From the NCBI GenBank assembly GCA_947488625.1, contig CANKZR010000002.1, positions 62,001-126,000 on the forward strand: a stretch of DNA of 64,000 nt. Reading direction: 5' to 3'. The DNA is from an uncultured Sphingomonadaceae bacterium. Its GTDB lineage: Bacteria; Pseudomonadota; Alphaproteobacteria; Sphingomonadales; Sphingomonadaceae. The position numbers and the translations under genes are program-made. This document shows, one piece after another, positions 1 through 64,000 of this stretch (position 1 is its first letter; each line of letters starts with the position of its first letter). The notes below the pieces were generated by a model. It ran no database searches and was not told where the DNA came from. It saw only the letters and a program-made list of their open reading frames with translations.

Positions 1-420
1 GAACTGCGGATGGTTCGATCCGTCAACGACGCAGTTTGCAACGCCGGATGCAGCCCCGCGTCCGAACCGGGCCCAGCCTACTGGATTCAACCCGAAGCAC
101 CAGGCGCGTGATTTGTAGAACCGTATGGGCAGCGCGTGGCAGGTAGGCCCCTTGGCAGAAAACGGGCCGCTTTCCTCCATGGGTTCATCGCCAATGGCAA
201 CCTTCAGTCGTTTTCCCTGGACCAGGAAGTGACAACTCGCCCAATCGGGGTAATGGCAATACTGCACCGACGCCGCCCCCTCCTGCTTTACCTCAAGATG
301 GTATAGCGCGCTGAAATAGGGCCTTAATTCGGAAGACAGTTGATATGTCTTCACGTCAATCTTGCCGGTATTACTATGTCCGCTGGAAATTTGCGCCCCC
401 CAGAAGTGCCTGGTGCGCAT
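1..420 (-). CDS. AraC-family transcriptional regulator, N-terminal part (runs off window start)
   Basis: Minus-strand frame open from ATG at 420 to position 1: MRTRHFWGAQISSGHSNTGKIDVKTYQLSSELRPYFSALYHLEVKQEGAASVQYCHYPDWASCHFLV...GPTCHALPIRFYKSRAWCFGLNPVGWARFGRGAASGVANCVVDG; resembles the N-terminal domain of sphingomonad AraC-type regulators. Absent from the ORF track because it is truncated. Confidence 0.65.
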   Translation of the reverse strand, partial: MRTRHFWGAQISSGHSNTGKIDVKTYQLSSELRPYFSALYHLEVKQEGAASVQYCHYPDWASCHFLVQGKRLKVAIGDEPMEESGPFSAKGPTCHALPIRFYKSRAWCFGLNPVGWARFGRGAASGVANCVVDGSNHPQF

Positions 421-560
421 CGCATCAGGAACATGGTGCGGGGTTTAGACGGCAATCATGGTTAATAACAACGATTTTCGATGAACATCGCCCTGTTCTC
501 ACAAGAAACGGGTCCGAAATGGAGCAATTGGACCGTTGCTGATAGAATGTCGGGCAATAG

Positions 561-595
561 AAAAAGGCGCGGATGGAACAAACCATCCGCGCCCT
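561..595 (-). terminator. Rho-independent terminator downstream of rplT
   Basis: Minus strand GGGCGCGGATGG-TTTGTT-CCATCCGCGCC followed by TTTTT, just 3' of rplT. Confidence 0.85.
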
Positions 596-622
596 TCTTG
601 ATCGGCTAAACCGACAGTAACC

Positions 623-982
623 TTAGGCGGGAAGTGCATCCTTCGCCTGCTTGATGATCAAGCCGAAAGCATCGGTCTCGTTCATCGCCAGATCGGCCAT
701 TACCTTCCGGTCCAGTTCGATACCCGCCAGCTTAACGCCGTGCATGAACTGCGAGTAGGTAAGACCCTCGGCGCGCACGGCAGCGTTGATACGCTGGATC
801 CACAGGGCGCGGAAATTGCGCTTTTTGACCTTGCGGTCGCGATAGGCGTACTGGCCGGCCTTTTCGACGGCCTGACGGGCGACACGGATCGTATTCTTGC
901 GACGGCCGCGATAACCCTTCGCCTGATCTAGGAGCCGCTTGTGCTTCTGGCGCGTGGTAACGCCGCGTTTAATGCGTGGCAT
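623..982 (-). CDS. rplT: 50S ribosomal protein L20
   Basis: 119 aa [30 protein letters not shown]..., canonical L20. Confidence 0.98.
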
Positions 983-999
983 GTTCTATATCCTCCCGA

Positions 1000-1203
1000 T
1001 CACTTGAGCCCGTAAGGGGCCCATTTCTTGACGGCATCCCAATCGGCCTTCGACAGGACCTTGGTGCCGCGCTGCTGGCGGATATATTTCGCATTATGGC
1101 TGATCAGGCGGTGACGCTTGCCGGCGACACCATGCTTGACCTTGCCCGTGGCAGTGAGCTTGAAGCGCTTCTTAACGCCGCTCTTGGTCTTCAGCTTGGG
1201 CAT
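1000..1203 (-). CDS. rpmI: 50S ribosomal protein L35
   Basis: [47 protein letters not shown]...; ORF track extends it upstream, but the canonical start is at MPKLK (1203) or MKMPKLK (1209). Confidence 0.96.
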
Positions 1204-1324
1204 TTTCATCTCCTTTGCAGAGACACGTCCAACCGGCCCTGGCAGCCCTTGTGAGCCAGACCGGCGATGAATCACGTGTCGGTGAAGGGCGCGCAATTAG
1301 CGATTCTGCGCAAGAATGCAAGCG

Positions 1325-2104
1325 TCAAGAGCCGCCCATCGCCTCCAGCACGTCTTCCAGCCGTGCAGGATCGCCCAGCGCCAGCACCGTGCCATCGGAC
1401 CCTGCGTGCAAAGGCTCACCTGCCCAGTCGCACATCATGCCGCCTGCGCCTTCGACCACGGGCACCAGCGCGGCGTAGTCGTGTAGTTTCAGACCCGCTT
1501 CGCACACGATGTCGAGATGGCCGGAGGCAAGGCATGCGTAATTATAGCAATCGCCGCCCATCACCATGCGCCGGTGATCGGTCTTGGCGGCCAGCGCCAT
1601 GAACACGTCGCCTTCCGACTGGCTGAGATAATGCGGACCGGTAGTGGCGAGGCTGGCGGCGGAGAGTTCGCGGCATCGGCGGGTTTCGACGCTCTTGCCG
1701 TTGAAGGTGGTCGGCTCTCCTGCAACGCCCAGCCAGCGTTCGGAATTGATCGGCTGGTCGATTATGCCCAGCACGGGGAAGCCTTCCACCAGCAGCGCGA
1801 TGAGAGTGCCGAAGATCGGGCGGCCTGCAAGGAAGGCGGTGGTGCCGTCGATGGGATCGAGTACCCACTGCCGGCCCGAGATGCCATCCTTCACGCCGAA
1901 CTCCTCGCCGTGGATCCCGTCGCCGGAAAACTCCGCCTCGATCAGCTTGCGCATCGCCTCCTCGGCGTTGCGGTCGGCAATCGTTACGGGCGAGGCATCG
2001 TCCTTCGCTTCGCTCTGCACGCCGGAGCGAAACAGCGGACGGATTTCCTCGCGCGCCACATCGGCCAGACGGTGGGCTAGGGCAATTTCGGCTTTGAGGT
2101 TCAC
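1325..2104 (-). CDS. Inositol monophosphatase family / histidinol-phosphatase (HisN-type)
   Basis: WVLDPIDGTTAFLAGRPIFGTLIAL and GGDCYNYACLASGHLDIVCEAGLKLHDYAALVPVVEGAGG motifs; likely GTG start at 2104 next to the prs stop (track ORF extends to 2137). Confidence 0.85.
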   Translation of the reverse strand: MNLKAEIALAHRLADVAREEIRPLFRSGVQSEAKDDASPVTIADRNAEEAMRKLIEAEFSGDGIHGEEFGVKDGISGRQWVLDPIDGTTAFLAGRPIFGTLIALLVEGFPVLGIIDQPINSERWLGVAGEPTTFNGKSVETRRCRELSAASLATTGPHYLSQSEGDVFMALAAKTDHRRMVMGGDCYNYACLASGHLDIVCEAGLKLHDYAALVPVVEGAGGMMCDWAGEPLHAGSDGTVLALGDPARLEDVLEAMGGS

Positions 2105-2105
2105 G

Positions 2106-3041
2106 TCAGTCGAACAGGCTGGAGACGGAACTCTCATCGGCGATGCGGCGGATTGCCTCGCCCAGCAGCGGGGCGATGGGCAGGATGCGGATGCGGTCCG
2201 AATCCTTGGCCGCGTCGGTAGGCTGAATGGAATCGGAAATCACCAGTTCCTTCAGGGCCGACTTGTCGATCCGCGCGACCGCGCCGCCCGACAGCACGCC
2301 GTGGGTAATGTAGGCCGCCACGCTTTTCGCGCCCTGATCCAGCAGCGCCTGTGCAGCGTTGCACAGCGTTCCGCCCGAATCGACGATATCGTCGATCAGC
2401 ACGCATGATCGGCCCTGCACGTCGCCGATGATGTTCATCACCTCGCTCTCGCCAGGGCGATCGCGGCGCTTGTCGACGATGGCCAGCGGGGCGTTGTCGA
2501 GCCGCTTTGCCAGCGCACGGGCGCGCACCACGCCGCCGACATCGGGGGAGACGACCATCAGTTCCTGATCGCCATAGTGCGCCTGGATATCGGCAGCCAT
2601 GGTGGGTGCAGCGTAAAGGTTGTCGGTCGGAATATCGAAGAAGCCCTGGATCTGCCCTGCGTGCAGGTCCACCGCAAGCACGCGGTCGGCCCCTGCCTCG
2701 GTAATCAGGTTCGCGACCAGCTTTGCGGAGATCGGCGTGCGCGGCCCGGGTTTGCGATCCTGCCGGGCATAGCCGAAATAGGGGACCACGGCGGTGATCC
2801 GCTTGGCAGAGGCACGGCGCAGCGCGTCGATCCCGATAAGCAGTTCCATCAGGTTGTCATTCGCCGGGAAACTGGTGGACTGGACGATGAACACATCCTC
2901 CCCGCGCACGTTCTCGTGGATCTCGATGAACACCTCTTCATCGGCAAAGCGGCGGACGCTGGCGTCGGTGAGGGGAACTTCGAGATAGCCGGCAATGGCG
3001 CGGGCGAGCGGCAGGTTGGAATTGCCGGACATGATTTTCAT
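2106..3041 (-). CDS. prs: Ribose-phosphate pyrophosphokinase
   Basis: 311 aa; [61 protein letters not shown] motifs. Confidence 0.97.
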
Positions 3042-3144
3042 GGATGCGAATCCCCCATGGGTTTCAAACGGGTTGGTGCTGGAAGGTTTCGCCCTAGCCG
3101 AGCGTCATGGAATTGCAACGTAGCGGGGGGCGGTTGTCCAGATC

Positions 3145-3260
3145 GTTTGTCTTGCGAAGCTGCCTCCGCGGCTTCGTCCTCGCTAGGTGCGCGGCAAGCT
3201 GCGCCCGCTGCGGGCGGGCGTTTGCCCTTGCGGTCGGCTGAACGCCGACCGGGTTGGCGT
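3145..3260 (-). repeat. Dispersed intergenic hairpin repeat, copy E
   Basis: Reverse complement reads CAGCCGACCGCAAGG...CGCCCGCAGCGGGCGCAGCTTGCCGCGCACCTAGCGAGGACGAAGCCGCGGAGGCAGCTTCGCAAGACAAACG; same order of hairpins as copies at 50.7 and 60.1 kb. Confidence 0.85.
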
Positions 3261-3372
3261 TTTCATTCGGCGCCAAGAGAGAACTCTGACATTGCTGAAT
3301 GGCTGAAATGGGATGGTAGGCGGGCATTAGAACTAGCGGAAACGTGAAAAGACTACCGGGGCTTTGAAGCTA

Positions 3373-3561
3373 TCAGCTATGCTTCGGCTCCACCCCTTCG
3401 GTGTCTGTCCGCCATGCCCCATACGCAAGCAGCAGCCAAAGCGGTGTTAGCCAGAAGTGTATGTCGTCAAGACGATCCTCTCCTGCAAAGTGCGCGATAG
3501 CTAATCCGCCCATTACGCCCGTCATAAGCGTAAAAAGATTGCGTATGCTTGATTTGCTCAT
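3373..3561 (-). CDS. Hypothetical small membrane protein
   Basis: 62 aa with two hydrophobic stretches; weak support. Confidence 0.4.
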   Translation of the reverse strand: MSKSSIRNLFTLMTGVMGGLAIAHFAGEDRLDDIHFWLTPLWLLLAYGAWRTDTEGVEPKHS

Positions 3562-3679
3562 CGAATACGCCTCCCAACGCCGCCATCAAACGCTTCATAA
3601 CTGACAGTTTTAGAGATTGCCCGCAACGAGATCGTTAGCGCACTGGCGGCTTTCGGCGGCTTTTCGCCCGCCCAGCGCC

Positions 3680-4243
3680 TCAGCGACGATCCTCGTCGCT
3701 TGGCTGGTCGATGATCGCTTCCGAAGGGTTTTCCTGCGTCCTCTTGCGCAGGAAGTCGCGCGCCGTAGATGCGCGCAGAATGCTGGCGGCAAAGCGTGTT
3801 GCGATGGTTAACCCGAGGAGCAGCGCGATATTGCCCAACACGCCCCAGCTAGCTGAAAACAGCGCGGCCAGTATCCCGGTAAACACCACGCCGATACCTG
3901 CAAGCAGCACGCCGAGGATAACGCCCAGCAATCCCCATTCGATATAGGTCGAGGCGAGCGCATAGAGCCAGAGGCTGATCCCGAAGATCAGCGACGCAAA
4001 GCCGAACAGGCCGCTTGCCAATCCGCGAGACGCCGGAATGAATGCCAACGGCACGAAGGCCAGCGATACCAGCGCAGCCCCGCCGATGAGATCGGGAATC
4101 CAGCCCAGCGCCCACACGCTGAATTCGGCAGCGCCGAACAGCAGCAGGACGGGGACGGCAATTATCGCCAGAAGCAGGACGAAGCCGACAACCGAGAGGC
4201 CGAGGGCGGAAACGCCGAATTTCCTGATCCTGATTTCCGCCAT
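3680..4243 (-). CDS. Hypothetical multi-pass membrane protein
   Basis: 187 aa with several hydrophobic helices and a polar C-terminal tail. Confidence 0.7.
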   Translation of the reverse strand: MAEIRIRKFGVSALGLSVVGFVLLLAIIAVPVLLLFGAAEFSVWALGWIPDLIGGAALVSLAFVPLAFIPASRGLASGLFGFASLIFGISLWLYALASTYIEWGLLGVILGVLLAGIGVVFTGILAALFSASWGVLGNIALLLGLTIATRFAASILRASTARDFLRKRTQENPSEAIIDQPSDEDRR

Positions 4244-4284
4244 CGCCTAGCCTCGTACTTGCTGGTCGAGTGCCTTCCTGGCTA

Positions 4285-5274
4285 CTAGATGCGATGCTCG
4301 CCCTTCACCCAGCGCACCGTGCCCGACGATGCCCGCATCACGACGCTCTCGGTGGTCATGATGCGCTCGCCGTTGGGGCGTCGGATGCGTTTTACGCCGT
4401 CGAGAAGCGAGCCGTCGGTCACGCCTGTGGCGGCAAAGATGCAGTCGCCCTTGGCGAGGTCGTGCAGCTTGTAAATGCGGTCGAGGTCCTCGATGCCCCA
4501 TTTTGCGGCGCGCTTGCGCTCGTCATCGTTGCGGAACAGCAGACGGCCGTTGAACTGGCCGCCCACGCAGCGCAGCGCGGCTGCGGCCAGCACGCCCTCG
4601 GGCGCGCCGCCTGAACCCATGTAGATGTCGATGGTGGTGTCCTGGTCGGTGGTGGCGATCACGCCTGCCACGTCACCATCGCCGATCAGCACCACACCGC
4701 AGCCGATACCGCGCAGCTCGGCGATCAGTTCGGCATGGCGCGGGCGATCCAGCACGCACACGATAATGTCCTTGGGCTCCACACCCTTCGCAGCGGCAAC
4801 AGCCTCGACGTTTTCGGTGACGCTCTTTTCCAGGCTGATGACATCTTCGGGATAGCCCGGACCCACGGCGATCTTGTCCATGTAAACGTCGGGCGCGTTC
4901 AGCAGGCAGCCCTTTTCGGCAGCGGCCAGCACAGCCAGCGCGTTCGGGCCGGCCTTGGCGGTAATGGTGGTGCCTTCCAGCGGATCGAGCGCGATGTCGA
5001 TCTTCGGCCCCTTGCCGGGTGCGCCGCCAACCTTCTCTCCGATGTAGAGCATGGGCGCCTCGTCCCGCTCACCCTCTCCGATCACCACAGTGCCATCGAT
5101 ATAAAGCGTGTCGAAACACTTGCGCATGGCTTCGACGGCTGCGGCATCGGCGGCCTTTTCATCGCCGCGCCCCACCAGATCGGCTGCGGCAACGGCTGCC
5201 GCTTCGGTGACGCGCACCATTTCCATCACGAGGACGCGGTCGAGAATGCTGTCTGCGGAGTTATCGGAGTTCAT
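4285..5274 (-). CDS. glpX: Class II fructose-1,6-bisphosphatase
   Basis: 329 aa; DGTVVIGEGERDEAPMLYIGEKVG, DIALDPLEGTTITAKAGPNALAVLA. Confidence 0.96.
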   Translation of the reverse strand: MNSDNSADSILDRVLVMEMVRVTEAAAVAAADLVGRGDEKAADAAAVEAMRKCFDTLYIDGTVVIGEGERDEAPMLYIGEKVGGAPGKGPKIDIALDPLEGTTITAKAGPNALAVLAAAEKGCLLNAPDVYMDKIAVGPGYPEDVISLEKSVTENVEAVAAAKGVEPKDIIVCVLDRPRHAELIAELRGIGCGVVLIGDGDVAGVIATTDQDTTIDIYMGSGGAPEGVLAAAALRCVGGQFNGRLLFRNDDERKRAAKWGIEDLDRIYKLHDLAKGDCIFAATGVTDGSLLDGVKRIRRPNGERIMTTESVVMRASSGTVRWVKGEHRI

Positions 5275-5341
5275 AGGTAATTCAGGCTCCCATCTGAATC
5301 TGGCCGGGCAATTAGCAGGCGCTTAGGTCGAGGGGGCGGGA

Positions 5342-5860
5342 ATGTCGAGGCGGTCAGCCGTAATTTTCGTTTCTGCGGCGATTGCATTGGCATTGGGTAT
5401 TGGTCCCGCAATGCAGGCGGCGGCGCAGGTGGCCTATGGCCCTGTCGACGATACCGATGTCGTGGAATCCGATGATCCTGTCCCCCTGCAGGAGCCGGAG
5501 CGTTGTGATGAGGAAGTGCGTGAGGACGGCGCCATCGTCGTCTGCCGCGAACTGCCCGAATCCGAGCGTTACATGTCGCCGCTGCCCCGCCCCGTCGAGG
5601 TTCATATCAACGACGTGGGCGGGCTGCGCGAACCGCCCTGCTGGGTAACGGGCAAGACCCCGTGCATGCGGTTCGGCTCGGTTCCGCCCTATCCGCCCTT
5701 GATCGACACCACCGCCTTTGCCGAACCGTTGAGCGAGGAAGATGCCGCCGCAGTCTATGCCATCGAGGCCGAGACCCCCGCCTCGTCTTCACTGACCGGA
5801 AAGCGCGTGCCGATAGACCTGTCGGACGACAACCAGGCAGAAACGGCAATCAGCCGATAA
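5342..5860 (+). CDS. Hypothetical secreted protein
   Basis: 172 aa with N-terminal signal peptide; convergent 11-nt overlap with hom. Confidence 0.65.
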   Translation: MSRRSAVIFVSAAIALALGIGPAMQAAAQVAYGPVDDTDVVESDDPVPLQEPERCDEEVREDGAIVVCRELPESERYMSPLPRPVEVHINDVGGLREPPCWVTGKTPCMRFGSVPPYPPLIDTTAFAEPLSEEDAAAVYAIEAETPASSSLTGKRVPIDLSDDNQAETAISR

Positions 5861-7160
5861 GGCGCATGACCAGCGGCTCTTCCACGAGGCTGGCCGATCC
5901 TTCCAGCAGTTCCAGCGCGCGCGAAACACCGCTTTCGGGGCCTTCGTGCGTGACGATGGCCACCAGCACCGGCTCTTCCCCGCTTTCGTCGGGCTGACCG
6001 TGCTGGATCATGCTCTCGATGGAAACACCCGCGTCGCGCATGGCGGCGGTAATTTCTGCCAGAACGCCGGGCCGGTCGGCCACGGTGAAGCGGACGTAGG
6101 CACGGTTGCGGCGGTCGCCCGGATCGGCAGGCGTGCTGGCCTGCAACGAATCTACGCTTTGCGAGAAGGGCGCGATACGGTTGCCGCGAGCGATATCGAC
6201 AAGGTCTGCCACAACGGCGCTGGCCGTGGGGCCATCGCCAGCGCCCGCCCCCTGGAACAGCAGGCGGCCAACGTGATTACCCTCCGCCACAACGGCATTG
6301 GTGGGTCCGTCCACTGCCGCCAGCGGGTGGCGCACGGGCACCAGATAGGGGGCGACCCGCTGAAACAGGTGCCGCGCGCCATCCTTGTCGGTGCAATCTG
6401 AAAGGCCGATCAGGCGGATGACATAGCCTAGCGCGCGAGCCTGCGCGATGTCGGCTGCGCGGATGCGGCTGATGCCGGAAGTGTCGACCGCCGCAAAATC
6501 GATCTGGGTGCCGAAGGCGTTGCTGGCCACAATCGCCAGCTTGTGCGCCGCATCCACACCTTCGATGTCGAAAGTCGGATCGGCCTCGGCATAGCCCAGT
6601 GCCTGCGCATCGGCGAGTACGTCGGAGAAATCGCGTCCGGTCGTCTCCATCTCGGAGAGGATGTAGTTGCAGGTGCCGTTGAGAATGCCGTAAATGCGAT
6701 CGATACGGTTGGCCGCCGCACCCTCGGCCAGACCTTTCACGACAGGGATGCCGCCGGCAACCGCAGCCTCGTAACGCAGCGGCACATCGTTACCTTCGGC
6801 CAATCGCGCCAGTTCCAGCCCGTGATGCGCCACCATGGCCTTGTTCGCGGTGACCAGGCCCTTGCCGCCGCCCAGTGCCTTGCGCGCCAGCGCCAGTGCT
6901 GGGCCATCGGAACCGCCGACCAATTCCACCACAACGTCCACATCATCGCGCGCGGCCAGCACGGTCATGTCGTCTTCCCAGGCATAGGGAGACAGGTCGA
7001 CGCCGCGATCCTTGCCGCGGTCGCGGGCCGAAACCGCCACCACTTCGATACCGCGCCCGGCACGGCCTGCGATCAGCTTTCCATTGTCGGCCAGCAGGCG
7101 CAACACGCCCGCGCCCACCGTTCCCAGACCCGCCAGTGCGATACGCAAATTCTCAGCCAT
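5850..7160 (-). CDS. hom: Homoserine dehydrogenase
   Basis: 436 aa; IALAGLGTVGAGVLRLL, GILNGTCNYILSEME, C-terminal ACT-like region. Confidence 0.96.
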   Translation of the reverse strand: MAENLRIALAGLGTVGAGVLRLLADNGKLIAGRAGRGIEVVAVSARDRGKDRGVDLSPYAWEDDMTVLAARDDVDVVVELVGGSDGPALALARKALGGGKGLVTANKAMVAHHGLELARLAEGNDVPLRYEAAVAGGIPVVKGLAEGAAANRIDRIYGILNGTCNYILSEMETTGRDFSDVLADAQALGYAEADPTFDIEGVDAAHKLAIVASNAFGTQIDFAAVDTSGISRIRAADIAQARALGYVIRLIGLSDCTDKDGARHLFQRVAPYLVPVRHPLAAVDGPTNAVVAEGNHVGRLLFQGAGAGDGPTASAVVADLVDIARGNRIAPFSQSVDSLQASTPADPGDRRNRAYVRFTVADRPGVLAEITAAMRDAGVSIESMIQHGQPDESGEEPVLVAIVTHEGPESGVSRALELLEGSASLVEEPLVMRLIG

Positions 7161-7260
7161 CGAAATCCCCGTCTGCCATGTAACCCGCCTTGTGCGGCGC
7201 AGGCGTTAGGCAAGGGCGCGACGCTTGGCCAGAGGGGTCTTGCAGCGATCGGTCAGGGAT

Positions 7261-8175
7261 TCAGGTCAAACGCCGCTCGCATGGGCCGAGTTCGGACAGG
7301 ATATAGGCGTAGTCCGCCCGCGCCTGATCCTGCGATGCGCGATCGCGCTGCAAGAACGAATCGGCGGGCAAGTCACGCGGAAGGAAGCAGGCAAGACGGT
7401 ACCAGATCAGCGTGTCGCGCTGTGCGGGCTCCGCCGATGCATCCACCAGTTCACCCAGCGATACGCCCCATTGCGGTGCCATGCCGGGGCGTCGAATTAC
7501 CGAAAGCGATACGGGCGCGCCGGTATCCGTTTCGACGAACATCTGCGTTTCCGATTCGCCCGCCAGGTTGCCCGGAACGGAGATTACGTCGCGCAGACCT
7601 GTAACGGCGGGGGGCACGTCGGCAGCGGAGATCTGGGTAAGCACCTGGCGAACGCGCGCCTCGATGCGAGGGCCGGCAGGCAGCATCGAATCGGACGACA
7701 ACAGCTGCAATGCGCCCGGCTGGCTCTGCGACAGATCGCCAAAGACCAGGAACTGGCGCCCCTCCAGATCAGGAACATCGCCATCGGCATCGCGGCGCTG
7801 ATCGACGACGTAGGCGAGCTGAGCGCCCACGGCCTGCGGTCCGGCCAGCAGGTTTTGCGTGAGCGACTCGATATAGAGGCGGACGTGCGACGGCGGTACG
7901 TCAGGGGCGCGATCCTCGGGGAAGACGATCTGGTCCTCCACCGCAACGATGGCCACCGTGTCCGCCGCCATCGCCATCGTCACCAGGTCGGCATAGGTCG
8001 GCGCCTGGGTGTCGGGCAATTCCGCGGGAGGGACATCCTGCGAGAAAGCGGGGCCCGTGCTCGCGCAGGCCCCCAGTGCAAGGGCCAGCGCGGCGGGCAG
8101 GACTGCGCGCAGGTTCGGCGAAAAGGAGGGTCTCGACATGGCAATCCTTATGCTCGTGGGTGTCCCTTGGGACAA
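7261..8175 (-). CDS. Hypothetical lipoprotein/secreted protein
   Basis: 304 aa with an N-terminal signal and a lipobox-like LGACAST. Confidence 0.65.
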   Translation of the reverse strand: MSQGTPTSIRIAMSRPSFSPNLRAVLPAALALALGACASTGPAFSQDVPPAELPDTQAPTYADLVTMAMAADTVAIVAVEDQIVFPEDRAPDVPPSHVRLYIESLTQNLLAGPQAVGAQLAYVVDQRRDADGDVPDLEGRQFLVFGDLSQSQPGALQLLSSDSMLPAGPRIEARVRQVLTQISAADVPPAVTGLRDVISVPGNLAGESETQMFVETDTGAPVSLSVIRRPGMAPQWGVSLGELVDASAEPAQRDTLIWYRLACFLPRDLPADSFLQRDRASQDQARADYAYILSELGPCERRLT

Positions 8176-8484
8176 CGACCAAGATCACCCTATGGGTCCG
8201 CAGATGCACGCATTTCAGCCGATCGGTACTGAATCGCGAGTTAAGCAACAAAGCGTTTGCCCCATCCCTTCCGGCCCGTTAAGAGCCGCCCAAGTCTGTC
8301 CGGGAGAGTACAGAAAATTTCCCTCTGTGACGTTTTTGGCACATTTACTGTTGTGTCGGGGTGATATCACAGGGCATCATGCGGTAGGCATACATTTCAT
8401 ACTGGATCATCCGGATATTCTCCGGGTTATCCTTGGGAGAGCCGGATTTCGGTCCGGCTGACACAAACGGAGTGAAGGGACTGG

Positions 8485-9165
8485 ATGGCTTACGCTGACC
8501 AAGAGATGAGCGGTAGTCGAGTAATCTCGATTATCATCGTTGCCCTCATCCACGTGGCCGTGGGCTACCTGCTCATTTCCGGACTCGCCGTTTCGGCGGT
8601 TCAGGAAATAGCAGAGCGGGTCACCACCGTGGATATTGAGGAGCCGGAACCACCGGAGCCGGAGGAGGAACCACCGCCCCCGCCGCCCGAACAGGACGTA
8701 GCGCCGCCGCCGCCGGTTGCGCCGCCGCCTCCGATCAGCGTGAGCGTCGCTCCGCCACCAATTCGGACACAGGCGAACATCCCGCCGCCGGCACCCCCGG
8801 CGCTCAGGATTCCGCCGCCAGCACCGGCTGCACCGCCGGCTCCCCCTCCGGCACCGCCGCCGCCGCCTTCGCAGGCACGTCCGGCACAGCCTGAAGGGCA
8901 GGCTCGCTGGCAACGCCGGATCATCGAGAACTACCCTTCGCGCGCCCTGCGTCGTGAGATCGAAGGTACGGTCGGTGTTTCCGTGACCGTCGGCAGCAAT
9001 GGCCGCGTCTCATCCTGCCGGGTTACCCGGTCGGCCGATCCGATCCTGGACCAGGCCGCGTGTGATGACATGGAGCGTTACGCGCGCTTCCAGCCTGCAC
9101 TGGATGCCGCCGGCAACCCGACCACCGGCAGCTGGGCGACCAACATCGTTTACCAGATCAACTGA
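8485..9165 (+). CDS. tonB: TonB family energy transducer
   Basis: N-terminal TM, Pro-rich spacer (EPEPPEPEEEPPPPPPEQ), C-terminal TonB domain (YPSRALRREIEGTVGVSVTVGSNGRVSSCRVTRSA). Confidence 0.93.
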   Translation: MAYADQEMSGSRVISIIIVALIHVAVGYLLISGLAVSAVQEIAERVTTVDIEEPEPPEPEEEPPPPPPEQDVAPPPPVAPPPPISVSVAPPPIRTQANIPPPAPPALRIPPPAPAAPPAPPPAPPPPPSQARPAQPEGQARWQRRIIENYPSRALRREIEGTVGVSVTVGSNGRVSSCRVTRSADPILDQAACDDMERYARFQPALDAAGNPTTGSWATNIVYQIN

Positions 9166-9201
9166 TCGAACAGATTTTCTCTAGGAAGAGGACTTAATCG
9201 C

Positions 9202-10026
9202 ATGCTTATCGAAATTCTTGCCGCAGCCGGGGAAGCCCCCGTCAACGAGTTTGGCTTCTGGAAAGCCATGGAAGAGGGCGGCCCGGTCGCCTGGACCATC
9301 CTCGGGATCATGATCATCATGTCCGTCGGATCGTTCTACATCCTGTTCACGAAGATCTTCGAACAGAACAAGGTGATGAAGGAATACCGCAGCAACCGTG
9401 CCGCTTTCTGGCGTGCCGGCTCGCTGAAGGAAGGCGCTTCCAAGTTCGACAAGAACAGCGCGTGGCGCCAGCTGGTCGACGACGGCATCCGTGCCGGCGA
9501 CGAATCGTCCAAGATGGACGACAGCCTGGAATCGCACGATTGGCTGCACGGCACGCTGCAGCGTTCGGAAAGCTCCATCATGGCTCGCCTCAACGGCGGC
9601 CTGCCGTTCCTCGCAACGGTTGGTGCTACGGCTCCCTTCGTCGGCCTGCTCGGCACCGTGATCGGTATCTACCGCGCACTTATCAACATCGGTATCTCCG
9701 GTTCGGCTTCGATCGACAAGGTTGCCGGTCCGGTTGGTGAGGCCCTGATCATGACCGCCATTGGCCTGATCGTGGCTGTGCCGGCCGTGTTCGCCTACAA
9801 CTACCTGATGAGCCGTAACCGCAAGATCCAGGCGATGCTTTCGGGCTTCTCCACCGATCTGCAGGCCAACATCACTTCCAGTGGTGCCGTGAAGCCTGCG
9901 CTGGCCCCGGCGGCCAAGTCGACCTCGACGACCGCCAAGCCTGCTACTGGTGCTACCGCCAAGCCCGCTACCACCAAGATGGGCGCAACCAGCACCTCGA
10001 CCACGCCGAACGCTCCGAAGCGCTAA
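9202..10026 (+). CDS. exbB: MotA/TolQ/ExbB proton channel family protein
   Basis: 274 aa; LPFLATVGATAPFVGLLGTVIGIYRALINIG; Ala/Lys/Thr-rich C-terminal tail. Confidence 0.95.
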   Translation: MLIEILAAAGEAPVNEFGFWKAMEEGGPVAWTILGIMIIMSVGSFYILFTKIFEQNKVMKEYRSNRAAFWRAGSLKEGASKFDKNSAWRQLVDDGIRAGDESSKMDDSLESHDWLHGTLQRSESSIMARLNGGLPFLATVGATAPFVGLLGTVIGIYRALINIGISGSASIDKVAGPVGEALIMTAIGLIVAVPAVFAYNYLMSRNRKIQAMLSGFSTDLQANITSSGAVKPALAPAAKSTSTTAKPATGATAKPATTKMGATSTSTTPNAPKR

Positions 10027-10111
10027 GCGTTCGATACATACCGAATGGCGGGCGCTGTCGCATGCGGGCGCCCGCCAACAGATGCAAGTAACCTGAGATA
10101 GGACAAGAGAC

Positions 10112-10651
10112 ATGGCCATAGCGATGGGAGATGGCGCCGGCGAAACGCCGATGTCAGACATCAACACCACGCCGCTGGTGGATGTCATGCTGGTGCTGCT
10201 GATCATCTTCCTGATCGCAGTCCCTGTTGCCATCCAGACCGTCGAAGAGCTCGAAATTCCGATTTTCGAATCGGTCGAGTCCGACGACAAGGTCGAGAAC
10301 CTGCTGATCACGGTGACCACCACCGATGCGGCAGGTCGTACGCCGAGCACGATCAACACGGCATTCGAAGGCGCGACCCGCGACGGCGAGTGCCGGATCT
10401 TCCTGAACAACACCACGCTGGTGGATTCCAGCGAGCTATACGACCGCGCATTCGAGCGTCTCGATGCCATCGTCCAGCGCGCTGGTGGACCGGAGGCGAT
10501 CATGGCCGATCCGGAACTGATCCCGCAAGTGCACATCCGAGGCGATGTCAACGCGCCGTGGCGCTGTGTTGCAGGCACGATCTTCAACGTCCAGGCGGCC
10601 GGCTATCCGACCATCGGATTTATTTCCAACCCCGTCGATCCCAACGGTTGA
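10112..10651 (+). CDS. exbD: ExbD/TolR biopolymer transport protein (first paralog, long form)
   Basis: MSDINTTPLVDVMLVLLIIFLIAVPVAIQTV motif. Confidence 0.93.
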   Translation: MAIAMGDGAGETPMSDINTTPLVDVMLVLLIIFLIAVPVAIQTVEELEIPIFESVESDDKVENLLITVTTTDAAGRTPSTINTAFEGATRDGECRIFLNNTTLVDSSELYDRAFERLDAIVQRAGGPEAIMADPELIPQVHIRGDVNAPWRCVAGTIFNVQAAGYPTIGFISNPVDPNG

Positions 10652-10686
10652 TCGGCGCGGTAGAGAGTTTCAAGGAGTAACAACCT

Positions 10687-11124
10687 ATGGCAATGTCAGG
10701 CGGCGGCGACGACGGCGAACCGATGATGGACATGAACATGACGCCGTTGATCGACGTCCTGCTCGTGCTTCTCATCATGTTTATCATCACCATCCCGGTC
10801 GCAACCCACGCGATCAATATCGATCTTCCATCGCCGACCAACAATCCGGACACGCCGGATGTCGATCCGATCAAGAACAAGATCGTGTTGACCCCGGACG
10901 GCCAGATCCTCTGGAATGCAGAGCCGATCAGCCAGGGTGAACTGGTGGGCAATCTGCAGCAGTCCCTCACCTTCGCGGTAGAGCCGGAACTTCAGTTCGA
11001 GCCCGAGGCGAATGCCGGTTATGACCTGTCGGCCAAGGTGCTCAACATCATCAAAGCCAGCGGCGTCACCAAATTCGGCTTCGTCGGCAACGAGAAATAC
11101 CGGAGCTTCAGCAAGGGCGAGTAA
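10687..11124 (+). CDS. exbD: ExbD/TolR biopolymer transport protein (second paralog)
   Basis: MDMNMTPLIDVLLVLLIMFIITIPVATHAINIDLP. Confidence 0.94.
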   Translation: MAMSGGGDDGEPMMDMNMTPLIDVLLVLLIMFIITIPVATHAINIDLPSPTNNPDTPDVDPIKNKIVLTPDGQILWNAEPISQGELVGNLQQSLTFAVEPELQFEPEANAGYDLSAKVLNIIKASGVTKFGFVGNEKYRSFSKGE

Positions 11125-11156
11125 TTCGCGGCCAAGCTGATACTACGGACGAATCA

Positions 11157-11182
11157 GGGGCGGAGCGATCCGCCCCTTTTTT
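11157..11182 (+). terminator. Rho-independent terminator after second exbD
   Basis: GGGGCGGA-GCGA-TCCGCCCC followed by TTTTTT. Confidence 0.92.
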
Positions 11183-11269
11183 GTGTGCGGAGTTCCGCAG
11201 CGGACCATCGCGTTCAACACTTTGCTCCACGTGTGATGATATGTTATTATATCTATGGAGGAAGAAAAA

Positions 11270-11713
11270 ATGGCTATCCGTTCCCGCATGCTTACGCGTA
11301 CTTTCAACACCATGCCCCAGCCGATGAGTTCTTTGAACATAACGCCGCTGATCGATGTCCTTCTCGTCCTTCTCGTAATGCTGATTCTTTCCATCCCCAT
11401 CGCCGCGCATCGGCTCGATGTGGATCTGCCCGGTCCGGCATCCGGAATAGCCACCAATTGCGAAAGCGTTGCTCTCGTGGTTCGGGACAACGGCGGGGTG
11501 CTATGGAATGGTGATGCCGTTTCTCCGTCAGAACTGCGGGCTCGCCTCGCCAGCGCGGCAAGCCAGAACGAAATGCCCCTGATCCGCTTCGAACCCGAAG
11601 CGCGCGCAAGCTACGAGGACAGCGTCAACGTCATCAACGCGGTGGCCGACGCCAACCTCGACAAATTCGCCTTCGTGGGAAACGAGCGTTATCGAGATTT
11701 CGACTCTGAGTGA
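11270..11713 (+). CDS. ExbD/TolR biopolymer transport protein (third paralog)
   Basis: SSLNITPLIDVLLVLLVMLILSIPIAAHRLDVDLPG; GGAGGA Shine-Dalgarno precedes ATG at 11270 (track ORF starts at 11255). Confidence 0.9.
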   Translation: MAIRSRMLTRTFNTMPQPMSSLNITPLIDVLLVLLVMLILSIPIAAHRLDVDLPGPASGIATNCESVALVVRDNGGVLWNGDAVSPSELRARLASAASQNEMPLIRFEPEARASYEDSVNVINAVADANLDKFAFVGNERYRDFDSE

Positions 11714-11770
11714 CCGTCCGATCGGTCTGATAAGGGGAGAGGTTGCATAGCACTGCCGCCTCCACCGCGC

Positions 11771-12465
11771 GTGACGGTGAATGACAACGATCGCTTGAGC
11801 CTGTTCACCCACGCCGGGGCCGTGTGCTTTCCGAATGCGATAACCGCGCAACAAGCTGCTTTCGATAGCATACTCACACAGTGGCCGGGCAAGGCTGCGG
11901 CCCACCGGTTTCCCGATCTGCGCCCGCTTGCTCCGATCGTTGCCGACAGCGCATGTGCTGCCATTGCGCAGGACCTGATCGGACAATCCGCGCGTGCCGT
12001 ACTTTTCGACAAGACCAAGCGCGCCAACTGGTCGCTCGCATGGCACCGGGACAGAACGGTCGCAGTGGCCGCCCGCAAGAACGTGGCCGGCTTCGACAAC
12101 TGGACCCTCAAGCGGGGCGTTCACCATGTCGAACCACCCTTCGACCTGCTTGTGGAAATGGCGACATTGTGGATCCACCTCGACGATGTCGGGCCCGACA
12201 ACGGGCCTCTCGACAGTGCGCCCGGGTCGCACCGTCTGGGGTTGGGCCCCGAACATGCAATTGCACAGGCCGTGCGTGACTGCGGTGTTCATACCTGCGA
12301 AGCCAGGGCGGGCGATGTCTAGGCCTACGCCACTCCAATCCTGCATTCGTCGGCGGCAAGCGCGCTTCCGCAGTCTCGCCGGGTCTTGCAAGTCGACACT
12401 GCGCAAGGGCGCTTCCCGAACCTCTCGAATGGCTGCCCCCTTTGAAAGCGGCTTTCAGTCTCCCA
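11771..12465 (+). pseudogene. Phytanoyl-CoA dioxygenase family gene, decayed
   Basis: Intact-looking N-terminal 183 aa (AWHRDRTVAVA...LWIHLDDVGPDNGPLDSAPGSHRLG) ends at in-frame TAG (12320-12322). Homology-like sequence continues as AYATPILHSSAASALPQSRRVLQVDTAQG, then needs a +1 shift near 12407-12409 to read ALPEPLEWLPPL. Endpoint approximate. Confidence 0.75.
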
Positions 12466-14923
12466 GCACGTCCGGCATACCGTCCACCCGCATGGCTGCA
12501 CCGGCAAGGGTCTCGGCTTCCAGCAGCAGTTCGTCGTCCTGCGCGCCCTGCGGCACGCTTTCTCGCCCGATCATCACCATCACCGGCACGGCCAGCGGGC
12601 TGACCCGGTCGAGCGTCACGTGATCCAGCCGTTCGGCGGCGCTATCCAGCAGGTCACCCAGCCGGCCAATATCGGTCATGCGTGCGCGCGCATCCGCCCA
12701 GGCCGCCTCGATCAGCACGTGATCGGGCTCGTACTTGCGCAGAACGTCGTAGATAAGGTCGGTGCTGAAAGTAACCTGACGGCCGGTCTTGCGCTTGCCG
12801 GGGTGCTGGCGCTCCACCAGCCCGCCGATCACCGCCACCTCGCGAAAGGCGCGGCGCAAAAGGTGCGAATCCTGCACCCAGTCGATAAATTCATCGGTCA
12901 GGATATCGGGTGACAGCAGGGGGCGCGGATCATCTACCGGCTTCAACCCCCACACCGCCAGCGAATAGTCGTTGGCGACAAAGCCCCCCGGCATCAGCCC
13001 CATGTCCTCCATCCGCTTGGTAATCAGCATGCCGAGCGACTGGTTCGCGTTCCATCCGACGAAGGTGTAATAGACGGTGTAGTGCCGCTTGGCGTGGGGG
13101 AAGCTTTCCACCAGCAGGTTATCCGGCCCCGGCAGGTGGCTGCGCCAGTCCTGCACTTCCAGCCATTCGCGAACATCATCGGGAAAGCGTGACCAGCCCG
13201 CCCGGTCCACCAGCAGCGCGCGAACACGGTCGGCCAGATGGGTGGTAAGCGGCAGGCGCAACCCGCCATAGCTGGGGATCATCGCGGACTTGGAACTGGC
13301 GCGCACGGTCAGTTCCATGTCCTTGAGCTGCTCCACCTCGACATTCACGCCGGCGAACTGGAAGGTATCGCCCGGTCGAAGCGATGCGGCGAAGCGTTCC
13401 TCCACCTTGCCGAGCGAGCGACCGTTCCGAAAGCGCACATCCAGCATCTCGGAATCGATGATGATACCGGCGTTCATGCGGTGGCGTTGCGCCTGTTCGG
13501 GATGCGTCAGGCGCCACACGCCCTCACCGTCGCGCGTAATGCGCTTGAACTTGTCGTAAGCTTTCAGCGCGTAACCGCCGGTGGCTACGAATTCCAGCAC
13601 GCGCGAAAACTGCTCGGCATCGATTGTCGCATAGGGCCAGCAGGAGCGGATTTCCGATAGCAGCTCGTCCTCGCGAAACGGCGCAGCGCAGGCGCAGGCC
13701 ATCACATGCTGCGCCAGCACGTCGAGACCGCCGGGACGGAAGTCCTCGCCATCACGCTGGCCTTCGTCCACCGCCTGCATTGCAGCGGTCGCCTCCAGAA
13801 ACTCGAACCGATTGCCCGGCACCAGCAGCGCGCGGCTCGGCTGATCAAGCCGGTGATTGGCACGGCCGATACGCTGCAACAGGCGAGAAGAGCCTTTGGG
13901 AGCGCCCATCTGCACCACCATGTCGATATCGCCCCAGTCGACCCCCAGATCCAGGCTGGCGGTACACACGAGTGCCCGCAGTTTGCCCCGCGCCATGGCG
14001 CCTTCCACCTTCCGGCGCGCTTCTTTCGAAAGCGAGCCGTGGTGAATGCCGATGGGCAGGTTATCCTCGTTCGCATCCCAAAGATGCTGGAAGATATATT
14101 CCGCCAGGAAACGCGTGTTGGTAAATACCAGCGTGGTCTTGTTCTTTCGAATGCGTTCGTAAAGCTGGGGGATGGACCAAGTGGCCGCGTGGCCGCCCCA
14201 GGGTACGCGTTCCTCGTTCGGCAGCAGGATTTCTACCTCGGGTTCCGCGCCCGTTTCTCCCTGCACCAGCTCTACTGTGTCCACATCGCCCCAAGGCGCA
14301 ATCCAGCCGCGATAACCCTCCGGATCGGCCACCGTCGCGGAAAGGGCCGCGCGCTGCATATCGGGTGCGATGGCCTGCAGGCGGGTAAGCGCCAGCGCCA
14401 GCAGGTCGCCGCGCTTTTGCGTGGCAAAGGCGTGTATCTCGTCCACCACCACCCGTTTGAGCCCTTCGAACAACGTGAGGCTGTCCTCAAAGCTCAGGAG
14501 CAGCGAGAGGCTTTCAGGCGTGGTGAGCAGGATGTTGGGCGGCTTGGCGCGCTGGCGACGCTTGCGATCCGACGGAGTGTCTCCGCTACGCGTTTCGATC
14601 GTCAGATCGAGACCCATTTCCTCTACCGGCGTGAACAGGTTGCGCTGCACGTCATGCGCCAATGCCTTCAGCGGCGAGATATACAAGGTGTGCAGCCCCT
14701 GCGGACGTTGTCCATCCCCGATGCGCGAGGGGCAGAAGGCCGCCAATGTAGGCAGGAACCCGGCCAGGGTCTTGCCCGCCCCCGTGTCGGCCACCAACAT
14801 GGCATGCTTTCCCGCGTCGGAGGCGCTCAGCATATCAGCCTGGTGCCGCCGCACCCGCCAGCCACGGGCGGTAAACCATTCGGTAATCTCGGGCGGGATG
14901 GCTGAGGCGGTCACGATCCTCAA
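12455..14923 (-). CDS. Ligase-associated DNA damage response DEXH-box helicase (Lhr-like)
   Basis: 822 aa; VADTGAGKTLAGFLPTLAAF, VVVDEIHAFATQKRGD, LQRIGRANHRLDQPS, GWNANQSLGMLITKRMEDMGLMPGGFVANDYSLAVWG. Confidence 0.9.
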   Translation of the reverse strand: MRIVTASAIPPEITEWFTARGWRVRRHQADMLSASDAGKHAMLVADTGAGKTLAGFLPTLAAFCPSRIGDGQRPQGLHTLYISPLKALAHDVQRNLFTPVEEMGLDLTIETRSGDTPSDRKRRQRAKPPNILLTTPESLSLLLSFEDSLTLFEGLKRVVVDEIHAFATQKRGDLLALALTRLQAIAPDMQRAALSATVADPEGYRGWIAPWGDVDTVELVQGETGAEPEVEILLPNEERVPWGGHAATWSIPQLYERIRKNKTTLVFTNTRFLAEYIFQHLWDANEDNLPIGIHHGSLSKEARRKVEGAMARGKLRALVCTASLDLGVDWGDIDMVVQMGAPKGSSRLLQRIGRANHRLDQPSRALLVPGNRFEFLEATAAMQAVDEGQRDGEDFRPGGLDVLAQHVMACACAAPFREDELLSEIRSCWPYATIDAEQFSRVLEFVATGGYALKAYDKFKRITRDGEGVWRLTHPEQAQRHRMNAGIIIDSEMLDVRFRNGRSLGKVEERFAASLRPGDTFQFAGVNVEVEQLKDMELTVRASSKSAMIPSYGGLRLPLTTHLADRVRALLVDRAGWSRFPDDVREWLEVQDWRSHLPGPDNLLVESFPHAKRHYTVYYTFVGWNANQSLGMLITKRMEDMGLMPGGFVANDYSLAVWGLKPVDDPRPLLSPDILTDEFIDWVQDSHLLRRAFREVAVIGGLVERQHPGKRKTGRQVTFSTDLIYDVLRKYEPDHVLIEAAWADARARMTDIGRLGDLLDSAAERLDHVTLDRVSPLAVPVMVMIGRESVPQGAQDDELLLEAETLAGAAMRVDGMPDVLGD

Positions 14924-15207
14924 GCGATAGAGCCTCGCGCAGGTTCCGTCACCTTTGCCGCGACACTGCTAGCGGGTCCGGAGAATGCGGCCACCCATCG
15001 CACTTAACCTTTGTAAATGCCCCTCTTTTTCATATTGCCACGCATTGCGACAAGATGTCCTGCCATCGCGCCGAGGCGAATGGCCCCGCGCTCTCGTTCT
15101 GCGTTTAATCCATACAGACCCCGCATTTTCATTGCGAGGTCCGGCGGGCGAACGCTGCCCCCTTCGCTGCCGGAGTTGACCGGGGCAAAATGCAGGAGAG
15201 ACTGACA

Positions 15208-16065
15208 ATGGCAAATCGATACAGAGAGCGGGCGCAAGGCCAACAAGGCTACAGCGATAACGGCCAATCGCGGTACGGGAGACAGGACGAACAGTTCGAC
15301 CAGCAGTCGTCACGCCAGTACGGCGATGATTACGACTATGGCTATGATGATCGCGGATCGCGCATGGACAACGCTGGCAGCTACGGCCAGAGCCGCGCGG
15401 ATCGCAATTTCGGGCGTGATTTCCAAAGCGAGCGCGGGTTTGGCGGAAGCGACTACCGCCGATCGGGCGCATACGATCCGCTTGCCGATTACGACCGTCA
15501 GCAGACACGATCACGCGGCAGCCACGGCGGGTCGGGGCGCGACCGCGATTTCGATCGGAGCTATGGCAGCAACACCTCAAGCCGTTCGAACTATGGACGC
15601 GGTGAGTACGCACCCGATGAGCGTCGCGACCACGACCGCGGCTTTTTCGACAAGGCAGGCGACGAAGTGGCGAGCTGGTTCGGCGACGATGAAGCCGAGC
15701 GACGCCGCGAGATGGACTACCGTCGCCAGCAGGACCATCATGCCAGCCGGGGCCAGAGCCATCGCGGTCGCGGGCCGAAGAACTACAGCCGGACGGACGA
15801 GCGCATTCTGGAAGATGCTTGCGATCACCTGACCCACGATCACGGTGTGGATGCCAGCGATATGGAAGTCACCGTAAAGAACGGCGAACTGACGCTGGAC
15901 GGCAAGGTCAACTCGCGCTGGGAAAAGCGCCGCGCAGAGGATTGCGTGCACGACATTTCGGGCGTGAAGCATGTGCAGAACAATCTGCGCCTTCGCGATA
16001 CGGATATGCGCGCCGACCGGACCGACACGTCACGCGATAGCACCACTTCCGGCAAGACTGCCTGA
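15208..16065 (+). CDS. BON-domain protein with long Arg/Tyr/Gly/Asp-rich disordered N-terminus and SWFGDDEAERRREMDYR motif
   Basis: C-terminal DASDMEVTVKNGELTLDGKVNSRWEKRRAEDCVHDISGVKHVQNNLRL is BON-like; GGAGAG precedes ATG at 15208. Confidence 0.85.
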   Translation: MANRYRERAQGQQGYSDNGQSRYGRQDEQFDQQSSRQYGDDYDYGYDDRGSRMDNAGSYGQSRADRNFGRDFQSERGFGGSDYRRSGAYDPLADYDRQQTRSRGSHGGSGRDRDFDRSYGSNTSSRSNYGRGEYAPDERRDHDRGFFDKAGDEVASWFGDDEAERRREMDYRRQQDHHASRGQSHRGRGPKNYSRTDERILEDACDHLTHDHGVDASDMEVTVKNGELTLDGKVNSRWEKRRAEDCVHDISGVKHVQNNLRLRDTDMRADRTDTSRDSTTSGKTA

Positions 16066-16110
16066 TGCGGTAACTGATTGCTTCTTGGCCATGATTTGGC
16101 CGACGACAGC

Positions 16111-16143
16111 AAGAGGGGCTCACGATTGCGGGCCCCTTTTTCT
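16111..16143 (+). terminator. Probable terminator after BON-domain gene
   Basis: GGGGCTCACGATTGCGGGCCCC followed by TTTTTC. Confidence 0.6.
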
Positions 16144-16159
16144 TGCTCGTGTGTGTGAG

Positions 16160-16966
16160 CTACATTTCCTCAGCGTGGGTTTGCGCGGCTGCGTCCATGC
16201 CCGCTTGCAGTTCCTGTGCGGAAAGACCCGTCAACTGCGTCAGGCGATTGCGATCCGCCTTCGACAGGTCTGCGAAGTTACGCGCTTCGGGAACGTCGGC
16301 CAGCGCCTCTTCCATCAGCACGGGCATCTGCGCGAAAGAACCGAACAGCAGGTCCGGCTCTGCGAACATGGCGGCCACGATGCGAGGGTCCCCCGCCATA
16401 GCGTAGGATTGGCGGGCATAGCTGAGTCCGCTCGGCGTAGAGAAGAAGCTGTCGATATCGACCAGCTCGTCTTGCGTAAAATAGATCGCGTAAAGCTCGC
16501 TCATGACGTCGCGCATCACCGGTTCCATTCGGGTCATCATGTCCGCCATCATGGTCTGGGTCATCGTGCTGATCACGCGGTTGCGCTCTTGCCAGGCGGG
16601 ATCGACGATAGCCAGGATCTCGGTCGACGCAGTCTCGTCCAGCGACAATTCTTCGGGACGGTAGCCCAAGGCACCTGCAAGCGCAGCGCCTTCATCTTCA
16701 TTGGCCATTTCGAGAATGGGGCCAAGCACACCGTCGAAGGTGGAGCCCATTACTTCCATCATCGCGCCTTCGGGCAGGATGCGTTCGACAATAGCCCGCG
16801 CCATCGGCAGCCGCGCCTTTTGTTCCTGTGTCAGCGGCTCTACCTCGAACATGGCGCCCAGTTGCGCCAGTTCTTCCATGCCCGGCTCGTCCTGAGCCAC
16901 CGCAACGGCTGGCGTAAGTGCAAGCGTGGCCACGCCGGCAAGCGTCAGGATTGATTTGCGTAACAT
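16160..16966 (-). CDS. DUF2059-like hypothetical secreted protein
   Basis: 268 aa with signal peptide and IYFTQDELVDIDSFFSTPSGLSYARQ motif typical of DUF2059-type proteins. Confidence 0.75.
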   Translation of the reverse strand: MLRKSILTLAGVATLALTPAVAVAQDEPGMEELAQLGAMFEVEPLTQEQKARLPMARAIVERILPEGAMMEVMGSTFDGVLGPILEMANEDEGAALAGALGYRPEELSLDETASTEILAIVDPAWQERNRVISTMTQTMMADMMTRMEPVMRDVMSELYAIYFTQDELVDIDSFFSTPSGLSYARQSYAMAGDPRIVAAMFAEPDLLFGSFAQMPVLMEEALADVPEARNFADLSKADRNRLTQLTGLSAQELQAGMDAAAQTHAEEM

Positions 16967-16977
16967 GTTCGTCCCCC

Positions 16978-18414
16978 TCAGTGTCCTGCGCTTTCGCCGC
17001 GCTCAAGCCCGCTGAGCGCAAGCTGCTCGTCTATCAGGCCCAACAGGCGTTCGAGCCCCTCCTCGGTATCGCTTTCGGCGCGGGCCACCAGCACGTCCTG
17101 CGTGTTGGAAGCGCGCAGCAGCCACCAACCGTCGGGCGTGGTGACACGCACGCCATCGGTCGCATTCACGTCCACGTCGGCAGGCTGGTCCTTCCCTGTC
17201 AGCCGCGCCTTCACCTCGTCGATCGCGGCGAACTTGCGACTTTCGTCCACCTGAAAGCGCAGTTCCGGCGTGTTGAGCATATCGGGCATTTCGCCGCGCA
17301 TCCGCGTGACCGATCTGCCCAGCCGAGCCGACGCCGCAATCAGGCGAACTCCGGCATAGAGCGCGTCGTCAAAACCGTAGTAATCGTCGGCGAAAAACAC
17401 GTGTCCGCTCATTTCACCAGCCAGCGGCGACGAAACTTCCTTCATTTTGGACTTAATGAGAGAGTGCCCGGTCTTCCACATGACAGGCTTCCCGCCAAGC
17501 CTGGCGACGGAATCGAACAGCGCGCGGCTGGCCTTCACATCGGCGATAATCGTGGAACTAGGTAGTCTTCCGAGGAGGTCCTCGGCGTAGATCATCAGTA
17601 ACTGATCCCCCCAGATGACGCGGCCTTCACCGTCGATCGCACCAATCCGGTCGCCGTCGCCGTCGAAGGCCACTCCGAAGTCGAGGTTCTTCTCGGCGAC
17701 AAGCCTCCGCAGGTCGGCAAGGTTGGCCTCAACAGTGGGATCAGGATGATGATTGGGAAAATTACCGTCGACTTCAGTGAACAACAGGTGGTGCTCACCC
17801 GGAAGACGCTTGGCGAGGAGCTCCAGCGCAGGGCCGGCCGCACCGTTGCCAGCGTCCCATCCGACCTTGAGGCCGGAGAGAGAAGCGCCGTCCACCCCCG
17901 CGAGTGCGGTCAGGAGACGCTCGACATACTCTTCGATGATTTCGACACTTTCGACCGTGCCGGACCCGTCGAGCCAGTCGCCCTGGGTCGCGAGTTCCCC
18001 GATGCGCTGGATATCGACGCCAAAGAAGGGTCGGCCCCGAAATACCATCTTGAAGCCATTGTAATTGGCGGGATTGTGGCTGCCAGTTATCTGAATGCCG
18101 CCATCCACCTCTTCGGCTGAGGCTTCTGCGCAATACAACATGGGGGTTGGCCCCATGCCGATCCGGCGCACATCGCATCCGCTGCCGGTAAGGCCCTCTA
18201 TCAGAGCGTGTTCCAGCATGGGCGAACTTACGCGGCCGTCATAACCCACGGCCACCAGCGGCGCGCGCTCGCGATCCTGCGGGTCGAGTTCCCGGCGCAG
18301 CAGCGTTCCGAAGCCGCGCCCGATCGCACGGGCATCATCCGCTCCGAGTGTCTGGCCGATTATTCCGCGAATATCGTATTCGCGCAGAACGGTCGGATCG
18401 AAATCAAACGTCAT
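16978..18414 (-). CDS. Phosphomannomutase/phosphoglucomutase
   Basis: 478 aa; LREYDIRGIIGQTL, GGIQITGSHNPANYNGFKMV, GVAFDGDGDRIGAID, GEMSGHVFFADDYYGFDDALYAG. Confidence 0.95.
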   Translation of the reverse strand: MTFDFDPTVLREYDIRGIIGQTLGADDARAIGRGFGTLLRRELDPQDRERAPLVAVGYDGRVSSPMLEHALIEGLTGSGCDVRRIGMGPTPMLYCAEASAEEVDGGIQITGSHNPANYNGFKMVFRGRPFFGVDIQRIGELATQGDWLDGSGTVESVEIIEEYVERLLTALAGVDGASLSGLKVGWDAGNGAAGPALELLAKRLPGEHHLLFTEVDGNFPNHHPDPTVEANLADLRRLVAEKNLDFGVAFDGDGDRIGAIDGEGRVIWGDQLLMIYAEDLLGRLPSSTIIADVKASRALFDSVARLGGKPVMWKTGHSLIKSKMKEVSSPLAGEMSGHVFFADDYYGFDDALYAGVRLIAASARLGRSVTRMRGEMPDMLNTPELRFQVDESRKFAAIDEVKARLTGKDQPADVDVNATDGVRVTTPDGWWLLRASNTQDVLVARAESDTEEGLERLLGLIDEQLALSGLERGESAGH

Positions 18415-18446
18415 ATCTGTTCCTCAAGGCCGCCCTGCGCGCACCC

Positions 18447-18731
18447 CTACGGCAGTTGGTCGGGCAATTCGTCCAGCAGCAGGTCGCGCGCGGCATTCGC
18501 CTCGTGAACCTGCGCATTGCTGCCGCCCCGATCCGGATGAACCATGGCGACGAGGCGCTTATGGGCGGAAATTATTTCAGTTCGGTTGGCGTTCTGCTGA
18601 ACGCCCAGCGTCTTTCGTGCATTGAATATGGCTTGCTGCCGGGTAGAGACTTTCGGTTGCCAGGGCCAGCGTTTGAAAATCCAGTAATACAGCAGGATTA
18701 CCACGCCGACGATGATAAGGAACTTGCTCAC
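18447..18731 (-). CDS. J-domain (DnaJ-like) small membrane protein
   Basis: 94 aa; N-terminal TM plus J-domain with HPDRGGSN. Confidence 0.85.
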   Translation of the reverse strand: MSKFLIIVGVVILLYYWIFKRWPWQPKVSTRQQAIFNARKTLGVQQNANRTEIISAHKRLVAMVHPDRGGSNAQVHEANAARDLLLDELPDQLP

Positions 18732-18736
18732 CCGCG

Positions 18737-19567
18737 TCAGGCCGGCTCGACCAGCGGCGTGGTGGCCAGCATGGCTGCGTTTTCAGTTTTTTTTGGCAAT
18801 CGCAGGTTGAGGTTGGCCACGAGGTTGCGCAGTTCCTGCCGCGCCACAAGGTGGCTGGTGCCCAGTTCGCCCAGATGCCCCTTGTCGAGCAAGGTCAGGC
18901 CCGAGGGGAACAACTCGCGATAGACCACGCGTTCGGAAAGGCCCTGTATCGCGCGAAAGCCCACCCGCTTGGACAATTCGGTCAACGCCTCGTCAATGCG
19001 GCGCTGGTTGCGCGCATCGGTGTAACCGGTGCGGTTGCGCACGACCACCCAGTCCATTTCGCGCTTCTGTTCCTCCAACTGGGCGCGGCTGCGCTTGATC
19101 CGTGCTTCCCAGATCAACTCGGCGTAAAAGCTGAGCTTGCGCACCTTGAAGCTTTCCGCGTCCACTTGCCCGATGAGATCGAAATCCACGAAGCTGTCGT
19201 TCATCGGTGTAACCAGCGTATCGGCACTGGCCGCCACGTGGCGGGCGAAGGGATCGTCGCGGCCCGGCGTGTCGAAGACGATGAAATCCATGCCCTCGCC
19301 AATGCGTGCAGCCTCGTTCTCCAGTTCCTCCACCGTATCGCCATGGCAGACATCGAACACCGGGCCGGGCAATTGCACGTTGCGACGGCGCTGTGTCTCG
19401 CTGCGGTTCTCGCAATAGCGGAAGAAGGTCTTTTGCCGCGTGTCGAGATCGAGGGCGGCAACCTTCGCGCCCTGATAGGCAAGCGCCACTGCAACATGCA
19501 CGGCGGTGGTGGATTTCCCGGTGCCGCCCTTTTCGTTGGCGAACACGATACGATGAGGGGCTGTCAC
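18737..19567 (-). CDS. mipZ: ParA/MipZ-family division-plane ATPase
   Basis: 276 aa; FANEKGGTGKSTTAVHVAVALAYQGAKVAALDLDTRQKTFFRY. Confidence 0.9.
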   Translation of the reverse strand: MTAPHRIVFANEKGGTGKSTTAVHVAVALAYQGAKVAALDLDTRQKTFFRYCENRSETQRRRNVQLPGPVFDVCHGDTVEELENEAARIGEGMDFIVFDTPGRDDPFARHVAASADTLVTPMNDSFVDFDLIGQVDAESFKVRKLSFYAELIWEARIKRSRAQLEEQKREMDWVVVRNRTGYTDARNQRRIDEALTELSKRVGFRAIQGLSERVVYRELFPSGLTLLDKGHLGELGTSHLVARQELRNLVANLNLRLPKKTENAAMLATTPLVEPA

Positions 19568-19634
19568 GGTCGGTCTTTCTCTCAGGTGGCTGGGGCGCTA
19601 GGCCGTGGCAACAGTCTATCGGAGCGCCGCGCCC

Positions 19635-20480
19635 ATGCAAACCGTCACCACCCTTCCCAACCTTCGTCAAGCTGTGGATGAAATCCGCAAAAAGGGCACA
19701 ATAGCGCTCGTCCCCACCATGGGCGCGCTGCATGAGGGGCATCTGGCTCTGGTTCGCCAGGCCGCGCGGATTTCAGATCACGTGGCAGTTTCGATATTCG
19801 TGAACCCGCGCCAGTTCGGCGAGAACGAGGATCTGGACGCCTACCCTCGCCAGCTGGCGCAAGATTCCGCGAAACTGGAGGCCGCTGGGGTAGCCCTGTT
19901 GTGGGCACCCGACGGCGGCGCGATGTATCCGCCGGGCTATGCCACCAACATTTCGGTGGCAGGGATAAGCGACGGTCTGTGCGGAGCGGATAGGCCCGGC
20001 CACTTCGACGGGGTGGCAACGGTGGTCTGCAAACTTTTCAATCAGGTTCGCCCGGATGCTGCGGTGTTCGGCGAGAAAGACTGGCAGCAGCTTGCGGTAA
20101 TCCGCCGCATGGCGCGCGATCTCGACCTGGTGCTGCCGCATGCCGATGCGATCCATGGCGCTGCAATCGTGCGCGATCCCGACGGATTGGCGATGAGCAG
20201 TCGGAACGCCTACCTCTCTGCCGATCATCGCGCCGCCGCGGCCACGCTGCCGCGCGCCATGGACGAAGCTATCGCGCGCATACGCGACGGACAGGAAGCC
20301 CGCGCCACGCTCGCCATGCTGGAAGATCAGTTGCTGGGCGCAGGGTTTTCCAGCGTCGATTATGCCGAATTACGCGATGCCGATACGATTGCCCTGCTGG
20401 ATGGCGATAATGGCAATGCGCGCCTGTTCATTGCAGCCCGCATCGGCGGCACGCGCTTGATCGATAACAAGCCTGTTTAG
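19635..20480 (+). CDS. panC: Pantothenate synthetase
   Basis: LVPTMGALHEGHLALVRQA, VSIFVNPRQFGENEDL, VFGEKDWQQLAVI; likely start MQTVTT at 19635. Confidence 0.96.
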   Translation: MQTVTTLPNLRQAVDEIRKKGTIALVPTMGALHEGHLALVRQAARISDHVAVSIFVNPRQFGENEDLDAYPRQLAQDSAKLEAAGVALLWAPDGGAMYPPGYATNISVAGISDGLCGADRPGHFDGVATVVCKLFNQVRPDAAVFGEKDWQQLAVIRRMARDLDLVLPHADAIHGAAIVRDPDGLAMSSRNAYLSADHRAAAATLPRAMDEAIARIRDGQEARATLAMLEDQLLGAGFSSVDYAELRDADTIALLDGDNGNARLFIAARIGGTRLIDNKPV

Positions 20481-20518
20481 CGGGCCTCCAGCCATTCGAA
20501 TTAAAACGCCAGATCCAA

Positions 20519-21130
20519 TCAGCAGTTTAGCGCCTTTTCGACGAGTGTTTCGATCTGCATTTCAAACAGGTGATAGTGGGCAGACTCCAGGTCCGTCACA
20601 CCAAATTGGCGGGCAAGGCCAGCACGGCCATTGCGCATCACGGTCGGCATTCCGAAAAGCAGCGCCGCCAAGGTAATGCGCTCGTCTTCGCGAAGTTCGG
20701 GGCGACATATGGCGATACAACGCCCCAGCGTTGCAAAAATGGGGTCGATCGTTTGCTCGCCTATGAGACCTAGAGCGTCGGTGGGGTTTTGCTGCTCGCG
20801 AACTATGAACAGCGACCAAGCCTCGCTTTCGGAGGACGTCATGATCTTGCACATCGTGCCTACGATCGACTTGCACAGGTCAAGCGCCTCGGCCTTGTTC
20901 GCAGGCTCACGCCGTTCATAATCCACTTGCGAGAGCGCCTTCGCCAGTCGTTCGGCAATGTGCTTAGCGCAGGCGAGATAAAGCCCATGCTTGGAGCCGA
21001 AATGGTAGGTGATGGCCGACAACGCCGTGCCAGCTTGCTCGGCAATGGCGCGCGTGCCCACAGCCTCGTATCCGTGCTTACCGAATTCCGGGATCGCGAC
21101 GGCGATCAGTTCTTGCTTGGTTGCGTTCAT
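20519..21130 (-). CDS. TetR-family transcriptional regulator
   Basis: MNATKQELIAVAIPEFGKHGYEAVGTRAIAEQAGTALSAITYHFGSKHGLYLAC HTH; divergent from RND operon. Track ORF extends to 21193; start at 21130 preferred. Confidence 0.9.
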   Translation of the reverse strand: MNATKQELIAVAIPEFGKHGYEAVGTRAIAEQAGTALSAITYHFGSKHGLYLACAKHIAERLAKALSQVDYERREPANKAEALDLCKSIVGTMCKIMTSSESEAWSLFIVREQQNPTDALGLIGEQTIDPIFATLGRCIAICRPELREDERITLAALLFGMPTVMRNGRAGLARQFGVTDLESAHYHLFEMQIETLVEKALNC

Positions 21131-21137
21131 ACTGCCA

Positions 21138-21158
21138 TAGGTTCGTTCGACCGACCTA
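21138..21158. promoter_or_regulatory. Candidate TetR operator (21-bp interrupted palindrome)
   Basis: TAGGTTCGTTCGACCGACCTA: arms TAGGTnnGT / ACnnACCTA, between divergent tetR and efflux genes. Confidence 0.5.
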
Positions 21159-21182
21159 ATCCCTCGCACATAGGCGCCTTCC

Positions 21183-22730
21183 ATGTCAATCATGCCGCAT
21201 GACTGGAATTCGATCTTCAGGAAGCGCGATCACGTGAAGGTGGTCGTGTGCCTCGGCAGTGCTGCCCTGGTGGCGGGCTGCTCCACCATGGCGCCGGACA
21301 GCGAAACCCCTGCAATCGTCGCGCAGCAGCCTGCAACCTTCGGCGCGAATGCGGTGGTGGGTGACTATCGCCCCGCAGCATGGTGGCAATCATACGAAGA
21401 CCCTGTGCTGAATGCGCTGGTAGACGAAGCTCTACGCGAGAACCTCGATCTGACGGAAGCTGCGGCGCGTCTGGCGCGCGCAAACGCGCAAGCGCGCATT
21501 GCACGATCGGCGCTGCTGCCTTCGCTTAACGGTACGGTTTCGGGCAACTATTCCGACAGCCCTCTTGCAGGTTCTGCATTTGGCAGCGTTGGCAGTGGCG
21601 ATGCGCCGGGCGCTGAGCCGGGTGCGGAACCGGTCGATCCGGGTTCAGGCCGGCTGACAGTCCAGAACTATGGATTAAGCCTGGGCGCATCATACGAACT
21701 CGACCTGTTTGGTCGCAATCGCAGTGAACTGGCGGCCGCGCGTGCCGATGCAGCAGCGGCGGCGGAAAATTATCGGGCCCTGCAATTGGCCGCGGCGAGC
21801 GAGGCGATCAGCAGCTATTTCGAGATTGTCGACGCCCGCCGGCAAGTGCAGCTGACGCTCTCCATAGCAGACGTGCTTCAGGACAGGGTCGAGCGAACCG
21901 AGGATCGCTTCCAGCGTGGCCTGGCGGAAAGCTTCGAAGTCTACCAGCTGCGACAGGATCTACGCAGCACGCAATCGGCGCTGCCAACGCGCGAAATCGC
22001 GCTCGAGAACGCCGCCAACCGCCTTGCCCTGGTGCTGGCGGATTATCCTGCCGAAACGCGCGAGAAAATAGACCTTGCACTGCGGCCACGGTTGGATTTC
22101 TCGCCAATCCCGACCGGCCTTCCGATCGAATTGCTGGCCCAGCGCCCCGATATCGCGGCGGCATGGGACCGGCTGGAGGCGGCGCGGCTGCGGATTGGCG
22201 CAAGGCGGGCAGAGCGTTTCCCCATTTTGAGCTTGAGCGGATCGCTCGGGACGCAAGCCGGCGATCCAGCAGGTGCGTTCGATTTCGTCGACAACTGGCT
22301 GGCATCGCTCGCCGCGAGTGCCGTCGCACCGCTTTTCGATGGAGGCCGCATCTCCGCCAATATCGCCGCTGCCCGCGCAACTTATGACGAACTGGCCGCT
22401 GCCTATGGCCGCACTGTCTTGTCCGCCCATGGGGAAGTTGTCACCGCCCTGGAAGAGTACGAGGAACAGCGCCAGCGCTACCGCATTCTGGCCGCGCAGG
22501 AACGTGAAGCCCAATCCGCCCTTTCGCTGCAAGCGGCACGATTTCGGCGCGGCGTGGGCTCCTACACTGCATTCCTGGACGCCCAACTCGCCTTGCACCA
22601 GGTCGAATCCGCGATTTCCGGGGCAGCCCGCGATGTCGCGCTGGCGCGTCTCGGTGTGCATCGCGCGCTTGGCGGAGACTGGGCGACTAGCGAGATCGCG
22701 CCCGCCAATATCGTTGGAGAAACACCATGA
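21183..22730 (+). CDS. RND efflux outer-membrane lipoprotein (NodT/OprM family)
   Basis: 515 aa; lipoprotein signal (SAALVAGCSTM), PAAWWQSYEDPVLNALVDEALRENLDL, ASYELDLFGRNRSELAAAR. A start downstream of 21183 is possible (e.g. GTG at 21237). Confidence 0.92.
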   Translation: MSIMPHDWNSIFRKRDHVKVVVCLGSAALVAGCSTMAPDSETPAIVAQQPATFGANAVVGDYRPAAWWQSYEDPVLNALVDEALRENLDLTEAAARLARANAQARIARSALLPSLNGTVSGNYSDSPLAGSAFGSVGSGDAPGAEPGAEPVDPGSGRLTVQNYGLSLGASYELDLFGRNRSELAAARADAAAAAENYRALQLAAASEAISSYFEIVDARRQVQLTLSIADVLQDRVERTEDRFQRGLAESFEVYQLRQDLRSTQSALPTREIALENAANRLALVLADYPAETREKIDLALRPRLDFSPIPTGLPIELLAQRPDIAAAWDRLEAARLRIGARRAERFPILSLSGSLGTQAGDPAGAFDFVDNWLASLAASAVAPLFDGGRISANIAAARATYDELAAAYGRTVLSAHGEVVTALEEYEEQRQRYRILAAQEREAQSALSLQAARFRRGVGSYTAFLDAQLALHQVESAISGAARDVALARLGVHRALGGDWATSEIAPANIVGETP

Positions 22731-24022
22731 GCCGCCAAGCCAAAATCGCGCTCGCCATTCTGGCCGGGGCGCTTGTCATCGCGGCGATCATGTATCTGTT
22801 TCGCCCGCAGGCAGAGCAGCAGGATCGACAGGCGCAAGCGCCGCTGGTCGATACCGTTCCGCTCGTGCCCTCATCCGGGGCCCTGGAAATTCTCGCGACG
22901 GGCGTGGTCGAACCGGGCGAGCAAACCACCATCGCGGCTGAGATCAGCGGACGTGTGGTCTATGTAAACCCCAATTTCGTGGAGGGTAGTTCGGTTGGCG
23001 CAGGGGCTCCCCTGATCCGGCTGGAAGCGGCGGACTATCGCAACAGCGTGCGCGCCGCCCGCGCCGATGTGGAAGCGCAGCGTGTGGCTGTTCTGCAAGC
23101 GCAGGAAGAAGTGCGGATCGCCGAAGACGAAATCGCCCGCTTCGACAATCGGCAATCGACTGGGGCGAACGATGCCTTCACGCAAGCGATAGACGATAGC
23201 GACTACGCCTCTCGCATATTGCCGCCGCGCGGGATGGCATCATCTCCTGCCAACACTGCTGACCGGACTGGGCAGACAGGGGCGTTGGCCACGCGTGAGC
23301 CGCAATTGCGCTCAGCCCAAGCTGCGCGCGAACGTGCCGCCGCCAACCTTGCCGATGCCCAGCTTGCCCTGGGACGCACTACGATCCGTGCACCATTTTC
23401 AGGAGCGGTAGAATCGGAAAGCGTCGCGCGCGGGGCCATCGTTCAACCGGGTCAAGCGCTTGGGACATTGGTGGCAAACGATGCCTATGAAGTGCGTGTT
23501 TCGCTGAACGAGGCGGACGCGGCGCTCATTCCCGGCCTGCTTTCAGGCAGCTCGCGCATTCCCGCAACGGTCTATGCTGATTTCGCCGGGGTTCGGTACG
23601 CATGGGATGCGCTGGTCGTGCGCGCCGACCCGTCGCGCAATGCGGAAACGCGATTGATAGAGGCGTTTGTCCGCGTACCATCGCCAGGCCGTGCAGGTCG
23701 TCCGGTCTCCGCTGAAGGCGAGACTATTGAAGATGCGGCGGCTGGCCCGCCCTTGCTGCTCGGCTCGTTCGTGGAAGTCGGTATCACGGGTGCGCCGGTG
23801 GAGCGCTACGTTTCGATCGATGTCGACCATTTGCGTCCCGGCAACGTCATTTACCTCGCGCGTGATGGCAAGCTCGCCATCGTGCCCGTCCGCGTGTTGC
23901 AGCGCACCGACGATCGCGCAGTCGTGACCGGGTCGTTCCTCCAGCAAGGCGGGCGGCTGATCACGAGCAATGTTCGTTCGCCGGTCAGTGGCATGGCGGT
24001 CCGCACGGCAAGCGGCCAGTGA
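22727..24022 (+). CDS. RND efflux periplasmic adaptor (membrane fusion protein)
   Basis: 431 aa; LATGVVEPGEQTTIAAEISGRVVYVNPNFVEGSSVGAG, TTIRAPFSGAVESESVARGAIVQPGQ. Confidence 0.93.
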   Translation: MSRQAKIALAILAGALVIAAIMYLFRPQAEQQDRQAQAPLVDTVPLVPSSGALEILATGVVEPGEQTTIAAEISGRVVYVNPNFVEGSSVGAGAPLIRLEAADYRNSVRAARADVEAQRVAVLQAQEEVRIAEDEIARFDNRQSTGANDAFTQAIDDSDYASRILPPRGMASSPANTADRTGQTGALATREPQLRSAQAARERAAANLADAQLALGRTTIRAPFSGAVESESVARGAIVQPGQALGTLVANDAYEVRVSLNEADAALIPGLLSGSSRIPATVYADFAGVRYAWDALVVRADPSRNAETRLIEAFVRVPSPGRAGRPVSAEGETIEDAAAGPPLLLGSFVEVGITGAPVERYVSIDVDHLRPGNVIYLARDGKLAIVPVRVLQRTDDRAVVTGSFLQQGGRLITSNVRSPVSGMAVRTASGQ

Positions 24023-27000
24023 CCGAAATGCCAACCCCCGGCGATACTGCGCCCGAAAATTCGCCCGAACGGGAGCCCGCCCGCGACCGGCGCGGAGTGA
24101 TCGCTTACATGGCGCGCAATGGGGTCGCCGCGAATTTGCTGATGGTGGCGATGCTTGTCGCCGGCATCTTCTCCTATCGCACCATCGTGCAGGAGGTCTT
24201 TCCCGAAAGCAGCCTCGATACAATCTCCGTCAGCGTCGTCTATCCCGGCGCCACGCCCGAAGAAATCGAGGAATCGATTGTCAGTCGGATCGAGGAAGCG
24301 GTCGAGGCGGTGGAAGGTGTGAAGGACATTACATCCACCGCATCCGAAGGCATCGGTAATGTCAGCGTAGAGCTGGAACTGGGCACTTCGATGGCGCGCG
24401 CGCTGGACGATGTGAAGGCAGAGATCGACCAGATCCAGACCTTCCCCAACGATGCCGAAGAACCCGATGTTCGCGAACTGACTACCCGCACTTCAGTGCT
24501 GCGCGTGGCGATCTATGGCGACGCGCCCGAACGCACGCTAAAGGAGATTGCCTATCGCCTGGAAGACGATCTGGCCGCCCTTCCCGAAGTCAGCTTTGTC
24601 GAAACCAGCGCAGTCCGCGATTACGAGGTTTTCGTAGAGGTTCCGCAGGGCCGGCTGGAATCGCTCGGCCTCTCGCTTAGCGACATTTCCCGCATCGTAG
24701 GCGCGAACAGTCTCGATACGCCTGCCGGCACGATCGAAACCGAAAGCGAAGAAGTGCGCGTTCGCACGATCGGGCAAAATTACGTGCAGCAGGAGTTCGA
24801 GGATATCGTAGTACTCGCGCGTCCCGATGGCGGCACTGTGCGCCTGCGCGATATCGCCACGGTCCGCGACGGGTTCGAGGATGCCGATCTCGTCACTCGC
24901 TTCAACGGCCAACCGGTCGCCTTTGTCGATGTCTACCGCACCAGCGACGAGCGTGTGCTGGACATTGCCGAGGCGGTGAAGCTGCATCTGGACCAGCAGT
25001 TTGCCCCCAGCCTGCCGGGCGAAATTTCCTACGCTGTGTGGGACGATGATTCGGAATTGCTGAACGACCGGCTCGGTCTGCTGATCAAGAATGCGACGAT
25101 CGGGTTGGTCCTGGTGCTGGTTGCGCTGACGCTGTTTCTCGACATACGGCTGGCTGCATGGACGGCGGTGGGGATCGGCATCACCTTTGTCGGCGCAATC
25201 GCAGTCCTCGAACTGTTCGGATCGAGCATCAACATGTTTTCCCTGTTCGGCTTCATCCTGGCCTTGGGCCTGGTGGTCGATGACGCTGTTGTCGTGGGCG
25301 AGAATATCTATGCCGAGCGTGAAAGCGGGCGGTCGGGCCTCGGCGCGTCCATCGCAGGGACACAGCGCGTGGTCGTGCCGGTGATCTTCGCAGTCGCCAC
25401 CACGGTTGCGGCATTTTCACCCTTGTTCGCCGTGGGCGGCGCAATCGGCAGCCTGCTTTCGGATATTCCTGTGGTGGTGGTCGCGGTACTGATCCTGTCG
25501 CTGGTCGAAGCGATGCTGATCCTGCCGCACCATCTGAGCCATCTGCCTGCACATGGTGAAATCGCGAAGAACCGCATCACGCGCTTCTTCAACCGGGTGC
25601 AAGGCGTGGTGGATGAACGCTTCCGTGCTTTCGTGGACGGGCCGCTCGACAAGTCTCTGCGCTTCGCTGTTTCTATGCCGCTGGTGGTCGTTTCAGGCGG
25701 GATCGCGCTGTTGATCCTGTTCGCCGCCTCTGTACCGGCCGGTTTGTTGAAGGTGGCATTCTTCCCCGACATCGAAGGCGATTCCGTAATCGCGTCGCTG
25801 GAACTGCCCGCAGGCACGCCGATTTCCGAAACCGAAGCGATCACCTTGCGCATCGAACAGGCGGCCGCGCGCGCATTGGAGCGGCTGACAGAAGAAAATG
25901 GCGGCGTCGACCCACTCGAGGCAAGCTACACGACCATTGGCCTGGGTCCGCAGGCAGGCGGCCCGGGCGGCGGCTCGGCTACGCTTCAGCCAAACGTGGC
26001 CGCTGTCCAATACAGTCTGGTCTCCAGCGATGACCGCGAAGTATCCGCGCTGCGCATGGAGGAAATCTGGCGCGAGGAAATGGGCCCGGTCCCCGAAGCG
26101 AACTCGTTCTCCATCAACTCTAGCCTGGTCAGTTTCGGTGCTCCCGTCGCGGTGCGCCTGTCGCATCCTGACGAGACGGTTCTGGACGAGGCCAGCGAGC
26201 GGGTAATGGGCGAGATCGACCGCATCTCCGGCGTGTTCGATCTGGAGAGTGACCAGGATGCCGGAATGCAGGAGATCGAACTGCGCCTGAAGCCGGCTGC
26301 CCGCACGCTTGGCATCGACTTGCAGGATCTTGCCTTTCAAGTGCGCGCGGCGTTCTTCGGGTCCGAGGCCTTGCGCGTCCAGCGCGGGCGGGAGGATGTT
26401 CGGGTGTATGTCACCCTGCCCGAAGACCAACGCAATTCCATCGCCGATATCGAGAATTTCCGCGTCACTGTACCCGGAGGGCAAGTGCCTGTCGCACAGT
26501 TGGCGGATGTATCCTTCGGCGAAGCGCCCTCCGTCATCCGGCGCGACAATGGCCGCCGCGTCACGAATCTGACGGCCGATGTCGATACCCAGGTCATCAC
26601 GGGGCAAGAGGTTGCAACACTGCTGGAGCAGGACGTATTCCCGCAGATTCGCGCGGATTACCCCGGCCTGATCGTCGAGTTCGGTGGGGAGCAGGAAGAG
26701 CAGCAGGAAAGTTTCGGTGATCTTTGGGCGGCGTTCGGCCTCGCCCTGATAGTAATTTACGCTTTGCTGGCGATCCCGTTCAAATCCTACATCCAACCTT
26801 TCATCATCATGGCCGCGATCCCCTTCGGCATAATTGGTGCACTCATTGGCCACATGCTGCTGGGCATTCCCCTGGGCATCCTGTCGATGTTCGGGATCAT
26901 CGCGCTATCGGGCGTGATCATCAACGGATCGCTGGTGATGATCGACTTCATGAACGAGAATCTCGCAAACGGCATGGCGCCCGACCGCGCGATTGTCGAA

Positions 27001-27264
27001 GCGGCAAAATCGCGCTTCCGGCCGATCATGCTCACCGGGATCACGACATTCCTGGGAGTGGCGCCGATCACCTTCGAGACGAGCCTGCAAGCACAGTTCC
27101 TCATCCCCATGTCCGCCAGCCTCGGCTTTGGCGTACTTTTCGGTACGATCATCCTGCAATTGATGATCCCTTCCCTCGCAGTTCTCCAGATGCGTGCTGC
27201 GGCGCGGATAAAGAGATGGCGCGCCGATGATGGAGGCAGAGAATCAGCATTGTTGTCCCAATAG
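24019..27264 (+). CDS. RND efflux transporter permease (AcrB family)
   Basis: 1081 aa; VSVVYPGATPEEIEESIVSRIEEAVEAVEGVK, LALGLVVDDAVVVGENI, VIINGSLVMIDFMNENLANG. Confidence 0.95.
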   Translation: MTEMPTPGDTAPENSPEREPARDRRGVIAYMARNGVAANLLMVAMLVAGIFSYRTIVQEVFPESSLDTISVSVVYPGATPEEIEESIVSRIEEAVEAVEGVKDITSTASEGIGNVSVELELGTSMARALDDVKAEIDQIQTFPNDAEEPDVRELTTRTSVLRVAIYGDAPERTLKEIAYRLEDDLAALPEVSFVETSAVRDYEVFVEVPQGRLESLGLSLSDISRIVGANSLDTPAGTIETESEEVRVRTIGQNYVQQEFEDIVVLARPDGGTVRLRDIATVRDGFEDADLVTRFNGQPVAFVDVYRTSDERVLDIAEAVKLHLDQQFAPSLPGEISYAVWDDDSELLNDRLGLLIKNATIGLVLVLVALTLFLDIRLAAWTAVGIGITFVGAIAVLELFGSSINMFSLFGFILALGLVVDDAVVVGENIYAERESGRSGLGASIAGTQRVVVPVIFAVATTVAAFSPLFAVGGAIGSLLSDIPVVVVAVLILSLVEAMLILPHHLSHLPAHGEIAKNRITRFFNRVQGVVDERFRAFVDGPLDKSLRFAVSMPLVVVSGGIALLILFAASVPAGLLKVAFFPDIEGDSVIASLELPAGTPISETEAITLRIEQAAARALERLTEENGGVDPLEASYTTIGLGPQAGGPGGGSATLQPNVAAVQYSLVSSDDREVSALRMEEIWREEMGPVPEANSFSINSSLVSFGAPVAVRLSHPDETVLDEASERVMGEIDRISGVFDLESDQDAGMQEIELRLKPAARTLGIDLQDLAFQVRAAFFGSEALRVQRGREDVRVYVTLPEDQRNSIADIENFRVTVPGGQVPVAQLADVSFGEAPSVIRRDNGRRVTNLTADVDTQVITGQEVATLLEQDVFPQIRADYPGLIVEFGGEQEEQQESFGDLWAAFGLALIVIYALLAIPFKSYIQPFIIMAAIPFGIIGALIGHMLLGIPLGILSMFGIIALSGVIINGSLVMIDFMNENLANGMAPDRAIVEAAKSRFRPIMLTGITTFLGVAPITFETSLQAQFLIPMSASLGFGVLFGTIILQLMIPSLAVLQMRAAARIKRWRADDGGRESALLSQ

Positions 27265-27528
27265 CGACCCGGCGCATGGGCTTGTTGCAACGCACTGTAC
27301 CCGATCCAGACCCGATCACCGCATTCAACGCCAGACTTGGGGACGTTTGAAATCGATCGATAGAAGACGCGGCAAATTCAAGGCAGCTGGACACTAGCGC
27401 GAACTTCCACCTCGCTGTGACCATTCGCCGCTTCAGATTACACGACGCGCGTGGCGCCATGCGCAAACTCTGCCTCGCGATTTTCAAAGGTTTCGTAGCG
27501 TTTCAGGGGTCGCTTGGGATGGCGGGGC

Positions 27529-27545
27529 TGGAGCGGTAGCGGGAA
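27529..27545. repeat. Candidate left attachment site (attL)
   Basis: TGGAGCGG-TAGCGGGAA matches tRNA-Gly 3' end TGGAGCGGGTAGCGGGAA (35756-35773) with a 1-nt gap. Confidence 0.6.
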
Positions 27546-27602
27546 CCGCGAAACTACTCCATCCTGTTGAAAAATGTTGAAACTTTTTCAATGGATTTCA
27601 GG

Positions 27603-27624
27603 TATACCCCCAAAGATACCCCCA
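27603..27624. repeat. Candidate integrase arm-type sites, left end
   Basis: TATACCCCCA-AA-GATACCCCCA direct repeat. Confidence 0.55.
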
Positions 27625-27732
27625 GCTACATGTCGCTAGGCACAGATTTCCGCCCTTTGGGCCGCTTGCCATTTATCCACGAAACAAAAGCCGGACTTGC
27701 TATCGAATCGGGTTGATGATTCCGTAGAAAGA

Positions 27733-27769
27733 ACAAATCCCGCCAACCACGAGGGCTGACGGGATTGTT
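27733..27769. repeat. Inverted repeat upstream of KilA-N gene
   Basis: AACAAATCCCG...CGGGATTGTT; arms match apart from one extra A. Confidence 0.6.
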
Positions 27770-27874
27770 CAACTAAGGGCTGGCAGGCCCCTCGCTGCGG
27801 TTTCAACGTCTCTATGATTCAAAGTGACGAAGCGGTCAAGGTGGTTTGCCAGCCTGTTTACTAGGCTTTTGATA

Positions 27875-28699
27875 ATGACAAATGACAACCAATTGGCACT
27901 GGTGCCGCATACTTACCAAGGTTCGCTAATCACCCAACGTGAAGAGGATGGCTTCATCAATGCCACGGCGATGTGCAAAGCCGCTGGCAAGGAATGGGCC
28001 CACTTTAACTCCAATTCGTCCACCAAGGCATTTCTTGAGGCCCTGGAGGGGTCCCTCGGAATTCCGCGGGACCAAATCGTTCAGAGTATAGCTACCGGTC
28101 CGAATGAGGGCCGTGGAACCTGGGTGCACCCGCAAGTTGCAGTCAATCTGGCACAATGGCTTTCAGCCGAATTCGCTGTCAAAGTAAGTCAGTGGGTTGT
28201 CGAATGGATGTCTGGCCGACACCCTTCAGAGCGGGTTTGGCAGCAGTTCGAAGATCGCGTGGCGCTCACATACGACAACGTGCCAGTCGGGTATTTCTGT
28301 GTCTTTCAACAGATTGCCGATTTGTTTGCTTCAATGATTTCCAATGGCGCTGATTTCGGGACACGCATCATTCTAGATCTCAGTGTGGGCGGATGCTGGG
28401 GCGCACATTGGAAGAACATGAGGCTGGTTGAGACTTATGGCGAGAGGGTCCAGTTTCCTCATTATTACCCGCAATACTTCCCACAAGCGCTTTCCAATCC
28501 TCAGGACGCATGGGCGTATCCAGAGGATGCTATTCCAACCTTCAAGCGCTGGCTTCGAGAAGTCTATGTTCCACAAAAGATGCCGACCTATCTAAAACGC
28601 TTGGTGAACGAGAAAAAGCTGCCTGCCCAAATCGCGAACAACACGCTTGCAGCCATTGCTCAGCGCGAAGCAAATCGAGCGTTGCCTAAAGCAGGATAA
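27875..28699 (+). CDS. KilA-N domain protein
   Basis: YQGSLITQREEDGFINATAMCKAAGKEWAHFNSNSSTKAFLEAL...GRGTWVHPQVAVNLAQWLSAEFAVKVSQWVVEWM is a canonical KilA-N N-terminal domain; C-terminus unassigned. ATG at 27875 preferred over 27824. Confidence 0.93.
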   Translation: MTNDNQLALVPHTYQGSLITQREEDGFINATAMCKAAGKEWAHFNSNSSTKAFLEALEGSLGIPRDQIVQSIATGPNEGRGTWVHPQVAVNLAQWLSAEFAVKVSQWVVEWMSGRHPSERVWQQFEDRVALTYDNVPVGYFCVFQQIADLFASMISNGADFGTRIILDLSVGGCWGAHWKNMRLVETYGERVQFPHYYPQYFPQALSNPQDAWAYPEDAIPTFKRWLREVYVPQKMPTYLKRLVNEKKLPAQIANNTLAAIAQREANRALPKAG

Positions 28700-28703
28700 A
28701 GAA

Positions 28704-28731
28704 GGGCGGGGCTACGGCTCCGCCTTTTTTT
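28704..28731 (+). terminator. Rho-independent terminator after KilA-N gene
   Basis: GGGCGGGGCTACGGCTCCGCC followed by TTTTTTT. Confidence 0.85.
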
Positions 28732-28900
28732 CTGCCTTACAGTGCGACAGTGGATACCTTCCTTCGGCCATGGGGATTAGTTTGCCATGGCGAAAACTGT
28801 ATTAGCGATAACACCGGATTCTAAGACCGCTCTCCGGGTCCTTTGCGCTGGGGACTGTATACCCCCCTTGCGCGCGCACGCGCGCGTATTGCTCCATAAA

Positions 28901-29161
28901 CTACTCGGCTTCAGCTATCAGGCGGGCCATTGCCTTCAGGTATCGCGCCGCGCCTTCAGCCTCGCCAGATCGTCCGCCGTGCTTCCAGGCATTCCGGTTG
29001 CCCTTAGGTGCGCCGCTGCCCTTGCCCCCGTGCATCCTGCATCGCGGGCTGCCCTTCACTGCCGGGGATCGGCACGCCTTGCCCATCCGCGTCTTGGCTA
29101 GGCAGCGTGGGGCTTGTGCCAGCCGCGCCGGTTGCATGGGGTTGTCCGTTTGATTTTGCAT
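28901..29161 (-). CDS. HGG(X)-motif small protein of mobile elements
   Basis: APRCLAKTRMGKACRSPAVKGSPRCRMHGGKGSGAPKGNRNAWKHG; overlaps the next gene in another frame. Start uncertain (29161 or 29200). Confidence 0.75.
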   Translation of the reverse strand: MQNQTDNPMQPARLAQAPRCLAKTRMGKACRSPAVKGSPRCRMHGGKGSGAPKGNRNAWKHGGRSGEAEGAARYLKAMARLIAEAE

Positions 29162-29684
29162 TTTCCCTACCCCCGCCATGGTGGTGAATGTTGTCGGCAA
29201 TCACAGCCTGCCCGCCTTCGTTCACATGCACATGGCGCACTGTCTGTTCGCGCGGCTGGTGCAGTTTGGCCAAGGCTTCCAGTGCCGCACGGGAATTGGA
29301 TTGCGCCTTGAAAGAAAGCCGCGCGTAACGCTCAGCGGCCAACGGATAATCGCCAAAGTTCATCGCGGATCGCCGGGCCAGTTCCACGAACATGGCATCG
29401 AGGGACAAGGCCTGCGCTACCAGCATCTCGGTTGCCAGTGTCAAATCCCCTTCCGCAGCGGCCTTCGCCCTTGTCTTGATCGCTTTTGCGAAGTCATCGA
29501 AATTCGGTTCGCCGGGCAATTCACCAAAAGCCTTGGTCGCTACTGCTTGGCCAAGAAAGCCATGCCGCATGAAAGGGGCGACCACGACGCGTGCCATGGT
29601 GTCTGGCTCAGTTTCGCCTTTTTCAGCTTCCACGGTCGTTACGCGGCGAGCGGGTGTTTTCTTGGCAGTTTTAGGTTTTGTCAT
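29004..29684 (-). CDS. Hypothetical protein of alphaproteobacterial mobile elements
   Basis: 226 aa; AALEALAKLHQPREQTVRHVHVNEGGQAVIADNIHHHGGG; upstream of and overlapping the HGG protein. Confidence 0.75.
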   Translation of the reverse strand: MTKPKTAKKTPARRVTTVEAEKGETEPDTMARVVVAPFMRHGFLGQAVATKAFGELPGEPNFDDFAKAIKTRAKAAAEGDLTLATEMLVAQALSLDAMFVELARRSAMNFGDYPLAAERYARLSFKAQSNSRAALEALAKLHQPREQTVRHVHVNEGGQAVIADNIHHHGGGRENAKSNGQPHATGAAGTSPTLPSQDADGQGVPIPGSEGQPAMQDARGQGQRRT

Positions 29685-30460
29685 GCCGCATGGCTCCGGC
29701 TGGAATGGTGCGCAGCGGAGAAATGCGCTGCCAAGGTTCGGGAGAAGACCAGCTGCGCAACAGGGGCGGACCAGTCAGGCTGCCACCAGCCAATGGGCAG
29801 GCAATTGCGCTCTCCCTCCCTTGGTATAGCTAAATGTGTAGCGATATCCGGCATTCGGTGGATCGGCAGATTTCCGCCATTCTTTGCATTTATCGTATCG
29901 GATTCCGCCACGGGGTGAGCGGCTGGTTCCAATGGAATTCGGGTTGTCGTATCGTAATCCAATACCGGGAATTGTCCGCTGGAGCGTGCTTGCCGGTATG
30001 CCTTCAGCACTTTCAAACCGCGTTCCATGCGCTTGCGGGCAGGCGTTTTAGGTTCCGCCTCCCGGTCCAGAAAGTCCCAGCTGGCAATCCTTTTGCCCGG
30101 CCCAGGATGCCACGTAAGCCGCCAGCAGCGAGCGCGGGAGGATTGCCCCGCCTTGATCGAGAAATGCGCATCCTGAGTCATTTGCAGGAAGCCCAGCGCC
30201 TTCAGATCATCGAAGGCCCGGCTGGCCGCTGTCAGGTCCGCCACACCAAGTCGATAGGCAGCATCGCGCACCCCCAGATACAGACTGCCGTTGTTGTCGC
30301 CATTGTAGAGCATGGCCAGTTCCACAAGCAGCGAGCGGGCATTGGGTGAAAGACTGCGATAGGCATTGCTGGTGAGAAGCTGATAATCCAGCCGGACAAA
30401 GCGGCTTGTCATGTTTCGTCCGGTTGCATTGACGCGGTTGCGGTTGCGGCGCTTGCCCAT
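29681..30460 (-). CDS. Hypothetical winged-helix/replication-initiator-like protein
   Basis: 259 aa; SRFVRLDYQLLTSNAYRSLSPNARSLLVELAMLYNGDNNGSLYLGVRDAAYRLG; overlaps next start by 4 nt. Confidence 0.7.
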   Translation of the reverse strand: MGKRRNRNRVNATGRNMTSRFVRLDYQLLTSNAYRSLSPNARSLLVELAMLYNGDNNGSLYLGVRDAAYRLGVADLTAASRAFDDLKALGFLQMTQDAHFSIKAGQSSRARCWRLTWHPGPGKRIASWDFLDREAEPKTPARKRMERGLKVLKAYRQARSSGQFPVLDYDTTTRIPLEPAAHPVAESDTINAKNGGNLPIHRMPDIATHLAIPREGERNCLPIGWWQPDWSAPVAQLVFSRTLAAHFSAAHHSSRSHAA

Positions 30461-30463
30461 GGC

Positions 30464-30703
30464 TCAAGCTTCCCCGATGATAAGGGCGCGCAGCGAAGCA
30501 GCAGGAATGAGGGTGCGCTTGCCTATGCGGCACACGTCAAGTTTGCCTTCTCCTATCAGCTGATAAATCCGGGTGCGGCCCAGCGAGGAAACCCGGCAGG
30601 CTTCTTTGATGGAATAGGCAAGCGGTTCAAGTTGAGCGGTCGTATTCATGTGCATCTCCGTTCGTCTGTGACTGGAGATGTTTTGCCCTGACCGGCCCTG
30701 CAC
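30464..30703 (-). CDS. AlpA/excisionase-type helix-turn-helix protein
   Basis: EPLAYSIKEACRVSSLGRTRIYQLIGEGKLDVCRIGKRTLIPAASLRALI. Confidence 0.88.
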   Translation of the reverse strand: MQGRSGQNISSHRRTEMHMNTTAQLEPLAYSIKEACRVSSLGRTRIYQLIGEGKLDVCRIGKRTLIPAASLRALIIGEA

Positions 30704-30745
30704 AGTCAGCCGGACTGGCCGGAAATGGCCGAAAACAGCATCGGC

Positions 30746-31465
30746 TTAATTTCCGGCTGAGCGGGTTCTCCGGAGCACCGCATTGATAACGGGCTGCACA
30801 ATTGTGCGGCTTGGCTCCACTTTTCCCGCCGCTACCAGACGCGCAAAGATTGCATCGATCATGGCTGATTGCCCTTCGTGACCTATACCTTCAGGAATGC
30901 CTTCGTCATGGATATATAGCGCCAGTTCCTCGGAGAAATCGGGCCACCATTTCGCGGCAGATCGACCTACAGCCTTGGGCTCCACCGCATTGGCTTCAGG
31001 TTGCCCGATAGTGTCAAGATTATCGAAGGGACCAACCGAAGGAAGCTGTCTTTCCTCAAGGATCAGTCCAATGACGGTGCCGCCATGACTATAGAAATCG
31101 CTGTTGTCTCGATACTCGAAATCACCCGCTATCCAATCAAGTTCACGGGTGAAATGCTCGCACTCGTGTAGGCAGGACCAGAATGATGATGGAATGCTGT
31201 ATAGTCCATCTGCCTCTGGCTCCGGCCTCATGGGCGAATTTTCCGAGGGAGCAATTTCGGGGTTCAGGTCTTCATAACAATCATATTTTGCGGCTCGGCC
31301 CTTCAGTTGCCCAGAGCGCAAGCGTCTAAGGATCGTATCGGTGGCGACGTTAAAGCAAACTTCGTCGTTCGCATAAATGTCTGCCATTTCGTATTGTTTG
31401 CGCAAACGAATGACAGCCGCGCCAACTGGAACCCACCTTGGCGCATTGCCTAGCTTATCGCTCAT
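30746..31465 (-). CDS. Hypothetical protein translationally coupled to the R-M enzyme
   Basis: 239 aa; start overlaps stop of the upstream R-M gene by 4 nt (31462-31465); C-terminal GRSAAKWWPDFSEELALYIHDEGIPEG... region. Confidence 0.75.
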   Translation of the reverse strand: MSDKLGNAPRWVPVGAAVIRLRKQYEMADIYANDEVCFNVATDTILRRLRSGQLKGRAAKYDCYEDLNPEIAPSENSPMRPEPEADGLYSIPSSFWSCLHECEHFTRELDWIAGDFEYRDNSDFYSHGGTVIGLILEERQLPSVGPFDNLDTIGQPEANAVEPKAVGRSAAKWWPDFSEELALYIHDEGIPEGIGHEGQSAMIDAIFARLVAAGKVEPSRTIVQPVINAVLRRTRSAGN

Positions 31466-34281
31466 TTCCCCGCCCGCCTCGCCACCCGCTTGTTCTTTGC
31501 CGCGCCCAGCCGCTCCAAGGGGTTCACCAGCGCCTCGTAACGCCCGAACAGGTGTTCCACCCGGTCGCGGTCGCTTGCGAAGGGAGTGGGGCGGTAGAGC
31601 CTATCAACGGCGGTATCGAGTGCGGCATGGGCTTTGCGCAGATCGGCTGGCATTGTGTCGGGATCGTAGAGATCGGCCAGGCTGGACGTAGGATGCGCAG
31701 CGCGGGCATCGAGCACCGCCTGCGCCAACGCCTCAATTTTGGTGCGTTGTGCCTCGCTGGCATCGGGCCATGGGAAGGTGTTGTAAACAAGGCCAATAGA
31801 ATAGCGAAAATCACTCTTCAACCGCCCGCCCATGTGCGCCAGCCATGACATGTGGGCGCGGCTGGTGAGAATAGCGAATTCGAACGCACTCGCGTCTGTC
31901 AGGAGAAAGACTAAGTCGCTGGGAATTGTGGGCGGTTGGACAACATCGAGCGGCACATACTCCCGTCGCTCAGAACTGACCTTGGGCAAGACAAGAAATG
32001 GTCGGTCGGGGATGACGGACATTCCAAACTCGGCTGGCGTATTAGCGGCTGCTAAAGTGCTCTTGCGCTTACTGGCTGACCGAAATTCGCGCACTTTCTT
32101 CACGCGCTCAACAACAGCGGGCATCGCTTTGATTGCGTCCGGTTCCGCTCCCCGAAGTGAAAGCACCCATCGCCTTCCGCCATTGATGAAATCTTGAGCA
32201 GCTAGATAAGGCCTTAAATATCTCTCAGCTGTCGGTTCCAGTTCCAAGAATTCTGCACGCATCTGGGCGTCGAAAATGTAGTTACCTCCATCAATGGGCT
32301 GGCTGCCAGTCGCGATGCGCCTTGCCTCGTTGATTGGCCTACTTTCTTCTTTGACGACCAGATGCCGGTTAGCCACTCCCCTCGCGTCGAACAGATAGGC
32401 AGACAGCGCCGAGTGACAGCTCTCCACCGGATCGCCCTTTATATCGGGATAGGAAAACAACCGCTTTTCGGCTGGCTCATGTTCACGGTGCGCCAATCCC
32501 ACGATCACCACATGCACATGCGCCTTGCCGCGCGCTTCGCTGCCCCAGTTGAAAGTGCGATGGGCGAAGGCAATTTCCAAGCCATGACGGTCGAACAGGA
32601 TTGGCCAAAGCTGTGCCACCTGTTCGCCTTGGCAGATCGAATTGGTCGAAACGAAGGCCAGCCGAATGCGGCGATTGGATTGGAGGTATTGCCCGGCCTT
32701 GATGAACCATGCGGCCACATAGTCCAAAGTTCCCCCGCTCCCGCCAAGCCCGGCAATCCGGCGCACCTGTTCGCGCTGGAACTGGCTCTGGAACTTTGCG
32801 CCCACGAACGGCGGATTGCCCATGATGTAGCTGCATTTCTCCGGCGGTAGCAGCGCGCTCCAGTCCGCCTCCAGCGCGTCGCCATGCAGGATATGGGCGG
32901 ACTCTTTCAGCGGAATACGCGCGTAATTGAGCCGGAAGGCCTCGTTGATTTCGTTATTGGCGATATGGTCCATCATCCACATGGCCACCTCGGCAATGCG
33001 CGCGGGGAATTCCTCGAATTCGATGCCGTAGAACTGGTCCACCGTAACGCGTGAAAGCAAGGCGGCGTCAATTTGCTGGTCGCCGTATTGCGCCTTAAGG
33101 CATTCCAGTTCCAGCCGCCGGATTTCGCGGTATGCGATAACAAGAAAGTTGCCGCAGCCGCAGGCGGGATCGAAGAACGTAAGCCGTGTCAGCTTGTCCT
33201 GAAACTTGGCCAGTTCCCTGTCGCGGGCGGTCTTTCGCGCGGTGATGCTGGCCAGTTCCGCTTTCAGATCGTCCAGGAACAGCGGACCAATCACTTTCAG
33301 GATATTGGCTTCGGTTGTGTAGTGCGCCCCCTTCGCCCGGCGCTGCTTTGCATCCATCACGGATTGGAACAGCGAGCCGAAAATGGCAGGCGAAACGCCG
33401 GACCAGTCATGCCGCGCCGCGTCCAGCAGGTGCCCCCGCATGGTGGCGTCGAAATGGGCGGTTCTCAGCCTACCCCCGAACAGCTGCCCGTTGACGTAGG
33501 GGAAGGCATTAAGTTCGTCGGGCAGGTTACTCTGCCGGGCGTTCTCTGGCGTATCCAGCACGTCGAACAGGTCACTGAGCACCCGGCCAACATTGCTGCC
33601 ATCGGGCTTGGTGTCATTGTCGATCAGCTGGAGGAAAATATCCTTCGGCTGGAAAATGCCCGTATCGTCCGCAAACAGGCAGAACAGCAGACGGACAAGC
33701 AGTTGCTCCAGATCATGGCCGCGATAGCCTGATTCCTCCAGCGCATCATGCAGCTTGCCCATCAACTCGGCAGCCTTGATCGTAACGCCCGCCTGCGTCT
33801 CGAAACTGACCTTGCGGCCAAGCATGAAATCGAAGGCAGTTATATGCTTGTGCAGGTCTTGCAGGTGGAACTTTAATTCCCGGCCTGTCTCAAGGTCCAG
33901 CAACCGCCACCGTTGAAAGTCGCAGGTTAAAACCCAGCGCGGCTGGTCTGTAGGATGAACGCCCTGCACATAATCCAGCGCCTGTCCTCGGGCGCGGTCC
34001 AGATCGAGGTTTGCGCTTTTCTGTTCGACAAGCAGGGTGCCGGGCCAGAACAGGTCAATGAAGCCGTGCTTCTCCGAAAGCAGCTTCACCCGTTGTTCGA
34101 ATATCGCAACCTGCCTGCGCCTGATGCCAAACAACTCGAAAAATTCATTGTAGAAGGTTTGCGTTTCGCCCTTTTCGTAGTGAGCGTCCCTCCATTCCTC
34201 ACTGAAGGCTTTCGCGCGCCGCTTTATCTCGTCCCAGCCTAGCCGCATGATACCCCCTAGCGTTCGCAAGGGTTTAGGCAC
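31462..34281 (-). CDS. MmeI-like single-chain restriction-modification enzyme (type IIL/IIG)
   Basis: 939 aa; N-terminal D-X9-E-X-K nuclease motif (IDLFWPGTLLVEQKS), SAM motif FFDPACGCGNFLVIAYREIRRLE, catalytic NPPF (IMGNPPFVGAKF), C-terminal target-recognition-like region. Start may be internal (e.g. MRLGWDEIKRR). Confidence 0.9.
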   Translation of the reverse strand: MPKPLRTLGGIMRLGWDEIKRRAKAFSEEWRDAHYEKGETQTFYNEFFELFGIRRRQVAIFEQRVKLLSEKHGFIDLFWPGTLLVEQKSANLDLDRARGQALDYVQGVHPTDQPRWVLTCDFQRWRLLDLETGRELKFHLQDLHKHITAFDFMLGRKVSFETQAGVTIKAAELMGKLHDALEESGYRGHDLEQLLVRLLFCLFADDTGIFQPKDIFLQLIDNDTKPDGSNVGRVLSDLFDVLDTPENARQSNLPDELNAFPYVNGQLFGGRLRTAHFDATMRGHLLDAARHDWSGVSPAIFGSLFQSVMDAKQRRAKGAHYTTEANILKVIGPLFLDDLKAELASITARKTARDRELAKFQDKLTRLTFFDPACGCGNFLVIAYREIRRLELECLKAQYGDQQIDAALLSRVTVDQFYGIEFEEFPARIAEVAMWMMDHIANNEINEAFRLNYARIPLKESAHILHGDALEADWSALLPPEKCSYIMGNPPFVGAKFQSQFQREQVRRIAGLGGSGGTLDYVAAWFIKAGQYLQSNRRIRLAFVSTNSICQGEQVAQLWPILFDRHGLEIAFAHRTFNWGSEARGKAHVHVVIVGLAHREHEPAEKRLFSYPDIKGDPVESCHSALSAYLFDARGVANRHLVVKEESRPINEARRIATGSQPIDGGNYIFDAQMRAEFLELEPTAERYLRPYLAAQDFINGGRRWVLSLRGAEPDAIKAMPAVVERVKKVREFRSASKRKSTLAAANTPAEFGMSVIPDRPFLVLPKVSSERREYVPLDVVQPPTIPSDLVFLLTDASAFEFAILTSRAHMSWLAHMGGRLKSDFRYSIGLVYNTFPWPDASEAQRTKIEALAQAVLDARAAHPTSSLADLYDPDTMPADLRKAHAALDTAVDRLYRPTPFASDRDRVEHLFGRYEALVNPLERLGAAKNKRVARRAGK

Positions 34282-34311
34282 GTTCGCAGGTGTCGGGCAA
34301 GCCTTGGGGTG

Positions 34312-35544
34312 TCAGCTGGCTTCCCGGCTGGGGAAAGCTCCCACGTCCGCGCCTTTGCGCAGCGCGTCCAAATAGTCGCTCCACCAGTGCGCCATCTGCA
34401 CCCGCTCCTGCCAATGCGCACCGCGATGGTAGGCCGCCCGCACCTTGTCGCTGTCGCCATGGGCAAGCGCGCGTTCGATCGCATCCGGGTTCCACTTGCC
34501 GCTTTCGTTCAACAGGGTGGATGCCATCGCGCGAAAGCCATGCGCGGTCATTTCTCCGCTAGTGTAACCCAGCCGCCTTAGAGCCGCGTTGAGGGTGTTT
34601 TCGCTCATCGGGCGGGTTCGTGTCCGAATAGAGGGAAAGGCATAGCCTGTCGGACCTGTAGCGGCGTGCAGTTGTCTCAGGATGGCCACCGCCTGCTTTG
34701 ACAGCGGCACATGGTGCGCCTTACCCATTTTCATCTTGCCTGCCGGGATATTCCACACGTCCGCGTCCAGATCGATTTCCTCCCATTCGGCATGGCGAAG
34801 TTCACCGGGACGAACGAATACATGTGGAGCGAATTGCAAAGCCAGCTTGGTAATTCCACTGCCATCATAACCATCAATCGCGCGCAACAATGCGCCCACA
34901 TTCTTGGCATCGGTGATTGCGCCGTAATGCGTAACGGTAGGGGCAGTCAGCGCCCCCTTGAGATCGCGCGTAGGATCGGAGCGCAAGCGGGCAGTTGCCA
35001 CGGCATAGCGAAAGACCATGCTCGCCAGTTGAAGGGTGCGCCTTGCACTTTCCAGATTGCCCTTCGCCTCGATCTTGCGCACCGCTGCCAGCACATCCGC
35101 AGGTTCGATCTCCGAAATTGCCAGCCGCCCTATGCCGGGATTGAGAAGGGACAGCAGATACTCGCTCCGCTTGGCCGTGGCGGGCGTCCATCCGTTTTCC
35201 CCGTCGCGGCGGCGCTTTGCACAATACTCATTGGTAATAGCGGTGAAGGTGTCGGTCGCCTGCGCGCGGGAGCGCACCTTGTCACGCTGCTTTTCGCGCG
35301 AAGGGTCCACGCCCCGCGCAATAAGGCTTCGCGCTTCATCGCGCCGCTTACGGGCGTCGCTCAAACCAGTTTCAGGATAGGCTCCCATGGCGAGCAATTT
35401 CTCGCGTCCATCGATCCGGTATTTCAGCCGCCAAAGCTTGCCCCCGGCAGGTGTCACCAGCAGGAACATGCCTGCGCCGTCTGCCAGCTTGAATGCCTTT
35501 TCGCCCGGCTTCGCATTCCGGATTGCCACGTCTGTCAGCGCCAT
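34312..35544 (-). CDS. Tyrosine-type site-specific integrase (P4-like, N-terminal arm-binding DUF4102)
   Basis: 410 aa; MALTDVAIRNAKPGEKAFKLADGAGMFLLVTPAGGKLWRLKYRIDGREKLLAMG; catalytic FVRPGELRHAEW, HGFRAMASTLLNE, LAHGDSDKVRAAYHRG. Confidence 0.96.
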   Translation of the reverse strand: MALTDVAIRNAKPGEKAFKLADGAGMFLLVTPAGGKLWRLKYRIDGREKLLAMGAYPETGLSDARKRRDEARSLIARGVDPSREKQRDKVRSRAQATDTFTAITNEYCAKRRRDGENGWTPATAKRSEYLLSLLNPGIGRLAISEIEPADVLAAVRKIEAKGNLESARRTLQLASMVFRYAVATARLRSDPTRDLKGALTAPTVTHYGAITDAKNVGALLRAIDGYDGSGITKLALQFAPHVFVRPGELRHAEWEEIDLDADVWNIPAGKMKMGKAHHVPLSKQAVAILRQLHAATGPTGYAFPSIRTRTRPMSENTLNAALRRLGYTSGEMTAHGFRAMASTLLNESGKWNPDAIERALAHGDSDKVRAAYHRGAHWQERVQMAHWWSDYLDALRKGADVGAFPSREAS

Positions 35545-35579
35545 TTGATCCGCCCGCCCTTCTAGGGATTCGCCCTCAA

Positions 35580-35642
35580 ATTACCCCCACGTCTGGGGGT
35601 ATCGCATTGGCCGCTGGCAGATACCCCCCAATTATACCCCCA
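35580..35642. repeat. Candidate integrase arm-type sites, right end
   Basis: ATTACCCCCA, inverted TGGGGGTAT, GATACCCCCCA, TTATACCCCCA between int and tRNA-Gly. Confidence 0.55.
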
Positions 35643-35755
35643 GCGAAGTGCGGCTGGATGCGAACGCGGGCGGACGCTAGCGGCCTAAGGTCGCCAGAAT
35701 ACGGGGGTTTTCAGGGGATTGTCCAGTCAAATACGGACACTGGCGAACGGGGCAA

Positions 35756-35829
35756 TGGAGCGGGTAGCGGGAATCGAACCCGCATAACCAGCTTGGAAGG
35801 CTGGGGCTTTACCACTAAGCTATACCCGC
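35756..35829 (-). tRNA. tRNA-Gly (anticodon TCC), CCA encoded
   Basis: Minus strand GCGGGTATAGCTTAGTGGTAAAGCCCCAGCCTTCCAAGCTGGTTATGCGGGTTCGATTCCCGCTACCCGCTCCA; cloverleaf with 7-bp acceptor GCGGGTA/TACCCGC. Confidence 0.95.
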
Positions 35830-35868
35830 CCGCTCGACCGGCCGATTGCCACCGCTAGGGGCCTCTCG

Positions 35869-36525
35869 TCAAGCGTCCTGATCAGTCTCGGTATTTTCGC
35901 GATCGGTATCAGCGTCATCCCCGGCGGGCGGCGCGATGCGTATTTCCACCCGGCGATTGGTGCGGCGGCCTTTTTCGTTGGGAGAACCATCGGGCAATGC
36001 GTTGGGCGCGATGGGGTTCTGCTCACCGAAGGCGATGACCTCGATCCTGTCATCGTCCACTCCGCGCTCCACCAGCCAGGCGGCCACGGCTTCGGCGCGA
36101 GCGCGCGACGCACGCATGTTGGCCTGGTCGTTCCCACCCGAATCCGTGTGCCCGGCAAGGACCACCGGCCAGTCTTCATCGATTGCACGGTGGTTCAACA
36201 GGCCCATGAGGCGGCGCTCCACGGCGGCTGTGAGTGTCGAGCCATCGGGAAACGGCAGCGTTATTTCCACCGGCTGGACCGGCAGTTCGACATCCTCTGT
36301 CTCGGCAGCGGCGTCGTCCCGGATGATGGAAGCAACCGGTGATGCCGACTCGCTGGGCGTCGGGGATGGCGAGGCTGCCGGATCGGGATCGAGCGGGCCG
36401 TTCTGCTCGTTCGGCGCCGGCTCCTCTTCCGCTTCGTCCGTTCGCAACTCGCAAGCTGACAGCGCGAAGGCGAGCGATGTGATGGCGGCGATTGTGAAAA
36501 CTGGTCTCATATCCTGCATCCTCAT
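35869..36525 (-). CDS. OmpA-family lipoprotein
   Basis: LAFALSACELR lipobox; VVLAGHTDSGGNDQANMRASRARAEAVAAWLVERGV OmpA C-terminal domain. Confidence 0.9.
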   Translation of the reverse strand: MRMQDMRPVFTIAAITSLAFALSACELRTDEAEEEPAPNEQNGPLDPDPAASPSPTPSESASPVASIIRDDAAAETEDVELPVQPVEITLPFPDGSTLTAAVERRLMGLLNHRAIDEDWPVVLAGHTDSGGNDQANMRASRARAEAVAAWLVERGVDDDRIEVIAFGEQNPIAPNALPDGSPNEKGRRTNRRVEIRIAPPAGDDADTDRENTETDQDA

Positions 36526-38375
36526 GCGGGTTGCGGCTTCTGGCCGCCCTTCCCATTACGCTTTGCCGCCTTTTCTTCTGCCGTCTTCGCACGTGGCGGT
36601 GAATAGGAGATTATCGTATCGCCGGGCTCAGGCTCGGGCGCTGCGGCGTGGGTAAAGAAGCGCAAGTCTCCGTCGGGTTCCACCAGCAGCAGCATGCTGG
36701 CAGCTTCGGGCAAGGTTGCGCGCGCGTCTTCCACGCTGAATTTCTCCGACAGCTTGGTGCGTCGGAACTCCCAACCTTCCATCTGGCGTTGCTGCACGTC
36801 GTCTACCCCGAAGCCGGAATGGAACAACGAGCGTCCGCGCAGGCTGGAAGGAATGGCGCGATGATCGTCATGCTCGGCACCTTCGCCAAGCTGATACACC
36901 CGGTCCGTGCCGATTTCCGGGGCGAATTCCGAACAGACGAGAGTGTTGTACGCCTCGTTATCGGTAGCAGCGATCAAGACCTGGTACGGGGTCATATCGA
37001 GGTTGTGCTCGGTTGCCTCGTTGAGGATTTCGCCGTGATAGGTGGGAAGGCCGGCAGCACGCGCCTGTTTCAGCTTCTGCCAACTGGAATCGACCAGCAT
37101 GACGGGCGTGCCAAGGTCATGCATCTGGCGCGCCAGCGCAATCGTCCAGTCGGTCGATCCCACGATTACGATCCCCGGTTTGGTTGCACCTTTAACCTTC
37201 AGCAACTTCGCGACCAGATCGATGGTGAAGCCGTGCGCCACGATCGTCGTCACCACGACGGCGAAGCTCAGCCCGATGAGGATAGTGCCATCGGCATAGC
37301 CGAGATCCTCCAGACGAAGGGCGAAGAGGCCGCAGATTGCCACCAGCACGATACCACGGGGCGCGATCCAGGCGAGGAATAATCGCTCGTTCCAGGGCAC
37401 ATCGGAGAACAGCAGGCTGATCAACACGGTGGCCGGTCGAACGACGAACAGCAAAGCCAGCAGGAACAGGCCGAATTGCCATTCGAACTGGCGCAACTGA
37501 CCAAGATCGAGGCTGGCAGACAGCAGGATGAATATTCCCGACACCAGCAGCACGGCGATGTTCTGTTTGAACGGGTGGATACTTCGCAGGCTTGAAACAT
37601 GCATGTTGGCAAGCGCGATACCCATGACAGTCACCGCCAGCAGACCAGCTTCATGCTCGATCTTGTTGCAGATCACGAATGTGCCAACGACAGCCACCAG
37701 CAGCACGGGCACTTTGAGATATTCTGGCACGAACCCGCGCGGGAAGCTCCAGGCGATGATCCACGCAGCAGCGAAACCGATAAGGCCGGAAATGCCGGCG
37801 GCGATGGCGATTTCGGGCACCACGTCGTAGGCTGTGCCTCCGGTGGCAGCGGTGCTGCGAAAATACTCGTAGGCGATCACGGCGCACAGCGCCCCGAAGG
37901 GATCGTTGACGATGGCTTCCCACTTCAGCAGGGCCGCGGGCCGCTGCTGCACGGCGCTTTGCCGCAACAACGGGATGACGACGGTGGGCCCGGTGACCAC
38001 AAGGATACCTGCAAATAGGATCGCGACGGGCCATACCAGCCCGGCGATGTAGTATCCGGCCAGCGATCCGAACAGCCAGCCCAGCGGCACGCCGAATATG
38101 ACGAGACGCCACACCCCGCCGCCGTATTTCCTGAACTCGCGGAAATCGAGACTGAGACCGCCTTCGAAAAGGATCAGCGCAACACCGATGGAAATCATCG
38201 GTTCGAGCATGTCGCCGAATGCGACCTCGGGATCCATGATGCCGAGAACCGGTCCGGCGAGGAAGCCCGCGGCCAACATCAGCACGATGGCAGGCCAGCC
38301 AGTGCGCCAGGCAACCCATTGCGCGCCGATGCCAAGGACACCGACCAGCGCGATCACTAGCGCCTGTTCTTCCAT
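36522..38375 (-). CDS. Cation:proton antiporter (CPA1/NhaP type) with C-terminal nucleotide-binding domain
   Basis: 617 aa; GVALILFEGGLSLDFREF, FLAWIAPRGIVLVAICGLFAL, GIVIVGSTDWTIALARQMHDLGTPVMLVD. Confidence 0.9.
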   Translation of the reverse strand: MEEQALVIALVGVLGIGAQWVAWRTGWPAIVLMLAAGFLAGPVLGIMDPEVAFGDMLEPMISIGVALILFEGGLSLDFREFRKYGGGVWRLVIFGVPLGWLFGSLAGYYIAGLVWPVAILFAGILVVTGPTVVIPLLRQSAVQQRPAALLKWEAIVNDPFGALCAVIAYEYFRSTAATGGTAYDVVPEIAIAAGISGLIGFAAAWIIAWSFPRGFVPEYLKVPVLLVAVVGTFVICNKIEHEAGLLAVTVMGIALANMHVSSLRSIHPFKQNIAVLLVSGIFILLSASLDLGQLRQFEWQFGLFLLALLFVVRPATVLISLLFSDVPWNERLFLAWIAPRGIVLVAICGLFALRLEDLGYADGTILIGLSFAVVVTTIVAHGFTIDLVAKLLKVKGATKPGIVIVGSTDWTIALARQMHDLGTPVMLVDSSWQKLKQARAAGLPTYHGEILNEATEHNLDMTPYQVLIAATDNEAYNTLVCSEFAPEIGTDRVYQLGEGAEHDDHRAIPSSLRGRSLFHSGFGVDDVQQRQMEGWEFRRTKLSEKFSVEDARATLPEAASMLLLVEPDGDLRFFTHAAAPEPEPGDTIISYSPPRAKTAEEKAAKRNGKGGQKPQPA

Positions 38376-38471
38376 CCGTCTCCCGCCCTCATGTAACCCC
38401 TGAACTGCAACCTTAATGCCCGAAGTCGCATTACTTTCCCACAGAGGCTTTCGTCCTGTGCCGGTTCTCGA

Positions 38472-39029
38472 TCAATGGCCGCTGAATTCCATCAGTGCAT
38501 GCGTCCTTAACTGCGCATCTGCCAAGGCTTGCGCGCCACCGAGATCCGGCAGGTCGATCACGAAAAGCGCGTCGGTAACATTGGCGCCGGCGCGGCGCAG
38601 CAAACGCGCGGCCGCGACAGCCGTGCCGCCCGTGGCGAGCAGGTCGTCCACCAGCAGAACGGTTTCGCCGGAAGTAATGATTGTGGGGTCGAGTTCTACA
38701 CGAGCCTCGCCGTATTCCAGCGCGTAATCTTCGCCGATGCATTCGACCGGCAGCTTGCCCGCCTTGCGCACTGGCACGAAACCGACGCCCAGGCGCAAAG
38801 CCAGCGCGGTGCCGAAGATGAAGCCCCGCGCTTCCACACCGGCAACCTTGTCCGCCCCCAGATCAGCGGCGATGCTGGCCAGCATATCGATTGAAGACGC
38901 CAAACCCTTGCCATCGGCAAGCAGCGTGGTGACATCGCGAAACTGGATGCCGGAAGACGGAAAATCCGGAACTGTACGAATCAGCGCTTTCAGCGCATCA
39001 TTCGACAGTTCCGGATCGTGTTCCGGCAA
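38472..39029 (-). CDS. apt: Adenine phosphoribosyltransferase
   Basis: GIQFRDVTTLLADGKGL, VAGVEARGFIFGTALALRLGVGFVPVRKAGKLP, VLLVDDLLATGGTAVAAARLL; likely TTG start at 39029 (track ORF to 39098 overlaps petC). Confidence 0.95.
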   Translation of the reverse strand: MPEHDPELSNDALKALIRTVPDFPSSGIQFRDVTTLLADGKGLASSIDMLASIAADLGADKVAGVEARGFIFGTALALRLGVGFVPVRKAGKLPVECIGEDYALEYGEARVELDPTIITSGETVLLVDDLLATGGTAVAAARLLRRAGANVTDALFVIDLPDLGGAQALADAQLRTHALMEFSGH

Positions 39030-39036
39030 TTCGGAA

Positions 39037-39894
39037 TCAGTCCTTGCGACGCTTGGGCTTGGCGTCGGACCAGATCTGCTTCTTGGCGAGCCAGGCAAGG
39101 ATAGTCGCGAAAAGCAGGAAGCCCAGCACCGGCCAGCCCGTCTGCTTGCGCTTGATCAGCGTCGGCTCGGCAGTCCAGGTAAGGAAGGCCGCAACGTCAG
39201 CCGACATCTGCGAGATCGTTGCCTCTGTACCATCGGCGTAGGTTACCTGCCCATCGGTGGTGATGGGCGGCGCCATCGCCAGGTTGAGATTGGCGAAATA
39301 GGGGTTGTAGTAGAGGCCCGGACCCGGCGCTGCATCGGGAAATTCCTCCAGCAGGCGTGCGGGCGGCTCCTGATAACCCGTCAGCAGCGAATAGATGTAG
39401 TCGCTGCCGTGGTGCCGTGCCTTGGCCATCAACGAAAGGTCAGGCGGGATCGCATTGTTGTTGGCCGCAGCTGCAGCAACATCGTTGGGATAAGGATTAG
39501 GGAAATAATCGGTCGGGATGGCCTGACGCATTTCCGTTTCACCGGTGTCCGGATTGATGCCGGGTACCTGCCAGGTCGCAGCTTCAGCCTTTACCTGTGC
39601 CTCGGAATAGCCAAGCTGACCAAGGTCGCGCAGGGCAACGAAGTTCAGCGAGTGACAAGCAGAACACACTTCCTTGTAGACCTGGTAGCCGCGCTGCAGC
39701 TGGGCATAGTTCCAGGTGCCGAAAGCACCGTCGAAGGAATAGCCGTCTGCGGGGCCGTGGGACTCTTCATGGAAGGCGTATTCAGCGGTTTCGGCCACTT
39801 CCTCGGTCGCGGCGGTATAGGCGCCGGTGACAAAGGACAGCAACACCACGAAGGCGAAGCCGAGACCGATAAGGATACCAACAAGGCGGATCAT
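39037..39894 (-). CDS. petC: Cytochrome c1
   Basis: 285 aa; YKEVCSACHSLNFVALRDL heme motif, C-terminal TM. Confidence 0.95.
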   Translation of the reverse strand: MIRLVGILIGLGFAFVVLLSFVTGAYTAATEEVAETAEYAFHEESHGPADGYSFDGAFGTWNYAQLQRGYQVYKEVCSACHSLNFVALRDLGQLGYSEAQVKAEAATWQVPGINPDTGETEMRQAIPTDYFPNPYPNDVAAAAANNNAIPPDLSLMAKARHHGSDYIYSLLTGYQEPPARLLEEFPDAAPGPGLYYNPYFANLNLAMAPPITTDGQVTYADGTEATISQMSADVAAFLTWTAEPTLIKRKQTGWPVLGFLLFATILAWLAKKQIWSDAKPKRRKD

Positions 39895-39923
39895 TTTTTC
39901 GTCTTTCCCTTAATCTCGGCTCG

Positions 39924-41219
39924 TCAGGTGGCCACCGGCTCGGCGTTTTCGCCCAGCACGGCTTTCTTGTCGGATCCCAGCACCGCCTCGGTAATCGAGT
40001 ACGGCAGCGGGTCGGGCCGTTCGATCGAGGAGATGATCGGCAGGATCACCAGGAAATGGAGGAAGTAGTAGGCGGTGAATATCTGACTGAGCATGACATA
40101 GGGCTCATGCGCCGGCGCACCGCCGAGGTAGAACAGCATCGCCATGGTCGGAATCAGGCCGAACCAGAAGAACTTGCGGAACAGCGGACGGTAATGGCCG
40201 CTGCGCACTGGACCTTTGTCGAGCCACGGCAGGAAGAACCACACCAGGATCGCGCTGAACATGGCCAGCACGCCCCACAGCTTCGCTGGCAGGATGAAAT
40301 CGAAGGTGAAAGCGCGCAGGATGGCGTAGAACGGGTAGAAATACCATTCCGGAACGATCAGCGCAGGTGTCGAGAGCGGGTTCGCCTCGATATAGTTGTC
40401 GGGATGGCCCAGCGTGTTCGGCAGGAAGAACACGAATGTCATGAACACCAGCAGCGCGATGCCGAGGCCGAAGCCGTCCTTGGCGGTGTAGTAGGGGTGG
40501 AACGGCAGCGTATCGCTCTCACCCTTCACCTCAACGCCGGTCGGGTTGCTGGAGCCGGGAATGTGCAGCGCCCAGATGTGCAGGATAACGGCACCTGCAA
40601 TCACGAAGGGCAACAGGAAGTGCAAGCTGAAGAAGCGGTTCAGCGCGGCGTTGTCTGGCGCGAAACCACCCAGCAGCCAGGTCTTCAGCGGCGGGCCGAC
40701 CAGCGGGATCGCCTCGAACAGGCCGGTGATAACCTGCGCGCCCCAAAAGCTCATCTGGCCCCATGGCAGCACGTAGCCCATGAAGGCCGTGGCCATCATC
40801 AGCAGGAAGATAACAACGCCGATCAGCCAGATCATCTCGCGCGGGGGCTTGTACGATGCGTAGAACAGGCCGCGGAAGATATGGATGTAGATGACGACGA
40901 AGAAGAAGCTGGCGCCGTTGGCGTGCGTATAACGCATCAGCCAGCCCCAGTTTACGTCGCGCATGATGTGCTCGACCGAGGCGAAGGCGACCTGTGTGTT
41001 CGACGCGTAATGCATCGCCAGCACGACGCCCGTAACGATCTGCAAGACCAGAAAGAACCCGGCAAGCACGCCGAAATTCCAGAAGTAGGAGAGGTTGCGC
41101 GGCACGGGATAGCCAGCGCCCACCGCGTTGTAGACAAAGCGCGGAAGCGGCAGTTTCTCGTCGAAAAACTTCGTCAGTCCGTTCTGCGGGGTATATTCCT
41201 TGGCCCAGGGGAAGCTCAT
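39924..41219 (-). CDS. petB: Cytochrome b
   Basis: 431 aa; [67 protein letters not shown]. Confidence 0.97.
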
Positions 41220-41233
41220 GGTTCTCTCTCGCC

Positions 41234-41818
41234 TCAGCCGATCACGATGGTCGTGTCGGACGTGAATTCATAGTCGGGGACGGCCAGATTGGTCGGCGCC
41301 GGACCTTTGCGGATACGCGCGGCAGTGTCGTAGTGCGAACCGTGGCAGGGGCAGAAATATCCGCCGAACTCGCCCTTGTTCTCACCCTCCTGCGCACCCA
41401 GCGGTACGCAGCCGAGGTGGGTGCAGACACCCATCACGACAAGCACATCGCCGTGGCCAGGTTTGGTAATCTCGTCCAGCGTGGCGGGATCGCGCAATGC
41501 CGAAACATCGACGGCATTCGCTGCCTCGATTTCAGCAGGCGTCAGGCGGCGCACGAAAATCGGCTGCTTGCGAAACACTGCCTTGATCGACTGACCCACA
41601 TCCAGAGCGGAAATATCAAGCTCTGTCGTGCTTTCGGCCAGAACATCGGCCGAGGGCGCCATCTGGCTTACCAGCGGCAGCAACACGGCGAGCCCGCCGA
41701 CACCGGCTGCGGAAACCGCAGCGATGTTGATAAAATCGCGGCGACGAACGCCGTCCTCGCCTTCGACTCCGTCGTTTACGTCAGGAGTTGCGTCAGCATT
41801 ACCGGTGGTGGATGCCAT
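41234..41818 (-). CDS. petA: Ubiquinol-cytochrome c reductase Rieske iron-sulfur subunit
   Basis: [51 protein letters not shown]. Confidence 0.97.
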
Positions 41819-42005
41819 ACCCTTGCCTTGCCTGCCGCCACCGGTTGCCCGCAGGCTGTCCGATGACGATGAGATTCGTCCAAAAGCCGCACGACGAACC
41901 GTTGCCGGGCGGCGGCTTGGCGCGGCTGATAGACGAGCAAGTTCCTCCTGCCAACCCGCCTTTTGGCCCTATTGTGACATGCACGGCGGCATCGTTGGCA
42001 AGAAA

Positions 42006-42689
42006 CTAGGCAAGCAGGGCTATTAGCGAAACCTGTCGACCGGTCGTGGGTTCCCCGCGATGGGTGGAGCGGCGGTAGGAATGGAACCGCCGGGAAGCGG
42101 CGTAAGTGTCCGTCTCCAGCGGACAGATCGAGAGCACTCCGGCAGCGGAAAGCCGCGCTGCAACTAGTCCCTCCAAATCGAAATGCCACTTTCCCGGTCC
42201 GGTGATTTCAAAAAAACGATGATCTTCAGCGGCGAAACTGGCGCGCATGTCCGCGCCCACTTCATAACTTTTCTGCGCTATCGATGGTCCGATGGCAGCA
42301 GCAATCCGCTCTCGCCGCGCGCCCAGCGCCTCCATGCTTGCAACGACGGCCTCCACCACACCGCCTTGCGCACCGCGCCAGCCTGCGTGAGCGGCCCCTA
42401 TCACCCCGCCAGCCTCGTCCGCCAACAGGATCGGCGCGCAGTCGGCGGTCACTATGGCAAGGGCAAGTCCGGGCGTTGCAGTGGCCATGGCATCCGCTTC
42501 CGGACGGTCACCTTCGGAAAAACCCTTCGTGACGGCGATGGCGTCGGGCGAATGCACCTGTTTTACCATCACCACCTCAGCATCCCCGACCGCCAGCTTG
42601 AAAGCCTGCGCATCGCTTTGCGCGGCGTCCAGGAAGCCGTGGGGGACGTGAAGGTTCTCCGCCCGAAGGACATGATCGGCGTTACCCAA
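42006..42689 (-). CDS. pgeF: Polyphenol oxidase / purine nucleoside phosphorylase family (laccase domain)
   Basis: TADCAPILLADEAGGVIGAAHAGWRGAQGGVVEAVVASM, AAIGPSIAQKSYEVG; probable TTG start at 42689 near the pepN stop. Confidence 0.9.
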   Translation of the reverse strand: MGNADHVLRAENLHVPHGFLDAAQSDAQAFKLAVGDAEVVMVKQVHSPDAIAVTKGFSEGDRPEADAMATATPGLALAIVTADCAPILLADEAGGVIGAAHAGWRGAQGGVVEAVVASMEALGARRERIAAAIGPSIAQKSYEVGADMRASFAAEDHRFFEITGPGKWHFDLEGLVAARLSAAGVLSICPLETDTYAASRRFHSYRRSTHRGEPTTGRQVSLIALLA

Positions 42690-45339
42690 GGCTGCGGCTG
42701 ACCTGTTCGTAGGTGTCTCGCGAAAGTTTCGGCGCAGCGGCAATGCGCTCCAGCTGCTCCTTCATCATTGCAGACCGCTTGGGCTCCATCCGCCGCCATC
42801 GGCCCAGTTGGGGAACGAATCGCGCGGCGGTCTGCGGATTGATCGGATCCAGCTCCAGGATCACGTCAGCCACCAGCCGGTATCCTTCGCCATCGCTGGC
42901 GTGGAAGGCGTGCGGGTTGTGGGCGAATGCCATGTAGAGCGACCGCACGCGGTTGGGGTTCTTCATGGTGAAGTCGGGATGCTGCGCCAAGGACTTCACA
43001 TGTTCTATCGTCTGGGGGTGCATGGAGCTTGCCTGCAGGGCAAACCACTTGTCCACCACCAGTGCATTGCCCTTGTAGCGATTGTAGAAATCCAGCAGCG
43101 CATTGGTCCGCTCGATACCCGAAACGCCTGTCAGCACCATGAGCGCACCCTGCCGGTCCGTCATGTTGTCGGCGGCTTCGTATTGCGCCCAGGCCAGGGC
43201 ACGGCCCTTGTAGGGATTGCCAGCGGCCAGATACATCAGTGCCTGCGTTTTCACCTTGCGCGCACCTCTTGCCTCGGGATCGAGGCTGTAAGGCACGGCA
43301 GAGGCGCGCTCATGCATGGCGGCGAACTCGACTTCCAGCGAATCGCCAACCGCTGCCCGCAAGGACTGGCGTTCTTCGTGGATGCGGCCCGGATCGGCCA
43401 CGAGCATGGTCTCGGCGAGATAGCTTTCGCTCGGCAGTACCAGCAGTTCGCCGCGCATGAGATCATCGAGCGCATCATCCGTCAGCACGGCCTTGATCGC
43501 GCCGGCGATAGCCGAACGCGCTTCATCCCGCCCGGTATCCGAAAGCTCGCCATCGACGGCCTGCTTCAGATGGGTGACGATCAGGTCCTGCAACGCCTCG
43601 TAACGGGCGAAGGGATCGTCGTCATGAGCGGCGAGAAAAACGAGGTCGTGCTGCGCGATATCCCGCTCGATCACCACCGGTGCGGAGAAACCGCGATTTA
43701 TGGATAGAACGGGTGCCTGCGCAAAACCCTCGAAAGTGAAGCTGGCTTCGTCCCTGTCGAGAATGATCAGCTCCTCGCCACGGTGCTCTTGCGATTCGCG
43801 ATCGAACAAAGCCACTTTCAGCGGAATTGGCATGGGCTTCTTGTCCGGCTGGCCGGGCGTTGGCGGAACGTCCTGCGACAGGTGCAGCGTGGCGGTATCC
43901 CCATCGTGCTCCAGCCGCGCGTTCACCCTCGGTGTGCCGGCCTGCGAGTACCACAGGCGGAACTGCTCGAGATCGAGACCCGCACCATTCTCGATAGCGC
44001 GCACGAAATCCTCGCAGGTCGCGGCCTCCCCATCGTGGCGGTCGAAGTAGAGATCGGTGCCTTTGCGAAAACGCTCTTCGCCGCACATGGTGCGCATCAT
44101 GCGTATGACTTCGGCGCCCTTGTTGTAGACCGTGGCAGTGTAGAAATTGCTGATCTCGCGGTAACTGTCGGGGCGGATCGGATGCGCCAGGGGGCCTGAA
44201 TCCTCCGGGAACTGCGCCCCTCGCAGAACCCGTACATCTTCTATGCGTTTCACGGGCGCACTACCCATGTCCTGGCTGAACAGCTGGTCGCGCAGCACGG
44301 TGAAGCCTTCTTTCAACGAAAGCTGGAACCAGTCGCGGCAGGTGATGCGGTTGCCCGACCAGTTGTGGAAGTATTCGTGCGCGATCACGCCCTCCACCCC
44401 GTCGAAATCGCCGTCGGTCGCGGTATCCTCGTCCGCCAGCACATATTTGGTGTTGAAAACGTTGAGACCCTTGTTCTCCATTGCACCCATGTTGAAATCG
44501 GACACGGCAACGATGTTGAACAGGTCGAGATCGTATTCACGGCCGAAGGTTTCCTCGTCCCACGTCATCGACTTTTTCAGCGATTCCATGGCGTGGCCCG
44601 TACGATCGAGATCGCCTTCGCGCACGTAGATGTTCAGCGTGACTTCGCGACCATTCATGGTGGTGAAGCTGTCGGTGTTGGCCACCAGTTGTCCTGCCAC
44701 CAGCGCGAACAGGTAGCTGGGCTTGGGCCAGGGGTCGTGCCACTCGGCCCAGTGCGTGCCATTCTCGCCGTCGCCGGTAGCTTCCAGATTGCCGTTGCAC
44801 AGCAGCACCGGAAATGTCTCGGCGTCGCCGCGCATGGTGACACGATAGATGGACAATACGTCGGGCCGGTCGGGGAAGAAGGTGATGCGGCGAAACCCTT
44901 CCGCCTCGCACTGGGTGCACAGCATGCCGTCCGAAGCATAGAGACCCATCAGCTGGGTATTTGCCGAAGGATCGATCTCTGTCGCAATCCGGATTTCATG
45001 CGCCTCGCCCGGCAGGGTGACCAGAAGATCGCCCCCGTCCATGGACCAGCTGTTGCTGGGTTCACCGTCGATAGAAACCGAGATCACCTCGAGCCCATCG
45101 CCGTTCAGGCGGATGGTGGGAGAGGGCTCGGCCTTGGCATTGCGCGCGACACTCATGGTCGAAACCACGCGCGTTGCATTCAGCCCAAGATCAAAGTCGA
45201 GGCTGACTTCGGGCACCAGCCAGGGGAACGGCTGGTAATCCTCGCGCCGAATTGCAGGCGGTTCCTTCGGCGTGCGGGCTGCATCGGCGAGTTCGGGGTT
45301 TCCATCGGGGGTCGAGGGTGTGCGTGCGATGTCCATCAT
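42682..45339 (-). CDS. pepN: Aminopeptidase N
   Basis: 885 aa; GAMENKGLNVFN, VIAHEYFHNWSGNRITCRDWFQLSLKEGFTVLRDQ. Confidence 0.97.
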   Translation of the reverse strand: MMDIARTPSTPDGNPELADAARTPKEPPAIRREDYQPFPWLVPEVSLDFDLGLNATRVVSTMSVARNAKAEPSPTIRLNGDGLEVISVSIDGEPSNSWSMDGGDLLVTLPGEAHEIRIATEIDPSANTQLMGLYASDGMLCTQCEAEGFRRITFFPDRPDVLSIYRVTMRGDAETFPVLLCNGNLEATGDGENGTHWAEWHDPWPKPSYLFALVAGQLVANTDSFTTMNGREVTLNIYVREGDLDRTGHAMESLKKSMTWDEETFGREYDLDLFNIVAVSDFNMGAMENKGLNVFNTKYVLADEDTATDGDFDGVEGVIAHEYFHNWSGNRITCRDWFQLSLKEGFTVLRDQLFSQDMGSAPVKRIEDVRVLRGAQFPEDSGPLAHPIRPDSYREISNFYTATVYNKGAEVIRMMRTMCGEERFRKGTDLYFDRHDGEAATCEDFVRAIENGAGLDLEQFRLWYSQAGTPRVNARLEHDGDTATLHLSQDVPPTPGQPDKKPMPIPLKVALFDRESQEHRGEELIILDRDEASFTFEGFAQAPVLSINRGFSAPVVIERDIAQHDLVFLAAHDDDPFARYEALQDLIVTHLKQAVDGELSDTGRDEARSAIAGAIKAVLTDDALDDLMRGELLVLPSESYLAETMLVADPGRIHEERQSLRAAVGDSLEVEFAAMHERASAVPYSLDPEARGARKVKTQALMYLAAGNPYKGRALAWAQYEAADNMTDRQGALMVLTGVSGIERTNALLDFYNRYKGNALVVDKWFALQASSMHPQTIEHVKSLAQHPDFTMKNPNRVRSLYMAFAHNPHAFHASDGEGYRLVADVILELDPINPQTAARFVPQLGRWRRMEPKRSAMMKEQLERIAAAPKLSRDTYEQVSRSLG

Positions 45340-45389
45340 GCTGGCCTAAAATCCTTGGGTTGGCGCGTCGAATGTTTAGAACGCACGAC

Positions 45390-46175
45390 ATGGCGCATCT
45401 GTTCATTTTCGGGCTCGGATATTCGGCGAAGCGTATTGCGAGGCTGGCCAAGGCGGCGGGCTGGCAAATTTCGGCCACCGGTTCCGATGGCAATCTGGAC
45501 TTCGCGAATCGCGATTCGGTAAACGCAGCACTGCGAAAGGCGACGCACGTCCTTTCCTCCGTTCCCCCGGACCGGGAGTGCGGCGCGGACCCGGTGCTGG
45601 ATACATACGGCGCAAGGTTGGAAGCCGAGTGGCTCGGCTATCTTTCCTCAACCGGCGTCTATGGCGATACGCAGGGTGCCTGGGTCGATGAAAGCGCGCC
45701 TACCGGGTCAGGCAGACGCACGGCGCGGGCGACGTGCGATGGCGCGTGGCTGGCGCTGGGCGCGCGGGTTTTCCGCCTGCCGGGAATATACGGTCCGGGT
45801 CGCAGCGCATTCGACCGTATCAGCGCGGGCAAGGCACACCGCATCGATCTGCCGGATCAGGTGTTCAGCCGCGTACATGTTAGCGATATCGCCAGCGGCG
45901 TGCTGGCAGCGCTGGGCGGCGACGCCCCGCCGGGCGCCTACAATATTTCCGACGACTTGCCCTCCAGCCAGAACAGCGTCATCGAGGAAGCCTGTCGCAT
46001 GCTGAACATCCCGCCGCCGCCGTTGCAAAGTATGGAGGAGGCGGGCCTTTCCCCCATGGCGCGCGGTTTTTATGCGGAGAACCGGCGCGTGGCGAACGGC
46101 AAGGCGAAGCGGGTTCTGGGCTGGACGCCTGCCTATCCCACCTATCGCGAAGGTCTCAGGGCTGTGCGGGAATAG
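45390..46175 (+). CDS. NAD-dependent epimerase/reductase-like (YeeZ/SDR family)
   Basis: MAHLFIFGLGYSAKRIARLAKAAGWQISATG, YLSSTGVYGDTQGAWVDES; ATG at 45390 preferred over 45252. Confidence 0.85.
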   Translation: MAHLFIFGLGYSAKRIARLAKAAGWQISATGSDGNLDFANRDSVNAALRKATHVLSSVPPDRECGADPVLDTYGARLEAEWLGYLSSTGVYGDTQGAWVDESAPTGSGRRTARATCDGAWLALGARVFRLPGIYGPGRSAFDRISAGKAHRIDLPDQVFSRVHVSDIASGVLAALGGDAPPGAYNISDDLPSSQNSVIEEACRMLNIPPPPLQSMEEAGLSPMARGFYAENRRVANGKAKRVLGWTPAYPTYREGLRAVRE

Positions 46176-47109
46176 GTTTCGCCGGAACCGGCTTTGCCTT
46201 GGCCTGCCGTGCACGCAGGGCAATCACCAGCCCGATCACCGCCAGTACCGCACCCGAAATGGTCAGCGCGTTCCAGCGATAGTTCTCGAACAGCGTGCTC
46301 AGCAGCATGGCGACGATCACCGTCACGATGCCATTGTAGGCCGCGCGGCCCGCGCCGATCTCGCGCACCAGCGTGTAGTGCAACGGGAAGGTAACCACGC
46401 TCCCGGCAATCGCCAGCCAGCCGATGCCCAGCCAGAACGTCGTACGGTCCGGCAGCACGGGCGGCCCCGCGGTGACCCACGCCAGCGCCACGTCGGCAAT
46501 CGTTCCATAAAGCATGGCCCAGGCCAGCAGGCTGACCATGGGCAGCGCGCGACCGGTTTCGTTCGCCTGCACCACGTTGGCGATACTGGCCGACAGGATA
46601 CCCAGCACGGCCCAGACGATACCCAGCGGGATCGAGCCACCCAGCGGATTGAGCCCGGCCTCGTGCCACAACAGCAGGCTGATCCCCGCCATCGCGATGA
46701 AGGTGCCGACCACGAAGTTTCGCGTGATGCGCTGTCCCAGCAGCAACCACCCGAGGAGGGCATTGAAAACGATCAGAAGGGTGAACATCACCGCCACGAT
46801 GCCCGATGTCAGGTGCAGTTCGGCGCGATAGACGAAATTGAAATTACCGCAGAACTGCGCAATCCCCACGGCCAGCGCCAGCAGGTGGCCCGCCTTGCCG
46901 ATAGCAAGCGCCTTGCCCATCAGCCGTGCGACGATGAAGATGGCAGGCGTTGCCACCAGGAAGCGGATGGCAACGGACCAGCTTGGTGCAACGCCATCAA
47001 TCTGGTCGGTTATCACCCACCAGGTGCTGCCCCAGATCATGCCGGTCAGCAGGAAGGGGATAACGACACGCGGCCGCAGCAGCGTGTGATCGGGATGGGG
47101 CAGGCTCAT
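46156..47109 (-). CDS. EamA/DMT-family transporter
   Basis: MSLPHPDHTLLRPRVVIPFLLTGMIWGSTWWVITDQIDGVAPSWSVAIRFLVA; multiple TM; upstream extension in track unlikely. Confidence 0.88.
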   Translation of the reverse strand: MSLPHPDHTLLRPRVVIPFLLTGMIWGSTWWVITDQIDGVAPSWSVAIRFLVATPAIFIVARLMGKALAIGKAGHLLALAVGIAQFCGNFNFVYRAELHLTSGIVAVMFTLLIVFNALLGWLLLGQRITRNFVVGTFIAMAGISLLLWHEAGLNPLGGSIPLGIVWAVLGILSASIANVVQANETGRALPMVSLLAWAMLYGTIADVALAWVTAGPPVLPDRTTFWLGIGWLAIAGSVVTFPLHYTLVREIGAGRAAYNGIVTVIVAMLLSTLFENYRWNALTISGAVLAVIGLVIALRARQAKAKPVPAKPIPAQP

Positions 47110-48101
47110 AAAGCAGCAATGGCCTTTCCAAGCGCATGGGCATGATCGGGAACGGTCGCCCAGCTGGTGACGAGGCGGATGCTCGCATCGTCCCAGTCGT
47201 AGAAGGCGAAACCCTGCTCGCGCAGGCTTGCGCGATCGTCCGCATTCATCCGCACGAACAATTCGTTCGCTTCGACCGGGTAAAGCAGCCGGTCGCTGGC
47301 CGCGCTTGCGATTTCGGTAGCCACCGCGTTGGCACTGCGAGCGTTCTCCAGCCACAAGTCGTCATCGAGCATTGCCAGAATCTGCGCCGCGAGGAAGCGC
47401 CCCTTGCTTTGCAGATGGCCAGCGCGCTTGCGGCGATAGCGGATCATGTCCGCCTTTTCGGTGTCGAACAGGATTACAGCTTCTGCACCCATCCCTCCGT
47501 TCTTCACGAAACCGAAGCTGAGCGCGTCGACCGGGCCCGCCGACTCGGCAGGCGAAACGCCTAGAAATGCAGTGGCGTTACCGAAGCGGGCACCGTCCAT
47601 GTGCAGGCCGAGGCCGCGCTCCTTCGCCAGAGCCGAGATGGCGGCAACTTCATCGGGCCGGTAACACAACCCGTATTCGCTTGCCTGCGTGATCGAGATT
47701 GCCTGCGCCGGAACCTGATGCACGCCCCGCGTAATGCCTTTCAATACGTCGCCAATCGAACCAGGCGTCAGCTTCGCGCCCGCGCCTTGGGCCAGCAGCA
47801 ATTTCGCGCCGTGCAGGTAGAAACCGGGCGCGCCGCATTCGTCCATCTCGATATGCGCCTCTTCGTGGCACACCACGCCGCCATGCGGATCGACCATCGT
47901 CGCCAGCGCAAGACAATTGGCCGCCGTGCCCGTTGCCACCCACAGCGCCGCGCAATCGCGGCCGAACATGGCGGTGAAGCGCGCGTCCAGCTCGCGGCTC
48001 AGCGCATCGGTATCGTAAGGCGTATCGGGCGCATCGGCCGCGCGCATCGCCTCCCACAGGCGGGGATGGACGGGGGCGGCGTTATCGGACAGGAATTGCA
48101 T
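47106..48101 (-). CDS. Low-specificity threonine aldolase / beta-eliminating lyase
   Basis: 331 aa; MQFLSDNAAPVHPRLWEAM, ALWVATGTAANCLALATM, LGLHMDGARFGNATAFLG, SFGFVKNGGMGAEAVILFD. Confidence 0.93.
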   Translation of the reverse strand: MQFLSDNAAPVHPRLWEAMRAADAPDTPYDTDALSRELDARFTAMFGRDCAALWVATGTAANCLALATMVDPHGGVVCHEEAHIEMDECGAPGFYLHGAKLLLAQGAGAKLTPGSIGDVLKGITRGVHQVPAQAISITQASEYGLCYRPDEVAAISALAKERGLGLHMDGARFGNATAFLGVSPAESAGPVDALSFGFVKNGGMGAEAVILFDTEKADMIRYRRKRAGHLQSKGRFLAAQILAMLDDDLWLENARSANAVATEIASAASDRLLYPVEANELFVRMNADDRASLREQGFAFYDWDDASIRLVTSWATVPDHAHALGKAIAAL

Positions 48102-48151
48102 CGCGGAACGCCATGGCCTCGGGGATCGTTCAGCGCAAGAAGGAGAAGTCC

Positions 48152-48448
48152 ATGCCAGAGATCAGCGTAACCGACGAAACCACCCACGGCGCATACAGCG
48201 CGAAGGTAGATGGTGCCGAACAGCCTGCCGAACTGACCTGGCAAGCGCGTGGCAGTGCGCGCATCGCGAACCACACCTTCACCCCGCCCGAAGCGCGCGG
48301 CAAGGGTATCGCTTTCGATCTGGTGGAGTTCATGGTGCAGGACGCACGCGACAAGGGCTTCACCATCGTGCCGCAATGCTCTTATGTCGCCGCCCAGTTT
48401 CGCAAGCACCCGGAATGGGCGGACGTTCGCGCGGAGATTGAAAGCTAG
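48152..48448 (+). CDS. GNAT-like (YjdJ-type) N-acetyltransferase
   Basis: HTFTPPEARGKGIAFDLVEFMVQDARDKGFTIVPQCSYVAAQFRKHPEW. Confidence 0.88.
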   Translation: MPEISVTDETTHGAYSAKVDGAEQPAELTWQARGSARIANHTFTPPEARGKGIAFDLVEFMVQDARDKGFTIVPQCSYVAAQFRKHPEWADVRAEIES

Positions 48449-48469
48449 GCCGCGCAGTTAATTAGGCGA

Positions 48470-50056
48470 TTATCTGGGCAGCTTGGCAAAATCGACCGCG
48501 GCAATCGATTCCAGTACCCTCGCCCTTATTTCCTGCGCGTCTTCAAGCGGCAGCCCCTCGATGGCGAAGCTTCCGCCCGCCAGGCCGAATTTCAGGTCGC
48601 AATAGCCACGCAGTCTGGCGAGCGGCCCTTGTGCCACTTCGATCGATTGCAGCTTGATACGGCTGGCGACCTCGGTGCGCGGGGCCAGCCAGCCCCGCCG
48701 CGTATAGACGTATTGCGCGTCCACAGCATGGCGGTGATAACGCCAGAGGAAAGCCTGCTGCACGGCAAAGATCACCCCGAAGATGGACATGATCACTGCA
48801 CCGATGCCCAATCCCTGCGCCTCGGGAGGCAAGAGCCATCTGGCGACCAAGAAGGCAAGCGCAGCCAGAAAACAAAGTCCGGCGCTCAATGCCACCTTGT
48901 CCGCCCGGTAGTTCGCACTGGGGCGATGCCATGACACAGCCGCATGCGGCAGGGCGAAGCCGGAGGCATCCACGATGGGTTGCAACTCATCGAGCCTGGC
49001 GAAAGGCGCGACGTCGTGGTTCGCATTCTTCGCATCCTGCGCCAGGCTGATGAAGGAAAGGCCGTGCCAGCCGAACAGGCGGCGGACGATTCCGGTTTTC
49101 AGCACAAGCGCCTGAACACGGTGGACGGGCATGACCACGTCGGTCTTGGTCAGCAACCCACGGCGGCGGCGAAAGCCCTTTGGCGTGCGCTCCAGCCGGA
49201 ATTCCCAATCGCGCAGGAAAGTTGTGACGATACCGCTGGCCATGCCGACAACGATCAGCGCAGCCACGGAATACACCAGAGCGGCGATCTGCGCCGCGGC
49301 GCCGTATCCGGAAACCAGCGCTCCGGCTTGTTCGATACCGTCTCTTCGGAACCAGTCTCCCACTGCATCCCACACATCGAAAGGCAGCAGGAATTCCAAT
49401 TGCTGCATCGCGCCCAGCAGCACGGCGAATACGACCAGCGAAAAATTGAACAGGCCGAAGGTAAGCAGCCGCCTGGTATCCATGGCGAAAAGCGTTTCGC
49501 CCACGGGTTCGGCGCGCGTTTCGGAAGCCTGCGCCTCGCTGTGCGTGACGGGCGCTTTCTCGCCATCCACCATTTCGCGCACCGAATCGCGAAGCCTCTC
49601 GCCCTCGCTTTCCGAAACATAGGAGAGCTTCAGCTCGTCTTTGCCGCCCGCGCCGGTTTCGAACTTCACTTCAACCAAGCCCAGCAGGCGCGGGATCAGT
49701 TTCTGTTCGAGGCTGACATCCTGGATACGATCATAGGGAACAGAGCGCGCAGAACGGCTGATGATGCCCTGCTCCAGGCGAACGTCGTTTTCACCGATCC
49801 GGTAGCGCAGGCGATACCACGATAGCCATGCGCCGCCGACCATAAGGCTGAACAGCACGATGCCCCCAAGACCCAGCGCCAACGCCGCCCAGCCGGTAGC
49901 GCCACCCTCTTTGGAAACAGAGTAGAGCGCAAAACCGATGGGGATCAGCGCCTGCCCCCCGGTGCGCACCGTGTTCACCACGAGTGTGAGCGTGCTGACC
50001 CGTCGCCATTCGCCGATCCTGGCGTCTTGCAGTTGCGTTCCGGCCTCGGCGTTCAC
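48470..50056 (-). CDS. Bacterial PH-domain membrane protein (YdbT-like)
   Basis: 528 aa; repeated SVPYDRIQDVSLEQKLIPRLLGLVEVKFETGAG and LQSIEVAQGPLARLRGYCDLKFGLAGG bPH2 motifs. Confidence 0.88.
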   Translation of the reverse strand: MNAEAGTQLQDARIGEWRRVSTLTLVVNTVRTGGQALIPIGFALYSVSKEGGATGWAALALGLGGIVLFSLMVGGAWLSWYRLRYRIGENDVRLEQGIISRSARSVPYDRIQDVSLEQKLIPRLLGLVEVKFETGAGGKDELKLSYVSESEGERLRDSVREMVDGEKAPVTHSEAQASETRAEPVGETLFAMDTRRLLTFGLFNFSLVVFAVLLGAMQQLEFLLPFDVWDAVGDWFRRDGIEQAGALVSGYGAAAQIAALVYSVAALIVVGMASGIVTTFLRDWEFRLERTPKGFRRRRGLLTKTDVVMPVHRVQALVLKTGIVRRLFGWHGLSFISLAQDAKNANHDVAPFARLDELQPIVDASGFALPHAAVSWHRPSANYRADKVALSAGLCFLAALAFLVARWLLPPEAQGLGIGAVIMSIFGVIFAVQQAFLWRYHRHAVDAQYVYTRRGWLAPRTEVASRIKLQSIEVAQGPLARLRGYCDLKFGLAGGSFAIEGLPLEDAQEIRARVLESIAAVDFAKLPR

Positions 50057-50526
50057 AGCGATTCGCGCTTCACATGGGCGCGGATATCCTCCCGCATGGC
50101 CACCGCAGTATCATGGGCAAGACCCGGCAAGGTGACGGAAGAATTATGCGTGCCTGCCGTGTGCAGGATCAGTCGCGCAATGCCGAAAGTACGCTCCAGC
50201 GGGCCCTGTTCCACATCAAGGTGCTGCACCCGGCTGAACGGCACGACGGTATCGGCATGAAACATCACCCCTTTCACCACGCGCAAGCGATCGTCCGACA
50301 TGTGATAGCCACGCGCCATGTAGCGCTTGAGCGGCACGAGGATCACGAAGACCAGCGCGATCAGTACAGGCACAATCATCGGCGCCCAGGTCCATGGCGA
50401 GGGGAAGGCCCCGACCACGCCCAGCACCGTGGCGGCGATAAGGAACGGCAGGACAGTCAGCGCACCCTCGATCCGCATGACGGTGGTGTAGGCCGGATCG
50501 AGTTTGGTGAGCGGTTCTGTGTCCAT
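50053..50526 (-). CDS. Bacterial PH-domain membrane protein (YdbS-like)
   Basis: 157 aa; VVPFSRVQHLDVEQGPLERTFGIARLILHTAG. Confidence 0.88.
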   Translation of the reverse strand: MDTEPLTKLDPAYTTVMRIEGALTVLPFLIAATVLGVVGAFPSPWTWAPMIVPVLIALVFVILVPLKRYMARGYHMSDDRLRVVKGVMFHADTVVPFSRVQHLDVEQGPLERTFGIARLILHTAGTHNSSVTLPGLAHDTAVAMREDIRAHVKRESL

Positions 50527-50564
50527 CTGGTGGTTTATAACGGCAACACACTCTTTTGGAAGCC

Positions 50565-50795
50565 CTCAGGCGCCGGGCGCGGACCGTCCGGCCCGCTTGG
50601 CTTTTCTCGCATTGGCTCGGGCGCGCATTCGCGCTTGCGGTCGCTTGTGCGACCGTGTCCCGCGCGATCTGCTGAATAGAGCGCACGCTCGGTCGGCGAT
50701 TAGCCGGCCGCAAGGCCGAACGGCCGCCCGCAGTGGGCGCAGCTTGCTGCGCGTCTAGCGAGGACGAAGCCGCGGAGGCGGCTTCGCAAAACAAG
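50565..50795 (+). repeat. Dispersed intergenic hairpin repeat, copy A (two modules)
   Basis: CCGCAAGGCCGAACGGCCGCCCGCAGTGGGCGCAGCTTGCTGCGCGTCTAGCGAGGACGAAGCCGCGGAGGCGGCTTCGCAAAACAAG; upstream module shared with copy B. Confidence 0.9.
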
Positions 50796-50809
50796 AATGT
50801 GCTGGGAAA

Positions 50810-50884
50810 TGGTGCCACGAGAGAGAATTGAACTCTCGGCCTCACCCTTACCAAGGGTGCGCTCTACCACTGAGCTACCGCGGC
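50810..50884 (-). tRNA. tRNA-Thr (anticodon GGT), CCA encoded
   Basis: Minus strand GCCGCGGTAGCTCAGTGGTAGAGCGCACCCTTGGTAAGGGTGAGGCCGAGAGTTCAATTCTCTCTCGTGGCACCA. Confidence 0.95.
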
Positions 50885-50975
50885 TAACCGAAACAGGCGC
50901 GCCCTATTGTCGTCTCTCCCATGAAAGTCAAGCCATGCTTGAGCCGAAACGCGCCTTGGGCCAAGGGTATGCGCC

Positions 50976-51146
50976 ATGAGCAACGATTTGTCCCGCGAAG
51001 AAAGACTGGCCGCGCAACTTCGCGCCAATCTCAAACGGCGCAAGGCGCAGAAAAAGGCCATGAGCCAACCGTCGGATCCCGGCAGCGCCAGTCCCGGTGG
51101 GGAAGGTGATTCGCCAGACCTTTCCAAGTCCGCCCGCGAAAGCTAG
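50976..51146 (+). CDS. Small basic protein, 56 aa
   Basis: MSNDLSREERLAAQLRANLKRRKAQKKAMSQPSDPGSASPGGEGDSPDLSKSARES*; below ORF-track length cutoff; shortly upstream of gpmA. Confidence 0.6.
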   Translation: MSNDLSREERLAAQLRANLKRRKAQKKAMSQPSDPGSASPGGEGDSPDLSKSARES

Positions 51147-51183
51147 TGCGCGCACTCCTGCAAGTTCGCCCTCGTAAACTGAA

Positions 51184-51882
51184 GTGAGAGAAACATTGCC
51201 CAAGCTGATTCTCGTGCGCCACGGCCAGTCCGAATGGAACCTGGCAGACCGTTTCACCGGCTGGTGGGATGTCGATGTTACCGAAAAGGGCGTGACCGAA
51301 GCAAAAGAGGCGGGCCGCCTGCTGAAGGAAAAGGGCGTGCTGCCCACCCTCGCCTTCACCTCTGTGCAGAAGCGCGCGATCAAGACGCTGCATCTGGCGC
51401 TGGAAGAATGCGACCGGTTGTGGATCCCGGAAACAAAGGACTGGCGCCTGAACGAGCGGCACTATGGCGGGCTGACCGGACTGAACAAGCAGGAAACGCG
51501 CGACAAGCACGGTGATGAGCAGGTACATATCTGGCGCCGCAGCTTCGACGTGCCGCCTCCGGAAATGCCGCAGGGCGACGAATACGATCCCGGCGACGAT
51601 CCGCGTTATGAAGGTATCGAGGTTCCGCAGACGGAGAGCCTGAAGCTGACGATTGAACGCGTTCTGCCCTATTGGAAAAGCGACATCCTGCCCAAGCTGG
51701 AAGCGGGCGAAACGGTGATAATCTCTGCCCACGGCAATTCCCTGCGCGCGCTGGTGAAGCACCTGTCGAACATCTCCGACGACGAGATCACCGGCCTGGA
51801 GATACCCACCGGCCAGCCGATCATCTACGAATTCGAAGGCTCCGCCCCTGTGGGTGAGCGCTATTACCTGAAGGACGCTTGA
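51184..51882 (+). CDS. gpmA: 2,3-bisphosphoglycerate-dependent phosphoglycerate mutase
   Basis: [44 protein letters not shown]; a TTG start at 51196 is also possible. Confidence 0.97.
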
Positions 51883-51886
51883 GCTT

Positions 51887-52371
51887 ATGAGCGCCCCCGT
51901 TGCAATCGTGATGGGCAGCCAGTCGGACTGGCCAACCATGACAAAGGCCGCCGCCGTGCTGGACGAACTGGGCGTGGCATACGATGCGCGCATCGTTTCC
52001 GCGCATCGCACGCCGGACAGGTTGCATGCCTTCGGCAAGGGGGCGGCAGACGAAGGCTTCAAGGTTGTGATCGCGGGCGCAGGCGGCGCAGCGCACCTTC
52101 CCGGCATGATCGCCGCACTCACGCATCTGCCGGTGCTGGGCGTACCTGTGCAGAGCCGCGCGCTCTCGGGTCTCGATAGCCTGCTGTCCATCGTGCAGAT
52201 GCCCGCAGGCGTGCCCACCGGAACGCTGGCCATCGGCGACGCGGGCGCAACGAATGCAGGGATCATGGCGGCTTCCATTCTCGCCCTCAACGACGAAGCG
52301 CTCACCGGTCGGCTGAAAGCCTATCGCGCTTCGCAGACGGACAAGGTGGCAGACAAACCTTCGGACAATTC

Positions 52372-52375
<4 letters not shown>
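51887..52375 (+). CDS. purE: N5-carboxyaminoimidazole ribonucleotide mutase
   Basis: [41 protein letters not shown]. Confidence 0.97.
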
Positions 52376-55098
<2,723 letters not shown>

Positions 55099-55102
<4 letters not shown>

Positions 55103-56052
55103 CCCGTCTCTGCCACCGCGATCCCATGCCGGAAAACCTGCGCGGCGCCATTGTCGCTCTCGGCAATTTCGACGGTTTTCACCTTGGCCACCAGCACGTG
55201 GTGCGCGAAGCCGTGGAATGGGCGCGCGCGGAGGACCGCCCCGCCATCGTCGCCACTTTCGATCCGCATCCCGTGCGCCATTTCGCGCCGCATGTGCCGC
55301 CGTTCCGCCTCACCTCGCTGGACCAGCGCGAAGCACTGTTCGAGGCCGCTGGCGCTGCTGCCATGATGGTGTTCGATTTCGATGACGCGCTGGCGGCGAC
55401 CACGGCGACTAGCTTCGTGCGCGATCTGCTGGCAGGCCACATCGGCGCGGCAGGCGTGGTGACGGGCGAGGACTTCACTTTTGGCAAGGATCGCGGCGGG
55501 AACACGCAGGTCTTGCGCGAAGTGGGCGCAACCTGCGGCATTACCGCGCGCGCCATCGGCCCGGTCGGCGACAACAACGATCCTGGGGGCCAGGTGGTAT
55601 CCTCCAGCCGCATACGTGACGCACTGAAGGCGGGCGACTGCGAGAGGGCTGCGCAACTGCTGACCCGTCCATTTGCCGTGCGCGGAACCGTTATCCATGG
55701 CGACAAGCGCGGGCGCGAACTGGGCTATCCCACCGCCAACATCGACATGGGCAGCTATATCCGCCCTCGCTTCGGCATCTACGCGGTAACGGGCCGCGTG
55801 CTGGCCACGGGACAGGAATTGCAGGGCGCGGCAAACCTGGGCGTGCGCCCTAGCTTCGATCCGCCCAAGGAATTGCTGGAGCCGTATTTCTTCGATTTCT
55901 CCGGCGACCTGTACGGGCAGGAAATCGACGTGGCCTTCCATCACTTCCTGCGGCCCGAGGCCAAGTTCGACGACATGGACGCGCTCAAGCGCCAGATGGA
56001 AGAGGATTGTGCCAAGGCGCGCGACCTACTAGGTGCCCGCCCAAAGGAATAA
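55099..56052 (+). CDS. ribF: Bifunctional riboflavin kinase/FAD synthetase
   Basis: VALGNFDGFHLGHQHVVREAVEWAR, GELGYPTANI-like KRGRELGYPTANIDM; start at 55099. Confidence 0.95.
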
Positions 56053-56059
56053 TGGCGCG

Positions 56060-58993
56060 ATGACCGACGAAAAAGCCAAGCGGGATTACCGAGACACAGT
56101 CTTCCTGCCCAAGACCGATTTTCCGATGAAAGCCGGCCTGCCTGCAAAGGAGCCGGGCATCCTTGCGCGCTGGGAAGAGCAGGGCCTCTACCAGCAATTG
56201 CGCGAGGCGCGCAAAGGCCGCGAGAAGTTCATCCTCCACGATGGCCCGCCCTACGCCAATGGCAACATCCACATCGGTCACGCGCTGAACAAGGTGCTGA
56301 AGGACGCGGTGATCCGCACGCAGACGCTGCTGGGCAAGGATGCGCCTTACGTGCCGGGCTGGGACTGCCACGGCCTGCCGATCGAGTGGAAGATCGAGGA
56401 AGCCTACCGCAAGAAGAAGAAGAACAAGGACGAGGTTCCGCCCAAGGAATTCCGCCAGGAATGCCGCGACTACGCCGCCGAGTGGGTGGCCGTGCAGGCC
56501 GCGCAGTTCAAGCGGCTGGGCGTGATGGGCGAGTGGGACAAGCCCTACCTCACCATGGATCCGCAAGCCGAGGCGGGCATCGTCGCAGAACTGCTGAAGT
56601 TCGCCGAGAGCGGCCAGCTCTATCGCGGCGCGAAGCCGGTGATGTGGAGCCCTGTCGAAAAGACCGCACTGGCCGAGGCCGAGGTCGAGTACGAGGATAT
56701 CACCTCGACGCAGATCGACGTGGCGTTCGAGATTGTCGAATCGCCAATCGAGGAACTGGTCGGCGCACACGCGGTGATCTGGACGACCACGCCTTGGACG
56801 ATCCCGGTGAACCAGGCTTTGGCTTATGGGCCGGAGATTGAGTATTGGGTGTATGAAGTCACTTCTACTACAGAGCCCGGCATGGAAGGCTGGATTGGTC
56901 GCAAACTCCTCGTCAATCCCAGCCTTATGCTTGGCAAATCAGACGCTCTCGGTGTCGCTGAGCGAACGGGAATTGAATACACGAGTGTAGAAGGCCTCAA
57001 GCTCAAAGGCTCCGACCTCGCCGGAACCAAGGTCCGCCACCCGATGCACCACCTCGGCGGTTTCTTCGCCGAGACGCGTCCGATGCTGGCGGGCGATTTC
57101 GTCACCACTGATGCGGGTACAGGCATCGTCCACATGGCACCCGACCACGGCGAGGACGACTTCGACCTGTGCAAGGCCAACGGCATCACGCCCAAATTCG
57201 TGGTGGACGACGATGGCCGTTACCGCGAGGACTGGGGCTGGCTGCCTCGCACGGACGAGCGAAATGCCTCGGTCATCAATCCCAAGTTCAACGCGCCCGA
57301 CGGGCCGATCTGTTCGGACCTGCGCGAAGCGGGCGCTCTCCTCAGCGCATCCGCAGATTATCAACACTCTTATCCACATAGCTGGCGCTCGAGAGCCAAG
57401 GTGATTTTCCGCTGCACGCCGCAATGGTTCGTGCCGATGGACAAGCCTCTGGGCACGTTCGACTACGCCGTGGCCGATTCCGGACCTCTGGGTGGCGCCA
57501 TTGCGCTTGGCACGCAGGCGGACAAGACCGCTACGCTTCGCGAAACGGCGATGGCGGAGATCGAGAATACGCGGTTCGTCCCCGCCAAGGGCAAGAACCG
57601 TATCGGTTCGATGGTCGAAGGGCGTCCCGACTGGGTGCTCAGTCGCCAGCGCGCCTGGGGCGTGCCGATCACGCTGTTCGTGAATCGCGAGAGCGGCGAG
57701 TACCTTGTCGACAAGGCCGTGAACCAGCGCATCATCGAAGCCATCGCGCAGGACAGCGTCGATGCGTGGACGCAGGAAAACGCCGCCCAGCTTCTCGGCC
57801 CCGATTACGCGGTCGAGGATTACGAGATGGTCACCGACATTCTTGACGTGTGGTTCGATTCGGGCTCCACCCATTCCTTCGTGCTGGAATCGGACAACTG
57901 GCCCGACCTGCAATCGCCCGCCGATCTCTACCTCGAAGGCAGTGACCAGCATCGCGGCTGGTTCCAGTCCTCGCTGCTGGAAAGCTGCGCCACCCGTGGC
58001 CGCGCACCGTACAAGCAGGTGCTGACCCACGGCTTCACCATGGCGGCGGACGGCCGCAAGATGTCGAAGAGCCTCGGCAACACCATCGATCCGCTCAAGG
58101 TGATGGAGCAATACGGTGCCGACATCATCCGCCTGTGGGCGCTAAGTGTCGATTACACCGCCGACCACCGCATCGGCCCGGAAATCCTCAAGGGCGTGGC
58201 GGACCAGTACCGCAAGCTGCGCAACACCTTGCGCTACATGCTGGGTGCACTTGCAGATTTCGACGAAAGCGAGCGGGTTGACGTGGCGGACATGCCCGAG
58301 CTTGAACGCTATGCCCTCACCCTGCTGGGCGAGCTTGACGGCAAGCTGCGCACCCACGTCGATAATTACGATTTCGATGCCTACACCCGCGCGCTGGTGG
58401 ATTTCATGAATGAAGACCTCTCGGCCTTCTTCTTCGATATCCGCAAGGACCGCCTTTATTGTGACGCGCCCGGATTACTGGAGCGCCGCGCCTACCGCAC
58501 CGTGCTCGATACCCTGTTCAACGCTCTGATCCGCTATGCCGCACCGGTGCTGGTGTTCACGGCGGAAGAGGTGTGGAGCACGCGCCATCCCGCCAAGGAA
58601 TCGGGAGGGGCCGGATCGGTGCACCTGCTCGAATGGCCGGACATTCCCGCTGCGGATGCCAATAGCGAAAGGTGGGAGCAATTGCGCCAGCTTCGCGAAC
58701 GGGTGATGGAAGCCATCGAACCGCTGCGCCGCGAGAAGGCGATCCGTTCAGGCCTGGAAGCCGAAGTCACCGTACCCGCCAGCGCAGTGCCCGAAGGCTT
58801 CACTGCAGACGACCTTGCCACCCTGTTCATCACCGGCACAGTGACCCTGGGAGATGCGGACAGCGTGACGGTGGCAAAATCGAACGATGCCAAGTGCGGC
58901 CGGTGCTGGCGCCTCCTTCCCGAGGTTTCGGAAGATGGAGACCTGTGCAACCGCTGCGAGAGCGTGGTCGCCAAACTGGATGCCCTAGCATGA
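56060..58993 (+). CDS. ileS: Isoleucyl-tRNA synthetase
   Basis: FILHDGPPYANGNIHIGHALNKVLKD, PGWDCHGLPIEWK, MSKSLGNTIDP, C-terminal Zn motif CGRCWRLLPEVSEDGDLCNRC. Confidence 0.98.
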   Translation: MTDEKAKRDYRDTVFLPKTDFPMKAGLPAKEPGILARWEEQGLYQQLREARKGREKFILHDGPPYANGNIHIGHALNKVLKDAVIRTQTLLGKDAPYVPGWDCHGLPIEWKIEEAYRKKKKNKDEVPPKEFRQECRDYAAEWVAVQAAQFKRLGVMGEWDKPYLTMDPQAEAGIVAELLKFAESGQLYRGAKPVMWSPVEKTALAEAEVEYEDITSTQIDVAFEIVESPIEELVGAHAVIWTTTPWTIPVNQALAYGPEIEYWVYEVTSTTEPGMEGWIGRKLLVNPSLMLGKSDALGVAERTGIEYTSVEGLKLKGSDLAGTKVRHPMHHLGGFFAETRPMLAGDFVTTDAGTGIVHMAPDHGEDDFDLCKANGITPKFVVDDDGRYREDWGWLPRTDERNASVINPKFNAPDGPICSDLREAGALLSASADYQHSYPHSWRSRAKVIFRCTPQWFVPMDKPLGTFDYAVADSGPLGGAIALGTQADKTATLRETAMAEIENTRFVPAKGKNRIGSMVEGRPDWVLSRQRAWGVPITLFVNRESGEYLVDKAVNQRIIEAIAQDSVDAWTQENAAQLLGPDYAVEDYEMVTDILDVWFDSGSTHSFVLESDNWPDLQSPADLYLEGSDQHRGWFQSSLLESCATRGRAPYKQVLTHGFTMAADGRKMSKSLGNTIDPLKVMEQYGADIIRLWALSVDYTADHRIGPEILKGVADQYRKLRNTLRYMLGALADFDESERVDVADMPELERYALTLLGELDGKLRTHVDNYDFDAYTRALVDFMNEDLSAFFFDIRKDRLYCDAPGLLERRAYRTVLDTLFNALIRYAAPVLVFTAEEVWSTRHPAKESGGAGSVHLLEWPDIPAADANSERWEQLRQLRERVMEAIEPLRREKAIRSGLEAEVTVPASAVPEGFTADDLATLFITGTVTLGDADSVTVAKSNDAKCGRCWRLLPEVSEDGDLCNRCESVVAKLDALA

Positions 58994-59508
58994 GCACGCT
59001 CGCCAAATTCCGCATCTACGGCATCGCACTGGCGCTGGCGATCTTTGCCATAGACCAGTGGGTGAAGAACTTCGTGGTGGAGGACCTTGGGCTAAGCCGC
59101 GTGGGTGACCATTATCCGCTACTGCCCTTCTTCGATTTCACGCGCACCAACAATTACGGCGTGTCGCTTGGCATGTTCGAGGCGACTAGCATGGAAATGC
59201 GCTGGATCCTCGTCGCCGTGACCGCGCTGATCTCCGTCGTGGTGTTCGTATGGATGCTGCGGGAAAAGCTGCTGGGCGACATTCTGGCCCTCGGCATGGT
59301 GCTGGGCGGCGCTCTGGGAAATATTCGCGACCGCTTCCTGTACGGATATGTCATCGACTATGCCGATTTGCACATCGGCGACTTCCGCCCTTTCCTGATT
59401 TTCAACGTCGCCGATGCCGCGATTACGATCGGCGTCGTTATTATCCTTGCCCGCGCCTTGTTCATGCGCGAGAAACCGTCCAATGAGCAGGACGCTGCTG
59501 CCGAATAG
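58990..59508 (+). CDS. lspA: Signal peptidase II
   Basis: IDQWVKNFVVEDLGL, FTRTNNYGVSLGMF, GALGNIRDRFLYGYVIDYADLHIGDFRPFLIFNVADAAITIGV. Confidence 0.96.
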   Translation: MSTLAKFRIYGIALALAIFAIDQWVKNFVVEDLGLSRVGDHYPLLPFFDFTRTNNYGVSLGMFEATSMEMRWILVAVTALISVVVFVWMLREKLLGDILALGMVLGGALGNIRDRFLYGYVIDYADLHIGDFRPFLIFNVADAAITIGVVIILARALFMREKPSNEQDAAAE

Positions 59509-59557
59509 AACCACGGCGAACAGACCGTTGGCCCATGAGCCCGGAGAATTGACAACT

Positions 59558-59980
59558 ATGCGTAATCACACCCGCGCCCCCTTTGCCCGTATCATGATTG
59601 CCGGTGCGGCCGTGCTTGGCCTATCTGCCTGTGGCGGCATCAGCATCGATCGTGAACGACCCGACGAATTTGCCGTGCAGCGCCAGGCGCCGCTGGTGAT
59701 TCCGCCCGATTTCCATCTCGTCCCGCCTGCACCCGGCGCGCCGCGCCCTGCAGAAGGCACCGCCTCGCAGCAGGCACTGGAAGCCTTGTTCGGCGGCCCT
59801 GCCCAGCGCAGTGGCATCGAAACCTCTGCACTCGATCAGGCAGGCGACGCCGCTCCCGGTATTCGCTCCGCCATCGGCGACGTCGGCACCTATACGGTGG
59901 ACAAGGGCACCGCCACGCAGGCCATCATCGCCGCCCCCGAAGGCGACGGACAGGCAGCACGGGCTGTAATACCTTCCTGA
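59558..59980 (+). CDS. DUF3035-like lipoprotein
   Basis: AAVLGLSACGGISIDRERPDEFAVQRQAPLVIPPDFHLVPPAPGAPRP. Confidence 0.85.
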   Translation: MRNHTRAPFARIMIAGAAVLGLSACGGISIDRERPDEFAVQRQAPLVIPPDFHLVPPAPGAPRPAEGTASQQALEALFGGPAQRSGIETSALDQAGDAAPGIRSAIGDVGTYTVDKGTATQAIIAAPEGDGQAARAVIPS

Positions 59981-59984
59981 TTTG

Positions 59985-60218
59985 GCCTCAAGCGCCGGCG
60001 TTCGCGTCCGCTCGCTTGGCTTTCCTCGCATAAGCTCGGGCGCGCGTTCGCGCTTGCGGTCGCTTTCGCGTCCGGGGCCATTCCTGGGCGATAGGATGAG
60101 AGCGGGACACGGACCGCGCCTAGCGGACCGCAAGGCCGAACGGCCGCCCGCAGCGGGCGCAGCTTGCTGTGCGTCTAGCGAGGACGATTGCGCGGAGGCG
60201 CAATCGAAAAACAAACAA
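59985..60218 (+). repeat. Dispersed intergenic hairpin repeat, copy B (two modules)
   Basis: CCGCAAGGCCGAACGGCCGCCCGCAGCGGGCGCAGCTTGCTGTGCGTCTAGCGAGGACGATTGCGCGGAGGCGCAATCGAAAAACAAACAAG. Confidence 0.9.
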
Positions 60219-60250
60219 GTCCTGCGGAACCCTGGCTCAACCTGTCCGGT

Positions 60251-61570
60251 CTATTCGTCGCTCGCGTCGCCAGACTTCTCCCGCGCCACCAGCAACTTGT
60301 CGATCTTGCGACCGTCCATGTCGACGATCTCGAAGCGCCAGCCCTGGTCGGTAAAGAATTCACCCTCCGCAGGCAGGTGCTTCAATACGGAAAGGACATA
60401 ACCCGCCGCCGTGGCGAATTCCTTGTTCTCGAGGAAATCCAGATCGAGGCGGTCGGCCAAGGCATCGGCTGCCAGCGCGCCCGAGACGAGATAGCTGCCG
60501 TCCTCGCGCTCGGTAAACATGGGCGTGTCCCCCTCGTCCTGGTGGCTGGCGAAATCGCCGGCGATTGCCGAGAGCAGATCTGCCGTGGTCACGATGCCGT
60601 CGAGATGGCCGTATTCGTCATGCACCATGGCCATGCCGGTGCCCGATTGCTGCAACACGCGCAGCGCGTCCATCGCATCCAGCTGGTCGGGCACGACCTC
60701 GCTCTTGCGCAGCAGTTCGTCCAGCACGACCCTGCGGCCCGTCATCAGCAGGGTCAGCACTTCGCGCACTTTCACGACGCCTACCACCTTGTCCGGCGAA
60801 CCCTCGGCAACCGGAAGCAGCGAATGCGGCGATTCGGCTATCGTCGTGCGCAGTTCCTCGTCATCGGCATTCACATCGATCCAGTCGATCTGGGTGCGCG
60901 GCGTCATCAGTTCCCGCACCGGGCGATCCTGCAGTCGCATGATGCCCGACAGGATGGCGCGCTCCTGTTCCTCTATCACACCGGTGCGTGTGGCATCGGC
61001 AAAGATCATGTGCAGTTCTTCTGCCGTCAGGCTGTGATCGCCCTTGTTGCGCATGCCCATCATCGCCAGCAGCAGGCTGGACGATGCATCCAGCAACCAT
61101 ACGAAAGGCGCGGCAACCTTTGCCAGCAGCGCCATCGGCCTTGCCATGATCAACGATATCGGCGTCGCCGCACGCAGGGCCAGCTGCTTGGGCACCAGTT
61201 CGCCCACGATCAGCGTGGCAAATGTGGTAAAACCGATGACCAGGGCGAAGCCGATATTGTAGGCCGTGTCCTCGCTCAGCCCGAACCAGGCAGAGATGCG
61301 TTCGCCCACGGGTGCGCCCAGCGCCGCGCCCGATACGGCGCCCGCGATGATCCCGATCAGGGTGATGCCAATCTGCACGGTGGAGAGAAACTTGCCCGGC
61401 TCTGCGGCAAGCCGCATGGCAACCTCGGCGCTCTTGCTGCCCTTTTCGGCAGCCATGCGCAGCCGTGCCGTGCGCGCAGAGACAATCGCCAGCTCCGACA
61501 TGGCGAAGACGCCGTTGAGAACGATCAGGAAAGCTAGCGCGGCAGCGTAATGCCAGGGGAAGGGGCTCAT
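60251..61570 (-). CDS. HlyC/CorC-family (CNNM + CBS + CorC_HlyC) transporter
   Basis: 439 aa; ALAFLIVLNGVFAMSELAIVSARTARLR, VRELMTPRTQIDWIDVN, VVDEYG-type MAMVHDEYGHLDGIVTTADLLSAIAG. Confidence 0.93.
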   Translation of the reverse strand: MSPFPWHYAAALAFLIVLNGVFAMSELAIVSARTARLRMAAEKGSKSAEVAMRLAAEPGKFLSTVQIGITLIGIIAGAVSGAALGAPVGERISAWFGLSEDTAYNIGFALVIGFTTFATLIVGELVPKQLALRAATPISLIMARPMALLAKVAAPFVWLLDASSSLLLAMMGMRNKGDHSLTAEELHMIFADATRTGVIEEQERAILSGIMRLQDRPVRELMTPRTQIDWIDVNADDEELRTTIAESPHSLLPVAEGSPDKVVGVVKVREVLTLLMTGRRVVLDELLRKSEVVPDQLDAMDALRVLQQSGTGMAMVHDEYGHLDGIVTTADLLSAIAGDFASHQDEGDTPMFTEREDGSYLVSGALAADALADRLDLDFLENKEFATAAGYVLSVLKHLPAEGEFFTDQGWRFEIVDMDGRKIDKLLVAREKSGDASDE

Positions 61571-61631
61571 CAGGATTGTCCGCTAGCAGGTTTCGCGTCC
61601 GACGCAAAAGGCCCAGAAAGGTGGCGTTCAC

Positions 61632-61656
61632 GGAACAGGGTTCACAAACATACGTT
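61632..61656 (+). promoter_or_regulatory. Candidate EcfG (general stress sigma factor) promoter
   Basis: GGAAC-N16-CGTT (GGAACAGGGTTCACAAACATACGTT), 63 nt upstream of the OmpA-family ATG. Confidence 0.6.
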
Positions 61657-61718
61657 AAAGGGTTCACAGCGCGCGACGAACGAGATGGGGATGCGCGTGT
61701 AATCGGAGGAATTAATTC

Positions 61719-62402
61719 ATGAATATCAAAAAGATGCTGGTATCCACGACGGCAGCGCTCGCACTTGTTGGCACCACCAGCGCCTGTGTAACGGACCCCA
61801 ATACGGGCGAAACGAAAATCTCGCGTACTGCGCTGGGTGGCCTCGGCGGCGCTGGGCTCGGCTATCTGCTGGGCGGCCTGATCGGTGGCAAGACGGCCCG
61901 TATCGTAGGCGCCGGCATCGGCGGCGCTGCTGGCGGTTACGTCGGCTATCAGATGGACGAGCAGATCCGCGAACTGGAAGAAGTCACCGCCGGTACCGGC
62001 GTAGATGTGAACCAGACGCCCGACGGCGACGGCATTCTGGTCAATTTTCCGGATGTGACCTTTGCGGTCGATTCGACCAGCATCTCGCCCACGATGCGCA
62101 ACACGCTGGACGGGGTTGCCCAGTCGATGATCGACTATCCCGAATCGCTCATCGACGTGATGGGCCATACCGATTCGACCGGTAGCGAGCAGTACAATCT
62201 CGATCTGTCGCGCCGCCGCGCGGAATCGGTTGCCAACTATCTCGTGTCGCGTGGTGTCTCGCGCGCCCGGATCGAAACGATCGGCTATGGCGAACAATAT
62301 CCCGTCGCCGATAACACGACAGCCGCCGGTCGTTCTGAAAATCGCCGTGTGGAAATCCGCATTACGCCGATCACCCAGGAAGATGTCGACGCAGCCTACT
62401 GA
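61719..62402 (+). CDS. OmpA-family protein with glycine-zipper N-terminal region
   Basis: GGLGGAGLGYLLGGLIGGKTARIVGAGIGGAAGGYVGYQMD; VMGHTDSTGSEQYNLDLSRRRAESVANYLVSRGVSRARIETIGYGE. Confidence 0.93.
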   Translation: MNIKKMLVSTTAALALVGTTSACVTDPNTGETKISRTALGGLGGAGLGYLLGGLIGGKTARIVGAGIGGAAGGYVGYQMDEQIRELEEVTAGTGVDVNQTPDGDGILVNFPDVTFAVDSTSISPTMRNTLDGVAQSMIDYPESLIDVMGHTDSTGSEQYNLDLSRRRAESVANYLVSRGVSRARIETIGYGEQYPVADNTTAAGRSENRRVEIRITPITQEDVDAAY

Positions 62403-62424
62403 TCGGATCTTCGACTAGACAAGA

Positions 62425-62456
62425 AAGGCCGCTCCGTCTGGGGCGGTCTTTTTGTT
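62425..62456 (+). terminator. Rho-independent terminator after OmpA gene
   Basis: GGCCGCTCCGTCTGGGGCGGTC followed by TTTTTG. Confidence 0.8.
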
Positions 62457-62511
62457 TGGCCTCGAACGCCCGAACCACTCCCTTCCTTGCAGGCAATTTC
62501 GGAGAACGGTC

Positions 62512-62612
62512 GGCGCTGAGCCGGCCGCAGGTGCCCCGCAGCGAAGCGGAGGGAGAAGCGGAGGGAACAGAACCTAGGACGAAGCCTCGGAGGCGGCTTG
62601 GAAAAACAAACC
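62512..62612 (+). repeat. Dispersed intergenic hairpin repeat, copy D (degenerate)
   Basis: CTGAGCCGGCCGCAGG...CCTAGGACGAAGCCTCGGAGGCGGCTTGGAAAAACAAACCA. Confidence 0.6.
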
Positions 62613-62624
62613 ACTTCACGGTCT

Positions 62625-62712
62625 GCGCCTAGCCGACCGCAAGGCCGAACGGTCGCCAGCAGCGGGCGCGTCTAGCGAGGACGATCGCGCGGAGGCGCAA
62701 ACGAGAAGCGAA
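62625..62712 (+). repeat. Dispersed intergenic hairpin repeat, copy C (one hairpin missing)
   Basis: GCCTAGCCGACCGCAAGGCCGAACGGTCGCCAGCAGCGGGCGCGTCTAGCGAGGACGATCGCGCGGAGGCGCAAACG. Confidence 0.75.
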
Positions 62713-62721
62713 CCAACCTGC

Positions 62722-63504
62722 CTACTTTCCCACCAGGCGCCTGGCTCGTTCCTGCAACCTGTCCACCGCTGCACCGTGAATGCCCGGCGCACTGACGAGC
62801 AGACCGAAAGCTCGCGGATCGCGCTTGTTATAGGCGAGCGGCTGGCCGAATGCGTCGGTAACGGCCGCCCCCGCTTCGCGCGCGATCAGGGCCGCTGCGG
62901 CGATATCCCACTCGAAACCCCAGCGGACGGTTGCGACAAGGTCCGCCCGGTCGGCAGCGACCATGGCGATGCGCAGGGCGATGGAATTCGGTTGTTCCAC
63001 TTTCGTCAGGTCATGGTCTTCCTTGGGCAGGTCATGGACCGGTACCCGTGCACCGGCGAATGTCTCCCGCTTGCTGGCTTTCAACCGTTCGCCGTTCAGC
63101 CAGGCCCCTTTCCCGGCGACGGCAGACCATACCTCTTCGCGCGCTGGCGCCACCAGCGAACCGATCAGCGGGCGACCTGCACAGATCAGCGCGACCGAAA
63201 CCGCCCAGCCCTTGCGCCCACGGATAAAATCGCGCGTGCCATCGATGGGATCGACCAGCCAGATCAGGCCCTTCTTCAGCCGGTCCGCATTATCGGCGGT
63301 CTCCTCCGACAGCCATCCGGCAGCGGGTAGCAGCGCACCCAGTTCGCGGCGCAGGAAGGCATCGACCTCCAGATCGGCCTCGCACACCGGATTGCCCGGA
63401 TATTTTTCCCAGCTTTGCAGGTCATGGCCACCCGCGGGCCACTTGCGAAGCGCCATGTGACCCGCCTCGCGGCAAATCTGTTCAAGTCTCATGCTGTCGA
63501 TCAT
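62722..63504 (-). CDS. cysQ: 3'(2'),5'-bisphosphate nucleotidase / inositol monophosphatase family
   Basis: 260 aa; WLSEETADNADRL, IWLVDPIDGTRDFIRGRKGWAVSVALI, RWGFEWDIAAAALIAREAGAAVTDAFG. Confidence 0.9.
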   Translation of the reverse strand: MIDSMRLEQICREAGHMALRKWPAGGHDLQSWEKYPGNPVCEADLEVDAFLRRELGALLPAAGWLSEETADNADRLKKGLIWLVDPIDGTRDFIRGRKGWAVSVALICAGRPLIGSLVAPAREEVWSAVAGKGAWLNGERLKASKRETFAGARVPVHDLPKEDHDLTKVEQPNSIALRIAMVAADRADLVATVRWGFEWDIAAAALIAREAGAAVTDAFGQPLAYNKRDPRAFGLLVSAPGIHGAAVDRLQERARRLVGK

Positions 63505-63622
63505 CGGTGTCGTTGCCTGTGCGCAAGGGCGGAACCGATTGCAAGCACCGCGCGATGATGCTTAAGCGCGCGCAAACATCGCTGTCCCCCGACTCTCATT
63601 CACTGAAACGAAGGTTCGCCCC

Positions 63623-64000
63623 ATGAACATCCACGAATACCAGGCCAAGGAACTGCTCGCGAAATTCGGTATTGCCGTACCTACCGGCTATCCGGCGCTC
63701 AGCGTGGAGGAGGCCGTGGAGGGTGCAAAGAAGCTGCCCGGGCCGCTGTACGTTGTGAAGGCGCAGATCCACGCAGGCGGACGCGGTAAGGGCAAGTTCA
63801 CTGAACTTGGCGTTGATGCGAAAGGCGGCGTGCGGCTGGCCAAGAGCATCGAGGATGTCGAGGCGGATGCACGGGACATGCTCGGCAATACGCTCGTCAC
63901 CGTGCAGACAGGTGACGAAGGCAAGCAGGTCAATCGCCTCTACGTTACCGATGGCGTGGATATCGCGAAGGAATACTACCTCTCCATGGTGATCGACCGC
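63623..64000 (+). CDS. sucC: Succinate-CoA ligase (ADP-forming) beta subunit, 5' part (runs off window end)
   Basis: ATG at 63623: [59 protein letters not shown]...; no stop in window. Confidence 0.96.

Follow-up and report, generated by a model that had tools for sequence, protein, structure and literature searches.

Composite palindromic repeats with long hairpin arms in the intergenic gaps of Sphingomonadaceae, and what the covariation of their stems may mean

The DNA analysed here (the window: 64,000 nucleotides, C2:62001-126000 of a source genome of 3.21 Mb in 14 contigs) carries copies of a dispersed family of non-coding chromosomal repeats, numbering tens of copies in a genome and very probably of the REP/BIME-like kind, that are built of two palindromic arms of unusual length. 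The constraint on these repeats is on pairing, is strand-symmetric and is decoupled from the ancestry of the arm. The matching changes on the two sides of their stems look like a property of the DNA, and are no proof of a structured RNA.

Results

Copies in the window

The initial annotation had described five stretches of one hairpin series in the window, and all five are where it placed them, with every letter correct in the terminal stems that it read in copies A, B and E. An independent, blind repeat scan also finds the copies, pairing A with B over 120 nt at 83% identity and A with E, inverted, over 105 nt at 89%. The five are nevertheless not equal. Copies A and B have both arms in full (L plus R1), E is a lone R1 arm, and C and D are a tandem of R2 arm and R1 arm behind a decayed remnant of an L arm at about 62452-62476. 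The right-hand half that had been taken for the repeat is real, yet it is one arm of a larger two-armed element, and what had been set aside as a spacer, GTCTAGCGAGGAC, contains the most conserved part. The reported surroundings hold: tRNA-Thr lies at 50810-50884 by copy A and prs at 2106-3041 by copy E, and convergent genes surround copy B and copies C/D. Gene calls come from our own codon-usage model, which places 60 genes on 89% of the window. The features are as follows.

3145-3254, minus strand: copy E, single R1 arm upstream of prs (sequence; covariance and nhmmer models)
3155-3176, minus strand: terminal hairpin of copy E, CGAAGCCGC-GGAG-GCAGCTTCG, with one unpaired position (sequence)
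50548-50795, plus strand: copy A, two-armed (L then R1), between a bPH_2 gene (minus) and tRNA-Thr (minus)
50553-50677, minus strand, which is its outward reading: left arm of copy A, class L, with CCTCAGGCGCC and a GTCC-loop hairpin of its own at the end (89 bits with the nhmmer L model)
50688-50795, plus strand: right arm of copy A, class R1, in the order H1, H2, H3, H4, tag GCGAGGA, terminal hairpin, tail CAAAACAAG (97 bits with the nhmmer R model, 129.7 bits with the covariance model)
50758-50764, plus strand: invariant tag GCGAGGA of copy A (column identity about 99% in 107 arms)
50765-50786, plus strand: terminal hairpin of copy A, CGAAGCCGC-GGAG-GCGGCTTCG, 9-bp stem and GGAG loop (sequence; covariation)
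59979-60215, plus strand: copy B, two-armed (L plus R1), filling the gap between two convergent genes, a DUF3035 gene and a CorC/HlyC gene
60185-60206, plus strand: terminal hairpin of copy B, CGATTGCGC-GGAG-GCGCAATCG (sequence)
62423-62453, plus strand: intrinsic terminator of an OmpA-family gene, kept here and missing in two relatives with an element in the same gap
62452-62476, no strand assigned: decayed left L-arm end TTTGTTTGGCCTCGAACGCCC, directly after that terminator (sequence)
62520-62611, plus strand: copy C, R2-class arm (nhmmer R2 model, 41 bits)
62620-62712, plus strand: copy D, R1-class arm that follows copy C in tandem (56 bits with the nhmmer R1 model, 61 bits with the R model)

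Anatomy of the element

A complete element is a composite of two inverted arms of about 110 nt each and measures about 230-300 bp in all. Read outward, each arm is a string of hairpins followed by the tag GCGAGGA, a hairpin with a GGA(G/T) loop and an AAACAAA-type tail. The inner part runs H1 (8 bp), CCGCAAG, H2 (4 bp, GAAC-type loop), the GCCCGC hairpin H3 and a variable H4 region; the outer part runs GCGAGGA, terminal hairpin (9 bp) and the tail, which is A-rich and most commonly AAAAACAAA, or close to it. The terminal loop is GGAG or GGAT in 174 of 188 hairpins.

Three related arm classes (L, R1 and R2) pair up with their tails outward, an orientation found at 81 of 84 arm adjacencies, the other three being same-direction tandems. 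Two-armed elements include, besides A and B, many copies elsewhere, and their recognised arm edges lie 1-64 nt apart. The R1 class has CTAGCGAGGA and the R2 class, after a longer hairpin, GCACCGAGGA, while an L arm ends in a different hairpin (GTCC/GGAC loop) followed by GGCGCTTGAGG and an A-rich end. The inner half is common to all classes, with alignment scores of 51 for L-R2 (best shuffle 34) and 108 for R1-R2 (best shuffle 33). Folded as single-stranded DNA, copy B pairs TCCTCGC of its left arm with GCGAGGA of its right arm and leaves the terminal hairpin outside. Folding z-scores are -1.9 for copy A, -3.3 for B and -3.8 for E. We hold this anatomy to be all but certain.

Two unusual forms were seen in the source genome. 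At G000:C4:67940-67990 (L026) a minimal 50-bp form consists of a single hairpin flanked by TTGTTTGTTT and, on the opposite side, by AAACAGACAA, as though the element's two ends had merged into one hairpin. At G000:C2:485700-485945 (L010) the end of one element sits inside the left-arm hairpin of another, in what looks like a nested or recombined pair.

Covariation and the wobble test

With copy A as query, blastn returned 26 matches in its own genome, down to E 2e-4. The covariance model (R1) was built from 14 of that genome's right-hand units and, in a search of the genome that the initial annotation had proposed as a check, found 28 arm matches. The claim that the terminal stem keeps its pairing while its sequence is free is borne out by these 14 copies, with 41 double-sided cells (0 of 500 shuffles); in their alignment, made by MAFFT alone, the five helices pair in 92% of cells and all slid controls collapse. 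A second alignment (A2) of 107 distinct arms from this and related genomes, itself fitted to the structure model, gives 95% pairing with both sides changed at 22 of 30 pairs (467 cells; 0 of 500 shuffles), and slid controls likewise collapse. The stems that covary beyond the terminal one are H1, H2 and H4.

Perfect terminal stems are found in 123 of the 188 hairpins, and there are 83 different stem sequences. Identity between arms is 55% in the stem interior, 85% on average in the loop and 99% in the tag. Furthermore, how alike two stems are says nothing about how alike their arms are elsewhere (Mantel r 0.025, p 0.31): the sequence of the terminal stem is independent of the arm that carries it.

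For a helix that functions as RNA on one strand, G.U is expected to outnumber A.C there among the one-sided changes. Among the one-sided departures from pairing in the 188 terminal hairpins, 26 are G.T and 29 are A.C on the outward strand, the test resting on just these 55 departures; in co-directional gaps, counted in the mRNA sense, there are 17 G.T and 13 A.C. Since A.C and G.T occur about equally often and the stem varies independently of its arm, the constraint on pairing is strand-symmetric. With departures this even, the step that the initial annotation had taken from covariation to a structured RNA is unsupported. A search of Rfam gave no family match, neither at the gathering threshold nor at E <= 1.

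Placement behind genes

The elements are dispersed extragenic palindromes, with 170 of 171 unique elements outside genes: 66 in convergent gaps, 96 in co-directional gaps, 8 in divergent gaps and 1 inside a gene. The gap bases of the window, for comparison, divide 18/40/42% between convergent, co-directional and divergent gaps (chi-square p about 1e-24 on gap bases and about 1e-19 on gap counts). Divergent gaps are thus avoided (8 of 170), and elements lie a median of 3 nt from the stop codon. In convergent gaps, canonical terminators accompany 14% of element-bearing and 17% of element-free gene ends.

Distribution among genomes

All 37 genomes of the genus first searched, sampled at one genome per species, carry the family, with 1 to 49 matches each. 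In a sample taken across the bacterial family, 73 of 251 genomes carry it, spread over 33 of the 96 genera. No carrier was found among the genomes searched from other families of the order and the rest of the class, and plasmid and phage records gave no match. Within this sampling, the repeat is restricted to one bacterial family. Among named genomes, those picked up by a pattern scan are mainly Aurantiacibacter, Qipengyuania, Erythrobacter and Porphyrobacter. Perfect pattern matches also occur on short contigs of Nostoc sp. CHAB 5836 and 5824 (L135, L160) and of a gammaproteobacterial MAG (L123), which are probably contaminating Erythrobacter-type DNA in those assemblies.

Within chromosomes, the elements are commoner in the half around dnaA (50 of 67 in the closed genomes G002, G010, G018 and G036; p about 7e-5, ignoring relatedness). 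In G010 an element stands directly behind the 3' end of dnaA (C1:788920-789027 and 789101-789304). The contig C2 of the source genome is enriched: it makes up 17% of the bases and has 12 of the 23 loci.

Shared sites and changing arms

Orthologous gaps were searched for three loci of the window. The gap between tRNA-Thr and the bPH_2 gene holds an element in 21 of 28 genomes, in ten arm arrangements. The convergent gap of copy B is occupied in 9 of 9 genomes, in five arrangements (L-R1, L-R2, R2-R1, R1-R2 and R1-L). In 5 of 9 genomes the convergent gap of copies C/D has no arm, and all five have an intrinsic terminator there. In G001 and G003 an element spans the gap from stop codon to stop codon and such a terminator is missing; G011 combines an L arm with the terminator, and the source genome has terminator, remnant, R2 and R1. 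These differing arrangements at orthologous gaps indicate that the genomes share old sites whose occupants are replaced over time. Whether this reflects exchange of arms at fixed sites, as opposed to repeated fresh insertion, we would put at even chances.

Two unlinked loci of the source genome, C1:130272 and C/D, have the same tandem junction, AAACAAACCACTT(C/T)ACGG, which argues for the copying of a multi-arm unit. In the tRNA-Thr gap of G010 (L188), a run of short tandem units (GGGAATA/GGCAATA/GGCAGTA) lies beside the element.

Mobility

The RAYT transposase domain Y1_Tnp (PF01797), sought in 37 genomes, has no match in the source genome and is present in 2 of the 23 genomes of the genus searched for it, and a RAYT/REPIN origin was dropped on its absence from the source genome. 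No consistent target duplication was seen by eye at the junctions of 22 copies in the source genome, among which there was no recent empty-site pair. An autonomous transposon with these ends was also set aside, on the evidence of two arm pairs: in a relative, outward-facing arms about 2 kb apart enclose host genes and no transposase. From their translations we take these genes to be RlmH-like and EnvC-like. A second pair of arms, about 3 kb apart, likewise flanks host genes.

Discussion

The described kind that comes closest to this family is the REP/BIME class. Among REPs, a survey distinguishes GTAG and CGTC superfamilies and presents the latter as mostly alphaproteobacterial, without a transposase, often forming inverted heterodimers and lying no more than 20 bp from the 3' ends of genes (Di Nocera et al. 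2013, PMC3733652). By the same description, CGTC REPs, including those of sphingomonads, resemble the present family in their stems of 8-9 bp, loops of 4-5 nt and inverted dimers, in lying near gene 3' ends in convergent and co-directional gaps, and in having no dedicated transposase (PMC3733652). They differ in that their units are 20-40 bp with CGTC at one end of the stem, whereas the arms described here are multi-hairpin strings of about 110 nt; moreover, their stems start with two A-T pairs and they carry a CCA tail, in contrast to the C-G/G-C first pairs and AAACAAA tail seen here (PMC3733652). The tag of the present family, GCGAGGA, lies 5' of the stem and is neither CGTC nor GTAG. There is a small chance that the repeats listed in the survey include an Erythrobacter repeat of this type.

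GTAG REPs and REPINs, which are associated with RAYT (TnpAREP), share with our elements the two inverted palindromic units that form a larger hairpin, and are likewise dispersed, intergenic and vertically persistent. The present family, however, lacks the GTAG tag, has much longer arms, and has no Y1_Tnp in its own genome or in most of the genus. The BIMEs of E. coli and the enterobacterial ERIC/RU sequences are mosaics of palindromic modules in intergenic gaps that are largely transcribed. They are alike in this mosaic construction, but their modules and host range differ, a comparison made from general knowledge and not by sequence. MITEs and Correia-type elements are similarly short, non-coding and numerous, with inverted ends; for the present family, though, no target duplication and no parental transposon were found. 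The literature on palindromes, MITEs and REPs of Erythrobacter and Sphingomonas yielded general REP surveys only and no description of this element. As tag, stem start, tail and unit size all differ and RAYT was not found, we do not class the family as REP, REPIN, MITE or RNA family proper.

We favour, with some confidence, an account in which REP/BIME-like palindromes under constraint at the DNA level spread, exchange arms and persist in the gaps behind genes. In this model, a protein that handles hairpin or cruciform DNA would read the shape of the palindrome together with loop, tag and tail; alternatively, template switching could keep correcting one side of the stem from the other. Copies would spread and exchange arms through recombination or through a trans-acting enzyme other than a Y1 (RAYT-type) transposase of their own genome, and would persist because a cluster of hairpins that blocks readthrough and 3' decay of flanking transcripts is tolerated, or is useful, in the space that follows a stop codon. 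That the constraint acts on DNA is, on present evidence, probable. Strand-symmetric pairing fits a DNA hairpin read through its loop, tag and tail, correction by template switching, or use as RNA on both strands; this last weakens the DNA-level reading, since an RNA function on both strands would give the same symmetry and many copies lie between convergent genes. Spread, in turn, is deduced from dispersal and from presence and absence among genomes, as neither an enzyme that mobilises the copies nor an insertion flanked by a target duplication came to light.

It is conceivable, if unlikely, that the pairing is pure mutational bookkeeping, restored by template switching in quasi-palindromes without selection or function. 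Template switching in DNA replication can yield compensatory changes in perfect palindromes (PMC8794818), and this documented mechanism would account for the many arms with perfect stems, for the many different stem sequences and for the independence of stem and arm. It leaves unexplained, however, the strong conservation of GGA(G/T) loop, closing pair, tag and tail, and inverted loops (CTCC) are absent among the loops listed.

A function-based proposal, that the element is a domesticated bidirectional transcription boundary kept for ending transcription from both flanking genes, draws on the placement at 3' ends, the avoidance of divergent gaps, and the C/D gap, where an intrinsic terminator stands alone in five relatives and an element stands without such a terminator in G001 and G003. 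Against this, no U tract follows the terminal hairpins when they are read on the inward strand, G011 and the source genome keep both terminator and element, and the scan for canonical terminators did not separate gene ends with an element from those without. We consider this proposal unlikely; that the elements confer some benefit at the 3' ends of genes is a better prospect, though we lean slightly against it.

A non-autonomous transposon, driven by a RAYT/Y1 transposase as in REPINs or by a DDE enzyme as in MITEs, could explain dispersed copies with inverted symmetry and outward tails, terminal hairpins whose loop is fixed and whose stem is free, sites such as C/D that are empty in some relatives, and the tandem junction common to two unlinked loci. 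We nevertheless judge it rather unlikely: Y1_Tnp was not found in the source genome nor in 21 of the 23 genus genomes searched, no target duplication was recognisable by eye at the ends of its copies, outward arms about 2 kb apart enclose ordinary genes in a relative, plasmids and phages gave no match, and sites common across the genus speak for old insertions.

The view of the initial annotation, in which the repeat would act as a small RNA or 3' UTR module with its helices kept by selection, has in its favour strong covariation in several helices and copies that stand directly behind stop codons and hence would be transcribed. The preference for wobble pairs is absent on both strands, though, the same gap holds elements in both orientations and arm orders, lone and rearranged arms persist, and Rfam offers no match even at E 1, so that a structured RNA appears quite improbable. 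The same annotation had noted an open frame on the opposite strand of copies A, B and E and preferred a non-coding reading, with which we agree: match lengths of 99-130 nt fall on all residues modulo 3, arms occur in both orientations, chance open frames are common at high GC and the flanking genes are complete without the repeat, and a fragment of conserved protein-coding sequence can be dismissed.

Within the favoured DNA-level account, a more speculative version, to which we give little weight, would make the gaps behind stop codons fixed docking sites at which a host recombination activity, reading hairpin DNA through loop, tag and tail and not through the stem sequence, would time and again swap and flip interchangeable cassettes of arms.

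These repeats make up a class of long composite palindromic elements that is family-wide and has apparently not been described before. They also show cleanly that covariation of the textbook type need not imply RNA. The count of wobble symmetry used here is a cheap test for other claims of covariation on repeats. Looking forward, the occurrence of the same gaps with different arm pairs in related species means that arm exchange, re-insertion and template switching are separable through the comparison of close strains.
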